NCBI RefSeq assembly: GCF_016756495.1
Contig: NZ_AP023243.1
Location: 434,001-498,000, forward strand
Direction: 5' to 3'
From: Mesorhizobium sp. 113-3-3
GTDB taxonomy: Bacteria; Pseudomonadota; Alphaproteobacteria; Rhizobiales; Rhizobiaceae
DNA: 64,000 nt
Within the stretch, counting starts at the first letter, position 1. Each line of letters opens with the position of its first letter. Position numbers and translations under genes: made by a program. The notes under the pieces were generated by a model. That model made no database searches and was not told where the DNA came from. It saw nothing but the letters and a program-made list of their open reading frames with translations. This document shows positions 1-64,000 of this stretch, one piece after another.

Positions 1-1146
1 TACCTGCACAATTTCCTGGCCGAGCAGCCCGATCTCAACTTCCACAATCGCGAGGTGCAGGACGCGCTGCTCGACGTCACCCGCTTCTGGCTGGAACGCG
101 GCGTCGACGGCTTCCGGCTCGACACGATCAATTTCTACTTCCACAGCCAGGGCCTGGAAAACAATCCGCCGCTGCCGCCGGAAGAGCGCAACGACCAGAC
201 CGCGCCGGCGGTCAATCCATACAACTACCAGGATCATCTCTACGACAAGAGCCGCCCGGAAAACCTCGGCTTCCTGGAGCGCTTCCGCGCCCTGCTCGAC
301 GAATATCCGGCGACCGCCGCTGTCGGCGAGGTCGGCGATTCGCAGCGCGGGCTGGAAGTCGTGGCCGCCTACACAGCCGGCGGCAAGCGCGTGCATATGT
401 GCTATTCCTTCGACTTCCTGGCGCCGGAAAAGATCAGCGCCGCCAAGGTCCGCTCGGTGCTGGAAGCCTTTGGCAGGGTCGCCAGCGACGGCTGGTCGTG
501 CTGGGCGTTCTCCAACCATGACGTGATGCGCCCGGCCTCGCGCTGGGCCGCCGGCGAAGCCGACCCTGTCGCCTATCTCAAGGTCATCTCGGCCTTGCTG
601 ATGTCGCTGCGCGGCTCGGTCTGCATCTACCAGGGCGAAGAACTCGGGCTCGGCGAGGCCGAGTTGCGCTTCGAGGACCTGCAGGATCCCTATGGCATCC
701 GCTTCTGGCCGGAGTTCAAGGGCCGCGACGGCTGCCGCACGCCCATGGTGTGGGACGGCGGCGCCAAGAATGGCGGCTTCTCACAGGCCAAGCCCTGGCT
801 GCCGGTGCCGGCCAAGCATCTGGCGCAGGCGGTCAATGTCCAGCAGGGCGACCAGGGTTCGCTGCTCGAGCACTACCGGCGCTTCCTGACCTTCCGCCGC
901 GCCCATCCGGCGCTGGCCAAGGGCGACATCACCTTCATCGAGAGCGAGGGCGACACCGTCGCTTTCACGCGCCGCGCCGGCAACGATGAGATCGTCTGCG
1001 TCTTCAACCTCGGCGCCGGGCCGGCCAAGGTTGACCTTGGCAGCCGATCCCTGCAACCTTTGCCGGGGCACGGTTTTTCCGGGCAGGCGAACCCCGGTTC
1101 GATCGAGCTTGGCGGCTACGGTGCCTGGTTCGGGCGCATAGACTGA
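1..1146 (+). CDS. aglA: Alpha-glucosidase, GH13 family (5' end outside window)
   Basis: The reading frame is open from base 1, so the N-terminal part lies outside the window; 381 residues remain. It is a GH13 glycoside hydrolase that releases glucose from alpha-glucosides (sucrose, maltose, trehalulose types) in the cytoplasm. Visible motifs: GVDGFRLDT with the catalytic nucleophile Asp near fragment residue 41, VGEVGDS with the general acid Glu, and FSNHDVMRP with the transition-state Asp. The C-terminal beta-domain follows. The next gene is an AglK-like transporter ATPase 31 bases downstream, which matches the rhizobial aglEFGAK operon. The exact sugar specificity cannot be read from the fragment. 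Confidence 0.93.
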   Translation, partial: YLHNFLAEQPDLNFHNREVQDALLDVTRFWLERGVDGFRLDTINFYFHSQGLENNPPLPPEERNDQTAPAVNPYNYQDHLYDKSRPENLGFLERFRALLDEYPATAAVGEVGDSQRGLEVVAAYTAGGKRVHMCYSFDFLAPEKISAAKVRSVLEAFGRVASDGWSCWAFSNHDVMRPASRWAAGEADPVAYLKVISALLMSLRGSVCIYQGEELGLGEAELRFEDLQDPYGIRFWPEFKGRDGCRTPMVWDGGAKNGGFSQAKPWLPVPAKHLAQAVNVQQGDQGSLLEHYRRFLTFRRAHPALAKGDITFIESEGDTVAFTRRAGNDEIVCVFNLGAGPAKVDLGSRSLQPLPGHGFSGQANPGSIELGGYGAWFGRID

Positions 1147-1177
1147 AATCCTTGAGGAAATCACTGGGAGGAAACCA

Positions 1178-2290
1178 ATGGCCGATGTCAATCTGAGACA
1201 AGTGAAGAAGTCCTACGGCAATCTCAACATTCTCCACGGCATCGACCTTGATATCAAATCGGGCGAGTTCATCGTCTTCGTCGGTCCGTCCGGCTGCGGC
1301 AAGTCGACCTTGCTGCGCTCTATTGCCGGGCTCGAGGAAATCACGTCGGGCGAGCTCAAGATCGATGGCGACGTGGTCAACGACGTGCCGCCGTCCAAGC
1401 GCGGCATCGCCATGGTGTTCCAGTCCTACGCGCTTTATCCGCATATGACGGTCTACGACAACATGGCGTTCTCGATGAAGATCGGAAAGGAAAACAAGGC
1501 CGAGATCGACCGCCGCGTGCGCCAGGCCGCGGAAATCCTGCAGCTGACCAAATATCTCGACCGGCTGCCCAAGGCGATGTCGGGCGGCCAGCGCCAGCGT
1601 GTCGCCATCGGCCGCGCCATCGTGCGCAATCCGAAAGTGTTCCTGTTCGACGAGCCGCTCTCGAACCTCGACGCCGCGCTGCGCGTCGCGACGCGCATCG
1701 AGATCGCCAAGCTCAAGGAATCGATGCCCAACACGACGATGATCTATGTCACCCACGATCAGGTCGAGGCGATGACGCTGGCCGACCGCATCGTGGTGCT
1801 GAAGGACGGCCATGTCGAACAGGTCGGCACGCCGATGGACCTTTACAAGAAACCCGGCAATCTGTTCGTCGCCCAGTTCATCGGCTCGCCGGCCATGAAC
1901 ATCCTGCCGGCAACCATCGACAAGACCGGCAACCCGACAGTCGTCAGCCATGTCGGCGGTCGCAAGGCGACGGTGCCGATCACGACGCCCGCCTCGGCCA
2001 AGGGCGCGGCGGTCAGTTTCGGCGTGCGGCCGGAAGACCTGATCATCGCCAGCGATACGGAGTATCTGTTCGAGGGAACGGTCGACTATGTCGAGCAGCT
2101 TGGCGAGGTCCAGCTGGTCTATGTCGACATCGGCCGCGCCGACCTGCCGCTGGTGACCAAACTGCCGGGCAATGTCGAGGTCAAGCGCGGTTCGACATTG
2201 CGGCTGAGCGCCAACGCCGAGGACCTGCATATCTTCGACGCGGACGGACATTCCTTCGCGCTGCAAAAGCCGGAAGCAAAAGCGGCCTGA
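1178..2290 (+). CDS. aglK: ABC sugar transporter ATP-binding protein (AglK/UgpC family)
   Basis: Energises an alpha-glucoside ABC importer at the inner membrane face. The 370-residue protein has Walker A GPSGCGKST at residues 36-44, signature MSGGQRQRVAIGRA near residue 134, Walker B VFLFDEPLSNLDA, the switch His in IYVTHDQ, and a MalK-type C-terminal OB regulatory domain. Start ATG follows GGGAGGAAACC. It sits directly after aglA, as in rhizobial agl operons, and ends at a strong hairpin terminator. MsmK/UgpC-type ATPases can serve several transporters, so a shared role is possible. Confidence 0.93.
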   Translation: MADVNLRQVKKSYGNLNILHGIDLDIKSGEFIVFVGPSGCGKSTLLRSIAGLEEITSGELKIDGDVVNDVPPSKRGIAMVFQSYALYPHMTVYDNMAFSMKIGKENKAEIDRRVRQAAEILQLTKYLDRLPKAMSGGQRQRVAIGRAIVRNPKVFLFDEPLSNLDAALRVATRIEIAKLKESMPNTTMIYVTHDQVEAMTLADRIVVLKDGHVEQVGTPMDLYKKPGNLFVAQFIGSPAMNILPATIDKTGNPTVVSHVGGRKATVPITTPASAKGAAVSFGVRPEDLIIASDTEYLFEGTVDYVEQLGEVQLVYVDIGRADLPLVTKLPGNVEVKRGSTLRLSANAEDLHIFDADGHSFALQKPEAKAA

Positions 2291-2324
2291 GGCCGCACGC
2301 ACTGCCGGGTCAAAGCGACACAAA

Positions 2325-2357
2325 AAAGAGCGGCGGGCTAGGCTCGCCGCTCTTTCT
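2325..2357 (+). terminator. Rho-independent terminator after aglK
   Basis: Perfect 11-bp stem AAAGAGCGGCG (2325-2335) with CGCCGCTCTTT (2345-2355), 9-base loop, followed by CTT. The A-rich left flank gives a T-run on the minus strand, so it can also end the convergent DUF680 transcript. Confidence 0.85.
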
Positions 2358-2376
2358 TGGAAATCAGCTTCGGCTG

Positions 2377-2613
2377 TTAACGGCCGAAGAGGTTCCGGTC
2401 GCTGCCCTGAGGAGCGGACTTCTGCACGTCGCCCGACGAATTGAGCAGCTTGTAGACAGGCGAGCCGTTCTCGCGAATCGAAGCCGTACGCGAGTTGTCG
2501 ATCGAAGTTACGGCGGGCTGGTTGGCGCCATCGGAGCCATAATTGTCACTGCCCGCGAAAGCACTGCCGGGGATAGCCAGAACGGCGGCGGCAGCAAGGA
2601 TGATCTTGTTCAT
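2377..2613 (-). CDS. DUF680 small secreted protein, copy 1
   Basis: 78 residues with an N-terminal signal peptide (MNKIILAAAAVLAIPGSAFA), then GSDNYGSDGANQPA and a C-terminal GSDRNLFGR. This is the DUF680 pattern, a family of small exported proteins abundant in Mesorhizobium with no known function. The start is fixed by AGGAG seven bases upstream. It is the last of three tandem paralogues on the minus strand and the most diverged: the centre carries an insertion (PVYKLLNSSGDVQ) and the end reads GR instead of GNN. Family assignment is from recalled sequence pattern. Confidence 0.85.
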   Translation of the reverse strand: MNKIILAAAAVLAIPGSAFAGSDNYGSDGANQPAVTSIDNSRTASIRENGSPVYKLLNSSGDVQKSAPQGSDRNLFGR

Positions 2614-2685
2614 TTTAGTCTCCTGAATTTCTTAAGATCGGCCGGAGCAGCGAGCGGAAAGCCCGCCGCTAGCCGCGATCGGTTG

Positions 2686-2892
2686 TTAGTTGTTGCCGAA
2701 AAGGTTGCGGTCGGAGCCCTGCTGAGCAGGAGCCTGGGTGGCCGGAGCCGACTTGCCGACCGAAGCCGTGTAGGAATTGTCGACCGCAGCGGCCGGCTGG
2801 TTGGCACCGTTGGAACCGTAGTTGTCGCTGCCGGCGAAGGCGCTGCCGGAAATGGCCAGGACGGCGGCGGCAGCAAGGATGATCTTGTTCAT
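2686..2892 (-). CDS. DUF680 small secreted protein, copy 2
   Basis: 68 residues: the signal peptide is nearly identical to copy 1, then GSDNYGSNGANQPAAAVDNS, a short A/P/Q-rich linker and GSDRNLFGNN. AGGAG precedes the ATG. It is the middle copy; the spacer downstream of it (about 2620-2685) resembles the spacer downstream of copy 3, so the duplicated unit includes intergenic DNA. Probably periplasmic or secreted; function unknown. Confidence 0.86.
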   Translation of the reverse strand: MNKIILAAAAVLAISGSAFAGSDNYGSNGANQPAAAVDNSYTASVGKSAPATQAPAQQGSDRNLFGNN

Positions 2893-2964
2893 GATAGTCT
2901 CCTGAATTTCTTGAGGTCAGCCGTGGCAGCGGGCGAAAAGCCCGCCACCAGCCGCCATCGGTTG

Positions 2965-3162
2965 TTAGTTGTTGCCGAACAGGTTGTGATCGGCGCCCTG
3001 GGCAGGCGTCTGAGCAGCCGGTTCCGACTTCTTGGTCGAAGCGGTGTACGAGCTGTCGACAGCCGTGGCTGCGGCGGCATTCGAACCATAGTGGTCGCTA
3101 CCAGCGAAGGCGCTGCCGGAAATTGCCAGAAGGGCGGCGGCAGTGAGAACAATCTTTTTCAT
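2965..3162 (-). CDS. DUF680 small secreted protein, copy 3 (promoter-proximal)
   Basis: 65 residues with signal peptide (MKKIVLTAAALLAISGSAFA), GSDHYGSNAAAATAVDSS and C-terminal GADHNLFGNN. It is first in the minus-strand array, so the array promoter should lie in 3163-3400. The ribosome-binding site is TGGAG. The mature protein would be only about 45 residues and rich in Gly, Ser, Ala and Asn, without cysteines. The conserved elements among the three copies are the signal peptide, the GSD-x-YGS block, the S-YTAS block and the NLFG end. Confidence 0.86.
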   Translation of the reverse strand: MKKIVLTAAALLAISGSAFAGSDHYGSNAAAATAVDSSYTASTKKSEPAAQTPAQGADHNLFGNN

Positions 3163-3670
3163 TTTTAGTACTCCAGTATTTTTTCCGTCCGTCTAGCGGC
3201 GTGTCTTGGGATTGAAATCGCGTCGTTCGGACAGCCCCGATGTGGGAAAGCCCTCTCGCCGTTTCCAATCACGAAGTTGTTCCGTGTGGACCAAGGATTC
3301 ACCACTTGAAATTGCGCCAAGGCGGTCCACGTGAAACATTTTCCTACTTGATATCAGACTGTTAGCTAAAACCAGTGCTGCGATCACCAACTGTATCGGG
3401 GGCCCGTCGTTCACACCGTCCTGCACGCACCGTCAACAGAAACGAACCGTTCGGTTCGATTTTAGACTTTGCTAATAGTCACTTTTCGATACCGTTAACC
3501 TTTTTTGCGCCGGTTCCGGGTCGATCTTGCCGAACGGCACCGCCGCCACCGGGGGCGATTTTCGTGAGGGCTGTCCGTGCCCTGTTCGTTGCGCATGCGT
3601 GTCGCGCCACATGGATGCGATGTCGCTTTCATGCCGATGTCGCAAACGCTGTCGTGATTAGATCATGTCA
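3163..3670. other. Intergenic region between DUF680 array and B12 riboswitch
   Basis: About 500 bases with no convincing gene. It must hold the minus-strand promoter for the DUF680 array and the plus-strand promoter for the riboswitch transcript. The only clear structure is a 7-2-7 palindrome at 3443-3458. Local AT content is higher than in neighbouring genes, as expected for a divergent promoter region. Confidence 0.6.
3443..3458. promoter_or_regulatory. Perfect 7-2-7 palindrome, candidate repressor operator
   Basis: CGAACCG (3443-3449) and CGGTTCG (3452-3458) are exact reverse complements separated by TT. The form resembles TetR-family operators, but no TetR gene is nearby. A hairpin followed by ATTTTAGACTT could also be a weak terminator. 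It lies about 210 bases upstream of the riboswitch. Confidence 0.45.
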
Positions 3671-3846
3671 TCTCAGGTGCCGCTTCGTGACGACGGGGCG
3701 GAGAATTGGGAAGCCGGTCAAAGTCCGGCGCTGCCCCCGCAACGGTGGTGGAGTTCAAGTCGCAACGGGAGACCACTGGGCGAAAGCCTGGGAAGGTGTC
3801 GCGACCGTCCGCAAGGACACTCCAGAGCCCGGAAACCAGCCCGAGA
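3671..3846 (+). promoter_or_regulatory. Cobalamin riboswitch
   Basis: All conserved blocks of the adenosylcobalamin riboswitch appear in order: AGGTGCC (from 3675), GGGAAGCCGGT (about 3708), the B12 box GCTGCCCCCGCAACGGT (about 3730), GACCACTGGGCGAAAGCCTGGGAAGG in two adjacent blocks (about 3770-3796), and CAGAGCCCGGAAACCAGCC (about 3823). It lies in sense orientation 127 bases before a Rieske oxygenase gene. The usual behaviour is repression when cobalamin is present. The target, a betaine-demethylase type operon rather than a cob, metE or btuB gene, is unusual. Confidence 0.96.
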
Positions 3847-3883
3847 TTTTTGAACTCGACTGATCGCGGTGGGCGGTCAAGAG

Positions 3884-3917
3884 GCGGACGGCGCATGCCC
3901 GGCTTTTGCCGTTCTGC
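3884..3917 (+). promoter_or_regulatory. Hairpin in riboswitch expression platform
   Basis: GCGGACGGC (3884-3892) pairs with GCCGTTCTGC (3908-3917) with one bulge. There is no clean U-tract after it, so termination is uncertain; control could instead act on the ribosome-binding site near 3960. Confidence 0.35.
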
Positions 3918-3972
3918 GTCTAATCCTTCCTCAATCACCACCAGTTCAGTCCTTGAAGCATGAGGACAGGAC

Positions 3973-5220
3973 ATGGATGCGCGCAACGATATGCTGAGGC
4001 TCTTGAACGGCCGCAGAGAGGGCTTCTCGCTCGAGCAGCCCTTCTACACCGATCCCGATTTCTTCAAGCTCGACATGGAGCTGATCTGGTATCGCGACTG
4101 GCTGTTCATCGGCCATGATTGCGAACTTCCCAAGCCCGGCAGCTTCATCACCGTGCAGATCGGCGACTATCCGGTCGTGCTGGTGCGCGATCAGCAGGGC
4201 AAGATCAATGCCTTCCACAATTCCTGCCGCCATCGTGGCAGCCGTGTCTGCAACACCGACAGGGGCATGGCCGCCAAGCTGGTCTGCCCCTATCACCAGT
4301 GGACCTATGAGCTGGACGGAAGGCTGCTGTTTGCCCGCCAGATGGCCGACGGTTTCGACAAGAGCCAGTTCGGCCTGAAGCCGGTCGCCTGCGAAAGCGT
4401 GGCCGGCTATGTCTTCATCTGCCTGGCCAAGGAGCCGGCCGACTTCGCGCCGATGCGGGCGATGATCGAACCCTATCTCAAGCCGCACCGGCTCGGCGAA
4501 GCAAAGATCGCCTTCGAGAGCACGATCGTCGAGAAGGGCAACTGGAAGCTCGTCTGGGAAAACAACCGCGAGTGCTACCATTGCGCCGGCAACCATCCGG
4601 AGCTGTGCAAGACCTTCCCGGAAGCCCCGACGGTGACCGGCGTGCAAGGCGCCGACAGCGATCCGGAGATGCTGGCGCACTGGGCCAAATGCGAGGCCGC
4701 CGGCCTGCCGAGCAAGTTCCGCATCGACCCGGCCGGGCAATACCGCGCCACCCGCGCGCCGCTGCTGCGCGACGCTGTCAGCTACACGATGAACGGCAAG
4801 CGCGCGGTGAAGAAGAACCTGTCTGACACGGTCTCGGCCGATCGCATCGGCACGTTGATGCACTATCACTACCCGACGACCTGGAACCATATCCTCATCG
4901 ATCATGCCGTCACCTTCCGCGTGCTGCCGATCAGCGCGACGGAAACGGCGGTGACGACGAAGTGGCTGGTCCACAAGGATGCGGTCGAGGGCGTCGACTA
5001 CGATCTTGCCGAACTCACCCATGTCTGGACCGAGACCAACGACCAGGACCGCCGCATCGTCGAGGAAAACGCCTTCGGCATCCTGTCGCCGGCCTATGAG
5101 CCCGGTCCCTACTCGGAGCTGCACGAGGGCGGCGTGATCCAGTTCGTCGACTGGTACGCGCGCTTCATCGGTCCGCGCCTTGCCGATGACGGCCGGCCTG
5201 CGCTGCGCAGTGTCGCTTGA
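3973..5220 (+). CDS. gbcA: Rieske-type ring-hydroxylating oxygenase, glycine betaine demethylase-like
   Basis: 415-residue oxygenase component. A Rieske [2Fe-2S] site is visible as CRHRGSRVC (about residue 85) and CPYHQW, and the mononuclear iron site as NNRECYHCAGNHPE (about residues 198-211), the pattern of GbcA and stachydrine demethylases. The expected reaction is oxidative N-demethylation of glycine betaine (or a related betaine) to dimethylglycine and formaldehyde. The reductase gene follows after 11 bases. It is preceded by a cobalamin riboswitch, so expression should rise when B12 is scarce. The substrate is inferred from family similarity; choline monooxygenase or stachydrine demethylase are alternatives. 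Confidence 0.85.
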   Translation: MDARNDMLRLLNGRREGFSLEQPFYTDPDFFKLDMELIWYRDWLFIGHDCELPKPGSFITVQIGDYPVVLVRDQQGKINAFHNSCRHRGSRVCNTDRGMAAKLVCPYHQWTYELDGRLLFARQMADGFDKSQFGLKPVACESVAGYVFICLAKEPADFAPMRAMIEPYLKPHRLGEAKIAFESTIVEKGNWKLVWENNRECYHCAGNHPELCKTFPEAPTVTGVQGADSDPEMLAHWAKCEAAGLPSKFRIDPAGQYRATRAPLLRDAVSYTMNGKRAVKKNLSDTVSADRIGTLMHYHYPTTWNHILIDHAVTFRVLPISATETAVTTKWLVHKDAVEGVDYDLAELTHVWTETNDQDRRIVEENAFGILSPAYEPGPYSELHEGGVIQFVDWYARFIGPRLADDGRPALRSVA

Positions 5221-5231
5221 GAGGTTGAGGG

Positions 5232-6338
5232 ATGAACGCGATGACTGACCTTGGCCTTTATCGCCATCTTGATCAGATGGCGCCCTGGAACGACAGGCTG
5301 CAGGTGCTGGAAGTGATCGGCGTCAGCGACGAGGCGCCTGACGTCAAGACCTTCACCTTCCGCTCCGACAACCAGACCTGGTTCCGCTACAAGCCGGGCC
5401 AGTTCGTGACGCTGGAACTGCCGACGCCGGACGGGCCGCTGATGCGCACCTATACGCTGTCGTCCTCGCCGTCGCGGCCGTTCTCGATCGCGGTGACGGT
5501 GAAGGCGCAGGCCGGCAGCATCGGCACACGCTGGATGTTCGATCATCTGGTGCCCGGTTCGCACGTCAAGGCCTATGGGCCGAACGGCGACTTTTCGCTG
5601 CACAGCCACCCGGCGGCCAAATATCTGTTCATCTCGGCCGGTTCCGGCGTGACACCGATGATGTCGATGCTGCGCTGGCTGAACGATTGCGCGCCGTGGA
5701 CCGATGTCGGCTTCGTCAACTGCGCGCGACGCCCGGAAGAGATCATCTTCCGCAAGGAGCTCGAACTGCTCGGCGGCCATATGCCGGGCCTGTCGCTCGG
5801 CTTCATGATCGAGGAACGGTCGAGCCGCGAGGGCTGGTACGGCCATATGGGCCGCATCGACGCGATCCGGCTGCCGCTGCTGGCGCCCGATTTCCGCGAA
5901 CGCGAGATCTTCTGCTGCGGTCCGGATCCTTTCATGCGCGCCGTTCGCGGCATGCTGGAAGCCGCCGGCTTCGACATGACGAAATACCATCAGGAGAGCT
6001 TTGCCGCACCCGTGATGGAGGAGGTCCCGGCACCGTTCGCGTCGCCCGGCGAAGACGGCGTGGCCGTTCCCGTCGAAGCAACACCGATCCGCTTCGCGCT
6101 TTCGGATGTCGATGCCGAGTGCGTCGCCGGGCAGACCGTTCTGCAGACGGCGCGCGCCTCCGGCGTGCGGATACCCGCGGCCTGCGAATTCGGCCTGTGC
6201 GGAACCTGCAAGGTGAAGAAAGTCTCGGGCGCCGTCGAAATGAGCCACAATGGCGGCATCCTCGATCACGAGATCGATGACGGCTTCATCCTTGCCTGCT
6301 GCTCGAAGCCGCTGTCGGCGCTCGAAATCGAGGCGTAA
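5232..6338 (+). CDS. gbcB: Ferredoxin-NAD(P) reductase partner of Rieske oxygenase
   Basis: 368 residues: an FAD-binding ferredoxin-reductase domain (RTYTLSSSPS FAD motif, about residues 75-84), an NAD-binding domain (ISAGSGVTPMMSML; FCCGPDPFM) and a C-terminal plant-type [2Fe-2S] domain with CEFGLCGTC at about residue 318 and a last Cys near ILACC. This is the GbcB architecture, passing electrons from NADH to the oxygenase encoded immediately upstream. The two genes form an operon under the same riboswitch. An alternative start lies nine bases further in. Confidence 0.88.
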   Translation: MNAMTDLGLYRHLDQMAPWNDRLQVLEVIGVSDEAPDVKTFTFRSDNQTWFRYKPGQFVTLELPTPDGPLMRTYTLSSSPSRPFSIAVTVKAQAGSIGTRWMFDHLVPGSHVKAYGPNGDFSLHSHPAAKYLFISAGSGVTPMMSMLRWLNDCAPWTDVGFVNCARRPEEIIFRKELELLGGHMPGLSLGFMIEERSSREGWYGHMGRIDAIRLPLLAPDFREREIFCCGPDPFMRAVRGMLEAAGFDMTKYHQESFAAPVMEEVPAPFASPGEDGVAVPVEATPIRFALSDVDAECVAGQTVLQTARASGVRIPAACEFGLCGTCKVKKVSGAVEMSHNGGILDHEIDDGFILACCSKPLSALEIEA

Positions 6339-6416
6339 CAGCGGTCGGGAGGACCCTGCATGGCGGCCTTGCCAAGCAGTGGCGGCTGCTTGATAGGAAC
6401 GTGGGTCAAGGTCGGC

Positions 6417-7058
6417 TCATAAGCCGTTCTCGTGCGGCTTGGTCACCCGCCGCAGCGTCAGATTGATCCTACCGCCATTCTTGAGCAGCGCCGAGGTCGA
6501 GGGATAGATGCGGTCGACACCGTGGAAGGCGAGACGGCCCTCGCCGCCAAGCACGACGACGTCGCCGCTCTTCAGCCTGAACGATTTGGTGGCGCCGTCG
6601 CGCGTCGTCTGGCCGACCCTGAACAGGCAATCATCGCCCAGCGACACGGAGACGACGGGCGCCGAAAAGTCGGCCTCGTCGCGATCCTGGTGCAGGCCCA
6701 TCTTTGCATCCGCCGTGTAGAAATTGATCAGACAGGCCTCCGGCGGATTCGGATATCCCGACACCTGCCGCCACAGATCGAGCAGGCCCTGCGGAATCGG
6801 CGGCCATGGCTCCCCGGTCAGCGGATGCGTCGGCTGGTAGCGATAGCCGCGCTCCTTGTCGGTGACCCAGCCGAGCGGGCCGCAATTGGTCATGCGCACG
6901 CTCATCTCCTTGCCGGTGCGCGGCATGGCCGGCACGAACAGCGGCGCCCGCTGGACGATGCCTCTCACCGCCTCGACCAGCGCCTCTTGGGTGGCGCGGG
7001 AGAGATAGGCCGGCATGTGGCGGACGCCGTTGGGCAGAACGAGCATGGAATAGCGCAC
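6417..7058 (-). CDS. alkB: Alpha-ketoglutarate-dependent DNA dealkylase AlkB
   Basis: 213 residues. AlkB directly reverses 1-methyladenine and 3-methylcytosine lesions by Fe(II)/2-oxoglutarate oxidation. The iron ligands are visible: His123-x-Asp125 (GLHQDRD) and His179 (FHGVDR); the 2-oxoglutarate-binding arginines are Arg197 and Arg203 (GRINLTLRR). The Gly-Tyr-Arg-Tyr substrate lid segment is at residues 71-74. Length matches E. coli AlkB (216). It is convergent with gbcB and divergent from the TonB receptor gene, and has no ada gene beside it. Confidence 0.92.
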   Translation of the reverse strand: MRYSMLVLPNGVRHMPAYLSRATQEALVEAVRGIVQRAPLFVPAMPRTGKEMSVRMTNCGPLGWVTDKERGYRYQPTHPLTGEPWPPIPQGLLDLWRQVSGYPNPPEACLINFYTADAKMGLHQDRDEADFSAPVVSVSLGDDCLFRVGQTTRDGATKSFRLKSGDVVVLGGEGRLAFHGVDRIYPSTSALLKNGGRINLTLRRVTKPHENGL

Positions 7059-7202
7059 CTTGAGATGGTTCGAGACGGCAAGATGCCACCATCTACGGAA
7101 AACAGCGACCCGAAAGCCGTCGCCAGTGTCACCGCAGGTGCCGATGTGAATTCACGCCCCGCTCCGCGAAAGGCGGTTGACGGATAAACATGAATTTCAT
7201 AG

Positions 7203-7219
7203 TCAAGTTTTTAACTTGA
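7203..7219. promoter_or_regulatory. Perfect 7-3-7 palindrome upstream of siderophore receptor
   Basis: TCAAGTT (7203-7209), spacer TTT, AACTTGA (7213-7219). It lies 80-97 bases upstream of the receptor start, in the alkB/receptor divergent region. Such receptors are normally iron-regulated (RirA, Fur/Mur or Irr in rhizobia, or a dedicated AraC activator). The sequence does not match a binding site I can name with certainty. Confidence 0.5.
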
Positions 7220-7299
7220 GTGTTTGAGGCAACAATTCTGGATGCCGGCGAGTGGGAGAGGTCGCCGGCGGCGAATGGCAAAGAGCGAGGCATATCGGC

Positions 7300-9474
7300 T
7301 TGACATTTCATCAGGGGTCTAACTCGATCGGCGGCGGCAAGGTCTGGTGCCGGGGATTGCTCGCCACGACGTGTCTCGCGGCACTGCTCGGTGCTCATCA
7401 GGCGCTCGCGCAGCAAGCGCCCACCCAGACGCAAGACGGCACGCTCGAGCCGATCACGGTCACCGGCAAGGGTGGCCGGGTCAACTCCCGGGATGACGAC
7501 AAGACAGTGGCCGCCAAACGCAGTTCCGGCGCGACCAAGACGGATAGGCCGCTGATCGAAACGCCGCGCTCCGTCTCGGTGGTGACGCGCAAGGAAATCG
7601 AGGAGCGCGGCGCGCAGGACATCATCGAGGCGGTGCGCTATTCGGCGGGCGTCAGCACCGGCGCATATGGCTTCGATCCGCGCTTCGACCAGATCTATAT
7701 CAGAGGTTACGACGCCACCACGCTCGGCGATTACAAGGACGGCCTGCGCCAGCCCTACATCAATTACGGCACCTTCCGCACCGACCCCTATTCGCTCGAA
7801 CGCGTCGAGGTCATCAAGGGACCGGTGTCGGTGCTTTACGGCGCGGGAACGCCGGCCGGCATCGTCAACAAGGTGCCCAAGCTGCCGACCGAGGACAGGA
7901 TCCGCGAAGTCCAGTTGCTCTATGGCACCAAGGACAGGGCGCAGGCGGCCTTCGATTTCGGCGGGCCGGTCACGGAAGGCAGCGACGAATTCCTCTACCG
8001 GATCGTCGGCCTGGCGCGAAACGGCGACACCAATTTCGACATCGCCGACGACCGCTATTTCCTGCAGCCATCGCTGACCTGGAACCCGGATGCCGCGACC
8101 TCCTTCACCATCTACGGGCTGGTGCAGGCCGACGAGACCGATACCAGTGTCGCCGCGATCACCGATCCGTCGGGAAAGGTTCATGCCCTGCGCTCAAGCG
8201 ACCCGGACTACGACTATCAGAAGATCCGGCAGCAGCAGGTCGGCTACAAATTCGAACACGATTTCGGCGACGGCATCACGTTCCGCCAGAACGGCCGGTA
8301 TTCCCATCTCGACCTGAGGTCGCGCTATCTTGCAGTCGCGAGTTGGACGGACACCGTCGCACATCGGTATGCGAATTCGATCCGCGACGAAATGAACGTA
8401 TTCCAGGCCGACAACCAGATCGAGGCGAAGTTCGACACCGGCGCGCTCGCCCATACGGTGCTTCTCGGCCTCGACTATACGAACCTGACTTCGTCCTTCG
8501 GCTATGGGATAGGTCCCGTCGATCCTGCCTATGATTTCGACATCGGCAATCCGACCTACGGTGTTTCCGGCCCGACGCCGGACTACAATTTCACGACATC
8601 CGACGCGGATCTGCGCCAGACCGGTCTTTACGCGCTGGATCAGATCGAGCTCGACAGATGGCGCTTCACGCTCGGCGGCCGGCAGACCTGGGTCGAGCAG
8701 ACGCGTCAATATGGTAACGGCAGTTCCGAAGGCTTGAACAAGAACGCTTTCAGCATGCAGGCTGGCGCCCTCTATCTTTTCGACAATGGCGTTGCGCCCT
8801 TCGCGAGCTATGCGACCTCGTTCGAGCCGGTCACGAACCAATCCGTGTCGGGCGGCATCCTTCAGCCGACGAAGGGGGAGCAGTTCGAGCTGGGGGTCAA
8901 ATACCAACCGCCGGGGACCGATATCCTGCTGTCGGCGATTGCCTTTCATCTCGTCGAGAAGAACAAGCCGGTCGTCGTCAACGCCAACTCGGGCACCTAC
9001 CGCGCTCTGGGCGAAGTCACCAGCGATGGCTTTGAGCTTGAGGCGCGTGCGGCCATCATGAACGGGCTGGATGTGATCGCGGCCTACAATTACAACCATG
9101 CCGAGATCACTGACGGCGCGGCCGTGGAGATCGGCAAGGTTCCGGCCGTGACGCCCGCGCATGTCGCAAGCCTCTGGGCCAACTACAGATTCGACGAGGG
9201 CAGTGCCGCTCCAGGCTTTTCGGTCGGAGCCGGCGTGCGGCTGCAGAGCGCCACCTATACCGACACGTCAAACACCTCCAAGAACGATGCCGCGGTCTAT
9301 CTCGACGCCTCGGCGTCCTATGATTTCGGCGCCGTCGACAAGAAATATGAAGGCGTTTCCGCCGCCTTCGCCGTCCGCAACATCGCCGATGAACGCGCTG
9401 TCGTGTGCAACAGCGGCTATTGCTATCTGGGTCAGGGCCGAAACATCACGGCTTCGCTGAAGCGCCGCTGGTAA
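7300..9474 (+). CDS. TonB-dependent ferric-siderophore outer-membrane receptor
   Basis: 724 residues from the TTG at 7300, which has AGCGAGG nine bases upstream and places the signal peptide (GLLATTCLAALLGAHQALA) correctly; an upstream GTG at 7252 would give 740. It has a TonB box region (EPITVTGK), a plug domain (TPRSVSVVTRKEIEERG; VEVIKGPVSVLYGAGTPAG) and a long beta-barrel ending in the typical aromatic-basic terminus (KRRW). It resembles the FhuA/FoxA siderophore receptor group rather than BtuB. No siderophore synthesis or ABC uptake genes lie nearby, so it is an orphan receptor. Confidence 0.9.
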   Translation: MTFHQGSNSIGGGKVWCRGLLATTCLAALLGAHQALAQQAPTQTQDGTLEPITVTGKGGRVNSRDDDKTVAAKRSSGATKTDRPLIETPRSVSVVTRKEIEERGAQDIIEAVRYSAGVSTGAYGFDPRFDQIYIRGYDATTLGDYKDGLRQPYINYGTFRTDPYSLERVEVIKGPVSVLYGAGTPAGIVNKVPKLPTEDRIREVQLLYGTKDRAQAAFDFGGPVTEGSDEFLYRIVGLARNGDTNFDIADDRYFLQPSLTWNPDAATSFTIYGLVQADETDTSVAAITDPSGKVHALRSSDPDYDYQKIRQQQVGYKFEHDFGDGITFRQNGRYSHLDLRSRYLAVASWTDTVAHRYANSIRDEMNVFQADNQIEAKFDTGALAHTVLLGLDYTNLTSSFGYGIGPVDPAYDFDIGNPTYGVSGPTPDYNFTTSDADLRQTGLYALDQIELDRWRFTLGGRQTWVEQTRQYGNGSSEGLNKNAFSMQAGALYLFDNGVAPFASYATSFEPVTNQSVSGGILQPTKGEQFELGVKYQPPGTDILLSAIAFHLVEKNKPVVVNANSGTYRALGEVTSDGFELEARAAIMNGLDVIAAYNYNHAEITDGAAVEIGKVPAVTPAHVASLWANYRFDEGSAAPGFSVGAGVRLQSATYTDTSNTSKNDAAVYLDASASYDFGAVDKKYEGVSAAFAVRNIADERAVVCNSGYCYLGQGRNITASLKRRW

Positions 9475-9484
9475 AATAGAAAAC

Positions 9485-9510
9485 GCCGCGCGTCCTTGCG
9501 GATGCGCGGC
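9485..9510 (+). terminator. Hairpin after siderophore receptor
   Basis: GCCGCGC (9485-9491) pairs exactly with GCGCGGC (9504-9510); flanked on the left by AAAA and on the right by GCCTGATTT. The U-run is poor, so this may be a partial or bidirectional terminator between convergent genes. Confidence 0.5.
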
Positions 9511-9548
9511 GCCTGATTTCGCCGTTTCGAGACGGCCTGGCAGCCGAA

Positions 9549-10013
9549 TCAGGGGATGCGCAGCACCTGGCCCGGATAGATCTTGTCGGGGTGGGTCAGC
9601 ATCGGCTTGTTGGCCTCGAAGATGGTCGTATTCTTGGCGCCCTGGCCCTTGCCGTAGCTTTTCTCGGCGATCTTCCAGAGATTGTCGCCCTTCTGCACGG
9701 TGTAGAAGGTCGGTTCCTTGGCCGGGGCGGCCGCCTTGCCGGCGTCCGGCGCGACCTGCAATTCGTCGGCCTGCACCTTGGAGACGCCGAGCGTGTTGCC
9801 AACGGCGATAACCGCCTTTTCGAAGATCGACTGGTCCTTGACCACGCCCTTCAGCACCGCCGTGTCACCCTGGACGACGACTTGCACGCCATCGGTGCCG
9901 AGCTTGTGTGAATCGAGCTCCTTCTTGAGCGTGTCGGCCGTGGGTGCGGCTTCCTCGTCGCCGCCGATGCCGAGCTTCTTGCCGACGCTCTTGACGAAAT
10001 CGAACATGCCCAT
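9549..10013 (-). CDS. kbp: BON and LysM domain protein (Kbp/YgaU-like)
   Basis: 154 residues starting MGMFDFVKSVGKKLGIG; the ATG at 10013 follows GGGAG by seven bases, and an upstream in-frame start at 10037 is less likely. A BON domain (about 45-95) is followed by a LysM domain (FYTVQKGDNLWKIAEKSYG to YPGQVLRIP, about 102-154). This is the arrangement of E. coli Kbp, a soluble K+-binding protein, and the N-terminal MGxFxFVK block matches. No signal peptide is visible, which agrees with a cytoplasmic location. Confidence 0.88.
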   Translation of the reverse strand: MGMFDFVKSVGKKLGIGGDEEAAPTADTLKKELDSHKLGTDGVQVVVQGDTAVLKGVVKDQSIFEKAVIAVGNTLGVSKVQADELQVAPDAGKAAAPAKEPTFYTVQKGDNLWKIAEKSYGKGQGAKNTTIFEANKPMLTHPDKIYPGQVLRIP

Positions 10014-10102
10014 GTCTGGTCTCCCTTGCTGTGGCAATGGCGAAACCTTGCATCTAGGGCGTCAAATGAAAAGCCGTTTTATGCACGCGCCGGGTGCAAT
10101 GC

Positions 10103-10540
10103 TTAATCGTTCTCCACCCGGCCGCGCAGCTTCTTGATGGTGCCGCGTCCGGCCTTGCTCTTCAGCCGCCGCTCGACAGCGCCTTTCGAAGGCCGCGTCT
10201 TTTTGCGCGGCGGCGGCGGCGGTTCGGCGGCCTTGGCGACCAGCGCCGTGAGCCTTGCCCGGGCATCGGCCCGGTTCTGCTCCTGGGTGCGGAAGCGCCC
10301 GGCCTCGATGACGATGACGCCGTCCTTGGTGGCGCGCTGGCCGGCAAGCTTGATGGTGCGCGCACGCACGCGTTCCGACAGGCCGGCCGCGTTGGCCGCG
10401 TCGAAGCGCAGTTGCACGGCGGTCGCCACCTTGTTGACGTTCTGGCCGCCAGGACCGGACGAGCGGATGAAATCCTCGTGCAGGTCGCCCGGATGGATCA
10501 CGGCTTCGTCCGCGATGATGATGTTGTCGTCGATCGGCAT
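10103..10540 (-). CDS. arfB: Alternative ribosome-rescue factor ArfB (YaeJ-type peptidyl-tRNA hydrolase)
   Basis: 145 residues. It carries the release-factor GGQ motif (SSGPGGQNVNK, residues 28-38) but not codon-recognition domains, and ends in a Lys/Arg-rich tail (from about 110) that enters the mRNA channel. The role is hydrolysis of peptidyl-tRNA on ribosomes stalled without a stop codon. I chose the ATG at 10540 because the longer frame (10600) would start inside the pckA terminator. The ribosome-binding site is weak. Confidence 0.9.
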   Translation of the reverse strand: MPIDDNIIIADEAVIHPGDLHEDFIRSSGPGGQNVNKVATAVQLRFDAANAAGLSERVRARTIKLAGQRATKDGVIVIEAGRFRTQEQNRADARARLTALVAKAAEPPPPPRKKTRPSKGAVERRLKSKAGRGTIKKLRGRVEND

Positions 10541-10573
10541 GCCGCAGTCATGGCGCGGCGGCGGACAAAAGAA

Positions 10574-10597
10574 AAGGCCCGATCGAAACCGGGCCTT
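10574..10597 (-). terminator. Rho-independent terminator of pckA
   Basis: AAGGCCCG (10574-10581) pairs with CGGGCCTT (10590-10597); on the minus strand the stem is followed by TTCTTTTGTCC. It lies 25 bases after the pckA stop. Confidence 0.88.
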
Positions 10598-10621
10598 CAA
10601 TGGTGCTGAGCGACGTGACGA

Positions 10622-12232
10622 CTATTCCGCCGCTTCCTGCATGCGGGGCGCCGCACCCATGACGGTAGCATCGACATGCGGCTCGAATTTCTCGAAATTG
10701 ACGGCGAACATGCCGACCAGTCCTGCCGCTTGCCGGTCATACGCAGGCTTGTCGGCCCAGGTCGAGCGCGGATCGAGAATGGCGCTGTCGACGCCAGGCA
10801 CCGCCACCGGCACCTCGAAGCCGAAATTGGCATCGGTGCGGAATTCGCCTGTTTTCAGCGACCCGTCGAGGGCGGCGGCAAGCAAAGCGCGTGTCGCCTT
10901 GATCGGCATGCGCTTGCCGGTGCCGTAGGCGCCGCCGGTCCAGCCGGTGTTGACCAGCCAGCAATCGGCCCCATGGCTGGCGATGAGCTCGCGCAGCAGA
11001 TTGCCGTATTCCGACGGGTGGCGCGGCATGAACGGGGCGCCGAAGCAGGTCGAAAACGTCGCTTCGGGTTCGGTGACGCCCCTTTCGGTTCCGGCCACCT
11101 TGGCCGTGTAGCCGGAGAGGAAATGATACATTGCCTGCGCCGGGGTCAGCCGCGCGATCGGCGGCATCACGCCGAAGGCGTCGGCGGTCAGCATGATGAT
11201 GTTCTTGGGATGACTGGCTCGCCCGGTCTTCGAGGCATTGGGGATGAAGTCGAGCGGGTAGGCGCAGCGTGTGTTTTCGGTGAGGCGGCCATCGTTGAAG
11301 TCCGGCACGCCATCGGCGTCGAGCACGACATTTTCCAGCACCGTGCCGAAGCGCCGCGTGGTGGCGAAGATCTCCGGCTCGGCTTCGGCCGACAGCTTGA
11401 TCGTCTTGGCGTAGCAGCCGCCTTCGAAATTGAAGATGCCGTGCGGGCCCCAGCCGTGCTCGTCGTCGCCGATCAGCGTGCGCGACGGATCCGCCGACAG
11501 CGTCGTCTTGCCGGTTCCCGAAAGCCCGAAGAAGACGGCGGCGTCGCCGGCCGGTCCCTCATTGGCCGAGCAGTGCATCGGCATAACGCCCTTCTGCGGC
11601 AACAGATAATTGAGCATGGTGAACACCGACTTCTTCATCTCGCCGGCATAGGAGGTGCCGCCGATCAGCACGATCTTGCGGCTGAGGTCGACGGCGATCA
11701 CCGTTTCGGTGCGACTGCCGTGGCGGGCGGGGTCGGCGCGGAAGGACGGCAGGTCGATGATCGTCATGTCAGGGACGAACTGTTCGAGTTCGGCCTTGTC
11801 CGGGCGGATGAGAAGATTGCGGATGAACAGCGAGTGCCAGGCAAATTCGGTGATGACGCGCGTCGGCAGTTTCAGCTCGGCATCGGCCCCGCCGACGAGG
11901 TCCTGAACATAGAGATCCTTGTCCGCGGCGTGGGCGAGGAAATCGGCGAGCAGCGTCTCGAACTGGGCCGGCGAGATCGCCTTGTTGTTGTCCCACCAGA
12001 CATGCGCCTCGGTAGCGGCGTCGCGGACGACGAACTTGTCCTTGGGCGAACGGCCTGTGTGCTGTCCGGTCTCGGCGACCAGCGCGCCATGCGCGGTCAG
12101 CCGGGCCTCGCCGCGCCGGATCGCCTCCTCGTAAAGGGCGGCCGCGCCGAAATTGTAGCGCACCATACCGGTGGTTTTCAGGCCGATACGATCGATCGGG
12201 CAAGCAGGATTGCGTTTGCCGACTTCCGACAT
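10622..12232 (-). CDS. pckA: Phosphoenolpyruvate carboxykinase (ATP)
   Basis: 536 residues starting [17 protein letters not shown] precedes the ATG at 12232. It converts oxaloacetate and ATP to PEP and CO2, the first step of gluconeogenesis from dicarboxylates, which rhizobia need on C4 acids. Visible motifs: kinase-1a P-loop [11 protein letters not shown], the metal-binding region MHCSANEG, and RFGTVLEN. Length matches the family. It is monocistronic, divergent from chvI, with a terminator directly after it and palindromic AT-rich DNA upstream. Confidence 0.97.
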
Positions 12233-12334
12233 TGGTGTCCCTTCTACGATTTGCCGCATCTTTGCCGGCGCATTTCCGGCACGCCCGCAGTGTGGGCTGA
12301 GATGGTCAAAACCAGAAAAGCCAAATGATATCAA

Positions 12335-12380
12335 ATCATTAATCGATTTAAATATTTTGAAAGTTGTTTAAATCGTTTAT
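12335..12380. promoter_or_regulatory. pckA upstream operator region with inverted repeats
   Basis: AT-rich DNA about 100-150 bases upstream of pckA. CGATTTAAA (12344-12352) and TTTAAATCG (12367-12375) form 9-bp arms, and a smaller ATTAATCGATTTAA centre resembles LacI-family operators with a central CG. In Sinorhizobium the LacI-type PckR controls pckA; whether this is its site is inference. Confidence 0.4.
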
Positions 12381-12557
12381 ATATGCGAAAAGTTTCACGG
12401 TTGCCCAAAGGATTGGCGCTGTTCGTTCGTCCAATCCATGTCGAGGTAGGATTGTGGCCTGCGGCACCCCGCGCGTGACAGCGGACAAGGCCTATGCCAC
12501 ATTTTGTACCTAATTTGTCCTGCAAAAGCCCCTTCTCTACGAAAGAAGGGACAGCTC

Positions 12558-13277
12558 ATGAGGGAGCCGCTTGAAATGGCAACAATCGCGCTTGTCGATG
12601 ACGACCGCAACATTCTGACGTCGGTGTCGATCGCCCTCGAATCCGAGGGGTATCGCGTCGAGACCTACACGGATGGTGCGTCCGCGCTGGAAGGCCTGGC
12701 GGCACGTCCGCCAAATCTTGCCATTCTCGACATCAAGATGCCGCGCATGGACGGCATGGAGCTCTTGCGCCGGATGCGCCAGAAGTCGGACCTGCCGGTG
12801 ATCTTCCTGACCTCCAAGGACGACGAGATCGATGAATTGTTCGGCCTCAAGATGGGCGCCGACGATTTCATCCGCAAACCGTTCTCGCAGCGCCTGCTGG
12901 TCGAGCGGGTGCGCGCCGTGCTGCGCCGTGCCAGTGCCCGCGAGGCTGCGGCAAAGGCGCCCAGCCAGCAGGCCCGCTCACTCGAGCGCGGCCAGCTCGT
13001 CATGGACCAGGAGCGCCACACCTGCACCTGGAAGGGCGAACCGGTGACGCTCACCGTCACCGAATTCCTGATCCTGCATTCGCTGGCGCAGCGTCCCGGT
13101 GTCGTAAAAAGCCGTGATGCGCTGATGGATTCGGCCTATGATGAGCAGGTCTATGTCGATGACCGCACGATCGACAGCCACATCAAGCGGCTGCGCAAGA
13201 AGTTCAAGGCTGTCGACGACGACTTCGAGATGATCGAAACCCTCTATGGCGTGGGATATCGGTTCCGAGAAGCGTGA
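12558..13277 (+). CDS. chvI: Response regulator ChvI
   Basis: 239 residues. A receiver domain with the acidic pocket ALVDDD and phospho-acceptor Asp58 ([13 protein letters not shown]), then an OmpR/PhoB winged helix ending [10 protein letters not shown]. The sequence is very close to rhizobial ChvI, the regulator for acid, envelope stress and symbiosis partnered with ChvG (ExoS) and the periplasmic ExoR. Start ATG 12558 has AAGAAGGGA upstream; the inner ATG at 12576 (MATIAL) is also possible. The sensor gene follows after 99 bases containing an inverted repeat. Confidence 0.96.
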
Positions 13278-13356
13278 ATAGGGAATAGGCAGTAGGGATT
13301 AGGCAGTAGAGAATCTCAGCCATTTCTCTATTCCCTACTGCCTAACGCCTACTCAC
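13276..13356. repeat. Inverted/tandem repeat in chvI-chvG spacer
   Basis: TAGGCAGTAGGGA (13286-13298) is repeated inverted as TCCCTACTGCCTA (13332-13344), and a variant direct copy TTAGGCAGTAGAGA lies between. The element begins on the chvI stop codon and fills most of the chvI-chvG gap. It could form a long hairpin in the message and set the regulator to sensor ratio. Confidence 0.75.
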
Positions 13357-13376
13357 TAAACAGGGCCTGCTATTCG

Positions 13377-15158
13377 ATGGCAGTGGAAGCACAGCGAACA
13401 AGACCGACGGGCGCCAGGCGGCCGTCGCGCATCATGCCGTCATTCGTCTCGAAGATCACGGTGCCAATGCGCCGCTTCCTCGGCCATCACATCTTTTCCA
13501 GCCTGACGCGGCGCATCCTGTTCCTCAACCTTGCCGGCCTGGCAGTGCTCGTCACCGGCATCCTCTACCTCAACACCTTCCGCGACGGGCTGATCGATGC
13601 CCGCGTCGAAAGCCTGATGACGCAGGGCGAGATCATCGCCGGCGCGATCGCGGCGTCGGCGACGGTCGAGACCGATTCGATCAGCATCGACCCGGAAAAG
13701 CTGCTCGAGCTGCAGGCCGGCGAAAGCCTGGGACCGGGCTCCGACCAGCTCGACAATCTGGACTTTCCGATCAATCCCGAACGTGTCGCGCCGGTGCTGC
13801 GGCGGCTGATCTCGCCGACCCGTACGCGAGCCCGCATCTATGACCGCGACGCCAATCTGCTGCTCGATTCGCGCCATCTCTATTCGCGCGGCCAGATCCT
13901 GCGCTATGACCTGCCGCCGGTCGAAGAGGAAGAGCCCGACCTTGTCGAGCGCGTGCAGAAGTTCATCTTCGACTTCTTCCGCAACACCGACCTGCCGGTC
14001 TATCATGAGCAACCGGGCGGCAACGGCGCTGCCTTCCCGGAAGTGGTGAAGGCGCTGACCGGCAGTCCGTCGACCATCGTGCGCGTCTCCGAACAGGGCG
14101 AGCAGATCGTTTCGGTGGCGGTGCCGATCCAGCGCTTCCGCGCCGTTCTCGGCGTCCTGATGCTGTCGACCGAAGGCGGCGACATCGACAAGATCGTCGC
14201 CGCCGAACGCAAGGCGATCCTGCGCGTCTTCGGCATCGCGGCACTGGTCACCGCCATCCTGTCCATGCTTTTGGCCTCGACCATCGCCAATCCGCTGCGC
14301 CGGCTGTCGGCGGCGGCGGTGCGGGTCCGGCGCGGCGTCAAGAGCCGCGAGGAGATCCCCGACTTTTCCGACCGGCAGGACGAGATCGGCAATTTGTCAG
14401 TCGCCGTGCGCGACATGACCAACGCGCTCTACGCGCGCATCGAGGCGATCGAAAGCTTCGCCGCCGACGTGTCGCATGAGTTGAAGAACCCGCTGACGTC
14501 GCTGCGCAGCGCGGTGGAAACGCTGCCGCTGGCCAAGAACGACAATTCGCGCAGCCGGCTGATGGACATCATCCAGCATGACGTCCGGCGTCTGGACCGC
14601 CTCATTACCGACATTTCCGATGCCTCCCGTCTCGACGCCGAACTCGCGCGCGAAGATGCGGGGACGGTGGACCTGAAGAAATTCATCACCGACCTCGTCG
14701 CCGTGTCGCGCGAGACCACGCGCAACAAGAAGGCCGTCGAGATCGAACTCAAGGTCGCCAAGCTGCCGCAGGGCGTCAAAGGCTATTTCGTCGCCGGTCA
14801 TGATCTGCGCATCGGCCAGGTCGTCACCAATTTGATCGAGAATGCGCGCTCCTTCGTTCCCGAGGACCATGGCCACATCAGCCTGTCGCTGGCGCGCGCC
14901 GGCAAGTTCAACATCCTGACCGTGGACGACAATGGTCCGGGCATCCGCGCCGACAACATCGACCGCATCTTCGAACGCTTCTACACCGACCGGCCGGCCG
15001 GCGAGGCGTTCGGCCAGAATTCGGGCCTTGGCCTGTCGATCTCCAGGCAGATCGTCGAGGCCCATGGCGGCACGCTGACCGCCGAGAACATCCCCGGCAC
15101 CAAGCCCGGCGAGATCAAGGGCGCGCGCTTCGTCGTGACGCTGCCGGCCGAAGCATGA
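13377..15158 (+). CDS. chvG: Sensor histidine kinase ChvG/ExoS
   Basis: 593 residues: cytoplasmic N-terminus, first membrane helix (about 45-65, ILFLNLAGLAVLVTGILYL), a large periplasmic domain (about 66-280), second helix (ALVTAILSMLLASTIA), HAMP, a dimerisation domain with phospho-His367 (DVSHELKNPLTSLRS), and an ATPase domain with N box (NLIENARSF), DNGPGIR and GLGLSI. It pairs with ChvI upstream. In rhizobia the periplasmic protein ExoR inhibits ChvG until acid-triggered proteolysis; exoR is not in this window. Confidence 0.96.
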   Translation: MAVEAQRTRPTGARRPSRIMPSFVSKITVPMRRFLGHHIFSSLTRRILFLNLAGLAVLVTGILYLNTFRDGLIDARVESLMTQGEIIAGAIAASATVETDSISIDPEKLLELQAGESLGPGSDQLDNLDFPINPERVAPVLRRLISPTRTRARIYDRDANLLLDSRHLYSRGQILRYDLPPVEEEEPDLVERVQKFIFDFFRNTDLPVYHEQPGGNGAAFPEVVKALTGSPSTIVRVSEQGEQIVSVAVPIQRFRAVLGVLMLSTEGGDIDKIVAAERKAILRVFGIAALVTAILSMLLASTIANPLRRLSAAAVRVRRGVKSREEIPDFSDRQDEIGNLSVAVRDMTNALYARIEAIESFAADVSHELKNPLTSLRSAVETLPLAKNDNSRSRLMDIIQHDVRRLDRLITDISDASRLDAELAREDAGTVDLKKFITDLVAVSRETTRNKKAVEIELKVAKLPQGVKGYFVAGHDLRIGQVVTNLIENARSFVPEDHGHISLSLARAGKFNILTVDDNGPGIRADNIDRIFERFYTDRPAGEAFGQNSGLGLSISRQIVEAHGGTLTAENIPGTKPGEIKGARFVVTLPAEA

Positions 15159-15614
15159 TTGCCGACCGTGCCGCCTGAAAACATCCATGCGACGGCGATC
15201 CTGATCGGCGAGCGCGGCATCATGGTCAGCGGCGCATCCGGTTCGGGCAAGACAACGCTGGCGCTGACGCTGATCGACCATTGCCGCCAGCTCGGATTGT
15301 TCTCGAGGCTGGTCGGCGACGATCAGCTCTTCGCCGAGGCGCATGCGGGGCGGCTGGTGTGCCGAGCGCCCGCCACCATCGCCGGCCTCGCCGAAGTGCC
15401 GGGACTTGGCCCACGGAAGCTGCCGTTCGAACCTGCCTGCGTCGTCGACCTGCATGTGCGCCTGCTGCCGGCTGGCGAAATCGCCCGCTTCCAGGAGGAC
15501 GCCAGCGAGGAGGTCGCCGGCTGCGCCGTGCCGCGGATCGATCTGGCCGAACGCAATGTCACGGCTGCCCTGCCCGCCGTGATGGCCCGGCTGTCCATCG
15601 TGCCTTTTCTATGA
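15159..15614 (+). CDS. hprK: Short HPr kinase/phosphorylase (C-terminal domain only)
   Basis: 151 residues, against about 310 in Firmicutes: only the catalytic domain is present, as is usual in alphaproteobacteria. The P-loop GASGSGKTTLAL is at about residues 26-37, and the DDQLFAE segment corresponds to the catalytic Asp region. It should phosphorylate the regulatory serine of HPr encoded 560 bases downstream. The start is TTG at 15159 directly after the chvG stop, or GTG at 15168; both are non-ATG, suggesting translational coupling and low expression. Confidence 0.93.
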   Translation: MPTVPPENIHATAILIGERGIMVSGASGSGKTTLALTLIDHCRQLGLFSRLVGDDQLFAEAHAGRLVCRAPATIAGLAEVPGLGPRKLPFEPACVVDLHVRLLPAGEIARFQEDASEEVAGCAVPRIDLAERNVTAALPAVMARLSIVPFL

Positions 15615-15778
15615 TCCGCCCGGGGTTTTTTGTTGCAATGCGTCAAAATGGCATGGGCCGGCGCAATTTTGGGCTTGTCAACGGGCCGCGCGTCGACAAG
15701 ATAGCGCTCCCGCCGCCTGGAATGGCTGGCGAGCATAAAATGCGCCTGTGAAGCGGCGATGACGGGAGCCACCAAAGA

Positions 15779-16180
15779 ATGATCGGACTCGTGCTTGTAA
15801 CGCACGGTCAACTGGCCACCGAATTCCGACATGCCGTCGAACATGTCGTCGGGCCACAAGACAATTTCGAAACCGTGGCGATCGGTGCCGACGACGATAT
15901 GGAACAGCGTCGCCGCGACATCGTCGACGCCGTCGCCCGTGTCGATACCGGAGCGGGCGTCATCGTGCTGACCGACATGTTCGGCGGCACGCCGTCGAAC
16001 CTCGCCATTTCGGTGATGGAATCCGGCCGCACCGAAGTCATCGCCGGCATGAACCTGCCGATGCTGATCAAGCTGTCCTCGATCCGCAAGGGCGACAACA
16101 TGGCGGCCGCGCTCGACGAGGCGCAGGCGGCCGGACGCAAATACATCAATGTCGCCAGCCAGCTTCTGAGCAGCAAATGA
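15779..16180 (+). CDS. manX: PTS system mannose-type EIIA component, regulatory
   Basis: 133 residues of the EIIA-Man fold. The phosphorylated residue is His9 (LVLVTHGQLA); the MFGGTPSNLA segment is the second family signature. No IIB, IIC or IID permease genes are present, so it is a regulatory rather than a transport PTS protein, acting at the end of EI-HPr-EIIA. GGGAG precedes the ATG. It overlaps ptsH by four bases (ATGA). The gene symbol varies between genomes. Confidence 0.93.
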   Translation: MIGLVLVTHGQLATEFRHAVEHVVGPQDNFETVAIGADDDMEQRRRDIVDAVARVDTGAGVIVLTDMFGGTPSNLAISVMESGRTEVIAGMNLPMLIKLSSIRKGDNMAAALDEAQAAGRKYINVASQLLSSK

Positions 16181-16473
16181 ACGCGCTATCCCCGGAAAAA
16201 GACCACATCGTCCGGGAGTTTCCGATCGTCAACCAGCGCGGCCTGCATGCACGCGCCTCGGCGAAATTCGTCCAGCTCGCCAGCGGCTTCGACGCCGCCG
16301 TCCATGTCGAGAAGGATGGCGTCAAGGTCGGCGGCACGTCGATCATGGGCCTGATGATGCTGGCCGCCAGCCCGGGCTACTCGATCCGCGTCACCGCCAG
16401 CGGGCCGGAGGCGCTTGAGGTCATGGACGCGCTGGAGCAGCTTGTGGCGTCGCGCTTCGGCGAGGAATGCTGA
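16177..16473 (+). CDS. ptsH: HPr phosphocarrier protein
   Basis: 98 residues. Phospho-His24 lies in NQRGLHARASAKF and the HprK target serine in KVGGTSIMGLMML. It takes phosphate from a PtsP-type EI encoded elsewhere and passes it to the EIIA encoded just upstream; phosphorylation by HprK modulates this. Start overlaps the stop of the EIIA gene. Slightly longer at the N-terminus than E. coli HPr (85). Confidence 0.95.
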   Translation: MNALSPEKDHIVREFPIVNQRGLHARASAKFVQLASGFDAAVHVEKDGVKVGGTSIMGLMMLAASPGYSIRVTASGPEALEVMDALEQLVASRFGEEC

Positions 16474-16513
16474 TCCCACGCACCGCCCAAGCATGCCTGC
16501 GGGACATGCAGGG

Positions 16514-16529
16514 ATAAAGATTTCTTTAT
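16514..16529. promoter_or_regulatory. SahR-like operator upstream of ahcY
   Basis: ATAAAGA (16514-16520), TT, TCTTTAT (16523-16529) is a perfect 7-2-7 palindrome flanked by GGG and ATCCC. It resembles the motif described for the SahR/SamR ArsR-type regulators of the S-adenosylhomocysteine cycle in proteobacteria. It lies 124 bases before ahcY. The match is from memory. Confidence 0.65.
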
Positions 16530-16652
16530 ATCCCATTGTCGTCTTGAGCATGATCTGCTAGTCAGGCCGGCAATTCGCGCCTTCGACGCGCCGACCGGCG
16601 CGGGCGTATCCGCACCAATTCGCAAGCACATCAAATCGCACGGAGCACTGCC

Positions 16653-18053
16653 ATGACGGGTAGCAAGGACTATGTGGTCGCCGACATCTCGCTCGCCGGC
16701 TGGGGCCGCAAGGAACTGGATATCGCCGAAACCGAAATGCCGGGCCTGATGGCCTGCCGCGAGGAATTTGGCGCCAAGAAGCCGCTGAAGGGCGCGCGCA
16801 TCACCGGCTCGCTACACATGACCATCCAAACCGCGGTGCTGATCGAGACGCTGAAGGCGCTCGGCGCCGACATCCGCTGGGCGTCCTGCAACATCTTCTC
16901 GACCCAGGACCACGCCGCCGCGGCCATCGCCGAGGCCGGCATTCCGGTCTTCGCCGTCAAGGGCGAGAGCCTTGAACAGTACTGGGATTATACCGACCGG
17001 ATCTTCCAGTGGGCCGACGGCGGCCTCTCCAACATGATCCTCGACGATGGCGGCGACGCCACCATGTATATCCTGATCGGCGCCCGCGCCGAGGCCGGCG
17101 AGGACGTGCTGTCCAACCCGCAAAGCGAGGAAGAGGAATATTTCTACGCCCAGGTGAAGAAGCGCCTGAAGGCTTCGCCCGGCTTCTTCACCAAGCAGAA
17201 GGCGGCGATTCGCGGCGTCACCGAAGAGACGACCACGGGCGTCAACCGGCTCTACCAGTTGCAGAAGAAGGGCCTGCTGCCCTTCCCCGCCATCAACGTC
17301 AACGATTCCGTCACCAAGTCGAAGTTCGACAACAAGTATGGCTGCAAGGAATCGCTGGTCGACGGCATCCGTCGCGGCACCGACACGATGATGGCCGGCA
17401 AGGTCGCGGTCGTCTGCGGCTATGGCGACGTCGGCAAGGGCTCGTCGGCCTCGCTCAAGGGCGCCGGCGCCCGCGTCAAGGTCACCGAGGTCGACCCGAT
17501 CTGCGCGCTGCAGGCGGCGATGGACGGCTTCGAAGTGGTAACCCTGGAAGACGCGGCCCCGACCGCCGACATCGTCATCACCACCACCGGCAACAAGGAT
17601 GTCGTCACCCTCGACCATATGCGGTCGATGAAGGACATGGTGATCGTCGGCAATATCGGCCACTTCGATAACGAGATCCAGGTCGCGTCGCTGCGCAATC
17701 TGAAATGGACCAACGTCAAGCCGCAGGTCGACATGATCACCTTCCCGGACGGCAAGCGGATGATCCTCCTGTCCGAAGGCCGCCTGCTCAATCTCGGCAA
17801 CGCCACCGGCCATCCGAGCTTCGTCATGTCGGCGTCCTTCACCAACCAGGTGCTGGCCCAGATCGAGCTGTTCACCAAGGGCGAGCAGTACCAGAACCAG
17901 GTCTATGTCCTGCCCAAGCATCTCGACGAGAAGGTCGCCCGCCTGCACCTCGACAAGCTCGGCGCACGCCTGACCGAACTGTCGGGTGAGCAGGCCGCCT
18001 ATATCGGCGTCACGCCGCAGGGTCCGTTCAAGCCGGAACACTACCGCTATTAA
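16653..18053 (+). CDS. ahcY: Adenosylhomocysteinase
   Basis: 466 residues, full length for the bacterial family. Hydrolyses S-adenosylhomocysteine to adenosine and homocysteine in the methyl cycle. The NAD-binding motif is [10 protein letters not shown], and conserved segments include [20 protein letters not shown] and the C-terminal KPEHYRY with the NAD-contacting Lys/Tyr. GGAG precedes the ATG. It is followed by a strong terminator, and preceded by a SahR-type palindrome. Confidence 0.98.
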
Positions 18054-18083
18054 CCAAAGCTAAATTTACTACCAGATATTGAG

Positions 18084-18117
18084 GCCGGGCGATTGACTTT
18101 TCGCCCGGCTTTATTTT
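18084..18117 (+). terminator. Rho-independent terminator of ahcY
   Basis: GCCGGGCGA (18084-18092) pairs exactly with TCGCCCGGC (18101-18109), followed by TTTATTTTT. Confidence 0.93.
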
Positions 18118-18252
18118 TGCGCGCGATCAGCCTTCACGGCGATTCGGCGAGGGTTTATTGTCAGGTGATTCGCGACGCTTCCGGCCCGAGAGGGGATCAG
18201 AGAGGCGCGTTTCAGGGCGGTCTTGCATTCAGGCGGCGGAGAGGACCAAGAC

Positions 18253-20808
18253 ATGCCGGGGCAAAACCCGCACGGAGCGGGATCGGCCGTTTCCGGCGGC
18301 CATGACGATTCGGGGGCCATAGGCTCGACCATTCAGGGCGGGCGCCTTTCATGGCGCGCCCGCGTCGGGCTGTTCCTGGCCAGTTCCGCGCTGGCCGGCC
18401 CCCTGGCCAGCGCCGTGGCGCATGCCGAGAACGCCGCCGTGGCCACCGCCGGCCTGTCGATCAACACGGTCGAAGTCATGCAGCTTGCCGTGTTCGTCGG
18501 CGTGACGGGCGCGGCATTCCTGTCGGCCATCGTTCTCATCCGCGAGCGGGCCCGCACCTCGGCGGAGAATGTCGAACTGAGAAGCCGCGTCGCCGACATC
18601 AACGCGGCCCTGCGCCGTTCGGAAGCGCTGCTCAATCTGCGCGACCAGCGCGTGGTGGTCTGGGCCTCGGAAAACAAGAAACCCGAACTCATCGGCACAT
18701 TGCCGGTCGAAAGCGGCGCGCCGGAGGAGCGGGCGGCATTTCTGGCCTTCGGCCGCTGGCTGATGCCCCGCTCGGCGGCGGCGCTCGAGCACGCTATCGC
18801 GGGCTTGCGCGAAAAGGCCAGGCCCTTCGACCTCGTCATCGAATCGCAGGCCGGCGCACCGCTCGAAGTGCATGGCCGCAAGAGCGCCGCGCACATACTG
18901 GTGCGGTTTGTCTCGCTTTCCGAGACACAGCGCAGCCAGGCCCGGCTGAAGATCGACAACCAGCGGCTGGCCGCCGACCATGACACGATGATCGGCCTGC
19001 TCGAAGCGCTGAAGATGCCGGCATGGCTGCGCGACGAGCACGGACGCCTGAAATGGGTCAACCGGGCCTATGCCGACGCGGTCGAAGCCGAAAGCCCGGA
19101 AGCCGCCGTCCGCGACGCCAAGGAATTCCTCGGCGGCCAGGCACGCGAGGCAATCGCCGCCCAGCACAAGACGCATCCGGTCTTCGAACAGTCGCTGTCC
19201 ACGGTGATCGAGGGCGACCGCCGCGTCTTCGCGGTGACCGACTTCGCCGGCGCCGACGGTTCGGCCGGCCTTGCCGCCGACACCAGCGCCATCGAGACCA
19301 TTCGCGGCGAATATGAGCGCACGGTGCGCAGCCACGCCGACACGCTCGACCAGCTCAACACCGCGGTCGCCATCTTCGACACCGACGAGAAGCTGCGCTT
19401 CTTCAACCAGGCATTCCAGAAACTGTGGGGCCTCGACATCGGCTTCCTGCACAGCGCGCCCGACAATGCGCTTTTGCTCGACCGGCTGCGCAGCGAGGGC
19501 AAGATTGCCGAGCAGCCCGAATGGCGCCGCTGGAAGGAAGGCCTGCTCGGCGCCTACCGCGCGGTGGAATCGCAGGAACATTGGTGGCATCTGCCCGACG
19601 GCAAGACCATCCGCGTCGTCGCCAACCCGCAGCCCAAGGGCGGCGTCACCTGGGTGTTCGAGAACCTGACCGAGAAGATGGACCTGGAAAGCCGCTACCG
19701 CACCGCGGTGCGCGTCCAGGGCGAGACGCTCGACAATCTCGCCGAGGGCGTGGCGGTGTTCGGGCCCGATGGGCGGCTGCGCCTGTCGAACCCAGCCTTT
19801 GCGACACTCTGGAGATTGAGCGGCGAAGCCGCCAAGCCCAATGTGCACGTCTCCACCATACGCGACCTTTGCGACCGCCAGGCGGTCGACAGCCCCTGGC
19901 CGGGTTTCGTCGCCGCCATCACCGGTTTCGACGACGAACGCCGCGACCGCCACGGCCAGAGCGAACTCAACAACGGCACCGTGCTGCGCTACGCCGTGAT
20001 CCCGCTGCCCAACGGGCAAGTGATGATGACCTTCGTCGACGTCACCGACAGCGTCCATGTCGAACGTGCGCTGAAGGACAAGAACGAGGCGCTGGAGAAA
20101 TCCGACCAGCTCAAGAACGACTTCGTCCAGCACGTGTCCTACGAACTGCGTTCGCCGTTGACCAACATCATCGGCTTCACCGAACTGCTTTCACTGCCCA
20201 CCACCGGACCGCTGAACCAAAAGCAGCGGGAGTATGTCGAGCATGTCAGTTCGTCCTCTTCGGTGCTGCTGACCATCGTCAACGACATACTCGACCTTGC
20301 GACCGTCGATGCCGGCATCATGCAGCTCGACATTTCCGAGGTGCATGTCGACCGCACCATCGCGGCGGCCGCGGAACTCGTTGCCGACCGGCTGCAGGAG
20401 CATTCGATCCGGCTCGCGGTCGATGCCGCCGCCGCGCCGAAGACCTTCCACGGCGACGAGACCCGCATCCGCCAGATCCTCTACAATCTGCTCAGCAACG
20501 CCGCCAACTACGCGCCGGAAGCCAGCACCATCCGGCTCGCCTGCCGGCATCTGGCGGACGGGGTGGAGTTTTCCGTTCATGACGATGGACCCGGCATGCC
20601 GCCGGACGTGCTGGATTCGGTGTTCCGCCGCTTCGAACCGCGCACCAATGGCGGCCGCCGGCGCGGCGCCGGACTCGGCCTGTCGATCGTCAAGAGCTTC
20701 GTCGAACTGCATGGCGGCAATGTTCGCATCGAAACCGGCAAGGACAAGGGCACGACCGTCATCTGCACCTTCCCCGACATGCCGGGCATCCGCGCCGCGG
20801 CCGAGTAG
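18253..20808 (+). CDS. divL: DivL-type tyrosine pseudo-histidine kinase with PAS domains
   Basis: 851 residues from ATG 18253, which follows GGAGAGGA; a TTG at 18223 is the alternative. N-terminal hydrophobic segments (VGLFLASSALAGPLASAVA and MQLAVFVGVTGAAFLSAIVLI) are followed by several PAS-type domains and a kinase module. The H-box reads HVSYELRSPLTNI: Tyr630 replaces the phospho-histidine, as in Caulobacter DivL. The ATPase part is intact (NLLSNAANYAP, DDGPGMP, GAGLGLSIV). DivL controls CckA-CtrA cell-cycle phosphorylation through protein contacts. It precedes tsaE by eight bases. Confidence 0.9.
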   Translation: MPGQNPHGAGSAVSGGHDDSGAIGSTIQGGRLSWRARVGLFLASSALAGPLASAVAHAENAAVATAGLSINTVEVMQLAVFVGVTGAAFLSAIVLIRERARTSAENVELRSRVADINAALRRSEALLNLRDQRVVVWASENKKPELIGTLPVESGAPEERAAFLAFGRWLMPRSAAALEHAIAGLREKARPFDLVIESQAGAPLEVHGRKSAAHILVRFVSLSETQRSQARLKIDNQRLAADHDTMIGLLEALKMPAWLRDEHGRLKWVNRAYADAVEAESPEAAVRDAKEFLGGQAREAIAAQHKTHPVFEQSLSTVIEGDRRVFAVTDFAGADGSAGLAADTSAIETIRGEYERTVRSHADTLDQLNTAVAIFDTDEKLRFFNQAFQKLWGLDIGFLHSAPDNALLLDRLRSEGKIAEQPEWRRWKEGLLGAYRAVESQEHWWHLPDGKTIRVVANPQPKGGVTWVFENLTEKMDLESRYRTAVRVQGETLDNLAEGVAVFGPDGRLRLSNPAFATLWRLSGEAAKPNVHVSTIRDLCDRQAVDSPWPGFVAAITGFDDERRDRHGQSELNNGTVLRYAVIPLPNGQVMMTFVDVTDSVHVERALKDKNEALEKSDQLKNDFVQHVSYELRSPLTNIIGFTELLSLPTTGPLNQKQREYVEHVSSSSSVLLTIVNDILDLATVDAGIMQLDISEVHVDRTIAAAAELVADRLQEHSIRLAVDAAAAPKTFHGDETRIRQILYNLLSNAANYAPEASTIRLACRHLADGVEFSVHDDGPGMPPDVLDSVFRRFEPRTNGGRRRGAGLGLSIVKSFVELHGGNVRIETGKDKGTTVICTFPDMPGIRAAAE

Positions 20809-20816
20809 CGCGCTCG

Positions 20817-22328
20817 ATGACGGGCCTGGTGCTGGAGCGTTTGCTCACGGATGAGACACAGACCGCGCGGCTGGGCGAGGACCTGGCGCTGTCCCTGCGC
20901 GCCGGCGATGTGCTGGCTCTCAAGGGCGATCTCGGCGCCGGCAAATCGACGCTGGCGCGGGCGCTGATCCGGGCGCTGGCCGATGATGCCGGCCTCGATG
21001 TGCCGAGCCCGACCTTCACCCTGGTGCAGAGCTACGACACGCGCATTCCGGTGCACCATTTCGACCTCTACCGCCTGTCATCGGCAGCCGAGCTCGACGA
21101 ACTCGGCTTCGACGAAGCGCTGACGCAAGGGGCCGCGCTGGTCGAATGGCCCGAACGGGCCGAGGGCTATCTGCCGAAGACAACGCTTTCGATCGAACTC
21201 GTCCAGCATGGCGGGGGCCGGCTGGCGCGGCTGTCCGGGCAAGGGGCAGCCTTCGACCGCGCGGCGCGGTCGCTGGCCATGCGCGGTTTTCTGGAACATG
21301 CCGGCTGGGGCGAAGCGCGACGGCGCCATTTCATCGGCGACGCCTCGGCCCGTTCCTATGAGATCGTGACGCTCGCCGGCCAGGAGCCCTGCGTGCTGAT
21401 GAACTCGCCGCGGCTGGTGCTCGGCCCACCGGTGCGCGATGGCAAACCCTATGCGGTCATCGCCCACACCGCCCAGTCGGTCTCCGCCTTCGTTGCCATA
21501 GACCGGGCGTTGAAGGCTGGCGGCGTCAGCGTTCCCGAAATCCACGCCGAGGACCAGGACCAGGGTTTCTTGCTCATCGAACATCTCGGCTCGCAGGGAT
21601 TTCTCGGCACGGACGGCGAACCCATAGCGGAACGCTACGCGGCGGCGGCCGAACTGCTGGCCATGATGCATGGCAGGACCTGGCCGCGGCGCCTGCAGGC
21701 GGGACCGGGCAGTTTCCACGAGGTGCCGCCCTTCGACCGCGACGCGATGATGATCGAAGCCGATTTGCTGGTCGACTGGTATGTGCCGGCAATATCGGGC
21801 GCTGCGGCCAGCGACGATCTGCGTACCGGCTACGCCAGGGAATGGAATGCGCTTTTCGATCGGCTGAAAGGCAGCGAATACACGCTGATGCTGCGCGACT
21901 TCCATTCGCCCAACATCATCTGGCGTGGCGACCGCGCCGGCCATGACCGTCTGGGCATCGTCGATTTCCAGGATGCTCTGATCGGGCCTTCAGCCTATGA
22001 CGTCGCTTCGCTCGCCATGGATGCCCGCGTCACCCTATCGCCGGAGATCGAGAAGCGGACGCTCGATGCCTATGTCGCGGCGCGCTATGCGGCGGGCGCC
22101 TTCGACGAGCCAAGTTTCCGGGAAGCCTATGCAATCATGGCCGCGCAGCGCAATTCCAAGATCCTCGGCATTTTCGTGCGCCTCGAAAAACGCGACGGCA
22201 AACCTTATTATCTGAAGCACCTGCCGCGCATCCGCGACTATCTGCGCCGGGCGCTGTCCCACCCGGCGCTTGCCAGCCTGCGGGATTTCTACAATACGCA
22301 TGGCTTGCTCGAGGAACGAACGCTGTGA
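20817..22328 (+). CDS. TsaE ATPase fused to AmgK-like sugar kinase
   Basis: 503 residues in two domains. Residues 1-150 are TsaE (Walker A GDLGAGKSTLARAL; SPTFTLVQSY), the ATPase needed for tRNA threonylcarbamoyladenosine. Residues about 160-500 are an aminoglycoside-phosphotransferase fold kinase with the catalytic loop RDFHSPNIIW and the metal-binding IVDFQDA. With the MurU-like gene next, overlapping by four bases, the kinase is probably the anomeric N-acetylmuramate/N-acetylglucosamine kinase AmgK of peptidoglycan recycling. This fusion is widespread in alphaproteobacteria; it is not an antibiotic resistance gene. Confidence 0.9.
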   Translation: MTGLVLERLLTDETQTARLGEDLALSLRAGDVLALKGDLGAGKSTLARALIRALADDAGLDVPSPTFTLVQSYDTRIPVHHFDLYRLSSAAELDELGFDEALTQGAALVEWPERAEGYLPKTTLSIELVQHGGGRLARLSGQGAAFDRAARSLAMRGFLEHAGWGEARRRHFIGDASARSYEIVTLAGQEPCVLMNSPRLVLGPPVRDGKPYAVIAHTAQSVSAFVAIDRALKAGGVSVPEIHAEDQDQGFLLIEHLGSQGFLGTDGEPIAERYAAAAELLAMMHGRTWPRRLQAGPGSFHEVPPFDRDAMMIEADLLVDWYVPAISGAAASDDLRTGYAREWNALFDRLKGSEYTLMLRDFHSPNIIWRGDRAGHDRLGIVDFQDALIGPSAYDVASLAMDARVTLSPEIEKRTLDAYVAARYAAGAFDEPSFREAYAIMAAQRNSKILGIFVRLEKRDGKPYYLKHLPRIRDYLRRALSHPALASLRDFYNTHGLLEERTL

Positions 22329-23050
22329 CAAGACCGGACACTGCCATCGTCCTTGCCGCCGGGCTCGGCAAGCGCATGCGGCCGATCACCGACACGATCC
22401 CCAAGCCGCTGGTCAGGATCGCCGGCAAGACCTTGCTCGACTGGGGGCTGGACAGCCTCGCCGCCGCCGGCGTCGCCAAGGCGGTGGTCAACGTCCACTA
22501 TCTTCCCGAACAGATCGTCGCCCATGTCGCGGCGCGCCGGGCACCGAAGATCGTGATTTCCGATGAGAGCGACCGGCTGCTCGATTCGGCCGGCGGCATC
22601 GTCAAGGCGCTGCCGGAACTGGGCCAACAGCCGTTCTACATCCTCAACGCCGACACGTTCTGGATTGATCACGGCCCGCTCAATCTCGGGCGGCTTGCCC
22701 TTGCCTGGGACGCCGCGAAAATGGATATTCTGCTGATGCTGGCGGATCTCCACCAAGCGACAGGACACTGTGGCAGCACCGATTTCCTGGTGGCGCCGGA
22801 CGGCGCCTTGCGGCGTTCAAAAGGCGATCCGACGGGGTTGATCTATGCCGGCGCGGCGATCATCCATCCGCGCCTGTTCAAGGATGCCCCGGCCGAACCG
22901 CATTCGCTCAATGCCTATTTCGACACGGCAATAGCCGCAGGCCGGCTGTTCGGCATGCCGATGCACGGCCACTGGATCACCGTCGGCACGCCCGATGCCA
23001 TCCCGCAAGCGGAAGCAGCGGTCGCCGGCGCGCTAACCGAGTCGCAATGA
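22325..23050 (+). CDS. murU: MurU-like sugar-1-phosphate nucleotidyltransferase
   Basis: 241 residues. Nucleotidyltransferase signature AAGLGKRMRPITDTIPKPL at residues 12-30, the metal-binding NAD motif (ILNADTFW), and a single Rossmann-like domain without the acetyltransferase half of GlmU. Expected to convert N-acetylmuramate-1-phosphate to UDP-MurNAc, bypassing de novo synthesis and MurA. It starts at GTG 22325 inside the stop of the kinase gene and overlaps addB by four bases. Confidence 0.87.
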   Translation: MTRPDTAIVLAAGLGKRMRPITDTIPKPLVRIAGKTLLDWGLDSLAAAGVAKAVVNVHYLPEQIVAHVAARRAPKIVISDESDRLLDSAGGIVKALPELGQQPFYILNADTFWIDHGPLNLGRLALAWDAAKMDILLMLADLHQATGHCGSTDFLVAPDGALRRSKGDPTGLIYAGAAIIHPRLFKDAPAEPHSLNAYFDTAIAAGRLFGMPMHGHWITVGTPDAIPQAEAAVAGALTESQ

Positions 23051-26000
23051 GCGGCTCAAGCCGCGTTTTCTCTATCCCCCCCGGAGCGCCGTTCCTGCCG
23101 ACGCTGGCCGAGGCGCTGCTTGCCGGCCGCCTGGTCCCGGGATTTCGTTTCGACGGCGATCCGCTCGCTCTGGCCGATGTCACCATCTATTTGCCGACGC
23201 GCCGCGCCGCGCGCGCCCTGCGTGGTGTCTTCGTCGACAGTTTGAAGGCACGCGGCGGCGGCGGTTCGGCGATCCTGCCGGTCATCCGCCCGCTCGGCGA
23301 GTTCGATGAGGACGAAGCCTTGTTCGACGCCGAGCCGGCTGCGGCGATCGATCTCGCGCCGCCGATCTCGGCGACCGAACGCCTGTTGCTGCTGACGCCG
23401 CTGGTGCGTGCGTGGAAACGCCGGCTGCCGGAGCATGTGGCGAAGCTTTTCGCGGAGGAAATCGTCATCCCCGCTTCCACGGCCGACGCAATCTGGCTGG
23501 CACGCGATCTTGCAGGGTTGATGGATGAGATCGAGACGGAAGGCACCGACTGGACCAAGCTCGCCGATCTGGTGACCGGCAACCTCGCCGGCTGGTGGCA
23601 GGTGACGCTCGAATTCCTCGGCATCGTCACCGATGCCTGGCCGAAATTCCTGAGCGAGAGCGACCGCTCCAATCCGGCCGCGCATCGCAGCGCGCTGATC
23701 CGCTCCGAGGCGGCGCGGCTGCGGCGCAATCCGCCCGCCGGACCGGTCATCGCCGCGGGATCGACCGGTTCCATCCCGGCCACGGCGGAGCTGCTTGCCG
23801 CGATCGCCCGCCTGCCCGGCGGCGCCATCGTGCTGCCCGGGCTCGACCGGACGCTGGACGAAGCCTCTTTCCAGGCGCTTGTCGCTCCGGGCGCGCGGCC
23901 CGCCGTGCTTGGCCACCCGCAATATGGCCTGGCCAGGCTGATCGGCAAGATCGGCGTGCTGCGCTCGGATGTCGAGGAGGTCAGCGCTGCCGAGCCGCAC
24001 CTTGCGCTTCGCGCGGCCCTTGTCGGCGAGGCGCTGCGGCCGGCCGAGACCACTGAGCTATGGGCCGAAACACGCAGCGGGTTTTCGGCGGCCGATATCG
24101 CCGGCGCTTTTGCCGATGTGACGCTATTGGAAGCAGCAAGCGAACGCGATGAAGCCGTCGCCATCGCCGTCGCGCTCAAACAGGCCGTGGAAGATCCCGG
24201 CCGAAGGGCGGCTCTCGTCACCGGCGACCGCGCGCTGGCACGGCGCGTCTCGGTCGAACTCAAGCGCTTTGGCGTCGTCGCCGACGATTCCGGTGGCACG
24301 CCGCTCGCCAACAGCCCGGCGGCCAGCCTGCTCCGGCTGGCGCTCGAAGCGGTGTTCCGGCCGGGCGATCCGGTCGGCCTTTTGTCTCTGCTCAAGCATC
24401 CGCTGCTCGGCCTCGGCCTCGAACGCGCTGCTGTGCGCCATGCAGCGGAACTGATCGAACTGGTGGCGCTGCGCGGCGGCACCGGCCGTCCCGACATCGT
24501 TTCGCTGCCTGAATTGTTCGAGGCCCGACTGACGGACCTGGGCGGCGACAGCCGGCCGCCCTTCTGGTTTTCCCGTCTCACCGTGCGCTCCATCGAAGAT
24601 TCGCGGAATTTGCTCGAACGTCTCACCCAAGGGCTGGCGCCGCTTTCGGCCTTTCGCGGCCAGGCGGACGCCGATCTTGCCGCGCTGGTGAAAGCCAGCG
24701 TCGTGGCGCTGGAAAGCCTTGGGCGCACCGCCGATGGCGGCCTGGGCGAGCTCTATGCCGGCGATGCCGGTGAAAAGCTCGCCGAATTGCTGCGCGGGCT
24801 GGTCGCCGCTTCGGCCTCGTTGTCATTCGCGGCGGGCGAATGGCCCGACGTGATGGATGCGCTGATCGCGCCCGAGACGGTCAAGCCGGCGCAAGGCACC
24901 GACAGGAACATCGCCATCTGGGGGGCGCTGGAGGCGCGGCTGCAGGATGTCGACACGCTGATCATTGGTGGGCTCAACGAAGGTGTCTGGCCGCGCAAGC
25001 CGGAGAGCGACCGCTTCATGTCGCGGCTGATGAAGACCGGCATCGATCTCGAACCGCCGGAACGGCGCATCGGCCTTGCCGCGCATGATTTCCAGATGGC
25101 CATGGGGGCCAGACATGTCGTGCTGGCTCGTTCGGCGCGTTCCGGCGACGCACCCGCCGTGCCGTCGCGCTGGCTGCAGCGGCTGCTCACCTTCATCGGC
25201 ACGGAACAGGCGGTAAGCCTTCGCCGGCGCGGCGACGAGCTGCTTGCCTGGGCTCGCGCGCTCGATACCGGACCAAAGCAGGATTTCGCGCCGCGGCCGC
25301 AGCCGAAACCGCCTCTGTCGGTGCGCCCAACGCATTTCTCGGTCACCGAGATCGAGACGTTGCGGCGCGACCCCTACGCCGTCTATGCCAGGCGGATCCT
25401 CGGCCTGATGCCGCTCGATCCGCTCATCCGTGACCCCGGTGCGGCCGAGCGCGGCACGCTGTTCCACGCCATCCTGCACCTGTTCTCGTCTGAGGTCGCC
25501 GATCCGCGCGCGCCCGATGCGCTGGGCGGCCTCATCGCCGCCGGCCGCGCCTGCTTTGCAGACGCCGCCCTTCCGACCGATGTCGAGGCGGTGTGGTGGC
25601 CACGCTTCGAAAAGCTCGCCGCCAACATCGTCGAATGGGAGCGCACGCGTGCCGATGCCGTGATCCGGCGCCATGCCGAGGAGCGCGCGGGGAAGACCGT
25701 GGTCGGCCAGTCCGGCGTGACGCTGTCCGGCTACGCCGACCGCGTCGACCTGCTGGCCGGCGGCATGGCCGACATACTGGACTATAAGACCGGCTCCTCA
25801 CCCTCGAAGGCGCAGGCGCACACGCTGCTGGCACCGCAGCTGGCGCTGGAAGGCGCGCTGCTCAGGCGCGGCGCCTTCAAGGATCTGGGCGCGCGCGAAC
25901 CCTCTCAATTGGCCTTCATCAGGTTGAAGCCGAATGGCGAGGTGTTCGAGGAGTCCATCCTCGAGCACAACCGCCAGCCCAGGACCGCCGCCGATCTTGC

Positions 26001-26181
26001 CGAAGAGGCCTGGGCGCGGCTGGAAAAGCTGCTGGTCCACTATGCCGACCTGGAGACCGGCTATCTGTCGCGCGCGCTGCCGTTTCGCGAAGGCGAGACC
26101 GATGGCGACTACGACCATCTCGCCCGCGTGCTCGAATGGTCGGCCGGCGGCGATGCCGGTGACGAGGGAGGGGAGGCATGA
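23047..26181 (+). CDS. addB: Double-strand break repair nuclease subunit AddB
   Basis: 1044 residues, the length expected for alphaproteobacterial AddB. The N-terminal helicase-like part lacks a canonical Walker A (IYLPTRRAAR). The C-terminal RecB-type nuclease shows GTLFHAILHLF and GYADRVDLLAGGMADILDYKTG, with the Asp and the DYK catalytic lysine. Together with AddA it forms the end-resecting helicase-nuclease for homologous recombination. Overlaps murU and addA by four bases each (ATGA), so the three are co-translated. Confidence 0.95.
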   Translation: MSGSSRVFSIPPGAPFLPTLAEALLAGRLVPGFRFDGDPLALADVTIYLPTRRAARALRGVFVDSLKARGGGGSAILPVIRPLGEFDEDEALFDAEPAAAIDLAPPISATERLLLLTPLVRAWKRRLPEHVAKLFAEEIVIPASTADAIWLARDLAGLMDEIETEGTDWTKLADLVTGNLAGWWQVTLEFLGIVTDAWPKFLSESDRSNPAAHRSALIRSEAARLRRNPPAGPVIAAGSTGSIPATAELLAAIARLPGGAIVLPGLDRTLDEASFQALVAPGARPAVLGHPQYGLARLIGKIGVLRSDVEEVSAAEPHLALRAALVGEALRPAETTELWAETRSGFSAADIAGAFADVTLLEAASERDEAVAIAVALKQAVEDPGRRAALVTGDRALARRVSVELKRFGVVADDSGGTPLANSPAASLLRLALEAVFRPGDPVGLLSLLKHPLLGLGLERAAVRHAAELIELVALRGGTGRPDIVSLPELFEARLTDLGGDSRPPFWFSRLTVRSIEDSRNLLERLTQGLAPLSAFRGQADADLAALVKASVVALESLGRTADGGLGELYAGDAGEKLAELLRGLVAASASLSFAAGEWPDVMDALIAPETVKPAQGTDRNIAIWGALEARLQDVDTLIIGGLNEGVWPRKPESDRFMSRLMKTGIDLEPPERRIGLAAHDFQMAMGARHVVLARSARSGDAPAVPSRWLQRLLTFIGTEQAVSLRRRGDELLAWARALDTGPKQDFAPRPQPKPPLSVRPTHFSVTEIETLRRDPYAVYARRILGLMPLDPLIRDPGAAERGTLFHAILHLFSSEVADPRAPDALGGLIAAGRACFADAALPTDVEAVWWPRFEKLAANIVEWERTRADAVIRRHAEERAGKTVVGQSGVTLSGYADRVDLLAGGMADILDYKTGSSPSKAQAHTLLAPQLALEGALLRRGAFKDLGAREPSQLAFIRLKPNGEVFEESILEHNRQPRTAADLAEEAWARLEKLLVHYADLETGYLSRALPFREGETDGDYDHLARVLEWSAGGDAGDEGGEA

Positions 26182-29100
26182 AGAAGGCCTATCCCATCCC
26201 CAGCGACACCGCCAACAGCCAGGCCCGCGCCGCCGATCCCCAGAACTCGGCCTGGGTGTCGGCCAATGCCGGTTCTGGCAAGACCCATGTGCTGGCCCAG
26301 CGCGTCATCCGGCTGCTGCTCAACGGCACCGACCCGTCGAAGATCCTGTGCCTGACCTATACGCGCGCCGCCGCCGCCAACATGTCGAACCGGGTCTTTT
26401 CAACGCTGTCGGACTGGACGGTGCTCGGCGATGCCGAGCTGGCCACGAAGATCGAGGCCCTGGAAGGACGGCGGCCCGACGGCGACACCATGCGCCGGGC
26501 GCGACGCCTGTTCGCCGAAGCGCTGGAAACGCCGGGTGGGCTGAAGATCCAGACCATCCACGCTTTCTGCGAATCGGTGCTCCACCAGTTCCCGCTAGAA
26601 GCCAACATCCCGGCCCATTTCGAGATGCTCGACGGCCAGATGGAAGCATCGCTGTTCGCCGCCGCGCGCCGCGAGATGATCTCCGGCACGGCAGCCGGCA
26701 ACCCGGATCTGGCCGACGCCTTCGCCACCGTGCTGGAACGTGGCGGCGAGGCCGGCCTCGATGCCTTGCTCGGCGAGATCGTGCGCAAGCGCGACGGCTT
26801 GCGCAATTTCCTCGATGCGGTCGGGCGTGACGGCTTCCAGCCTTTGTTCGACGAATTCCATTTCCGTCCCGGCCAGACCGCCGAAGGGATTGCCGCATCG
26901 GTGTGGCCGCTGCCGGGCTTCCTGCCGGATTATTTTGCCGGCTTTGCCCAGGCCGCAGAATCCACCGACGCCAGGTCGGTGCTGAACAACATCCTGCCTT
27001 ATGCGCGTCAGGCTTTCGCCGAGAGCGATCCCGTTCGCCGCCTGCAACTGCTGGCAAGAGCCTTCCTCAAGACCGATGGTGATCCCTACGACCCGGCAAA
27101 GGCCTTCAAGAAGGCGCTGACCGACCGATTGCCTGATCTGGCCGAGCGCTACCTCTCGGCGTCGAGCGCCATCATCGAAACCGTCGACCGGCTGGCGCTG
27201 TTCCGCATGCTGGAAGGCACGGCTGCTGCGCTGACCATCGCTGACTGGCTGATCGCCCGCTACGACGTGCTGAAGCGCAGCCGCGGCTTTCTCGACTTCA
27301 ATGATCTGATCACCCGCACGGTCAACCTTCTGGCGCGGCCCGATGCCGGCCCCTGGGTGCAGTACAAGCTCGACCAGGGCATCGACCACATCCTGCTAGA
27401 CGAGGCGCAGGACACCAGCCCGGATCAATGGGAGGTGGTGAAGCGGCTGGCGGAAGAATTTTTCGCCGGCTTCGGCGCGCGCGAGAGGGTTCATCGCACG
27501 GTCTTCGCCGTTGGCGACGAGAAGCAGTCGATCTATTCCTTCCAGGGTGCAGCGCCGGACTCCTTCGCCGACAGCCGGCTGCTGTTCGCTGGCCGGGTGC
27601 GCGATGCCGAGGCGTCCTTCGCCGACCTCAAGCTGACCTGGTCGTTCCGCTCGACCGATGACGTTCTGGCCGCCGTCGACCGCGTCTTTGCCGATCCGAT
27701 CGTGCGGCGCGGCATCAGCCATGATCCCGATCCGCTGAGCCACAAGGCGATCCGCACCGATGCGCCGGGCTATGTCGAGGTCTGGCCGTCGATTGGCGCC
27801 GATGTCGTCGACGAACCCGACGACTGGACGCAAGCCATCGACCACGCCCATGCGCCGGCAGTGCGTGTCGCCGAGAACGTGGCGGCGACCATAGCCGGCT
27901 GGATCGGCAAGGGCGAAATCATCGAGGGCCGCGGCAAGCGGCTGCGGCCGGGCGACGTGCTGGTGCTGGTGCGCAAGCGCGACAGTTTTGTTCACGCGCT
28001 GACCCGCGCCTTGAAACGCCGCGACATTCCGGTCGCTGGCGCCGACCGGCTGAGCCTGCCCGGCCACATCGCGGTGAAGGATCTGATCGCACTCGGCCAT
28101 CTCTTGATCCAGCCGCAGGACGATCTGTCGCTCGCCGCCGTGCTGCGCAGCCCGATCTTCGACCTGCCGGAGGAGGCGTTGTTCACGCTCGCCGCGCAGC
28201 GGCCACCCGGCCTGTCGCTGGCCGCGTCGCTGCGCCAGCATGCCGAAGAAAACGAGCGCTTGGCGAAGATTGTCGCGCAACTCGATGTCTGGGCTGACGA
28301 GGCCGCTTTCAAGCCGGTGTTCGAATTCTATGCCAGCCTCCTGGCGCGCGATGGCGTGCGCAGAAAGATGATCGCGCGGCTCGGGCCGGAAGCCGGCGAT
28401 ATTCTCGATGAATTCCTGAGCTTCTGCCTGGCCGAGGAGCGGACCGGCCTGCCCGGACTGGAAGCCTTCCTGTCGACGCTGGAAAACGCCGGGCCCGAGA
28501 TCAAGCGCGAGATGGACCAGACGCGTGACGAGGTCCGCGTCATGACCGTGCACGCCGCCAAGGGGCTGGAGGCACCGGTGGTGTTCCTGGTCGATGGCGG
28601 CTCCGCCCCGTTCAGCGACCAGCATCTGCCGCGGCTGATGCCGTTCGACGGCTCTGGCACTTTTTGGGACGGCAAAGGCTATCTCTGGCGTTCGGCCAGC
28701 GACGTCGCCAACGGCTTTTCGAAAGCGGCAGCCGCCCGCGCCCGCGAACTCGCCGACGATGAGTATCGCCGGCTGCTCTATGTCGGCATGACCCGCGCCG
28801 AGGACCGGCTGATCGTCTGCGGCTATCACGGCAAGCGGGCGTCGAACACCGGCACCTGGCATTCGATCGTCAGCCGCGCGCTGATCGGCGCGCCGGAAAG
28901 CGAGCAGCGTGCGCACCCCGCCGGCGGCGAGCCGGTGCACCGTTTCCACGTCACCAAGCTGGCGCCTGTCGCGGCGAGCGCCGATGAACAGGCGCGGCAG
29001 GCCGATGCTTTCGGTCCGCTGCCGGGAACCCTGTTCCGGCCCTTGCCGCCTTTCGAGGATCTGCCGCGGCCGCTGTCGCCGTCCGGCGCCTCGGCGCTGA

Positions 29101-29690
29101 TCGAGGAAGGCAAGGAAGCGGTGGTCGACAAGGCTTCACCGGTGCTGGACGCCGATGCCGAACCGAGCTTTGCCGTGCTGCGTGGGCTCGCTTTGCACAA
29201 GCTGCTGCAGATGCTGCCCGGCCTTGCCGAGGGCGAACGCCAGGGCGCGGCCGAACGTTATCTCGCGCGAACGGGTGCCGCTTGGCCGCCGTCAGAGCGC
29301 GAAAAGGCCCTGGCGTCGGTCATCGCCATTCTTGCCGACCCACGCCTCGGCCAATTGTTTGCGCCGTCGTCGCGCGCCGAGGTGGCGATCATGGGCAGCC
29401 TGGAAGTGAGGGGCAAAACGCGCTCGATTTCCGGCAAGATCGACCGGCTGGCGGTGAGCGCGGACACGGTTTCGATCGTCGACTACAAGACCAACCGGCC
29501 GGCGCCCGCCACGCTGGCCGAGGTTCCGCCGGCCTATCTGCTGCAGCTCGCGCTCTATCGCGCCTTGCTCAAGCCGCTTTATCCCGGGCGCCAGGTCAAG
29601 GCGGCCCTCTTGTTCACCGAAGCGCCACGGCTGATCGAACTGCCGGCCGGGGCCATGGATGACGCCCTTGCCCGACTCACGGGAGCGTGA
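26178..29690 (+). CDS. addA: Double-strand break repair helicase-nuclease AddA
   Basis: 1170 residues. UvrD-type helicase with Walker [13 protein letters not shown] (residues 30-41), motif [16 protein letters not shown], motif [12 protein letters not shown], and motif [15 protein letters not shown]. The C-terminal nuclease carries GLALHKLLQ and [25 protein letters not shown] in two adjacent blocks with the DYK lysine. It is the motor subunit of AddAB. The thioredoxin gene follows after 77 bases. Confidence 0.97.
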
Positions 29691-29767
29691 CACAAGACCT
29701 GCTTGAAGAAGGGCTAGATAACCACCACATTTGGTGCGACAAAGAACTCTCGAAAGGATTTTTCCGC

Positions 29768-30091
29768 ATGGGTGCCACCGTCAAGGTCGACAAGAACAAT
29801 TTCCAGGCCGACGTGCTCAACGCCAAGGAGCCGGTCGTGGTGGATTTCTGGGCTGAATGGTGCGGCCCGTGCAAGATGATCGCGCCGGCGCTCGAAGACA
29901 TCGCTCTCGAACTCGGCAGCAAGGTCAAGATCGCCAAGCTCAACATCGACGAGAACCCCGAGCTTGCCGCGCAGTTCGGCGTGCGCTCGATCCCGACGCT
30001 GATGATCTTCAAGGGCGGCGAAGTCGCCGACATGAAGGTTGGCGCCGCGCCCAAGACCGCGCTGTCGCACTGGATCAACGGCAGCCTCTGA
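29768..30091 (+). CDS. trxA: Thioredoxin 1
   Basis: 107 residues with the redox motif WAEWCGPCK. The ATG at 29768 (MGATVKVD) follows GAAAGGA and gives the normal length; an upstream GTG at 29687 would add 27 residues not typical of the family. A cis-proline is in RSIPTLMIF. Cytoplasmic disulfide reductant. Genomic position after addA is common in Rhizobiales. Ends before a strong terminator. Confidence 0.97.
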
Positions 30092-30113
30092 TCCAATCGA
30101 AATTTCTAATTGC

Positions 30114-30142
30114 AAAAGCCCGGCCGTCGTGCCGGGCTTTTT
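30114..30142 (+). terminator. Rho-independent terminator of trxA
   Basis: AAAAGCCCGG (30114-30123) pairs with CCGGGCTTTT (30132-30141) and ends in a T-run. Confidence 0.93.
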
Positions 30143-30226
30143 GTTGGCGCCATCGGCCAACCCGCTCTGGCCCTCACATCAGGGCACGCCATGTCTTCTG
30201 TTGGCAGCAGAAACAGGGAGAGCGAC

Positions 30227-30508
30227 ATGACCGGATCCGCCAAGGCCACCGTCTTCATCGACAATGAGCGCGTCATCGTCACCGAGTACCGCTTCCAGCC
30301 CGGCGACAACACCGGCTGGCATCGTCACGGCCACGACTATGTCGTGGTGCCGCTGATGGACGGCAAGGTGAAGCTGGTGACCAAAGACGGCGAAAGCTTC
30401 GCCGAGATGAAGAAAGGCGCGCCCTATTTCCGTAGGGAAGGCGTCGAACACGACGTCATCAGCGCCAATGACGGCGAATATGCTTTTATCGAGATCGAGC
30501 TGAAGTGA
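30227..30508 (+). CDS. Small single-domain cupin protein
   Basis: 93 residues from the ATG that follows GGGAG. A beta-barrel cupin with the metal motif GWHRHGHDYVVVPL (two or three His ligands) and GVEHDV in motif 2. Such stand-alone cupins bind metals or small ligands; no specific activity can be assigned. It lies alone between trxA and a convergent VOC gene. Confidence 0.85.
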   Translation: MTGSAKATVFIDNERVIVTEYRFQPGDNTGWHRHGHDYVVVPLMDGKVKLVTKDGESFAEMKKGAPYFRREGVEHDVISANDGEYAFIEIELK

Positions 30509-30547
30509 GCCGCCAAAGCTGTGCCCGGACTGGTGCGACCTGTCTGG

Positions 30548-30970
30548 TCACCAGTCGGCGATCCGGTCCCCGCCGGTGAACTGCGCGCTTTTGTCGGTGT
30601 ATTCGAACAGCTCGATCTTCACGCCGTTGGGATCGCGGATCCAGGCCTGAAAGGTGTCGTCGCAGGCGTGCTTCTTAGCGGTCACGTCGATGCCCTTCGC
30701 CTTGATATGAGCGATCGCGGCGTCGATGTTTTCGACTTCCAGGCAGAAATGGTTGATCTGGTTGAGCTCGCTGTAGGTGGAGGCATCCTTCTGGAACACC
30801 TCGACATGGCTGCGGCCGCCGCAATCGAGGTAGAAGCCGAAAATCCCGCCGTCGCGCAGGAAATTGAACCGCGTGTCCAGACCGAGCACATCGCGGTAGA
30901 AACTGCGCGTCGCTTCCAGGTCATGGGCGAAAATGCAGACATGGGCGAGCTGCTTCACCTTGATCATCAC
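30548..30970 (-). CDS. VOC family (glyoxalase/dioxygenase fold) protein
   Basis: 140 residues: two beta-alpha-beta-beta-beta modules typical of the vicinal oxygen chelate fold. Likely metal ligands are His10 (LAHVCIF), Glu/His in the second half (NHFCLEVENIDAAI) and Glu near the end (KIELFEYT). GGGAG precedes the ATG. Methylglyoxal detoxification is one possibility, but the family is broad and no partner is near. Confidence 0.83.
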   Translation of the reverse strand: MMIKVKQLAHVCIFAHDLEATRSFYRDVLGLDTRFNFLRDGGIFGFYLDCGGRSHVEVFQKDASTYSELNQINHFCLEVENIDAAIAHIKAKGIDVTAKKHACDDTFQAWIRDPNGVKIELFEYTDKSAQFTGGDRIADW

Positions 30971-31050
30971 GGGCTCCCTACACTGGTCGTCAAGCGCTCA
31001 GAGCGTTCACCGTTTCATGGAAACGGCGAACCACTCTAGCTCTTTGTTTT

Positions 31051-31100
31051 AACGCAATTCCGGACGGAAAACCGCGCACACTTTTCCTGGAATTGCTCAG
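31051..31100. repeat. Palindromic intergenic repeat, family A, copy 1
   Basis: Arms CGCAATTCC and GGAATTGC enclose GGACGGAAAACCG and CACACTTTTCCT. It abuts the stop codon of folC on the minus strand. Closely similar copies are at 47105-47154 (inverted) and 52447-52498. Confidence 0.85.
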
Positions 31101-32422
31101 GTCGGTGGCGTGCCATTCTCGGCCAGCACCGCGCCGGCAAGATAAAGCGACCCGCCGATGAGTATGCGGGGCGCCGGCCCGTCCCAGGTGTCGCGCAGCA
31201 GCATCAGCGCACTGGCGACGGAACTCACCGGCTCGGCGGACAGCCCGGCTTCCGCGGCCCGGATCGCCAGTTCGTCGTTCGGCACCCCGGCATCGCTCAG
31301 GCTGACCGGCACGGTGTAGACATGCCGGACGAGGCCCTTGAAGGCGCGGAAATAGCCGCTCTGGTCCTTGGTGTTGATCATGCCCGAGATGAGGAAGAGC
31401 GGGCGCGGGTTCTTTTCCTCCTGCTCGGCCAGCGCTTCGGCGACGACCACGCCGGCGCCCGGATTGTGGCCGCCATCGAGCCAGATGTCGGCGCCCTTCG
31501 GCGCCAGCTCCGCCAGCCGGCCCTGCGCCAGCTTCTGCATGCGGCCGGGCCAAGCGACATGGGTCATCGCCTTTTCGGCGGCGCGATGGCTGATCTCGAA
31601 GCCGGCCGCCTTGACCGCGGCGATCGCGGCCGCCGCATTGGCGAACTGGTGGCGCCCGGGCAGGCGCGGCGGCGGCAAATCCATCAGGCCGTCCTCGTCC
31701 TGGTAGACCATGCGGCCGTTTTCCTCGAAGGCGAGGAAATCCTGGCCGTAGACGAAGGTCGGGCACTCCAGCCGCTCGGCGGTCTCGATCAGCACCTGCA
31801 GCGCCGTCTCGCTTTCCTGCGCGCCGATGACCACCGGGCAGCCGCGCTTCATGATGCCGGCCTTTTCGGCCGCGATCAGTTCGACGCGGTCGCCGAGATA
31901 GGCCTCGTGGTCCATCGACACCGGCATGATCACCGACACGGCGGGCCTGGCGACGACATTGGTGGCGTCGAAGCGCCCGCCAAGGCCGACCTCGATGATG
32001 GCGGCTTCGGCCGGATGTTCGGAAAACAGGATGAAGGTGACGGCGGTGAGGATCTCGAAGACGGTGATCTTCTGGCCGTCATTGGCCTTGGCGACGCGGG
32101 CAATGGCCTCGGCGAAGGTCTCATCGTCGACGAGTTTGCCGCCACCGTCGGCGGCGAGCCTGTAGCGCTCGGCCCAGCTCACCAGATGCGGCGAAGTGTG
32201 GACGTGGACAAGGTGCCCGGCGGCTTCAAGCAGCGCGCGCGAAAAGGCCGCGCAGGAGCCCTTGCCGTTGGTGCCGGCGATGTGGATGACCGGCGGCAGC
32301 AGATCCTGCGGATTGCCCAGCCGCTCCAGGAGCCGCGTGATGCGGTCGAGCGAAAGGTCGAAGCCTTTCGGGTGAAGCGCCATCAGGGCTTCGATTTCGC
32401 GGTCGGCGGCAAGCGTTGTCAT
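31097..32422 (-). CDS. folC: Bifunctional folylpolyglutamate/dihydrofolate synthase
   Basis: 441 residues from ATG 32422 (MTTLAADREIEALM); a start 18 bases earlier is possible. ATP-binding loop HIAGTNGKGSCAAF and the Mur-ligase-like TSPHLVSWAERY are visible, with the C-terminal DGGHNPGA motif. It makes dihydrofolate and adds glutamates to folates. Last gene of the minus-strand trpF-trpB-trpA-accD-folC run, the standard alphaproteobacterial order. Confidence 0.96.
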   Translation of the reverse strand: MTTLAADREIEALMALHPKGFDLSLDRITRLLERLGNPQDLLPPVIHIAGTNGKGSCAAFSRALLEAAGHLVHVHTSPHLVSWAERYRLAADGGGKLVDDETFAEAIARVAKANDGQKITVFEILTAVTFILFSEHPAEAAIIEVGLGGRFDATNVVARPAVSVIMPVSMDHEAYLGDRVELIAAEKAGIMKRGCPVVIGAQESETALQVLIETAERLECPTFVYGQDFLAFEENGRMVYQDEDGLMDLPPPRLPGRHQFANAAAAIAAVKAAGFEISHRAAEKAMTHVAWPGRMQKLAQGRLAELAPKGADIWLDGGHNPGAGVVVAEALAEQEEKNPRPLFLISGMINTKDQSGYFRAFKGLVRHVYTVPVSLSDAGVPNDELAIRAAEAGLSAEPVSSVASALMLLRDTWDGPAPRILIGGSLYLAGAVLAENGTPPT

Positions 32423-32544
32423 GGCAGAATCCCGGCGCATGGCCCGAGGACCAGAATCAATCCTGGAATGGCCAAGGCAATCAAAAGCTACAGCGCGCCA
32501 TGGACATGGCGCAATCGCTGTTCGCGGCGGCTGGTGTCGCGTCC

Positions 32545-33471
32545 TCAGGCCTGCGGCCGGGCTTCGGTGGCAACGACCGCGGGCGGCAGGATTTCCGGCT
32601 CCAGCGGCTTCTGCTCGCCCGGCAGTTTGAGCAGCATCTTCAACAGCCGCGCGATCGTTTCGCGCATCTCCAGCCGCGACACCACCATGTCGACCATGCC
32701 GTGCTCCATCAGATATTCGGAGCGCTGGAAGCCGTCCGGCAGTTTTTCGCGGATGGTCTGTTCGATGACGCGCGGGCCGGCAAAGCCGATCAGCGCGCCA
32801 GGCTCGGCAATATGCACGTCGCCCAGCATGGCGTAGGAAGCGGTGACGCCACCGGTGGTCGGGTTGGTCAGCACGACGATGTAGGGGAGGCCGGCTTCCT
32901 TCAGCCGGTCGACGCCGACCGTGGTGCGCGGCAGCTGCATAAGGGACAAAATACCTTCCTGCATGCGAGCGCCGCCGGATGCGGCGAACAGGATCAGCGG
33001 GCGCTTGCGCTGCAGCGCAACCTCGAAACCATGCACGATGGCGTCGCCGGCGGCCATGCCAAGCGAGCCACCCATGAAGGCGAAATCCTGCACCGTGACC
33101 ACCACCGGCAGGCCCTCGACGGTGCCCAGCGCGTTGATGATGGCGTCTTCCAGGCCGGTCTTGGCCTTGGCGTCCTTCAACCGGTCTACATAGCGCTTCT
33201 CGTCGCGGAACTTCAGCGGATCCTGGACGACCTTGGGGTTTTCGAGCTGCTCGTACTTGCCGTCATCGAAGAAGAATTTCAGCCGCTCCTTGGCCGAGAT
33301 CTTCATGTGATGGCCGGAAGACGGGATGACGAACTGGTTGGATTCCAGATCCTTGTGGAACACCATTTCGCCGGTCTCGGGATCCTTGATCCAGAGATTC
33401 TCGGGCATGTCGGTGCGCCGGCCGAGCATCGAATTGATCTTCGGGCGAACGTAATTGGTGATCCAGTTCAT
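32545..33471 (-). CDS. accD: Acetyl-CoA carboxylase carboxyltransferase beta subunit, zinc-finger cysteines absent
   Basis: 308 residues. Carboxyltransferase crotonase fold with [12 protein letters not shown] and [15 protein letters not shown]. The N-terminal region, where most AccD proteins have a four-cysteine zinc ribbon, reads [15 protein letters not shown] and [14 protein letters not shown]: all four cysteines are replaced, while flanking residues are kept. This loss is known from Rhizobiales sequences. Works with AccA to make malonyl-CoA for fatty acid synthesis. Confidence 0.95.
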
Positions 33472-33519
33472 CGCTTCGGCTCCTGTCCTGACGAAGAGTT
33501 GGCTAAAGACGTAGGAAAA

Positions 33520-34359
33520 CTATTCGGCAGCAGCAAGGCGGGCCGAGCGCACGCCTTGCGCCAGGCCGCTGACCAGCGTGGCGACGGCCTCGGCCGGGTC
33601 GGCGGTCTTTTCGCCCTTCGGCCCCAGCACATTGGCGACCGCATTGACGATCGCCGTACCAACGACGACGCCATCGGCATTGGCTCCGATGACACGCGCC
33701 TGCTCGGCAGTCTTGACGCCGAAGCCGACGCAGACCGGCAGGTCGGTGTGGCCCTTGATGCGGTTCACGGCGGCGGCCACCTTGCCGGTGTCGGCCAGGG
33801 CCGAGCCGGTGATGCCGGTCATCGACACGTAATAGACGAAACCGGAGGTGTTCTGCAGCACCTTAGGCAGGCGCTTGTCATCGGTGGTCGGCGTCGCCAG
33901 GCGGATGAAGTTGATGCCGGCTTTGAGCGCCGGAATGCAAAGCTCCTCGTCCATTTCCGGCGGCAGATCGACGACGATCAGCCCGTCGATGCCGCTGGCC
34001 AGCGCGTCTTTCAGGAAGCGGTCGACGCCGTAGATGTAGATCGGGTTGTAATAGCCCATCAGCACGATCGGCGTTTCATTGTCACCGGCGCGGAATTCGG
34101 ACGCCATCTTCAGCGTCTTGACCAGCGTCTGGCCGCCTTTCAGCGCGCGCAGGCCAGCCGCCTGGATCGCCGGGCCATCGGCCATCGGATCGGAAAACGG
34201 CATGCCGAGTTCAATGATATCGGAGCCGGCGCCGGGGAGCGCCTTCATGATCGACAGCGAGGTGTCGTAGTCGGGATCGCCGCCCATGAAATAGGTGACG
34301 AGCGCCGGGCGGCCTTCGGTCTTGAGCTTCGCCATGCGGCGGTCGATACGGGTGGTCAT
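33520..34359 (-). CDS. trpA: Tryptophan synthase alpha subunit
   Basis: 279 residues from ATG 34359 with AAAGGG upstream. Contains the catalytic Glu ([17 protein letters not shown]) and Asp ([10 protein letters not shown]), and the phosphate-binding GFGVKTAEQ. Cleaves indole-glycerol phosphate to indole and glyceraldehyde-3-phosphate, passing indole to TrpB. Follows trpB and precedes accD. Confidence 0.97.
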
Positions 34360-34420
34360 TTCTGGCCCTTTGGACAAATTTTGCTCATAATCACTCCCAA
34401 GTCGAAACCGTCCAAAGGGC

Positions 34421-35641
34421 CTAGATTTCCATGCCCAGCATCGAGGCTACCGTATGCACATCCTTGTCGCCGCGGCCGGACAGGTTGACGATGACGATCT
34501 GGTCCTTGTCCATGCCAGGCACAATCTTGACTGCATGGGCGATAGCGTGCGCGGATTCCAGCGCCGGGATGATGCCCTCGACGCGTGTCGTCAGCTTGAA
34601 GGCTTCCAGCGCCTCGTCGTCGAGGATCGGCACATATTCGACGCGGCCGGAGTCGCGCAGCCAGGAATGTTCCGGACCGACGCCGGGATAATCGAGGCCG
34701 GCCGAGATCGAATGGCCGTCCATGATCTGGCCGTCGGCGTTCTGCAGGAGATAGGTGCGGTTGCCGTGCAGCACGCCGGGCGTGCCGGCATTCATCGAGG
34801 CGCAATGCTCGATGCCGTCGAGGCCGCGCCCGCCGGCCTCGATGCCGATGATGCGCACATCCTTGTCGTCGAGGAAGGGGTGGAACAGGCCGATGGCATT
34901 CGAGCCGCCGCCGACAGCGGCGATGATGGTGTCGGGCAGCCGTCCTTCCTGTTCGAGGATCTGGGCGCGCGCCTCGGTGCCGATCACCGATTGGAAGTCG
35001 CGCACCAGTTCCGGATAGGGATGCGGGCCGGCGGCGGTGCCGATCAGGTAGTAGGTGTCCTCGACATTGGTGACCCAGTCACGAAGGGCTTCGTTCATGG
35101 CGTCCTTCAGCGTGCCGTGGCCAGCGGTGACCGGCCGCACTTCGGCGCCGAGCAGCTTCATGCGGAACACGTTGGGGCTTTGCCGTGCAACGTCGGTGGC
35201 GCCCATATAGACGACGCAGGGATAGCCGAAGCGGGCGGCGACAGTGGCGGACGCCACGCCATGCTGGCCGGCGCCGGTTTCGGCGATGATGCGCTTCTTG
35301 CCCATGCGCTTGGCCAGCAGGATCTGGCCGAGGCAGTTGTTGATCTTGTGCGAGCCGGTGTGGTTCAGGTCCTCGCGCTTGAAATAGACCTTCGCGCCGC
35401 CGAGATGTCTCGTCAGCCCTTCGGCGAAATACAGCTTTGACGGACGCCCGGCATAATGGGTCGACAGATCGGTGAGTTCAGCCCTGAAATCCGGATCGTT
35501 CTTGACCTCGTTCCAGTGCCGCTCCAGGTCGAGGATCAGCGGCATCAGCGTTTCGGCGACGAAACGGCCGCCGAAAATGCCGAACATGCCCTGCTCGTCG
35601 GGTCCGGTGCGGAAGGAATTGGGTGTCGCCAGCTTGTTCAT
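34421..35641 (-). CDS. trpB: Tryptophan synthase beta subunit
   Basis: 406 residues. The ATG at 35641 follows AGGAG; a longer frame reaches into the palindromic repeat at 35672-35718 and is rejected. The PLP lysine lies in [14 protein letters not shown], and the phosphate cup is GGGSNAIG. Condenses indole and serine to tryptophan. Between trpF and trpB lies repeat family B copy 1. Confidence 0.97.
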
Positions 35642-35671
35642 CGCCGATCTCCTGGCTTCTTGACTTGTTAA

Positions 35672-35718
35672 GCGTGTCCTTGTCGGAAAACCGGTTCCCA
35701 CTTTTCCGGGACATGCTC
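35672..35718. repeat. Palindromic intergenic repeat, family B, copy 1
   Basis: GCGTGTCC...GGACATGC outer arms with inner CGGAAAA and TTTTCCG around CCGGTTCCCAC. It lies inside the trpF-trpB spacer. Similar copies are at 41021-41066 and 62908-62954. Confidence 0.85.
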
Positions 35719-35731
35719 TCATTTAAGGCTT

Positions 35732-36391
35732 TTAGGCGGCGCGGTCGTCGCGTGCTGCCCGGACGGCCCGGAAAAACTGTTCGATCAGCGCCGGATCCTT
35801 GACGCCCGGCGCGCTTTCCACGCCTGAGGAAATGTCTATTCCGGGCGGGTTCGCAAGCTGAAGGGCATCGCCGATATTGGCGGCGTTGAGCCCACCGGAA
35901 AGCATGTAATCGACGCCGGCGTCAAGGCCGGCAAGAATGCGCCAGTCGAAAGCGACGCCATTGCCACCCGGCAACTGCGAGCCTTTCGGAGGCTTGGCAT
36001 CGAACAGGAACCGGTCGGCAATGCCGATGAAAGGCTTGACCCGGCCGACGTCGGCAGCCTCGCTGAGCGGCAACGCCTTCATCACCGGCAACCTATGGCG
36101 GACCTTGAGTTCGGCCACCCGTTCGGGTGTTTCCGAACCGTGCAACTGCAGCATGTCGGGCTGCATGGCCGTGACGATCTCGTCCAGAAAGGCGTCACTG
36201 GCGTCGACCGTGACGGCGACCGCCAAGGCCTTGTCGCGCGCGGCTTCGCGCAGGCGCCCGGCTTCCGCCGGCTCGACATAGCGCGGGCTCTTGGCGAAGA
36301 AAATAAAGCCGACGTGGCTGGCACCGCCGGCGAGCGCCGCGGCCATCGCCTGGTCGGTCTTCAAGCCGCAGATTTTGATGTCGAGCGCCAT
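35732..36391 (-). CDS. trpF: Phosphoribosylanthranilate isomerase
   Basis: 219 residues starting MALDIKICGLKT, with the catalytic Cys in ICGLK and Asp in LFDAKPPKG; MLSGGLNAANI is the phosphate-binding loop. Fourth step of the tryptophan branch. First gene of the minus-strand trpFBA-accD-folC run. Confidence 0.97.
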   Translation of the reverse strand: MALDIKICGLKTDQAMAAALAGGASHVGFIFFAKSPRYVEPAEAGRLREAARDKALAVAVTVDASDAFLDEIVTAMQPDMLQLHGSETPERVAELKVRHRLPVMKALPLSEAADVGRVKPFIGIADRFLFDAKPPKGSQLPGGNGVAFDWRILAGLDAGVDYMLSGGLNAANIGDALQLANPPGIDISSGVESAPGVKDPALIEQFFRAVRAARDDRAA

Positions 36392-36522
36392 GGCGCGGGA
36401 ATTGGCATGAAATCGCGACAGAGTCGAGAAAAAGCATGCTGTTTGCCGGCAAGGCCAAAGGCGCTACCTATTGATGATAGCATGTCGACTGGACTGATAG
36501 CATGCCGGGCGGGAGAACGATC

Positions 36523-36741
36523 ATGACCGACAGAACGGTTGCCGAACTGAAGCAGAAGATCGCTCAAGCGCGCGAGGTCATCGCCCATCTGATAGACAAG
36601 GCGGCCTTCAACGGCGCCGAGGCGCATCGGGCACTGGACTATTTCGGTGGCGATGAATTTGACCGGAATTTCCTGCCCTGGCCGCATCATGGCGATGAAG
36701 GGCTGCGGCCGGAGGAACTCAACGCCGCGAATGACGATTGA
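36523..36741 (+). CDS. Conserved small acidic protein of unknown function
   Basis: 72 residues from the ATG that follows GGGAGAA. It begins with a charged amphipathic helix (AELKQKIAQAREVIAHLID) and ends FLPWPHHGDEGLRPEELNA. No signal peptide, membrane segment or cysteine. The stop is directly adjacent to the stop of the convergent YgjP-like gene. The good ribosome-binding site and amphipathic pattern support a real gene; no function is assigned. Confidence 0.7.
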   Translation: MTDRTVAELKQKIAQAREVIAHLIDKAAFNGAEAHRALDYFGGDEFDRNFLPWPHHGDEGLRPEELNAANDD

Positions 36742-37500
36742 CTACTCGAACACGATCGCCTGCAGGGCGCCGCCATTGCGCTTCAGCCAGTCCTTGCAGC
36801 GGTCGGTGTCAGGGCAGAGTTTTTCGCACAGTTTCCAGAATTTCGGGCCGTGGTTCATCTCCTTGAGATGCGCGACCTCATGCGCCACGAGGTAGTTTAT
36901 CACAGGCTGCGGCGCCATCATGATGCGCCAGGAGAAGGAGAGATTGCCTTCCGAGGTGCAGGAGCCCCAGCGGCTGGAGGTGTCCTTGTAGCGGATCGCC
37001 TTGGCGCGCTTGCCGAGCGCCTCGGTGTGTTTGATCACCAGCTTCTCGATCTCTTTTTTGGCCTCGCGCTTCAAGAAGTCGGCGATGCGACGCGGCAGGT
37101 GCACACGGTCGCCATGGACGATCAGCAGCGGGCCGCGCTCGTCGCGCGATACCGTGACGGTGCCGCGCTTCGACGGTTCGTGGACGATGCGGTGCGGCAC
37201 GCCCCGGATCGGGATCTTGATGCCCGGCCGCACCTGCGGGCGCGTCGGCACCTTGGCCAGGCGCTGCTCCAGCCAGTCCTGATGGCGGTCGAGGAACCTG
37301 TCCACCTCGCCGCGGCGCAGGCCGGGCGGCACGGTGATGCGCAGGCCCTGGCCGCCGGAATCGATGCGCAGTGTCAAGCGCCGAGCCCGGGCGCTCTCGA
37401 CGATCTTGAGCGGCAGCGTGCGACCGGCGACACAATATTCGCGTTCCACGACTGGCGTGGCCTTGGGCTTCGTCAGATTGCGAAAGAATCCGATGGTCAT
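36742..37500 (-). CDS. YgjP-like zinc metalloprotease domain protein (M48/DUF45)
   Basis: 252 residues. The C-terminal domain has the zinc-protease motif HEVAHLKEMNHGPKFW (HExxH plus downstream His), preceded by SSRWGSCTSEGNLSFSW, the YgjP/WLM hallmark. The N-terminal half is basic and beta-rich. Probably a cytoplasmic peptidase of unknown substrate. Confidence 0.88.
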   Translation of the reverse strand: MTIGFFRNLTKPKATPVVEREYCVAGRTLPLKIVESARARRLTLRIDSGGQGLRITVPPGLRRGEVDRFLDRHQDWLEQRLAKVPTRPQVRPGIKIPIRGVPHRIVHEPSKRGTVTVSRDERGPLLIVHGDRVHLPRRIADFLKREAKKEIEKLVIKHTEALGKRAKAIRYKDTSSRWGSCTSEGNLSFSWRIMMAPQPVINYLVAHEVAHLKEMNHGPKFWKLCEKLCPDTDRCKDWLKRNGGALQAIVFE

Positions 37501-37546
37501 GGCGGGACGATACGCGATTCGAGAAAAACGACTAGAACAAAAAAGA

Positions 37547-37572
37547 AACGGCGCCGCTCGCGCGACGCCGTT
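37547..37572 (-). terminator. Rho-independent terminator of the DUF2852 gene
   Basis: AACGGCG (37547-37553) pairs with CGCCGTT (37566-37572); on the minus strand it is followed by TCTTTTTTGTTC. Confidence 0.88.
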
Positions 37573-37598
37573 CTCATACCTTGGCCTGTCGCTCGGCC

Positions 37599-38081
37599 TC
37601 AGTCGTCAAGCAGGTTCGAGCCCTTGCCGCGCTTGGTGGGCGTCGTGCCGGTGCTCGGATCGGTCTTGGCCGGCGCGGTTGACTTGTTGCGGTTCGCCAT
37701 GAAGCGATCGAACTCGTCCTGATCCTTGGCGCGACGCAATTCGCGGGCATAGTCGTCGAACTCGGTCAGCATGTCGTCGAGCTTGCGGCGTTCCTCGGCG
37801 AGGCGCTCAAGCTCCTTTTCGCGCCAGTCGTCGAAAGCGACGTTGCCGGTGCGGGCGGAGCCATTGCCCCAGCGCGCGGCCTTGTCGGAACCACGGCGGC
37901 AGCCGGCGAAGATGCCGTCGGTCGCGCGGTTGACGTCACGCTTGAAGCCGTCGAGCCGGTCGCCCCAGATGATGTAGGCGAGCATGGCGAAGCCGAGCGG
38001 CCAGAACACCATGAAGCCGATCACCATCAACGCGATGGTTGCCGGCGTCCAGGCCGGGCGGATCAATGCAGATGTGTTCAT
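37599..38081 (-). CDS. DUF2852 membrane protein
   Basis: 160 residues. One hydrophobic segment at about 15-40 (TIALMVIGFMVFWPLGFAMLAYIIW), then a basic and glutamate-rich coiled-coil region (about 90-140: WREKELERLAEERRKLDDML) and a Thr/Pro/Lys-rich tail. This is the DUF2852 pattern of Rhizobiales. Function unknown; single gene with its own terminator. Confidence 0.85.
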   Translation of the reverse strand: MNTSALIRPAWTPATIALMVIGFMVFWPLGFAMLAYIIWGDRLDGFKRDVNRATDGIFAGCRRGSDKAARWGNGSARTGNVAFDDWREKELERLAEERRKLDDMLTEFDDYARELRRAKDQDEFDRFMANRNKSTAPAKTDPSTGTTPTKRGKGSNLLDD

Positions 38082-38198
38082 TTTCTCCCATTCCTTCGGT
38101 TGGAGACAGCCAGAACCGGCTGCGTGGAATCGAAATGGGAAGGCAAAAACGGCGATTCAAGACAACATCCGCCAAAACCGGACAAAGGCCTGAAATGA

Positions 38199-39341
38199 TT
38201 ATCGCTTTTTGAGCCTGTCGAGGAAAAGCACGACCAGCCCGGCGATCAGCCCCCAGAATGCGGCGCCGACGCCGAACAAGGTCAACCCCGAAGCGGTGAC
38301 GACAAAGGTGACGGTGGCGGCCATACGGTCGCCCTCCTCCTTCAGCGCGATCGCCAGCGCGTTGGCGAGCGAGGCCATCAGCGCCAGGCCCGCCACCAGC
38401 ACGATCAGGCTCTGCGGCAGGACGGCGAAGATCGCCACCAGCGAAGCGCCGAAAATCGCGAAGACGAGATAGGCGAGCGCATAGAAGGGGCCGGTCTTCC
38501 AACGCTCTGCGGGGTCGGGATGGACGTCCGGCCCGGTGCAGATCGCCGCCGAGATCGCCGCCAGGTTGGTGGTCGAGCCGCCGAACGGCGCCGATAGCAG
38601 CGAGAAGAAGCCGGTGACGCCGATCAGCGGGCCGGGCTCCGGATGATAGCCGGCGGCGCGCAGCACTGCGAGACCCGACAGGTTCTGCGAAGCCATGGTG
38701 ACGAGATAGAGCGGCAGCGCCAGGCCGATCATCGCCTTGGCGGTGAAATCAGGCGCGATCAGCGTCAGCGTCGACAGTTCGGGTGTCGGCAAGCCGCCGA
38801 CACGGCCGGTGAGAAACGCGGCGAGACCGCCACCGACCAGTACCGCCAGCACCGACAGCGCCGGGTGGAACAGGCGGATCAAGAAGAAGGCCGCGATCAG
38901 CGGCAGGATCAGCCAGGGGTCGACAGGAATGGTCTTGACCGCATTGAGAGCGAAGGTGACGACGATGCCGGCGAGCATGCCTGAGGCGACCGAGGGCGGG
39001 ATTCTGGAGATCAGCTGCGTCAAAGGCCGGAACAGACCGGTGGCGACCAACAGGACGGCGGTGACGATGAAGGCGGCGACCGCCTCGCCGATCGAAAAGC
39101 CGCTCGATGCCGCGATCAGCGCCAGGCCTGGCGTCGACCATGCGGTGATGACGGGCATCTTCGTGCGCCAGGACAGCCACAGGCTCTCGATCGCCATGGC
39201 AAGGCAAATGGCCGTCACCCAGCTCGCCGTCTGAATTTGCGTCGCGCCGACCGCGTGGGCGGCGGCAATGACTATGGCCAGCGTGCCGCCGAAGCCGACG
39301 ATGGCCGCGACAAAGGCCGAGATCGGGATGGAAAGGCGCAT
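38199..39341 (-). CDS. BenE family benzoate/H+ symporter-like transporter
   Basis: 380 residues from the ATG at 39341 (MRLSIPISAF). About 11-12 hydrophobic segments; family signatures include TAWSTPGLALIAAS and FGGSTTNLAAISAAICTG. BenE proteins import benzoate with protons, but many homologues have unknown substrates and no aromatic catabolic genes are near. It starts two bases after the alpha/beta hydrolase gene, so the two are co-transcribed. Confidence 0.87.
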   Translation of the reverse strand: MRLSIPISAFVAAIVGFGGTLAIVIAAAHAVGATQIQTASWVTAICLAMAIESLWLSWRTKMPVITAWSTPGLALIAASSGFSIGEAVAAFIVTAVLLVATGLFRPLTQLISRIPPSVASGMLAGIVVTFALNAVKTIPVDPWLILPLIAAFFLIRLFHPALSVLAVLVGGGLAAFLTGRVGGLPTPELSTLTLIAPDFTAKAMIGLALPLYLVTMASQNLSGLAVLRAAGYHPEPGPLIGVTGFFSLLSAPFGGSTTNLAAISAAICTGPDVHPDPAERWKTGPFYALAYLVFAIFGASLVAIFAVLPQSLIVLVAGLALMASLANALAIALKEEGDRMAATVTFVVTASGLTLFGVGAAFWGLIAGLVVLFLDRLKKR

Positions 39342-39343
39342 CG

Positions 39344-40114
39344 TCACTTGCCCCGCCCGGCCATGTCGCCGACCGCGCGCACCAGCATGTCGAGATCCTG
39401 TGGTCGCGACAGGCGGTGGTCGCCGTCCGGGATCAGCGACAGCGTGACATCGTCGGCCGGCAGCAGGCTGACCAGCTTCAAGGCATGGCTCGACGGCACG
39501 TCCGGATCGGCCAGGCCCTGCAGGATGTGGACCGGGCAATGCGTGTCGATCGGACCGGTCATCACCCGGTTGGAGCGCCCGTCTTCGATCAGGGCGCGGG
39601 TATAGATGTAGGGCTCGGATGAATAATCGGAGGGCTCGGCGAAGAAACCCTTTTCGGCGAGGTCACGCTTTTGCCCGGCGGTCAGCATCGGTTCGACCAG
39701 CTCAGAGGTAAAATCCGGCGCCGGCGCCAGCAGCACCAGGCCGACGACGTTTGCGTCGCCCGCCTTGCGCAATTCCTGCACCATGCGCAGCGCGATCCAG
39801 GCGCCCATCGACGAGCCGACCAGGATCTGATTGCCCCTGGCAAACTTCCGGAACACCGCAAGGCTTTGCGACAGCCACGTCGAAATCGTGCCGTCGGCAA
39901 AGGCGCCGCCGGATTCGCCATGGCCGGAATAGTCATGGCGCAGGAAGGCGCGGCCCTCTTTCGCCGCCCAGTCCGACAGGGTCTCGGCCTTGGTGCCAAG
40001 CATGTCCGACTTGTAGCCACCGAGCCAGACGACGCCTGGTGTCGAGCCCGCGCTATGGCGCACCGCGATGCGCGATCCATCGACATCGAGAAAGGTCGGG
40101 GGCGTGACGGTCAT
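39344..40114 (-). CDS. Alpha/beta hydrolase
   Basis: 256 residues from the ATG that follows GAGGAAA. Nucleophile elbow VGSSMGAWIAL (GxSxG), catalytic Asp probably in GLADPDVPSSHA and His in PDGDHRLSRPQ. No signal peptide. Resembles bacterial homologues of the ABHD10-type (mycophenolic acid acyl-glucuronide esterase) group; substrate unknown. First gene of a pair with the BenE transporter. Confidence 0.83.
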   Translation of the reverse strand: MTVTPPTFLDVDGSRIAVRHSAGSTPGVVWLGGYKSDMLGTKAETLSDWAAKEGRAFLRHDYSGHGESGGAFADGTISTWLSQSLAVFRKFARGNQILVGSSMGAWIALRMVQELRKAGDANVVGLVLLAPAPDFTSELVEPMLTAGQKRDLAEKGFFAEPSDYSSEPYIYTRALIEDGRSNRVMTGPIDTHCPVHILQGLADPDVPSSHALKLVSLLPADDVTLSLIPDGDHRLSRPQDLDMLVRAVGDMAGRGK

Positions 40115-40335
40115 GGCTTTTTCCTCAGGCCCCTCTTCTGGCTCGGGGTTCTTGTGGCACAGCCACAGGCGTGGCGAAAAGTGCTCGCGCTGTTTCTTTG
40201 TTTGGTGCAGGCGGTGATCAGGGTGATTTTCTATCAATGCTGTGCTATTGACTCCGCCCGCGCGCTCACCACATTGGCGCGTCCACGCATCAACACTGAC
40301 AAATCCTGAACGAAACGGCCAAGGAGACCACGACC

Positions 40336-40872
40336 ATTCGCAGACCTTTCAAAGCAGCGGCGCCGACCAAGGATGGGCCGCGCTCCAACCGTGACATCCG
40401 GGTTCCCCGGGTCCAGCTTATCGACGCCGAAGGCCAGAACCGCGGCGATGTTTCCATCAACGACGCATTGCTGCTCGCCGAAGAGGCCGGGCTCGATCTC
40501 GTTGAGATATCGCCCAATGCGGTACCGCCCGTCGTAAAGATCCTCGATCTCGGCAAGTTGAAATACGCCAACCAGAAGAAGGCGGCCGAGGCGCGCAAGA
40601 ATCAGAAGGTCATCGAGATCAAGGAGATCAAGATGCGCCCGAACATCGACAGCCATGACTACGAGACCAAGATGAAGGCGGTGCGCCGCTTCTTCGAGGA
40701 GGGCGACAAGGTCAAGCTGACATTGCGCTTCCGTGGCCGCGAGATGGCGCATATGGAACTCGGCATGCAGCTTCTGAACAAGGTGCGCGAGGAAGTGGCG
40801 ACCATTGCCAAGGTCGAGGCGGAGCCGAAGCTCGAAGGCCGCCAGATGATGATGGTGCTGGCGCCGCGCTAA
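40336..40872 (+). CDS. infC: Translation initiation factor IF-3, AUU start codon
   Basis: 178 residues when read from ATT at 40336, with AAGGAGA at 40321-40327 at ideal spacing. No ATG, GTG or TTG in frame gives the conserved N-terminus [17 protein letters not shown]; the next start would delete the N domain. The N domain ([19 protein letters not shown]) and C domain ([15 protein letters not shown]) are both complete. The rare AUU start is the classical basis of IF-3 autoregulation. A TTGACT at 40248 may be part of its promoter. Confidence 0.95.
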
Positions 40873-41020
40873 GGTGTGCTGAATATCAACACCGCCTGAG
40901 ATCACGATAAAGTCAGGCGTGCCCAGCGCTCCAAATCCGCCTGAATTGTCTTGCAGAGCGTCCCGGCGATCGGCGGGACGCCTGTTTCTCGGCTAAGCCG
41001 CGATCGCCGGCTTTGTTTTT

Positions 41021-41066
41021 ATGCCTGTCGTCCTCCCAAAACCGGACCCACTTTTGGGCGACATGC
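41021..41066. repeat. Palindromic intergenic repeat, family B, copy 2
   Basis: ATGCCTGTCGTCCTCCCAAA then ACCGGACCCACTTTTGGGCG and ACATGC; CCCAAAA pairs with TTTTGGG and the ends with each other. It lies between infC and the methyltransferase gene and overlaps the possible upstream starts of the latter. Confidence 0.82.
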
Positions 41067-41722
41067 AATTGGCTTTTCGACGATCGGACACCCCCTTGGA
41101 CAACGAAATCAAATACGGGCTGGGCAATTACCAGCAGATGCGTCGGCTGGTGCTTGCCGTGCTCGTGGTGGTGCTGTTTCTGGCGCTTCTGTTCGGACAA
41201 TCGACCTTCCCGCCCGATACGCCGGTGCATGAAACAATCGAGATGTTCGGCGTGCTCCTGATTTTCCTCGGCATCGTCGGGCGGCTTTGGGCGACGCTCT
41301 ATATAGGCGGGCGCAAATCCTCCGAAGTGGTGACGGGCGGGCCCTATTCGATCACCCGCAATCCGCTCTACGTGTTCTCTACCGTGGCCGCAGCCGGCGT
41401 CGGCGCGCAGATCGGCTCGTTCTCAGGCATCATCCTGTTCGCATTGCTGTGCGCGGGAGCCTTCCACATCGTCATCCTGCGCGAAGAGAAATTCCTCAAG
41501 GAAGCGCTTGGCGCGCCCTATCAGGCCTACCTGGACAAGGTGCCGCGCTTCTTCCCGAAGCTTTCCCTCTACCAGGAGGGCGACACGGGCAGCTTCAAGC
41601 CGCGCCTGCTGTTGACCACGCTGCTCGACGGCCTGGTGTTCCTGGTCGCGCTGCCGGCCTTCGAACTGATCGACGGTGCCCAGCAGTCGGGCATGCTGCC
41701 GGTGTGGTTCACGCTGCCCTGA
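41063..41722 (+). CDS. Isoprenylcysteine methyltransferase-like membrane protein
   Basis: 219 residues from ATG 41063; TTG 41096 or ATG 41138 are alternatives, because the far N-terminus overlaps repeat family B. Four to five membrane segments (LVLAVLVVVLFLALLF; MFGVLLIFLGIVGRLWA; GIILFALLCAGAFHIVIL; TTLLDGLVFLVALPAF). GGPYSITRNPLYV and REEKFLKEALG are the SAM-binding signatures of the ICMT/phospholipid methyltransferase superfamily. The substrate is unknown. It separates infC from rpmI-rplT, which are usually adjacent. Confidence 0.8.
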   Translation: MQLAFRRSDTPLDNEIKYGLGNYQQMRRLVLAVLVVVLFLALLFGQSTFPPDTPVHETIEMFGVLLIFLGIVGRLWATLYIGGRKSSEVVTGGPYSITRNPLYVFSTVAAAGVGAQIGSFSGIILFALLCAGAFHIVILREEKFLKEALGAPYQAYLDKVPRFFPKLSLYQEGDTGSFKPRLLLTTLLDGLVFLVALPAFELIDGAQQSGMLPVWFTLP

Positions 41723-41904
41723 GCGGGGACAGAGCGTCGCACGGCTTCGGGTGTTGCGTACAGGCCTGCTTTGACGTATAGGACCGCCGTTCAAGAAAAC
41801 CGCCCGGCAGGGCATGCCGTGGCGGTTTCATTTGCTTTTCGGGCTTTGGTCGGCCCGAAGCGAACAAGAAGCGCGATAGTGCGCCAACGAGACGGAGTAG
41901 CAAA

Positions 41905-42108
41905 ATGCCCAAGATGAAGACCAAATCGGCCGCCAAGAAGCGGTTCAAGATCACAGGTACGGGTAAAGTCCTGTCGGCTGCGGCCGGCAAGCGTCACGGC
42001 ATGATCAAGCGTTCCAACAAGTTCATTCGAAATGCCCGCGGCACGATGGTTCTGGCTGAACCGGATGGCAAGAAGGTCATCAAGAATTTTCTGCCGAACG
42101 GCCTCTAA
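41905..42108 (+). CDS. rpmI: 50S ribosomal protein L35
   Basis: 67 residues starting [15 protein letters not shown], very basic, full length. An in-frame ATG preceded by a GGAG. Sits directly before rplT in the normal order; both are likely regulated by L20 as in other bacteria, though no leader pseudoknot was traced here. Confidence 0.98.
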
Positions 42109-42146
42109 GGCATTCGGTCTGGACAGCGTTTTAAGGAGATCATGAC

Positions 42147-42548
42147 ATGGCACGCGTAAAGAGAGGCGTCACCTCGCACGCCAAGCACAAGAAGGTCCTG
42201 AAAGCCGCGAAAGGCTTCTACGGCCGTCGCAAGAACACCATCCGCATCGCCAAGCAGGCGGTGGAAAAGTCGCTGCAGTACGCTTACCGCGACCGCAAGA
42301 ATCGCAAGCGCTCCTTCCGCGCGCTGTGGATCCAGCGCATCAACGCGGCGACCCACGAGCATGGCCTGACCTATGGCCGCTTCATCGACGGCCTCAACAA
42401 GGCCGGCATCGAGATCGATCGCAAGATCCTGTCCGACATGGCCATCCATGAGCCGCAGGCTTTCGCCGCGCTCGTGGCCAAGGCCAAGGTCGCGCTCGAA
42501 TATCTGAAGAACACCACGCCGAACGCTTTTGAAAGCGCTGTCGCCTAA
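42147..42548 (+). CDS. rplT: 50S ribosomal protein L20
   Basis: 133 residues: [20 protein letters not shown]-terminal extension and the globular C-terminal domain ([21 protein letters not shown]). AAGGAG precedes the ATG. An assembly protein that binds 23S rRNA and autoregulates the infC-rpmI-rplT group. A strong terminator follows. Confidence 0.98.
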
Positions 42549-42588
42549 GACCAGCGCTTCCCAAGCATTCGCAATTCTGATTATGGGG

Positions 42589-42622
42589 AACCCGCGCTGG
42601 CACGGCTGGCGCGGGTTTTTCT
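42589..42622 (+). terminator. Rho-independent terminator after rplT
   Basis: AACCCGCGC (42589-42597) pairs with GCGCGGGTT (42609-42617), followed by TTTCTT. An ATG at 42624 touches the end of the T-run, so an mRNA starting upstream could not normally carry it. This helps place the pheS start further down. Confidence 0.92.
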
Positions 42623-42641
42623 TATGCCTGATATCAACTTG

Positions 42642-42658
42642 AACGTGACTCTCACGTT
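42642..42658. promoter_or_regulatory. Perfect 7-3-7 palindrome before pheS
   Basis: AACGTGA (42642-42648), CTC, TCACGTT (42652-42658), 32 bases before the chosen pheS start. It could be an operator or a leader hairpin. TTGAAC overlaps its left arm and could be a -35 element. Confidence 0.45.
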
Positions 42659-42689
42659 AGCGCAGATTTCCAACGTAGCGAGTTTGACC

Positions 42690-43787
42690 GTGAACGACGC
42701 AACCACCGGCCTGGATACGCTCGAAAATTCCCTGCTGGCCGACATCGCATCGGCCGCCGACGAGCCGGCCATCGAGGCCGTGCGCATCGCTGCCTTCGGC
42801 AAGAAGGGCACTGTGTCCGAGATGCTGAAGACGCTTGGCGGCATGACCGCCGAGGAGCGCCAGCTCAAGGGCCCGGTCATCAACGGCCTCAAGAACCGCG
42901 TCACCGAGGCGCTGACGGCCCGCAAGGCCGAGTTGAAGGACGTGGCGATCGCAGCACGTCTGGCCGCGGAAAAAGTCGACGTGACGCTGCCGGTGCGGCA
43001 GTCGCCGGCCGAGCGCGGCCGCATCCATCCGATCAGCCAGGTGATCGACGAGATCGCGGCGATCTTCGGCGATCTCGGCTTCGCCATCGCCGAAGGTCCC
43101 GATATCGAGACCGACTATTACAATTTCACCGCGCTGAATTTCCCCGAGGGCCATCCGGCGCGCGAGATGCACGACACGTTCTTCTTCCAGCCGGACGAGA
43201 AGGGCGAGCGCAAGCTGTTGCGCACGCATACCTCGCCCGTGCAGATCCGCACCATGGAGAAGCAGAAGCCGCCGATCCGCATCGTCATTCCGGGCAAGAC
43301 CTACCGCCAGGATTCGGACGCCACCCACTCGCCGATGTTCCATCAGGTCGAGGGTCTGGTGATCGACAAGACGGCCAACGTCGCCAACATGAAGTGGGTG
43401 CTGGAAGAATTCTGCAAGGCGTTCTTCGAAGTGCCGTCGGTCAAGATGCGGTTCCGCCCGTCCTTCTTCCCGTTCACCGAGCCAAGCCTCGAGGTCGACA
43501 TCCAGTGCGACCGCTCGCGGCCCGGCGAAGTGCGCTTCGGCGAAGGCTCCGACTGGATGGAGATCCTCGGCTGCGGCATGGTGCATCCCAACGTGCTGCG
43601 CGCCGGCGGGCTCGATCCCGACGAGTATCAGGGCTTTGCCTGGGGCATGGGCATCGACCGCATCGCCATGCTGAAATACGGCATGCCGGACCTGCGCGCC
43701 TTCTTCGACGCCGATGTGCGGTGGCTGTCGCATTACGGTTTCCGGCCGCTCGACATGCCGACGCTGTTCGGAGGTTTGAGCGCGTGA
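42690..43787 (+). CDS. pheS: Phenylalanyl-tRNA synthetase alpha subunit
   Basis: 365 residues from GTG 42690, which aligns with the usual N-terminus ([15 protein letters not shown]); an ATG at 42624 would add 22 atypical residues and lies on a terminator. Class II motifs: [22 protein letters not shown] (motif 2 region), and GWGMGIDR-type end ([16 protein letters not shown], motif 3). Its stop overlaps the start of an ASCH gene (GTGA), and its last 63 bases are duplicated downstream at 44220-44282. Confidence 0.95.
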
Positions 43788-44206
43788 GCGTCGCTGCCGA
43801 TCCCTATGCGGACGCGGTGACCTTCCGCTTTGGCGACAGTCCGGAACTCGCCGACGAGTTGCTGGCGCTGGTGCTGTCGGGGCGCAAGACCGCGACCTGC
43901 GGTGCCCTGCGCGATTATGGCGGCGCCGAGCCGATGCCGGAGGTAGGTCGTCGCGATGTCGTGCTCGATGGCAGCGGCCGCCGCGCCGCGGTGATCGAGA
44001 CGGTCGAGGCGATTGTGCGGCGCTTTGACGAGGTCGACGCCGACTTTGCCCGAGACGAGGGCGAAGGCGATTTGAGCTTTGAATACTGGCGCGAGGCCCA
44101 TCGCGCCTATTTCGAGCGCAATGGCGGCTTTTCGCCTGAGATGAAACTGGTTTGCGAACGCTTCCGTCTGGTCGAAGTGTTCAGTCGAGAAGACGCGAAA
44201 GTATGA
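43784..44206 (+). CDS. ASCH domain protein
   Basis: 140 residues from GTG 43784, which overlaps the pheS stop. ASCH (PUA-like) fold: [19 protein letters not shown] at residues 27-45 with the RKT RNA-ligand loop, and the C-terminal [17 protein letters not shown]. Some ASCH proteins are N4-acetylcytidine amidohydrolases or RNA-binding proteins. It separates pheS from pheT together with the GFA gene, and is bracketed by the two copies of the pheS tail. Confidence 0.85.
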
Positions 44207-44210
44207 GACG

Positions 44211-44282
44211 ATGAACAAGCTGTCGCATTACCGCTTCCGGCCGCTCGACATGCCGACGCTGTTCGGCGGTCTGAACGCATGA
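44211..44282 (+). pseudogene. Duplicated 3' end of pheS, preserved as a 23-codon reading frame
   Basis: Bases 44220-44282 match 43725-43787 (the end of pheS) at 57 of 63 positions. The frame is intact: [20 protein letters not shown] then LNA and stop, against [20 protein letters not shown] in PheS. The stop codon overlaps the start of the GFA gene in the same way that the pheS stop overlaps the ASCH start. It is a remnant left by a duplication or insertion, and may now act as a translational coupling leader. Confidence 0.9.
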
Positions 44283-44701
44283 CAGCGCCCCACATTGGCG
44301 GTTGCCGCTGCGGCGCCGTGCGGTTCGAGGCCTCGGCCGAGCCGCATCACGTCAGTTATTGCCATTGCGGCGATTGCCGGCGGGCGAGCGGCGCGCCGGT
44401 ATCGGCCTTTGTCGGCTTCCTGGCCGGCAAGGTGGCATTCACCGGCAAGGCGCTGAAGATGTATGAGAACGGCCCGGTAACGCGCTCGTTTTGCGGCGTC
44501 TGCGGCTCGCCCATCGCCTATGTCGACGAGCGGCTGGAAGACGACATCTACTTCATGCTCGGCGCCATGGACGCGCCGGCCGATTTCAAGCCGACGCTGC
44601 ATGCCTACGTCAGTGAGCAGCTTCCCTTCCTGCATATGTCCGACGACTTGCCTAGACATCTGAAATCAAGCGTCAAAAGACCAGACGGAACAGTCCCATG
44701 A
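44279..44701 (+). CDS. GFA (glutathione-dependent formaldehyde-activating-like) family protein
   Basis: 140 residues, zinc-binding fold with ligands in [25 protein letters not shown] and FCGVCGSP. The family includes GFA and CENP-V-like proteins; the claimed formaldehyde-glutathione activity is disputed for many members. It starts inside the stop of the pheS-tail mini frame and ends four bases into pheT, so translation is coupled along the whole pheS-ASCH-GFA-pheT run. Confidence 0.88.
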
Positions 44702-47106
44702 AATTCACCCTCTCCTGGCTCAAGGATCATCTCGAGACCGACGCCTCGCTCAACGAGATCGTCGATCGGCTGACGTCGATCGGCCTCGAAGTCGAGCATG
44801 TCGACGACAAGTCGGACCTGAAACCCTTCGTCATCGCCAAAGTGCTGACGGCGGTGCAGCACCCAGATGCCGACCGGTTGCGCGTGCTGACCGTCGACAC
44901 CGGCGACGGCAAGCCGCCCGTCCAGGTCGTCTGCGGCGCGCCGAATGCCCGCGCAGGCCTGATCGGCGCTTTCGCAGCGCCCGGCACCTACGTGCCCGGC
45001 ATCGACGTGACGCTGACAGTCGGCAAGATCCGTGGCGTCGAGAGCCATGGCATGATGTGTTCCGAGCGCGAGCTGGAACTGTCCGACGAGCACAACGGCA
45101 TCATCGACCTGCCGGCCGACGCGCCCGTCGGCACCAGCTTCGCCACCTATGCGCATCTCGACGATCCGGTCATCGAGATCAATCTGACGCCGAACCGGCC
45201 GGATGCGACCAGCGTCTACGGCATTGCCAGGGATCTGGCGGCAAGCGGGCTCGGCACGCTGAAAAGCGCCGCGGTCGAAAAGATCCCCGGCAAGGGCGAG
45301 ACACCGGTCAAGGTGGTGATCGAAGCGCCGGAGCTTTGCCCAGGCTTCGCCTTGCGGCTGGTGCGCGGCGTCAAGAACGGCCCGTCGCCGAAATGGCTGC
45401 AGCAGAGGCTGATCGCCATTGGTCTGAGGCCAATCAGCGCGCTGGTCGACATCACAAACTACGTCACCTTCGATCGCGGCCGGCCGTTGCATGTGTTCGA
45501 TGCGAAGAAGGTCGCCGGCAACCTCGTCGTGCGCCGCGCGCGCGACGGCGAGAAAGTGATGGCGCTCGATGGCCGCGAATACACGCTGACATCAGACATG
45601 TGCGCCATTGCTGATGACAATGGCGTCGAATCGATCGCCGGCGTGATGGGCGGCGAGCATTCCGGCTGCGACGAGAACACTTCAGACGTGCTGATCGAAT
45701 CGGCGCTTTGGGATCCGATCACCACCGCCCGCACCGGCCGCACGCTCGGCATCATCACCGATGCGCGTTATCGCTTCGAGCGCGGCGTCGACCCTGAATT
45801 CATGGTTCCCGGCGTCGAACTGGCAACGAAATTGGTGCTCGATCTCTGCGGCGGTGAGCCGGCCGAGACCGAAGTCGTCGGCTATGCCGGCCACAAGCCA
45901 AAGATCGTTGCCTTCCCGGTGTCGGAGGTGAAGCGGCTGACCGGCATCGAGGTGGCTAAGGCGGAAAGCCTCGACATCCTGTCTCGCCTCGGCTTCAAGC
46001 CGCAGGGCTCGGGCGATATCGTGGACGTCGCGGTGCCGTCCTGGCGTCCCGATGTCGACGGCAAGGCGGACCTGGTCGAAGAGGTGATGCGCATTCACGG
46101 CGTCGACAACATCGCGCCGCAGCCGCTCGGCGCGCATGACGCGGTCAATTCGAAGATCCTGACCACGCTGCAGGTCCGCACCCGCACGGCCAAGCGGGCG
46201 CTTGCCGTGCGCGGCATGATGGAGGCCGTCACCTGGTCGTTCATCCCGGCCAAGCACGCCGAACTGTTCGGCGGCGGCCAGACGGCGCTGAAGCTCGCCA
46301 ACCCGATCGCCGCCGACATGTCCGACATGCGGCCGTCGCTGCTGCCGGGGCTGATCGCCGCCGCGCAGCGCAACGCCGACAGGGGCATTGGCGACGTGGC
46401 GCTGTTCGAGGTGTCCGGCACCTATGAGGGCGACGGCGCCGACCAGCAGCGGCGCGTGGCCGCCGGCGTGCGCCGCGGCACGGCCAAGCTCGACGGCTCC
46501 GGCCGTAGCTGGGCCGGCAATTCCGGTCCTGTGGGCGTGTTCGACGCCAAGGCCGATGCGATCGCGGCGCTGGAAGCCTGCGGCGCGCCGGTCGACCGGC
46601 TGCAGATCGAGGCGGGCGGTCCGGCCTGGTACCACCCCGGCCGTTCCGGCACGATCAAGCTCGGGCCGAAGACCGTGCTCGGCACGTTCGGCGAATTCCA
46701 TCCCAAGACGATGGAAGGCCTCGATGTTTCCGGCCCGCTGTGCGGCTTCGAAGTGTTCGTCGATGCCGTGCCCGAGCCGAAGGCCAAGCCTACTAAGACC
46801 AAGCCGAAGCTGGAGCTCTCCGCCTTCCAGGCGGTGAAGCGCGACTTCGCCTTCGTCGTCGACAAAGCGGTCGAGGCCGGCACGCTGGTGCGCGCAGCAT
46901 TGGCCGCCGACAAGAAGCTGATCACAGCCGTCTCGGTCTTCGACATCTTCGAGGGCGCAGCGCTCGGCGCCGACAAAAAGTCGATCGCCATCGAAGTGTC
47001 GATCCAGCCGGTCGAGAAGACGCTGACCGACGAGGATTTCGAGGCGCTGGCCAAGCGTGTCGTCGAGAATGTCGGCAAGCAGACGGGCGGCGTGCTGCGC
47101 GGCTGA
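44698..47106 (+). CDS. pheT: Phenylalanyl-tRNA synthetase beta subunit
   Basis: 802 residues, full length. Domains in order: N-terminal EMAP/tRNA-binding ([19 protein letters not shown]), B3/B4 editing ([32 protein letters not shown]), B5, the catalytic-like core and C-terminal FDX-ACB anticodon domain ([19 protein letters not shown]). Forms the alpha2-beta2 enzyme with PheS. Overlaps the GFA gene by four bases; a palindromic repeat begins at its stop codon. Confidence 0.97.
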
Positions 47107-47154
47107 AGCAATTCCAGGAAAAGTGCTTAGCGGTTTTCCCACAGGAATTGCGCA
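47105..47154. repeat. Palindromic intergenic repeat, family A, copy 3 (inverted)
   Basis: GAAGCAATTCCAGGAAAAGT to ACAGGAATTGCGCAG; the reverse complement aligns with 31051-31100 and 52447-52498. It begins at the pheT stop codon. Confidence 0.85.
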
Positions 47155-47201
47155 GAAACCAACGACTTGCGGGCGGATGGCGAATCGTCCTCCAAAGGGC
47201 G

Positions 47202-47804
47202 ATGGACCATCTGCGCTATTCCGGGCTGCCATGCGAAGCACAGCGCGCGGCATTCCTCGACATCGTGTCGGGCGACCCGCTGGTCGGCGACGCGCTGGCG
47301 CGAGCCCGCACGCTGGCGCTGCCGGACTGGCTGGTCGTCTCCGGCGCGCTTTACAACAGCGTCTGGAACCATTTGACCGGCAAGCGGCCGGGTTACGGCA
47401 TCAAGGACGTTGATCTCTTCTATTTCGATGACAGTGACCTGTCCTATGAGGCCGAGGACGCCGTCATCCGCAGGGCAGCGCGGCATTTCGAGGGGCTGAC
47501 CCTGCCGGTCGAGGTGCGCAACCAGGCGCGTGTGCATCTGTGGTATCCGCAGAAATTCGGGCAGCCCTGCCCGCGCTATGCGAGTTCCAGCGAACCCATC
47601 GGCTATTTTGCCTCGAAGACGCATGCGGTCGGGGTTCGCTACGATGGCAACGGCGCGCTCGAATTGGTGGCGCCGTTCGGGCTCGATGATATCTTTTCGT
47701 TCCGCATCACGCCGAACCGGGTGACGGACAACCAGCGGACGCATGAGGCGAAGGGCAAGCGGGCAAAGGCGTGCTGGCCGGAGATTGAGGTGGTGCCGTG
47801 GTAG
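47202..47804 (+). CDS. Nucleotidyltransferase-fold protein (DUF925 type)
   Basis: 200 residues from ATG 47202; a frame from 47148 would start in the palindromic repeat. Contains VVSGALYNSVWNHLTG, GIKDVDLFYFD (the two-Asp metal motif of nucleotidyltransferases) and VEVRNQARVHLWYPQKFG. This is the DUF925 group, predicted nucleotidyltransferases without known substrate. AAAGGG lies close before the ATG. Single gene. Confidence 0.8.
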   Translation: MDHLRYSGLPCEAQRAAFLDIVSGDPLVGDALARARTLALPDWLVVSGALYNSVWNHLTGKRPGYGIKDVDLFYFDDSDLSYEAEDAVIRRAARHFEGLTLPVEVRNQARVHLWYPQKFGQPCPRYASSSEPIGYFASKTHAVGVRYDGNGALELVAPFGLDDIFSFRITPNRVTDNQRTHEAKGKRAKACWPEIEVVPW

Positions 47805-47825
47805 CGCAGACATAGAAATGTCGGC

Positions 47826-47993
47826 GCGAGGCGCCCCCCTCTGTCCTGCCGGACATCTCCCCCTCAAGGGGGGAGATTGGCGGCTTGGCCGTGCCTCCCT
47901 TCCTTCAAGCGCTGGTGATTGGCGAAAGCCGCGATGACACTCAATCTCCCCCCTTGTGGGGGAGATGTCCGGCAGGACAGAGGGGCGCCTCGC
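47826..47993. repeat. Long inverted repeat, about 52-base arms
   Basis: The left arm (47826-47879) and right arm (47942-47993) are almost perfect reverse complements: GCGAGGCGCCCCCCTCTGTC pairs with GACAGAGGGGCGCCTCGC and continues through CCTGCCGGACATCTCCCCC. The 62-base centre has no gene. It lies between two convergent genes. Such elements recur in Mesorhizobium intergenic DNA; no transposase is present. Confidence 0.9.
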
Positions 47994-48035
47994 GTTGGCG
48001 TCTCAACAATATGGGGCGCCGAAGCGCCCCATTGC

Positions 48036-49031
<996 letters not shown>

Positions 49032-49127
49032 CACGCGTCTCCTTGTTGCGATGCAGCAGAGATAGCGCCTTGCAATCTGTTCGATAATCGGCTCTTCTTC
49101 GTACGGGCCGTTCCAAGAAACAGATCA

Positions 49128-50018
49128 ATGAACCGAGCACATCTTTCCCAGCTTGCCGTGCTGGCAACCGTTGCCCAATGCGGCAGTTTCCGCGGAGCTG
49201 CCAGGGAATTGGCAATCGCGCCATCGGCGGTCAGTCATGCAGTGTCCAGTCTGGAGGCGCGGCTCGGCGTACGGCTCTTGGCGCGCAGCACCCGCAGCGT
49301 CGCGCCGACGGAAGAAGGCGCGCAACTCTTGGAGCGGCTGCGGCCCGCCCTTTCCGAGATCGACCTGGCGCTGGAGGCGGCGGTCGAGTCGCGTGAGCGA
49401 CCGGCCGGGAATCTCAGGCTCAGCGTGCCGCGCACGGCGGCGCATCTGGTGCTGACGCCGCGTCTCGGTGCCTTTGCCAGGGCCTATCCCGACATCGTGC
49501 TGGAGATCGTCATCGAGGACCGCTTCACCGATGTCGTCGAGGGCGGTTTCGATGCCGGCGTGCGGCTCGGCGAGAGCCTGCAGCGCGACATGATCGCGGT
49601 GCGCATCGGGCCGGACCTTCGCGGCGCGGTTGTCGGCGCGCCATCCTATTTCGAGGCCATGCCGAGGCCGCATCACCCGCGCGACCTTGCCGATCATCGC
49701 TGCATCCGCTTCCGCTTCTCCAGCGGCATCCTCTACCGCTGGGAATTCGAAAAGGATGGTGAGGAGATAGAGATATCAGCGCAAGGGCCGCTGATCCTCG
49801 ACGAGGACCATCTGATCGCGCAAGCGGTGGTCGATGGCGCCGGACTTGCCTTCGTCTTCGAGCCCTATGTGCGGGCCCCGCTCGCCGACGGCAGACTGAT
49901 CCGCGTGCTGGAGGATTGGTGCCCGGTTTTCGAAGGATTCTTCGTCTATTATCCCAGCCGCAGGCAAATGCGGCCGGCGCTGCGGGCGTTTGTGGATTTC
50001 TTCAAGGTGAGTGGGTAG
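49128..50018 (+). CDS. LysR family transcriptional regulator
   Basis: 296 residues from ATG 49128. N-terminal winged helix (FRGAARELAIAPSAVSHAVS, residues 20-39; LGVRLLARSTRSVAPTEEG), then a PBP2 effector-binding domain. It is divergent from the aldo/keto reductase gene 96 bases away, the usual layout for a LysR regulator and its target. The inducer is unknown. Confidence 0.92.
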   Translation: MNRAHLSQLAVLATVAQCGSFRGAARELAIAPSAVSHAVSSLEARLGVRLLARSTRSVAPTEEGAQLLERLRPALSEIDLALEAAVESRERPAGNLRLSVPRTAAHLVLTPRLGAFARAYPDIVLEIVIEDRFTDVVEGGFDAGVRLGESLQRDMIAVRIGPDLRGAVVGAPSYFEAMPRPHHPRDLADHRCIRFRFSSGILYRWEFEKDGEEIEISAQGPLILDEDHLIAQAVVDGAGLAFVFEPYVRAPLADGRLIRVLEDWCPVFEGFFVYYPSRRQMRPALRAFVDFFKVSG

Positions 50019-50024
50019 AGAGCG

Positions 50025-50117
50025 CCCCTCACCCTTGTGGGGCGGGGGTCAGCGCCCTACGAAGACCCCCACCCCGATCCGCTGCGCGGATCGACCCTCC
50101 CCACAAGGGGGAGGGGG
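50025..50117. repeat. Complex palindromic repeat after lysR gene
   Basis: Outer arms CCCCTCACCCTTGTGGGG and CCCCACAAGGGGGAGGGG pair over about 25 bases; inner GATCCGC-TGC-GCGGATC is a perfect 7-3-7 palindrome and GGGGGTC pairs with GACCCCC. The architecture resembles the element at 56001-56113. Confidence 0.85.
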
Positions 50118-50150
50118 GAAGAAAGCGCGGGTCGGCAACGTTTGTCTCGC

Positions 50151-50723
50151 ATGCAGAGCTCAATCACCAACACGCCAACCCGCTACGGCTGGGCAACCAT
50201 CCTCCTGCATTGGCTGATCGGCATCATCTTCATCGGCCAGTTCGCCCTTGGCTTCATCATGGTTCGGCTGACCAGTCAGCGCTCCGCCTTCGAGCTGATC
50301 CAGTTGCATAAATCGCTAGGTTTTCTGCTGCTTGGCCTCATCATCCTGCGCATCGCCTGGCGGCTTGGCAACGCGACCCCGCCTTTGCCCACTTCGGTCG
50401 GCACGCTGGAGCGGCGAACGGCGCCGCTCGCGCATCTGGCGCTTTATGCCTTCCAGGTCGCCCTGCCCTTGTCCGGCTGGGCACTGGTTTCGGTGTCGAC
50501 GCTGGAAATCCCGACCATGCCGTTCAACCTGTTCGTGATGCCCAATTTGCCGCTCACCGAATCCGATGCCGCCGAAAGCTTCTGGGCGGCCGCGCACTGG
50601 TATCTCGCCTATGCCGGCATCGCGCTCGTCGCACTGCATGTTGCCGCCGCGCTCCGCCACCATCTCCTGCTGCGCGACAGCGTGCTCACGCGCATGATCA
50701 CACCTTCGTCAGGTAGGGAATAG
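50151..50723 (+). CDS. Cytochrome b561
   Basis: 190 residues, four membrane segments (ILLHWLIGIIFIGQFALGF; SLGFLLLGLIILRIAW; LALYAFQVALPLSGWALV; YLAYAGIALVALHVAAAL) with haem-ligand histidines in LLHW, QLHKSLG, AHWYLAY and ALHVAAALRHH. A di-haem membrane electron carrier. The YceI gene follows after 70 bases, a pairing common in proteobacteria. The ribosome-binding site is weak. Confidence 0.9.
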   Translation: MQSSITNTPTRYGWATILLHWLIGIIFIGQFALGFIMVRLTSQRSAFELIQLHKSLGFLLLGLIILRIAWRLGNATPPLPTSVGTLERRTAPLAHLALYAFQVALPLSGWALVSVSTLEIPTMPFNLFVMPNLPLTESDAAESFWAAAHWYLAYAGIALVALHVAAALRHHLLLRDSVLTRMITPSSGRE

Positions 50724-50793
50724 AGCGGGCAGCCGGCGCGTTTGTGGGGGTGAGGACGCGAACCAGCGTTGCCTCGAGGAAAGGAACAATCCC

Positions 50794-51369
50794 ATGCATG
50801 CGCGCATCCTTGGATTCGCGGCTTTTGCCGCATGCCTTGCCGTGCCCGCAGCCGCGGCGGTGGCGTTGAGCGACGCCGCCGGCAGCTACACGATCAGCCC
50901 GGCGGCCTCCAGCATCCGTTTCACCATAGGCAAGGCCGGCGGCGGCGGCTTTGACGGCGCCTTCGCCCGCTTCAAGGGCACGATCCGCATCGACAATGGC
51001 GATGTCGGCCGCTCGAAGGTCGACCTCACCATCTATCCGGAGAGCGTCGGCACCGGCCAGAGCCGCATCGATGCGTTCCTGCGCTCCGACGCGGTTTTCG
51101 ATGCGGCCAACAGCCCGGAGATCCAGTTCCGCTCGACCAGCGTGACCCGCACCGGCGACACATCGGCCCTCGTCACCGGCAGGTTGACGGCGCGCGGCAA
51201 GACGTTTGCGGAAAAATTCACCGCCGAACTCGATGGGTTGAAGGGCGGAACGATCAAGTTCCATGTCACCGGCAAGGTGCTGCGCTCACGCTACGGCATG
51301 GATGTCGGCACACCCCTCTACTCCAACGTCGTCGACTTCGACATGTCGCTGACGGGGAAGCGGGGCTGA
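50794..51369 (+). CDS. YceI family periplasmic protein
   Basis: 191 residues with a signal peptide (residues 1 to about 22: ILGFAAFAACLAVPAAAA). The lipocalin-like YceI domain shows AGSYTISPAASSIRFTIGK and FRSTSVTRTGD. The family binds polyisoprenoids and is linked to acid or osmotic stress. Encoded with cytochrome b561. GAGGAAAGGA precedes the ATG. Confidence 0.92.
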   Translation: MHARILGFAAFAACLAVPAAAAVALSDAAGSYTISPAASSIRFTIGKAGGGGFDGAFARFKGTIRIDNGDVGRSKVDLTIYPESVGTGQSRIDAFLRSDAVFDAANSPEIQFRSTSVTRTGDTSALVTGRLTARGKTFAEKFTAELDGLKGGTIKFHVTGKVLRSRYGMDVGTPLYSNVVDFDMSLTGKRG

Positions 51370-51449
51370 TCTGGGACGGCCTTCGGTCATTGGCTTTTCC
51401 GTCGATTTCGGGCAAACCTCGTCTGAAATAACCGACATGGAGAAGCGTG

Positions 51450-52436
51450 ATGTTCCGATGGGGTGTGTTGTCGACGGCCAAGATCGGCCGCGAGCAGTTG
51501 TTGCCGGCAATCGTCGAGGCGGAGAACGGCGTGCTGTCGGCGATCGCCAGCCGCGACCTGTCGAAGGCCAAGGCCCTGGCCGAGCGCTTCGGCGCGCGCC
51601 ATGCGTTCGGCTCCTATGAGGAATTGCTGGCCTCCAAGGACATCGACGGCGTCTACATTCCGCTGCCGACTTCGCAGCATGTCGAATGGGCTGCGAAGGC
51701 GATCGAGGCGGGAAAACATGTGCTGGTCGAGAAGCCTCTGGCGCTCGACGCCAAGGACATTCTCCCCCTGATCAAGCTGCGCGACGCCAAGAAGGTGCTG
51801 GTCTGCGAAGCCTTCATGGTCATCTACCACCCGCAATGGATCAAGGTGCGCGATCTCATCGCCAGCGGCGCCATCGGCCGGCTGCGCCATGTGCAGGGCG
51901 CGTTCTCCTACTACAATGTCGACCCCAACAATATGCGCAACCAGCTCGATCTCGGCGGTGGCGCATTGCCTGACATCGGCGTCTATCCGACCGTGTCGAC
52001 GCGGTTTTCGACCGGCAAGGAGCCCAGCCGCGTCCAGGCGACGATCGAGCGTGACAAAAAATTCGGCACCGACATCTACTCCTCGATCCGCGCCGATTTC
52101 GGCGATTTCGAACTGTCCTTCTATTTGTCGACGCAGATGGCGGCGCGCCAGGTGATGGTGTTCCACGGCGAGAAGGGTTTCATCGAGGTCTTTTCGCCGT
52201 TCAATGCCGGGCTCTACGACCATCACCGCGTCGAACTGCACAACCAGAACCACACCGAGGCGCAGGTGTTCCGCTTCCCCGGCACGCAACAGTACCGGCT
52301 GGAGGTCGAAACCTTCGCGCGCGCCGCGCAGGGGGGCAAGGAGCGTGTCTTCACGCTGGAGGAATCCGTGCTCAACCAGAAGGTCATCGACGCCGTCTTC
52401 CGCGCCGGCGGCAAGGACGGCTGGGAGGCCGTCTAA
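51450..52436 (+). CDS. Gfo/Idh/MocA family oxidoreductase
   Basis: 328 residues: N-terminal Rossmann domain, the [10 protein letters not shown] motif with the catalytic Lys ([10 protein letters not shown]), and the [12 protein letters not shown] region of the C-terminal domain. These enzymes oxidise or reduce sugars, inositols or dihydrodiols with NAD(P). The substrate is not evident; no transporter adjoins. A family A repeat follows directly after the stop. Confidence 0.9.
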
Positions 52437-52446
52437 CTCTTATTTT

Positions 52447-52498
52447 GACGCAATTCCGGACGGAAAACCGCTTCACACTTTTCCTGGAATTGCGTTAG
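52447..52498. repeat. Palindromic intergenic repeat, family A, copy 2
   Basis: GACGCAATTCCGGACGGAAA to CACTTTTCCTGGAATTGCGT, almost the same as 31051-31100. It begins 11 bases after the oxidoreductase stop codon and ends just before the ribosome-binding site of the next gene. Confidence 0.85.
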
Positions 52499-52520
52499 CC
52501 GGCTAATTCTGGGAGGAAAT

Positions 52521-54179
52521 ATGGCTGACGACGCGGACGTGATCATTGTCGGCGCCGGCCTTGCCGGGCTGGTTGCCGCCGTCGAACTGGCTGAGGGCGG
52601 CAAGAAGATCATCATCGTCGAGCAGGAGCCGGAACAGTCGCTGGGCGGCCAGGCGTTCTGGTCGTTCGGCGGGCTTTTCCTCGTCGATTCGCTCGAGCAG
52701 CGGCGCATGCGCATCCGTGATTCGCACGATCTGGCGCTTGAGGACTGGATGGGCACCGCCGCCTTCGACCGGCCGGAGGATTTCTGGCCGCGCAAATGGG
52801 CGGAGGCCTATGTCGGTTTCGCCGCTGGCGAGAAGCGGTCCTGGCTGCTGCAGCGCGGCTTGAAATTCTTTCCCGTCGTAGGCTGGGCCGAGCGCGGTGG
52901 CGGCAATGCCATCGGCCACGGCAATTCGGTGCCGCGCTTCCACATCACCTGGGGCACCGGCCCCGGCGTGCTCGAACCATTCGTGCAGCGCGTGCGCGAG
53001 GCGCAAAAGCGTGGATTGGTCAGCTTCAAGTTCCGCCATCGGGTCAACCACCTGACACGGACGGGCGCTGTCGTGACCGGTGTGCGCGGCGATATCCTTC
53101 GGCCCAGCACCGTCGAGCGCGGCCACAAGAGTTCGCGCGAAATATCGGGCGATTTCGAGCTGCATGCGCAAGCGGTGATCGTCGCCTCGGGCGGCATCGG
53201 CGCCAACCATCAGTTGGTGCGGGAAAACTGGCCGAAGCGGCTGGGCGCCGCGCCCAAACGCATGATCACCGGCGTGCCGGACCATGTCGACGGCCGCATG
53301 CTCGCCATCACGGAACAGGCCGGTGGTTCGATCATCAACCGCGACCGCATGTGGCACTATGTCGAAGGCATCAGGAACTGGGCGCCGATCTGGACCGAGC
53401 ATGCGATCCGCATCCTGCCCGGCCCGTCCTCACTCTGGCTCGACGCCAGGGGTAAGCGACTGCCGGTGCCGCTCTATCCCGGTTTCGATACGCTGGGCAC
53501 GCTCAGCCACATCATGAGCACCGGCTTCGACTATTCCTGGTTCATCCTGACCAGGAAAATCATCCAGAAGGAGGTCGCGCTGTCGGGCTCGGAGCAGAAC
53601 GCGGACCTGACAGGAAAAAGCTGGCGCCAGGTGCTCGGTCGCGCGACATCGGGCATCCCGGGTCCGGTGAAAGCCTTCATGGAGAAGGGCGAGGATTTCA
53701 TCGTCGAGGCCGATCTCTCGAAACTGGTTGCCCGCATGAATGCGTTGGCGGGTGGCGAGCCGCTGCTCGATGTCGCCGAGGTCGAGCGCGAAATCCGCGC
53801 CCGCGACAGGCAGCTCGACAATCCGTTCTCCAAGGACATGCAGATCACCGCGCTGCGTGGCGCGCGGGCCTATCTCGGCGACAAGCTCATCCGCACGGCT
53901 AGGCCGCACAAGATGCTCGACCCCGCAAACGGCCCGCTGATCGCGGTGCGCCTCAACATCCTGACGCGCAAGACGCTGGGCGGCCTGCAGACCGATCTCG
54001 ACAGCCGCGTGCTGGGCGCGGACGGCCAGCCGGTACCGGGGCTCTATGCCGTGGGCGAAGCCGCCGGCTTCGGCGGCGGCGGCGTGCATGGCTACGCGGC
54101 GCTGGAAGGCACGTTCCTTGGTGGCTGCATCTTCTCCGGCCGCGGCGCCGGCCGGGCGGCGGCGGCCTCGGTGGCGTGA
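52521..54179 (+). CDS. FAD-binding dehydrogenase (3-ketosteroid dehydrogenase/fumarate reductase fold)
   Basis: 552 residues. N-terminal FAD motif VIIVGAGLAGLVAAVELAEGG (residues 8-28, here in two blocks around the glycines), the SGGIGAN segment, and C-terminal GLYAVGEAAGFGGGGVHGYAALEG. This is the flavoprotein subfamily annotated as FAD-binding dehydrogenase, near KsdD and fumarate reductase flavoproteins. GGGAGGAAAT precedes the ATG. Substrate unknown. Confidence 0.9.
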   Translation: MADDADVIIVGAGLAGLVAAVELAEGGKKIIIVEQEPEQSLGGQAFWSFGGLFLVDSLEQRRMRIRDSHDLALEDWMGTAAFDRPEDFWPRKWAEAYVGFAAGEKRSWLLQRGLKFFPVVGWAERGGGNAIGHGNSVPRFHITWGTGPGVLEPFVQRVREAQKRGLVSFKFRHRVNHLTRTGAVVTGVRGDILRPSTVERGHKSSREISGDFELHAQAVIVASGGIGANHQLVRENWPKRLGAAPKRMITGVPDHVDGRMLAITEQAGGSIINRDRMWHYVEGIRNWAPIWTEHAIRILPGPSSLWLDARGKRLPVPLYPGFDTLGTLSHIMSTGFDYSWFILTRKIIQKEVALSGSEQNADLTGKSWRQVLGRATSGIPGPVKAFMEKGEDFIVEADLSKLVARMNALAGGEPLLDVAEVEREIRARDRQLDNPFSKDMQITALRGARAYLGDKLIRTARPHKMLDPANGPLIAVRLNILTRKTLGGLQTDLDSRVLGADGQPVPGLYAVGEAAGFGGGGVHGYAALEGTFLGGCIFSGRGAGRAAAASVA

Positions 54180-54285
54180 AACGAGGCTATTTCTGTCACC
54201 TAGACCAGATAGTCGCTGGCTGTATAGGAATTAGAGAGCAGGTTTTGGCCTGAGCTATAAAGGCCCGCATGTGCGCCACCCGCCA

Positions 54286-54747
54286 TCACGGATTCCGGCG
54301 CGGTCGGCGCGGCTCCATACAATCGGGCGACGGCGTCGCCGCCAGGCCGCCAGCGCAGTCCGGGCCGTCGGGCTGTATGTCCGGCGCTGGCGCACAATCG
54401 ATTGCTGGTCCACCGCAATCGGGGCGTTCTGGACGGTCCGGCCTGTCGGGTCGGTCTGGCCGATCCGGACGATCTGGTCTGCCCGGCCAGTCTGGTCTGT
54501 CAGGCCGGTCCGGCCGATCCGGCCAGTCGGGGCGATCCGGCCTATCCGGCCTGTCGGGGCGCCATGGCCTGTCAGGTCTATCGGGGCGCCAAGGCCTGTC
54601 AGGGCGCCACGGCCTGTCGGGCCTGTGGTCACGGTCGCGCCAGTGGTGATCACGCCAAGGGCGGTCGCGGTAATCGTCCGTGTCGACGCATGCACTCAGC
54701 GTCGCGGCACAAAGGAGGAGCGCCAACGCGGTTGCGAACCTGGTCAT
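54286..54747 (-). CDS. Lipoprotein with Arg-Pro-Asp tripeptide repeats
   Basis: 153 residues. Signal peptide with lipobox LSAC, lipidated Cys20 (FATALALLLCAATLSAC). Residues about 24-110 are low complexity, mainly DRP and WRPDRP triplets with Trp at intervals, followed by a Cys/Pro/Gly segment with repeated PDC motifs. The mature protein is highly charged with alternating Arg and Asp and is probably disordered in the periplasm. The ATG at 54747 has a GGAAA about 12 bases upstream. Function unknown. Confidence 0.72.
   Translation of the reverse strand: MTRFATALALLLCAATLSACVDTDDYRDRPWRDHHWRDRDHRPDRPWRPDRPWRPDRPDRPWRPDRPDRPDRPDWPDRPDRPDRPDWPGRPDRPDRPDRPDRPDRPERPDCGGPAIDCAPAPDIQPDGPDCAGGLAATPSPDCMEPRRPRRNP
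54426..54675 (-). repeat. Tandem 9-base repeat region encoding Arg-Pro-Asp triplets
   Basis: Many near-identical copies of a CGGCCGGAC/CGGCCTGAC unit on the minus strand, within the lipoprotein gene. The copies differ mainly at third positions, which shows selection on the protein repeat. Length variation between strains is likely. Confidence 0.8.
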
Positions 54748-54843
54748 GATTGCGGTCGTTTCCTTGCTGTTGGCCACCTACGCGATGGGTCTGCCTGCTC
54801 GGGATTGCGCCTGCATTACGCCTTGTGCGAACGGGGATTCTGC

Positions 54844-55023
54844 ATGACGCCCAGCGCCACCAATCTGGTGCGGGAAATCGTCAGCCGGCAGGGCGGCCAT
54901 GTCTCAGTGGCCGATGCGCCAGGCGGCGGCGCCTGTTTCAGCATCGCGCTGCGGACGACCGTGAACAGCAAGCCTGGCAATGTGATTCCGCTGCGGCGGG
55001 GTCAGGTGAAAGCCGCGTTGTAG
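54844..55023 (+). pseudogene. Remnant of sensor histidine kinase C-terminus
   Basis: A 59-codon frame whose residues 7-36 (NLVREIVSRQGGHVSVADAP and GGGACFSIAL) match the end of a histidine-kinase ATPase domain, the part after the G2 box. The N, G1, F and H boxes are absent upstream. The rest of the frame (TTVNSKPGNVIPLRRGQ) is unrelated. It is best read as a truncated kinase gene; a translated micro-protein cannot be excluded. Confidence 0.65.
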
Positions 55024-55054
55024 GCGCGGGGCCGATCTCTGAGTTGCGCCGCGC

Positions 55055-55993
55055 TTACCAGAGCCAGCTGCCCTTCCCCAGCGCGGCCGCCGCATCGACA
55101 ATTCGGGTGAAACTTTCGCGGGCGCGACCGACCGTGTGCCGGGCCCTGAGATAGCCATGCACCAGGCCCGGTTCGTCGAACCATGTGGCCCGCCCGCCGC
55201 CCGCGATGATGCGGTCGCGATAGGTTTCGCCGTCTGAAGACAGCGGGTCGCACTGCGCGGTGATCAGGACTGTCGGCGGCAGCCTGGCGAAGTCGGTATC
55301 GGCCAGCGGCGCCAGCGTCGCATCGCCGCTGCGATCCTGCCCGCCGGTGCGGATGTGCTTGTAGAATTCGAGATCGCGCATGGTCAGCATCGGCGCCTCG
55401 GCATGGATCACATAGGAACCCTTCGAACGGTCGCCGCCGAGGCCGGGATAGATCAGGACCTGGCCCACCGGCGACTTCGCATGGCTGCGCGTGGCGTGCG
55501 CAACTGCGGCGCAGAGATTGCCGCCGGCGCTGTCGCCGCAGAGCAGGATGGGGCGGTCGCGGCTGGACGCAGCCCATGCGAAGGCGCTCATCGCATCATC
55601 GAAGGCTGCCGGATGCAGATGCTCCGGCGCCAGGCGGTAGTCGACCGAGACAACCTCGTAGCCGGTGCGGCCGCAGAGTTCGGCGCAGACATCGTCATGG
55701 CTGTCCAGCCCGCCAAGGATGAAGCCGCCGCCATGGATGTAGAGCACGGTCGCCGCCGGCTGCGGGGCGCTTCGGTAGGTGCGGATCGGGATGTCGTGCG
55801 TGGGCGTTGCGATGGCGGAGGTTTCGACCGTCACGCCCTGGGGGTAGCTGGCAAAGAACTCCCGGCACATGCGGTCATAGATCTCGCGCTGCTGGGTGAT
55901 CGTGTAGTCGATCGTATCGGGCGGATAGTAGGAATTGGTCCGCTCGATGAAGGCCCAGGTCTCGGCGTCGATGAGTTTTGTGTAGTCGGTCAT
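55055..55993 (-). CDS. Alpha/beta hydrolase, hormone-sensitive lipase-type esterase
   Basis: 312 residues. Oxyanion motif HGGGFILGGLDSHD, nucleophile GDSAGGNL, catalytic Asp in TAQCDPLSSDGE and His in EPGLVHGYLR. This is the bacterial HSL/acetyl-esterase family. No signal peptide. It lies downstream of the catabolic cluster, separated by a palindromic element; GGAG is present before the ATG. A thioesterase role in the cluster is possible but unproven. Confidence 0.9.
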   Translation of the reverse strand: MTDYTKLIDAETWAFIERTNSYYPPDTIDYTITQQREIYDRMCREFFASYPQGVTVETSAIATPTHDIPIRTYRSAPQPAATVLYIHGGGFILGGLDSHDDVCAELCGRTGYEVVSVDYRLAPEHLHPAAFDDAMSAFAWAASSRDRPILLCGDSAGGNLCAAVAHATRSHAKSPVGQVLIYPGLGGDRSKGSYVIHAEAPMLTMRDLEFYKHIRTGGQDRSGDATLAPLADTDFARLPPTVLITAQCDPLSSDGETYRDRIIAGGGRATWFDEPGLVHGYLRARHTVGRARESFTRIVDAAAALGKGSWLW

Positions 55994-56000
55994 GGAACTC

Positions 56001-56113
56001 CTTTACCTCCCCCTTGATTGTGGAGGTCGCCGCGGAGCGGCGGGTGGGGGTGGCAGCGCTTCACCCCACCCCGCACCTTCGGTCCGACCCTCCCCATCAA
56101 GGGGAGGGTAAAG
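56001..56113. repeat. Complex palindromic repeat before CaiD-like gene end
   Basis: CTTTACCTCCCCCTTGATTG (from 56001) pairs with the end CATCAAGGGGAGGGTAAAG (to 56113); inner GCCGC-GGA-GCGGC and GGGGTGG-CACCCC stems. It fills the whole gap between the hydratase-like and esterase genes and shares its layout with 50025-50117. Confidence 0.87.
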
Positions 56114-56896
56114 TCACTTGCCCTTCCACACCGGATCGCGCTTTTCGGCGAAGGCGCGGAACCCTTCCATATTGTCCTCCGAACCGTACAGCGCATCGAC
56201 CGTCGCCAGTTGCCGGCGCGTCACCTTGTTCATGGCGTCCTGGAAGGTCAGCGCCTCGGCCACGCGCGCGGTCTCCTTGATCGCCGCAAACACCAGCGGC
56301 GGGCCGCTGGCGAGCAGCCTTGCGATCTCCCAGACGCGGTCCTCGAGCTTTTCCTTGGGCAGCACCTCGTTGACCAGGCCCCAGCGATGCGCTTCGGCGA
56401 CATCCATCCAGCGGCCGGTGAGCAAGAGGTCCATGGCGACATGATAGGGAATGCGCTTCGGCAGCTTGATCGTCGCCGCGTCGGCCAGCGTGCCGGCGCG
56501 GATTTCGGGGAGCGCGAAGGAGGAATGATCGGAGGCGTAGATGAGGTCGCAGGACAGCGCCAGCTCGAAGCCGCCGCCCACCGCCATGCCGTTGACGCAA
56601 GCGATGACCGGCTTGTTCAGGTCGCGCAATTCCTGAAGGCCGGCAAAGCCGCCGACGCCATAGTCGCCGTCGACCGCGTCGCCGCCGGCGGCTGCCTTGA
56701 GGTCCCAGCCGGCGCAGAAGAACTTGTCGCCGGCCGTCTTGACGATGGCAACGCGCAGTTCCGGGTCGTCGCGGAACGCCTTGAAGGTCTCGCCCATCAG
56801 CCGCGAGGTCTTGAGGTCGATGGCGTTGGCCTTGGGCCGGTCGAGCGTGACCTCGAGGATCGAGCCTTCGCGACGGGTCGAAATGACGTCAGACAT
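56114..56896 (-). CDS. caiD: Enoyl-CoA hydratase/isomerase, carnitinyl-CoA dehydratase (CaiD)-like
   Basis: 260 residues from ATG 56896. Crotonase fold with oxyanion holes at DKFFCAGWDLK and NGMAVGGGFELALSCDLIYA, the second carrying CaiD-like features; the catalytic Glu lies in FALPEIRAGTLAD. CaiD interconverts crotonobetainyl-CoA and L-carnitinyl-CoA. The neighbours (carnitine dehydrogenase, BKACE, acyl-CoA dehydrogenase) support this, but sequence alone would allow a general enoyl-CoA hydratase. Overlaps the 3' end of the upstream synthetase gene by eight bases. Confidence 0.8.
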   Translation of the reverse strand: MSDVISTRREGSILEVTLDRPKANAIDLKTSRLMGETFKAFRDDPELRVAIVKTAGDKFFCAGWDLKAAAGGDAVDGDYGVGGFAGLQELRDLNKPVIACVNGMAVGGGFELALSCDLIYASDHSSFALPEIRAGTLADAATIKLPKRIPYHVAMDLLLTGRWMDVAEAHRWGLVNEVLPKEKLEDRVWEIARLLASGPPLVFAAIKETARVAEALTFQDAMNKVTRRQLATVDALYGSEDNMEGFRAFAEKRDPVWKGK

Positions 56897-58973
56897 TCTT
56901 GTTTTCTCCCAGCACCAGCAGCGCATCGGCAATCCAGGCGCCCTTGCCTTCGACGCAGACGATCAGCGGGTTGATGTCGAGTTCCTCGATCTCGCCGGCA
57001 TTCTTCTGCACGAAACCGGCAATGCCCGCGATGGCGTCGATGGCGGCCGCGACGTCGGCCTTCGGCCGGCCGCGATAGCCTTCAAGCAGCGGGAACAGTT
57101 TGAGGCCGCGCAGGGCCGCCTCGATGTCGTCACGGGTCGCCGGCAGCATCAGCGTGACGCTGTCGCGCAGCAGCTCAACCAGAACGCCGCCGGTGCCGAG
57201 CGTCATGACAGCGCCGAACATCGGATCCCTGGTGAAGCCGACGATCAGTTCGGCGACGCCGTCGCGCACCATGCGCTCGACATAGAGCCCGGTGCCGAGG
57301 GGCAGCAGGTCATGCGCTGCCGTGCTGACGGATTCGGCGTCCTTGAGGTTGAGCCTGACGGCGCCGACCTCGGATTTGTGGGTGACGCCCAGCGCCTTCA
57401 GCGCGACGGGAAAGCCGAGCGCCATCGAGGAGATCACCGCCTCGACCGCATTGCCGGCGCGCTCGCCCTTCGGCACGGGAAGCCCGGCCTTGATCAGCCG
57501 CGCCTTGGCTTCAGCCTCGTCGGGCGTGACATGCTCGCCTCCGGCAGCGCCGGAAGCAGAGGTGTCGACCGGCTGCGCCTGCGGCTCAGCCCAAGCCCAG
57601 CCGATGAAGGCTGCCGCGCCCGCGGCATCCATCGCCTCGGAAATGCCGAACAGCGGCACCATGCCGCGCGCCATCAATTCGGCGGTGTATTCCTCGGGCA
57701 GGTTTTCCGGCAGCGAGGAGACGATGGCGCCGTGCGCCTTGTTGGTCTTCAGCGCCGATTCGAAGGCGCGCAGCGTCGCCCACCAGTCGGTGACCGAGCA
57801 GCGGTCCGGGCGCGGAAAGTCGAGCACCAGCATGTTGAGATCAAAACCGCCCGACACCATGGCGGTGAAGGTGGCGGTCATCGCCGGCTCGTTGTTCCAG
57901 ATGAAGGTGTGATAGTCCAACGGATTGGCGACCGCGACCAGCGGCCCAAGCGTCGACTTGACATGGGCTCGGTGCGTTTCCGTCAGCACCGGGAAATTGA
58001 CCCAGCGGCCTTCGGCGCTGTCGGCCATGACGGAGGCTTCGCCGCCCGAACAGCTCATCGACGAGAGGCGATAGCCGGGCAGCGGACCGGTGACGTGCAG
58101 CAGCTTCAGCGCCTCGATGAAGGCGGGGATGGAATCGACACGCGCAATGCCGAGCCGCCTCAGGAAGGCGCCCGAGGCCGCATCCGAGCCGGCGAGCGAG
58201 GCGGTATGCGAAACCGTCGCCTGCCGCGCCTGTTCGGAGCGGCCGACCTTCATGGCAATGATCGGTTTTTTCAGCTCGCGCGCCCTGGCGGCCAACCGTT
58301 CGAAGCCGGCTACGGAGTCAAAAGCCTCGATGTGCAGGCCGAGCGATGTCACCCGCTCATCCTCGATCAGGCCAAGCGCCATTTCGGAGAGGCCGGTCTG
58401 CGCCTGGTTGCCGGCGGTCATGAGGAAGGCGATCGGCAGGCCGCGCTTCTGCATCGTCATGTTGATGGCGATGTTGGAGGACTGGGTGATGATGGCAACA
58501 CCCTTGCCGCCCTCCTCCAGCCTGATGCCGCCATGCTGGTCGGGCCAGAGCAGCGCGCCGTCGGCATAGTTGATCAGGCCGTAGCAATTCGGCCCGATGA
58601 TCGGCATCTCGCCGGCCGCGGCGACCAGTTCGGCCTGCAGCCGCTCGCCATCGTCGTCATAGGCCTCGGTCTCGAGGAAGCCGGCGGCAAAGCAGACGGC
58701 GCCGCCGGCGCCGCGCTCGGCCAGCGCCTTGATGACCTCGATGGTGAGATGCCGGTTGACGCCGACAAAGGCTGCATCCGGCGCGCCGGGCAGATCGGCG
58801 ACCGACCGATAGGCCTTGCGGCCGGCGACTTCGTCCTTGGTCGGGTGCACCGGCCAGATTTCGCCGGCAAAGCCCATCTTGATGGATTGCGCGACGACGG
58901 CGGCGGCCTGCACGCCGCCGAAGACGGCGATCGATTTCGGGCGCAAGAGACGTTCGAGTTTATGCATGGTCAT
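56889..58973 (-). CDS. Acyl-CoA synthetase, NDP-forming (fused alpha-beta)
   Basis: 694 residues. CoA-binding Rossmann domain at the N-terminus (IAVFGGVQAAAVVAQSIKMGFAG in two blocks), succinyl-CoA-synthetase-like domains with IIGPNCYGLIN and SCSGGEASVMADSA, and a C-terminal ATP-grasp (LPVPKGERAGNAVEAV; GYRGRPKADVAA). Makes an acyl-CoA from an acid with ATP, giving ADP and phosphate. In context it is the candidate enzyme activating gamma-butyrobetaine, crotonobetaine or carnitine, a step usually done by AMP-forming BbsG/CaiC types. Confidence 0.87.
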   Translation of the reverse strand: MTMHKLERLLRPKSIAVFGGVQAAAVVAQSIKMGFAGEIWPVHPTKDEVAGRKAYRSVADLPGAPDAAFVGVNRHLTIEVIKALAERGAGGAVCFAAGFLETEAYDDDGERLQAELVAAAGEMPIIGPNCYGLINYADGALLWPDQHGGIRLEEGGKGVAIITQSSNIAINMTMQKRGLPIAFLMTAGNQAQTGLSEMALGLIEDERVTSLGLHIEAFDSVAGFERLAARARELKKPIIAMKVGRSEQARQATVSHTASLAGSDAASGAFLRRLGIARVDSIPAFIEALKLLHVTGPLPGYRLSSMSCSGGEASVMADSAEGRWVNFPVLTETHRAHVKSTLGPLVAVANPLDYHTFIWNNEPAMTATFTAMVSGGFDLNMLVLDFPRPDRCSVTDWWATLRAFESALKTNKAHGAIVSSLPENLPEEYTAELMARGMVPLFGISEAMDAAGAAAFIGWAWAEPQAQPVDTSASGAAGGEHVTPDEAEAKARLIKAGLPVPKGERAGNAVEAVISSMALGFPVALKALGVTHKSEVGAVRLNLKDAESVSTAAHDLLPLGTGLYVERMVRDGVAELIVGFTRDPMFGAVMTLGTGGVLVELLRDSVTLMLPATRDDIEAALRGLKLFPLLEGYRGRPKADVAAAIDAIAGIAGFVQKNAGEIEELDINPLIVCVEGKGAWIADALLVLGENKNV

Positions 58974-58996
58974 CTTTTCGTTTGAGCGCGATCTCA

Positions 58997-59018
58997 GGAC
59001 AAACGATCTCGTTTGTCC
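58997..59018. repeat. Perfect 10-bp hairpin within the catabolic operon
   Basis: GGACAAACGA (58997-59006), TC, TCGTTTGTCC (59009-59018). It lies in the 80-base spacer between the acyl-CoA dehydrogenase and synthetase genes. There is no U-run, so it is more likely an RNA-stabilising or repeat element than a terminator. Confidence 0.7.
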
Positions 59019-59053
59019 GACAAAGCCGGATCCCGGCCTGGGCGCATCATGCT

Positions 59054-60217
59054 CTAAGCTCCGAACGGACGCAGCAGCGCCCGCGAAATAATGTGTCGCT
59101 GAATCTCCGACGTGCCTTCCCAGATGCGCTCGACGCGGGCGTCGCGCCAGATGCGCTCCAGCGGCAGGTCGTCCATCAGCCCCATGCCGCCATGGATCTG
59201 GATCGCCTCGTCGGCAACGTAAGCCAGCATTTCGGTGGCTTTAAGTTTGGCCATGGCCATGTCCTGGTCGGTGACAGTCCCCTGATCGTACTTCCAGCCA
59301 GCTTCGAACACCATCAGGTCGGCGGCCTTCAATTCCGTCGCCATGTCGGCGAGCTTGAAAGACACGCCCTGGAACTTGCCAATCTGCTGGCCGAATTGCT
59401 GGCGCTGCGCGGCGTACTCGACGGCGTGGCCAAGCGCCCGCTCGGCGCGGCCGAGACAGGTGGCGCCGACCTGCAGGCGGGTGGCGCCAAGCCAGGAATT
59501 GGCGACGTCGAAGCCCTTGTGCACTTCGCCCAGAACCTGGCTCGCCGGCAGGCGGCAATCGTCGAATTCGAGGATGGCGTTGGTGTAGCCGCGATGCGAG
59601 ACGTTGCGGTAGCCGTCGCGCACCGTGAACCCCTTTGTGCCCTTGTCGACAAAGAAGGCGGTGATCTTCTTGCGCTTGCCGCGCGGCGAATCCTCTTCGC
59701 CGGAAGCCATGAAGACGATGGCGAAATCAGCGAGATCGGCGTGGGAGATAAAATGCTTGGTGCCGTTCAGCACCCAGTCGTCGCCGTCCTGCACCGCGGT
59801 CGCCTTCATACCACGCAGGTCGGAGCCGGCGCCCGGCTCGGTCATCGCCAGGCAGTCCCATTTCTCGCCACGGATGCAAGGGAACAGGTATTTTTCGCGC
59901 TGCTCGGGCGTGCCGGCCAGCAGGATGTTGGAGGGACGCGCGACGCAGGTCCAGTGCAGCGCGTAATTGGCGCGGCCGAGTTCCTTTTCGTAGAGCAGCC
60001 AGGTCACGGTATCGAGGCCTGCGCCACCGACATCCGCGGGCATGTTGGCGGCGTAGAGACCGGCCTCGATCGCCTTGGCCTTGATCTCCTCGATCAGTTC
60101 GCGGCGCAGCACGCCGGTGCGCTCGACCTCGCGCTCATGCGGGTAGAGCTCATTCTCGACGAAGGCGCGAGTCGTCTCAACGATGAGTTTCTGTTCGTCC
60201 GAAAGACCGAAATCCAT
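59054..60217 (-). CDS. Acyl-CoA dehydrogenase (gamma-butyrobetainyl-CoA dehydrogenase candidate)
   Basis: 387 residues, standard length. FAD and substrate motifs: CLAMTEPGAGSDLRGMKA, FISHADLADFAIVF, and QIHGGMGLMDDLPLERIWRD in adjoining blocks; the C-terminal WEGTSEIQRHIISRALL carries the FAD-contact end. The catalytic base is not obvious to me without alignment. In the cluster it could form the crotonobetainyl-CoA double bond (CaiA-like). Starts four bases after the carnitine dehydrogenase stop, so co-transcribed. Confidence 0.87.
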   Translation of the reverse strand: MDFGLSDEQKLIVETTRAFVENELYPHEREVERTGVLRRELIEEIKAKAIEAGLYAANMPADVGGAGLDTVTWLLYEKELGRANYALHWTCVARPSNILLAGTPEQREKYLFPCIRGEKWDCLAMTEPGAGSDLRGMKATAVQDGDDWVLNGTKHFISHADLADFAIVFMASGEEDSPRGKRKKITAFFVDKGTKGFTVRDGYRNVSHRGYTNAILEFDDCRLPASQVLGEVHKGFDVANSWLGATRLQVGATCLGRAERALGHAVEYAAQRQQFGQQIGKFQGVSFKLADMATELKAADLMVFEAGWKYDQGTVTDQDMAMAKLKATEMLAYVADEAIQIHGGMGLMDDLPLERIWRDARVERIWEGTSEIQRHIISRALLRPFGA

Positions 60218-60221
60218 CGTC

Positions 60222-61316
60222 TCAGACCTTCTTCTTTTTCTTCGGCTTTTCCGCCTTCTTTACCGGCTTGGCGGCCTTGGCCTTCTCGGCGGCCTTGGAA
60301 GCCGCCGGCTTCTTCGCCGCCAGCTTGGCGAGCTGCTTGGTGTAATCCTTGTGCAGTGCGCCGGCACCCCAGCCCTTGCCCTTGTTCTGCTTCGAAAGCG
60401 CGTCCATGATCGCGACCAGATTGTCGTCGCGGATCTTTTCCAGCTCACGGATCGACAGGCCATGCGCCTGGTCGTCCGACTGGGTGGCGATCAGGTCGAC
60501 CAGTTCGTCGTTGAATTCCGGCACGTCCATCAGCTTGGTCCACGGCCATTTCAGGCAAGGTCCGAACTGCGCCATGAAGTGGCGCATGCCGGCCTCGCCA
60601 CCGGCGACGCGATAGACCTGGAACATGCCCATCTGCGCCCAGCGCAGGCCGAAGCCATAGCGCATGATGTCGTCGAGTTCCTCGACGGTGCAGATGCCGT
60701 CCTTGATCAGCCACAGCGCCTCGCGCCATGCCGCTTCCAGCAGGCGGTCGCCGACGAAGGCCTCGATCTCCTTGCGGATGACCACAGGCTTCATGCCGAT
60801 CGAGGCATAGATCTCCTTGGCGACCTCGATGGCCTCCGGAAAAGTCTGGTCGCCGCCGACGATTTCGACCAGCGGCAGGAGGTAGACCGGGTTGAACGGG
60901 TGGCCGACGACCAGCCGCTCCGGATGCTTCTTCATCGCCACCTGCATGTCGGTCGGCTTGATGCCGGAGGTCGAGGAGCCGACAATGGCGTTGGCCGGGG
61001 CATGGGCATCGATCTCGGCCAGCACCTTGTGCTTGAGGTCGAGCCGTTCCGGCACGCTTTCCTGGATGAAATCGGCATCGGCCACCGCCTCGGCGATGGT
61101 CTTGGCGAAGGTCAGCTTGCCCTCTTTCGGCAGGCCGCCGGGTACCATCTGCTTGTAGGCGCGGCGCGCGCCCTTCATCACTTCCGAGACCTTGCGCGAG
61201 GCTTCCGGATCCGGATCGAAGATGGACACGTCGATGCCGTTGAGCAGCAGCCGCGCCACCCAGCCGGCGCCGATGACACCGCCGCCAATGGCGGCCGCCT
61301 TGTTGATGATGCTCAT
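60222..61316 (-). CDS. cdhA: L-carnitine 3-dehydrogenase with basic C-terminal tail
   Basis: 364 residues. NAD-binding GGGVIGAGW at residues 11-19, then the 3-hydroxyacyl-CoA-dehydrogenase-like fold with SSTSGIKPTDMQ and GHPFNPVYLLPLVE (catalytic His). These match L-carnitine dehydrogenases, which make 3-dehydrocarnitine. Most members are about 320 residues; here residues 335-364 are an extra Lys/Ala/Pro tail ending KPKKKKKV. Start overlaps the stop of the HD-domain gene (ATGA), and BKACE is next upstream. Confidence 0.92.
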   Translation of the reverse strand: MSIINKAAAIGGGVIGAGWVARLLLNGIDVSIFDPDPEASRKVSEVMKGARRAYKQMVPGGLPKEGKLTFAKTIAEAVADADFIQESVPERLDLKHKVLAEIDAHAPANAIVGSSTSGIKPTDMQVAMKKHPERLVVGHPFNPVYLLPLVEIVGGDQTFPEAIEVAKEIYASIGMKPVVIRKEIEAFVGDRLLEAAWREALWLIKDGICTVEELDDIMRYGFGLRWAQMGMFQVYRVAGGEAGMRHFMAQFGPCLKWPWTKLMDVPEFNDELVDLIATQSDDQAHGLSIRELEKIRDDNLVAIMDALSKQNKGKGWGAGALHKDYTKQLAKLAAKKPAASKAAEKAKAAKPVKKAEKPKKKKKV

Positions 61317-61942
61317 GCGGAAGCTCCGGTTCTTGTCCTGGCTGTTTCGGGATCAATGAGAGGCACACGCTCGCCGGCGCGGATCACGGCTGCGTCGTAG
61401 GCCTTGCGGGCGAAGACTTCGAGCACGAAGGGCCGGAAGAATTCGATCGGCAGCGTCTCGTAATCGGGGTCGAAGCTCGACTGGTCCCAGCGCTCGCAGA
61501 ACTGGTCGCAATCATCGAAATAGGCGTGGCCGGCGAAGCGGTCGCGCGCATGGCGGTCGCCGCCGAGATGATGGGCGTAATAGAGCCGCTGGAAGTCGCC
61601 GTGCTTTTCCACCACCCAGGTGCATTGCTCGCGCACGAAGGGTTTCAGGATCGAAGCGGCGTATTCGTCGTGATTGTAGGGCGCGTAGATGTCGCCGATG
61701 TCGTGCAGCAGCGCGCAGGCGATCCAGTCGGTGTCGGCGCCGTCGCGCCAGGCGCGGGTCGCCGCCTGCAACGAATGGCCGAGCCGGGTGATCTTGTAGC
61801 CGGACAGGCCCTCGTCGAGCTGCACCAGCGCGTCGAGCAGCCGCTCGCCGGTCCTGGCGGCATAGTCGATTTCATGGGCGGTCAGGAACTCGTAGTCGTC
61901 CTTGTCGCCATCCTTCATCGCGGTGAATTTGACGGTGGCCAT
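61313..61942 (-). CDS. HD-domain protein resembling PhnZ/TmpB di-iron oxygenases
   Basis: 209 residues. The metal motifs are His56 (RLGHSLQAA), His80-Asp81 (ALLHDIGDIY), His91 (YNHDEYAA), and further His at 114 and 124-125, with Asp-rich FDDCDQF after. The His56 to His80 spacing of 24 and the GHSLQAA block parallel PhnZ (LEHSLQ; His34, His58-Asp59), a mixed-valent di-iron oxygenase, rather than a nucleotide phosphohydrolase. It lies between cdhA (four-base overlap) and BKACE (14 bases). TmpB of this fold releases glycine betaine from a trimethylamino-phosphonate, so a quaternary-amine substrate is plausible. Activity is unproven. Confidence 0.8.
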   Translation of the reverse strand: MATVKFTAMKDGDKDDYEFLTAHEIDYAARTGERLLDALVQLDEGLSGYKITRLGHSLQAATRAWRDGADTDWIACALLHDIGDIYAPYNHDEYAASILKPFVREQCTWVVEKHGDFQRLYYAHHLGGDRHARDRFAGHAYFDDCDQFCERWDQSSFDPDYETLPIEFFRPFVLEVFARKAYDAAVIRAGERVPLIDPETARTRTGASA

Positions 61943-61956
61943 CTCAAACCTCCGCT

Positions 61957-62880
61957 TTATGCCGCGGCTGCGATCGGCGCCCGCTTGGTCAAATTAAGCT
62001 TCTTGCGCACTTCCTCCGGCCCGAGGATCCGGGCGCCGAGATTGGTCACGATGCTGGCGGCGCGCTCGACGAGCTGCGCGTTGGTGGCCAGCACGCCCTT
62101 GTCGAGCCAAAGATTGTCTTCCAGACCGACGCGGACATTGCCGCCGGCGAGCACGGCGGCCGCGGCATAGGCCATCTGGTTGCGGCCGATGGCGAAAGCC
62201 GACCAGTTCCAGGTCGAGGGCACGTTGTTGACCATGGCCATGAAGGTGTTGAGATCGTCAGGCGCGCCCCACGGCACGCCCATGCAGAGCTGCACCAGCG
62301 CGTCGGGGTTGAGCACCTTCTCCTCGACCAGCTGCTTGGCGAACCAGAGATGGCCGGTGTCGAAAGCCTCGATCTCCGGCTTGACACCGAGCGCCGTCAT
62401 CATGCCGCCCATCGCGCGCAGCATGCCGGGCGTGTTGGTCATGACATAGTCGGCTTCGGCGAAGTTCATGGTGCCGCAGTCAAGGGTGCAGATTTCCGGC
62501 AGGCATTGGCGGACATGTTCCATGCGGTTGGTGGCGCCGCCCATGTCGGTGCCCTTCTCATTGAGCGGCAGCGGCGCTTCCGGCGAGCCGAACACCATGT
62601 CGCCGCCCATGCCGGCGGTGAGATTCAGCACCACGTCGACGTTGGCGTCACGGATACGCTCTGTGACTTCGCGGTAGAGATGCACATCGCGGCGCGGTTT
62701 GCCGGTCTCGGGGTCGCGGACATGGCAGTGGACGATCGCCGCGCCGGCCTTGGCCGCGTCGATGGCCGAATCGGCGATCTGCTTGGGCGAACGCGGCACA
62801 TGCGGAGAGCGATCCTGCGAACCGCCGGACCCGGTCACGGCACAGGTAATGAAAACCTCACGGTTCATCGCAAGCGGCAT
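61957..62880 (-). CDS. cdhC: BKACE family beta-keto acid cleavage enzyme, dehydrocarnitine type
   Basis: 307 residues from ATG 62880, which follows GGGAGGAG. TIM-barrel of the DUF849/BKACE family with the zinc-binding HxH (IVHCHVRDPETG) and conserved FITCAVTGS and VGLEDNLWLDKG. Members adjacent to carnitine dehydrogenase convert 3-dehydrocarnitine and acetyl-CoA to betainyl-CoA and acetoacetate. First gene of the minus-strand cluster. The substrate is inferred from the neighbours. Confidence 0.9.
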   Translation of the reverse strand: MPLAMNREVFITCAVTGSGGSQDRSPHVPRSPKQIADSAIDAAKAGAAIVHCHVRDPETGKPRRDVHLYREVTERIRDANVDVVLNLTAGMGGDMVFGSPEAPLPLNEKGTDMGGATNRMEHVRQCLPEICTLDCGTMNFAEADYVMTNTPGMLRAMGGMMTALGVKPEIEAFDTGHLWFAKQLVEEKVLNPDALVQLCMGVPWGAPDDLNTFMAMVNNVPSTWNWSAFAIGRNQMAYAAAAVLAGGNVRVGLEDNLWLDKGVLATNAQLVERAASIVTNLGARILGPEEVRKKLNLTKRAPIAAAA

Positions 62881-62907
62881 GGAATTCTCCTCCCAATTCG
62901 AACAGCC

Positions 62908-62954
62908 ATGCATGTCGCCCAAAAGTGGGAACCGGTTTGGGACAACGACATGCA
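62908..62954. repeat. Palindromic intergenic repeat, family B, copy 3
   Basis: CATGCATGTCGCCCAAAAGT then GGGAACCGGTTTGGGACAAC and GACATGCA; the reverse complement aligns with 41021-41066. It sits in the divergent promoter region of the carnitine cluster and its regulator. Confidence 0.85.
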
Positions 62955-63015
62955 CAGGGACCCGCATAACATTGCGCGACTTGCAGGCGGCTGCTTTGCG
63001 CTTTACGAAGACGAC

Positions 63016-63996
63016 ATGATAAAAAACGAAAAAGCGACAATCTTTCATGCCGAGCAGTCGCCGCTCAAGGTGACGCTGCTGGTGTTTTCCGGGGCGTCCA
63101 TAATGTGCGTGGCGTGCGCCGTCGATCCGCTGCGCGCCGCCAACCGCATCGCCGGAGAAACCTTGTTCGACTTCAAGCTGGTTTCGGTGACGGGGGAGGC
63201 GCCGGTCACGACATGCGGCCTGCCCATAGCGGTGAGCGGCCGGTTCGATGCTACTGATACAACCGATGTCCTGATCGTCGTCGCGGGCTTCGGCACGCAG
63301 AATTATGCCACGTCGGCCTTGCTCGCCGGCCTGCGCCGCGCTGCGCGGTCGGCCCGCGCCTGCGGCGGCGTCGAGGCGGGCACATGGCTGGTGGCGCGCG
63401 CCGGCCTGCTGGAAGGGCGCAGCGCCACCACCCATTGGGAGGACATGGAGGATTTTTCTTCGGCCTTTCCCGGCGTCGACGTGCGCCCCGATCGCTACAT
63501 CATCGACGGACCGGTGTTCACCACGGGCGGCGCGTCGCCGACGCTCGACCTGATGCTGCACCTGATTCGCACCCGGCTCGGCATGGCGGTGGCGCTCGAT
63601 GTGGCAAGCGCGTTCATCTACGACCAGGCGCGCGTGGCGACCGATGCGCAGCCGCTGGTCTCGCTTGGCCGGCTCGACGGCTATGATCCACGCCTGGCGC
63701 AAGCCATCCGGCTGATGGAAGCGCATGTCGACCAGCCGCTGACCATTGAAGCCATAGCCAAGCGCGCCGGCGTGACGGCGCGTACGCTGGAAAGCATCTT
63801 TCGCAAGTCGATCGGCGAGACGCCGGGGGCCTATTATCTCAGGCTGCGCCTGGGGGCCGCGCGCCGGCTGGTGGTCGACACGCGGGTGGCCATGGCGGAT
63901 ATTGCCGGGCGGACAGGATTCTCGTCCGCCGCGGCATTTTCCAGAGCATTTTCAAGAGCGTTCGGCGAAGCCCCGGTCAGGTTGCGCCGGGGTTAG
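63016..63996 (+). CDS. cdhR: GATase1-like AraC family regulator (CdhR type)
   Basis: 326 residues. N-terminal DJ-1/PfpI-like amidotransferase fold (about 20-195: VTLLVFSGASIMCVACAVDPL; VEAGTWLVARAGLLEGRSATTHW in blocks), C-terminal AraC HTH (about 225-326: LTIEAIAKRAGVTARTLESIF; MADIAGRTGFSSAAAFSRAF). This is the GbdR/CdhR/SouR family that senses glycine betaine, carnitine or related amines. It is divergent from the BKACE-HD-cdhA operon and probably activates it. ATG 63016 is chosen; 62950 in the repeat is the alternative. Confidence 0.9.
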   Translation: MIKNEKATIFHAEQSPLKVTLLVFSGASIMCVACAVDPLRAANRIAGETLFDFKLVSVTGEAPVTTCGLPIAVSGRFDATDTTDVLIVVAGFGTQNYATSALLAGLRRAARSARACGGVEAGTWLVARAGLLEGRSATTHWEDMEDFSSAFPGVDVRPDRYIIDGPVFTTGGASPTLDLMLHLIRTRLGMAVALDVASAFIYDQARVATDAQPLVSLGRLDGYDPRLAQAIRLMEAHVDQPLTIEAIAKRAGVTARTLESIFRKSIGETPGAYYLRLRLGAARRLVVDTRVAMADIAGRTGFSSAAAFSRAFSRAFGEAPVRLRRG

Positions 63997-64000
63997 ATCA

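Follow-up and report, generated by a model that had tools for sequence, protein, structure and literature searches.

Why does an operon for carnitine catabolism in a Mesorhizobium-type soil bacterium carry a gene for an HD-domain protein, and which reaction does that protein catalyse? The window, as we call the whole 64,000-nucleotide stretch analysed here, places this gene between those for a beta-keto acid cleavage enzyme (BKACE) and carnitine dehydrogenase. A review names three oxygenases with this domain, MIOX, PhnZ and TmpB (PMC8177086), and a preceding sequence-only reading had likened the protein to PhnZ and TmpB. Judged by its residues, it is a member of a family of wide distribution, related to PhnZ and TmpB and devoid of their phosphonate-type pocket.

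The HD gene and its carnitine operon

The HD gene occupies positions 61313-61942 of the minus strand, opens with ATG and encodes 209 amino acids. The end of the BKACE gene lies 14 nt upstream of its start codon. On the other side, its stop codon (61313-61315) and the start codon of cdhA (61314-61316) share a 4-bp overlap, ATGA. Frame, position and overlap are thus as the sequence-only reading had described them. The genes of the region are:

55055..55993, minus strand: alpha/beta hydrolase (PF07859)
56114..56896, minus strand: enoyl-CoA hydratase, nearest to crotonobetainyl-CoA hydratase CaiD (NF002936, 318.9 bits, cut-off 500); start codon presumed, longest open reading frame from 56932
56889..58973, minus strand: ADP-forming acyl-CoA synthetase (PF13549, PF13607, PF13380)
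59054..60217, minus strand: acyl-CoA dehydrogenase (Pfam/NCBIfam, under all equivalog cut-offs listed)
60222..61316, minus strand: carnitine 3-dehydrogenase CdhA, without fused thioesterase domain (NF005716, 596.7 bits, cut-off 592)
61313..61942, minus strand: HD-domain protein, putative di-iron HD oxygenase, 209 aa; ligands H56, H80, D81, H91, H114, D153
61957..62880, minus strand: BKACE, CdhC-type (Pfam PF05853, 326.9 bits; NCBIfam equivalogs under cut-off)
63016..63996, plus strand: divergent AraC-family regulator, GbdR/CdhR-like (PF12833; NF052371, 205.3 bits, under cut-off 480)

With CdhA above its curated threshold and BKACE in the same operon, the locus qualifies as a carnitine catabolic operon. 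The acyl-CoA dehydrogenase probably oxidises gamma-butyrobetainyl-CoA, and the alpha/beta hydrolase may, by analogy with HocS, act as an acylcarnitine esterase. CdhA ends in a Lys-rich C-terminal tail. Order and strand of BKACE, HD gene and CdhA are identical in 80/80 relatives (the best 80 of 460 confirmed, nearly all Mesorhizobium), so the arrangement is not a product of chance.

The operon also occurs without the HD gene. All 18 loci fetched as HD-less carnitine operons contain the operon and lack the gene, which makes the latter accessory and bears out the earlier statement that the textbook carnitine route needs no such enzyme. When the stretch between BKACE and CdhA was searched for traces of an HD gene in 7 operons that lack one, only chance-level matches came up. 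The wider gaps of three loci (L344, L345, L351) contain short inverted-repeat-like DNA.

The sequence-only reading had further suggested that the protein could replace a missing thioesterase or hydroxylase. Among genomes with an unfused CdhA, devoid of the thioesterase domain, the HD gene stands at the operon in 14 of 60 and was not seen there in 46, compared to 2 of 63 with a fused CdhA-thioesterase; these hand counts leave out the partial CdhA matches of G130 and G043 and include G087 as HD-at-operon though its CdhA lies on another contig. A thioesterase-like match was found within the fetched stretch of only 2/18 HD-less loci, so many have neither gene. Furthermore, HD gene and fused CdhA occur together in G139 and in G046 (one stop in the match), and locus L175 combines HD gene, thioesterase, BKACE and CdhA. 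On the strength of the HD-less unfused operons and these co-occurrences, thioesterase replacement was rejected. The suggested hydroxylase role does not look likely either, as hydroxylation is plausibly covered by the acyl-CoA dehydrogenase and the CaiD-like hydratase.

Metal ligands and pocket residues

In curated model searches the HD protein stays far below membership of the PhnZ/TmpB family, with 33.0 bits for TIGR03276 (cut-off 214.6), 22.6 bits for NF049941, which models TmpB, and 26.2 bits for NF052439 (both cut-off 300). Pfam MIOX (PF05153) yields 19.2 bits (cut-off 25), with weak MIOX matches in 27 of 47 family members. Only the generic Pfam HD model, at 23.5 bits, exceeds its cut-off of 22. 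The single sequence nevertheless matches PhnZ in the PDB at 4.8e-5, with the last ligand Asp aligned, and a profile of 47 relatives compared with solved structures is led by PhnZ (1e-12) and TmpB (2.7e-12), the next match following at 0.062. We read this relationship as real but remote, outside the membership cut-offs of the PhnZ/TmpB family. The AlphaFold2 model (mean pLDDT 96.1) is all-helical, with the ligands placed on helices or helix ends; L211 was left out of the structure alignment. Of 385 genomes sampled from the host's class, 109 contain, by our count, a match to the protein at E <= 1e-20. Copies on plasmids go under various annotations, namely HD domain protein, phosphohydrolase, hypothetical or inositol oxygenase family. 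Our literature search recognised no characterised family member, by which we do not claim absence from print.

The GHSLQAA block spans residues 55-61, the HD pair H80-D81 begins exactly 24 residues past H56, and H91, H114 and D153 follow, in agreement with the motif noted earlier. All six predicted di-iron ligands (H...HD...H...H...D) are invariant in the 134 aligned relatives, which represent 134 of 137 extracted family proteins after those outside 170-225 aa were set aside. The six ligands are not diagnostic of an oxygenase, since the phosphatase YqeK is described as carrying all of them (PMC8177086).

The pocket differs from that of 30 PhnZ/TmpB-type proteins. Their YxxE loop, to which substrate binding and O2 gating are attributed (PMC8177086), is mostly or wholly replaced in the 134 relatives. 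Its Tyr, present in 30/30 of the phosphonate types, is Leu46 in the window protein and retained in 10/134 relatives. A Lys conserved in 30/30 becomes Gln118 in the window protein and Gln in 133/134 relatives, while an equally conserved Arg becomes Glu150 in the window protein and Glu in 87/134 relatives, with Arg kept in four; we take these two positions to be PhnZ K108 and R158. A second Lys, again in 30/30, is Phe157 in the window protein. Directly after HDIG, 130/134 relatives carry Asp, whereas 28/30 PhnZ/TmpB types carry His; Lys or Arg occupies this position in many HD nucleotide hydrolases. As far as residues can tell, the phosphonate-type pocket has been lost from the family.

The genome of the window holds a separate TmpA-TmpB pair at G000:C1:3441456-3443119, both above their cut-offs (TmpB 328.4 bits, cut-off 300). 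With its pocket residues replaced and this pair present elsewhere, the window protein was rejected as a TmpB orthologue. What holds of the proposed likeness to PhnZ and TmpB is remote homology and the six ligands; the family cut-offs and the TmpB pocket residues are missed.

Dioxygenases and other neighbours of the family

A same-strand adjacent 2-oxoglutarate dioxygenase accompanies the HD gene in 24 of 146 homologue loci (11 TauD type, 13 PhyH type). By a stricter count, 23 dioxygenases lie directly upstream of an HD gene, against 8 matches elsewhere in 1.67 Mb. Both counts used TauD and PhyH profiles derived from proteins adjacent to HD, and so favour such proteins. Neighbour clustering, done before naming, gives a less biased sign: both families are among the commoner shared neighbours (6 and 5 of 63 loci).

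The TauD partner of L161 is closest to TmpA (6npb, 3.2e-58) and then to gamma-butyrobetaine dioxygenase. Aromatic residues fill all three of what we take to be the cage positions in 10/11 TauD partners. TmpA is described as using two phosphonate-binding asparagines, N187 and N287, and an Arg that binds the acid group (PMC9296572). In the TauD partners N187 is replaced by Asp (11/11) and N287 is missing (10/11), and the Arg is retained (10/11). The partner of L197 exceeds the TmpA cut-off (422.5, cut-off 400); it has retained N287 but not two of the cage residues, which counts against the reading we favour below. At the window locus itself, an adjacent hydroxylase was rejected, as no TauD or PhyH match is present. 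Across the window genome, no close copy of either partner was found; the best TauD match is TmpA (35%), and a second gene resembling TmpA/BBOX follows at 30%, while PhyH gave two weak matches.

Quaternary-amine genes stand near the HD gene at some loci. On plasmid pF045_1, three such genes come after a TauD-HD pair. The first encodes a choline ABC binding protein (457.7 bits, cut-off 379.05). The next product is of the choline dehydrogenase type (NF002550 755.8, above 605; betA equivalog 673.9, below 732.1), and the last resembles betaine aldehyde dehydrogenase (425.3, cut-off 668.6). BKACE and CdhA accompany the HD gene on three tree branches, namely the rhizobial clade, L175 and L197, although CdhA of the latter two falls below the curated cut-off of 414 (343.8 and 413.7), again to the detriment of the favoured reading. 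No BKACE-CdhA pair lies nearby in 126/146 loci; the expected linkage of homologues to cdhA is thus real on those branches and absent from most loci. Many loci in our counts come from one genus and are not independent. In 96/146 loci the HD gene has no neighbour among the four genes profiled (some stretches being short or ended by a contig), and distant members adjoin catabolic or housekeeping genes of unrelated function, so that a single substrate for the whole family is not required.

Candidate reactions and known systems

We tentatively propose that the HD protein is a di-iron HD oxygenase whose substrate is not a phosphonate. It would cleave a hydroxylated quaternary amine by oxidation, in this operon most likely carnitine or a close analogue, and release glycine betaine. 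We hold this reading to be almost evenly balanced between right and wrong. Metal, oxygenase chemistry, substrate and product are our inferences. As the residues characteristic of phosphonate users are gone, carnitine or another trimethylammonium compound like it may be oxidised, in a step that has yet to be described. By analogy with PhnZ, TmpB and MIOX, the alcohol-bearing substrate would bind to a mixed-valent Fe(II)/Fe(III) site, the second iron would activate O2, hydrogen would be taken from the carbinol carbon, and the neighbouring C-C bond would be cleaved in a four-electron oxidation. The most likely substrate in the operon would be a hydroxylated trimethylammonium acid, Me3N+-CH2-CH(OH)-X. 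In the TmpB substrate X is PO3; carnitine has CH2COO- at this place, and hydroxylated beta-alanine betaine has COO-. Glycine betaine, the expected product, is also the end product of the operon, so that the HD gene would provide CdhA/BKACE with a shortcut or a side entrance that depends on O2. Against the proposal, CdhA and BKACE already convert carnitine to betainyl-CoA, which would leave little need for a carnitine oxygenase; the loss of the YxxE Tyr and the lack of a close TauD or PhyH partner in the window genome speak against it as well.

Several alternatives deserve weighing. A phosphohydrolase or phosphodiesterase, which would hydrolyse a nucleotide or a phosphorylated metabolite at its di-metal site, would suit the generic HD match, the sole Pfam family over cut-off in the single-protein scan, and the annotation of one distant relative as phosphohydrolase; with oxygenases as the nearest characterised relatives by profile, Asp after HDIG and recurrent dioxygenase pairing, we consider it rather unlikely. 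Recruitment of a true TmpB/PhnZ-type phosphonate oxygenase, both pathways yielding glycine betaine, would draw on the remote homology and the L197 partner, but the TIGR03276 score, the four replaced pocket residues and the existing TmpA-TmpB pair make it extremely improbable. Hardly more credible is a substitute for the missing CdhB thioesterase: the unfused window CdhA and the excess of HD genes at unfused operons speak for it, while the counts given above and the predicted HD fold, which is no thioesterase fold, speak against it.

The operon should also produce 3-dehydrocarnitine, which is unstable and decarboxylates. A metabolite-salvage oxygenase could convert the decarboxylated compound, trimethylaminoacetone, or its alcohol to glycine betaine by oxidative C-C cleavage, and the absence of HD from 18/18 loci is compatible with such an accessory repair gene. 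Trimethylaminoacetone is reported in carnitine-grown cells, and the same article cites that an extract of Pseudomonas sp. AK1 converts it to glycine betaine, in an account that leaves the enzyme unnamed (PMC12482172). Against this stand the retained Arg of the TauD partners, which suggests an acid substrate, the expectation that BKACE consumes dehydrocarnitine first, and the lack of any sequence feature that indicates trimethylaminoacetone; we assign it a low probability. Similarly low is that of a redox-neutral lyase or hydratase, which would collapse or hydrate a hydroxylated intermediate from the partner dioxygenase or the operon. Precedents are the HD protein Ddi2, a hydratase (PMC8177086), and MgdH-MgdL, where a 2-oxoglutarate dioxygenase is followed by a dedicated lyase; MgdL, however, has a beta-barrel model, with Asp and Arg as the acid-base catalysts, and is thus no HD relative (PMC12508155). 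Ddi2 has a Zn centre and Thr at the last Asp, which is invariant in 134/134 family members.

Returning to the carnitine-cleaving oxygenase, we can picture, as an unlikely extension, a further class of HD di-iron oxygenases that cleaves carnitine to glycine betaine and a two-carbon acid, the carboxymethyl analogue of the TmpB reaction, and that with a TauD partner converts gamma-butyrobetaine or beta-alanine betaine to glycine betaine in two O2-dependent, CoA-free steps. We did not meet a CoA-free route of that type in the literature searched. If the proposed reading is right, it would reveal how glycine betaine can arise in bacteria from carnitine or other betaines with no involvement of CoA. 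The residue signature, dioxygenase partners and quaternary-amine neighbours allow the substrate to be sought directly, and the names PhnZ, TmpB and MIOX should not be transferred to family members.

Compared with TmpB ((R)-1-hydroxy-2-trimethylaminoethylphosphonate oxygenase, 6NPA), the family shares remote homology, the six-ligand motif, possibly a trimethylammonium substrate and, at some loci, a tandem TmpA/BBOX-group dioxygenase. The window protein differs in its sub-threshold score, its lack of the YxxE Tyr, Lys, Arg and loop, and the over-cut-off TmpB elsewhere in its genome. The dioxygenase-HD architecture of PhnY-PhnZ and TmpA-TmpB, found at the 24 homologue loci, is absent here. PhnZ (2-amino-1-hydroxyethylphosphonate oxygenase; 4MLM, 4MLN, 4N6W, 4N71) is the best solved relative by sequence, whereas the window protein has lost its pocket residues and is linked to carnitine genes. 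Myo-inositol oxygenase (MIOX) offers a chemical model of di-iron C-C cleavage, with the window protein below its Pfam cut-off. The Pseudomonas aeruginosa operon, caiX-cdhCAB-hocS (PMC5806209), shares carnitine dehydrogenase, BKACE (CdhC), an esterase-type gene and a divergent regulator, and as named there includes no HD gene. In contrast, the rhizobial operon is devoid of CdhB and adds an acyl-CoA dehydrogenase, a CoA synthetase and a hydratase.

The HD gene and its operon

The open reading frame at 61313-61942 is a real gene, encoding the HD-domain protein studied here (HD, a putative di-iron oxygenase). The genes from the beta-keto acid cleavage enzyme (BKACE, CdhC-type) to an alpha/beta hydrolase probably constitute one operon, transcribed leftward.

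Features of the HD operon
63016-63996, divergent from the operon: GbdR/CdhR-like AraC regulator
61957-62880, leftward: BKACE, first operon gene
61313-61942, minus strand: HD, 209 aa
60222-61316, leftward: CdhA, match to the NCBIfam carnitine 3-dehydrogenase
59054-60217, leftward: acyl-CoA dehydrogenase (ACAD)
56889-58973, leftward: ADP-forming acyl-CoA synthetase
56114-56896, leftward: hydratase, CaiD nearest, start inferred
55055-55993, leftward: alpha/beta hydrolase

HD starts 14 nt after the end of BKACE and overlaps cdhA by an ATGA; the sequence-only reading had noted the overlap. The closest named relatives of HD belong to Mesorhizobium, and BKACE, HD and CdhA adjoin with order and strand kept in 80/80 loci (best 80 of 460 confirmed relatives). 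A 163-aa reading frame at 54286-54777 on the minus strand carries long RPDRPDRP-type repeats and possibly encodes a low-complexity lipoprotein.

CdhA scores 596.7 against the NCBIfam cut-off of 592, covering the dehydrogenase part alone of a fused model; a Lys-rich C-terminal tail (60222-60310) stands in place of the fused 4HBT thioesterase of many relatives. The window's own genome (G000) holds one distant thioesterase relative (G000:C1:3405735, 37% identity). ACAD, synthetase and CaiD-like hydratase, which fall under equivalog cut-offs or have none, would fit a CoA-dependent route from gamma-butyrobetaine to carnitine; a 2019 study reportedly deals with carnitine metabolism in S. meliloti.

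Among 199 sampled genomes of the family, counted by hand with two partial matches left out, the best CdhA match lacked the thioesterase part in 60 and was fused in 63. HD was found at the operon in 14 of those 60 genomes and in 2 of those 63. We fetched 18 loci that have an unfused CdhA and lack HD (L337-L354); all of them carry BKACE then CdhA in matching orientation with no HD match. Thirteen have a GbdR-like gene before and ACAD, synthetase and hydratase after; L352 shares this layout minus the GbdR-like match, and L351 has all its genes except the hydratase before the contig ends. None of ACAD, synthetase and hydratase was recognised in L340, L342 and L348, and a thioesterase-like match occurs in 2/18. 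The BKACE-CdhA gaps L344:5953-6181, L345:5701-5936 and L351:5272-5549 contain short inverted-repeat-like intergenic DNA and no gene. HD occurs together with the fused form in genomes G139 (locus L093) and G046 (one stop inside the match), and L175 holds HD, thioesterase, BKACE and CdhA together. Because of the HD-less operons, these co-occurrences and L175, HD looks like an accessory gene of the carnitine operon. The same loci speak against the suggestion that HD replaces the missing thioesterase, a role that we rejected.

Protein family and pocket residues

On its own, HD matches the PhnZ/TmpB models (phosphonate HD oxygenases) weakly, at 33.0, 26.2 and 22.6 bits (cut-offs 214.6, 300 and 300). 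Against solved structures, a 47-relative profile places PhnZ (1e-12) and TmpB (2.7e-12) on top, with the next at 0.062, and the three phosphonate-oxygenase models match 47, 47 and 46 of the 47 relatives at E <= 0.001. The structure model, built with 44 sequences, is all helical and of high confidence (mean pLDDT 96.1, pTM 0.91).

The review PMC8177086 describes the six-ligand motif and a YxxE loop, and likewise six ligands in the phosphatase YqeK. We aligned 134 HD relatives with 30 PhnZ/TmpB-type proteins, and none of the six ligands varies in either set (H56, H80, D81, H91, H114 and D153 in HD). A Tyr found in 30/30 phosphonate types corresponds to Leu (55), Phe (24), Tyr (10) or others among the 134 (L46 in HD), and the residue after HDIG is His in 28/30 versus Asp in 130/134. 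Furthermore, two Lys, each in 30/30 phosphonate types, correspond to Gln118 (133/134) and Phe157 (134/134), while an Arg (30/30) corresponds to Glu150 (Glu in 87/134, Arg in 4/134). For the Lys opposite Gln118 and the Arg opposite Glu150, we assume the numbering and role of PhnZ K108 and R158. A loop with S, Q, G and G columns, present in 30/30 phosphonate types, is missing from the HD relatives. The proposed PhnZ/TmpB likeness is thus borne out by remote profile homology and the six ligands, but the phosphonate-type Tyr, Lys, Arg and loop are mostly gone.

G000 also carries TmpA, the 2-oxoglutarate dioxygenase partner of TmpB, followed by an adjoining TmpB (G000:C1:3441456-3443119, L275). TmpA scores 557.0 bits (cut-off 400) and also exceeds the gamma-butyrobetaine dioxygenase cut-off, at 535.1; TmpB scores 328.4 (cut-off 300) and, against TIGR03276, 206.1, slightly below 214.6. 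Judged by these scores, the pair forms a trimethylaminoethylphosphonate pathway. With this separate TmpB beside TmpA, we rejected HD as the genome's TmpB. No second match to HD at E <= 0.001 was found in G000.

Distribution and dioxygenase partners

HD matches (E <= 0.001) occur in 38/199 genomes of the family, 122/385 of the class and 62/398 of the phylum, counts that include weak partial matches and genomes recurring between samples. We surveyed 146 homologue loci, some only 3.6 kb long or cut by contig ends. BKACE and CdhA lie within 5 kb of HD in 20 (18 rhizobial, L175, L197); a same-strand dioxygenase adjoins HD in 13 (PhyH-type) and 11 (TauD-type, L197 among them). None of the four profiled genes is near HD in 96, and the remainder have one alone or further off. 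The anticipated linkage to cdhA, read as BKACE and CdhA together nearby, is seen in 20/146 loci, including L175 and L197 elsewhere on the tree, and 126 lack such a pair. By a stricter count, 23 dioxygenases lie directly upstream of HD versus 8 matches elsewhere in 1.67 Mb, the L245 PhyH, downstream of HD, being among the 8.

In a tree built by a quick method, the rhizobial carnitine-linked proteins form a single 20-row clade (support 93), which includes L151, with BKACE but no CdhA nearby; L175 and L197 fall outside. Parsimony requires 4 changes for carnitine linkage (L151 scored unlinked) and 15 for the dioxygenase partner. At L175 and L197, CdhA falls below the curated cut-off of 414, scoring 343.8 and 413.7 respectively. 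Two chance carnitine associations among ~126 loci, with ~10 kb searched per genome, are not impossible (a few per cent by rough estimate), so dioxygenase pairing is the stronger signal.

The L161 TauD partner is nearest to TmpA (6npb, 3.2e-58), then to gamma-butyrobetaine dioxygenase (6e-36). Against the TmpA model (cut-off 400), it scores 354.7 and that of the P. aeruginosa plasmid pF045_1 347.5, with L197 (422.5) the sole scanned partner above. At the cage positions, which we take from BBOX, 10/11 TauD partners have all three aromatics, the exception being L197. According to PMC9296572, TmpA holds the phosphonate by N187, N287 and R288, and aromatic residues for the trimethyl group are common to three compared proteins. 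The N187 position is Asp in 11/11 partners, N287 is kept in 1/11 and R288 in 10/11 (Lys in one). Since the cage aromatics are kept and N187/N287 mostly replaced, the TauD partners, like HD, appear mostly to retain quaternary-amine handling with phosphonate handling changed.

On pF045_1, TauD comes first, then HD, a choline ABC binding protein, a protein of choline-dehydrogenase type and a betaine-aldehyde-dehydrogenase-like one. Beside this cluster lies an 837-aa CoA transferase with CaiB-type matches in both halves (L362:17245-19758), whose build presumably resembles DddD. In another Mesorhizobium, a second HD-family copy lies after genes for an amidohydrolase and a Rieske-domain protein (L211:6510-8760), with an MTTB-family methyltransferase gene convergent to it. 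The quaternary-amine reading is limited to the carnitine- and TauD-linked branches, with PhyH-linked ones outside. In several loci the neighbours of distant members (~40-50% identity) are aldolase, hydratase or housekeeping genes, and the family may therefore span several substrates. In two 1.2-1.3 Mb genomes of one family (L164, L169), HD has purF on one side and glutathione-synthesis genes on the other, and this order is conserved.

Proposed reaction and comparison with known enzymes

We postulate that HD could cleave its substrate oxidatively beside the carbinol, yielding glycine betaine. In the rhizobial operon, carnitine would come from outside or via the CoA route; at TauD/PhyH loci, the dioxygenase would add the hydroxyl. 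A serious alternative is that HD acts in salvage of trimethylaminoacetone, which a Pseudomonas sp. AK1 extract converts to glycine betaine, as cited, with no enzyme named, in the portion of PMC12482172 seen. HD might also be a redox-neutral lyase acting after a dioxygenase, for which MgdH-MgdL offers a precedent; in PMC12508155, however, MgdL is modelled as a beta-barrel. Oxidative cleavage by HD would have a parallel in TmpB, whose substrate is Me3N+-CH2-CH(OH)-PO3. On this skeleton, CH2COO- takes the place of PO3 in carnitine and COO- does so in 2-hydroxy-beta-alanine betaine; cleavage of each of these substrates would give glycine betaine.
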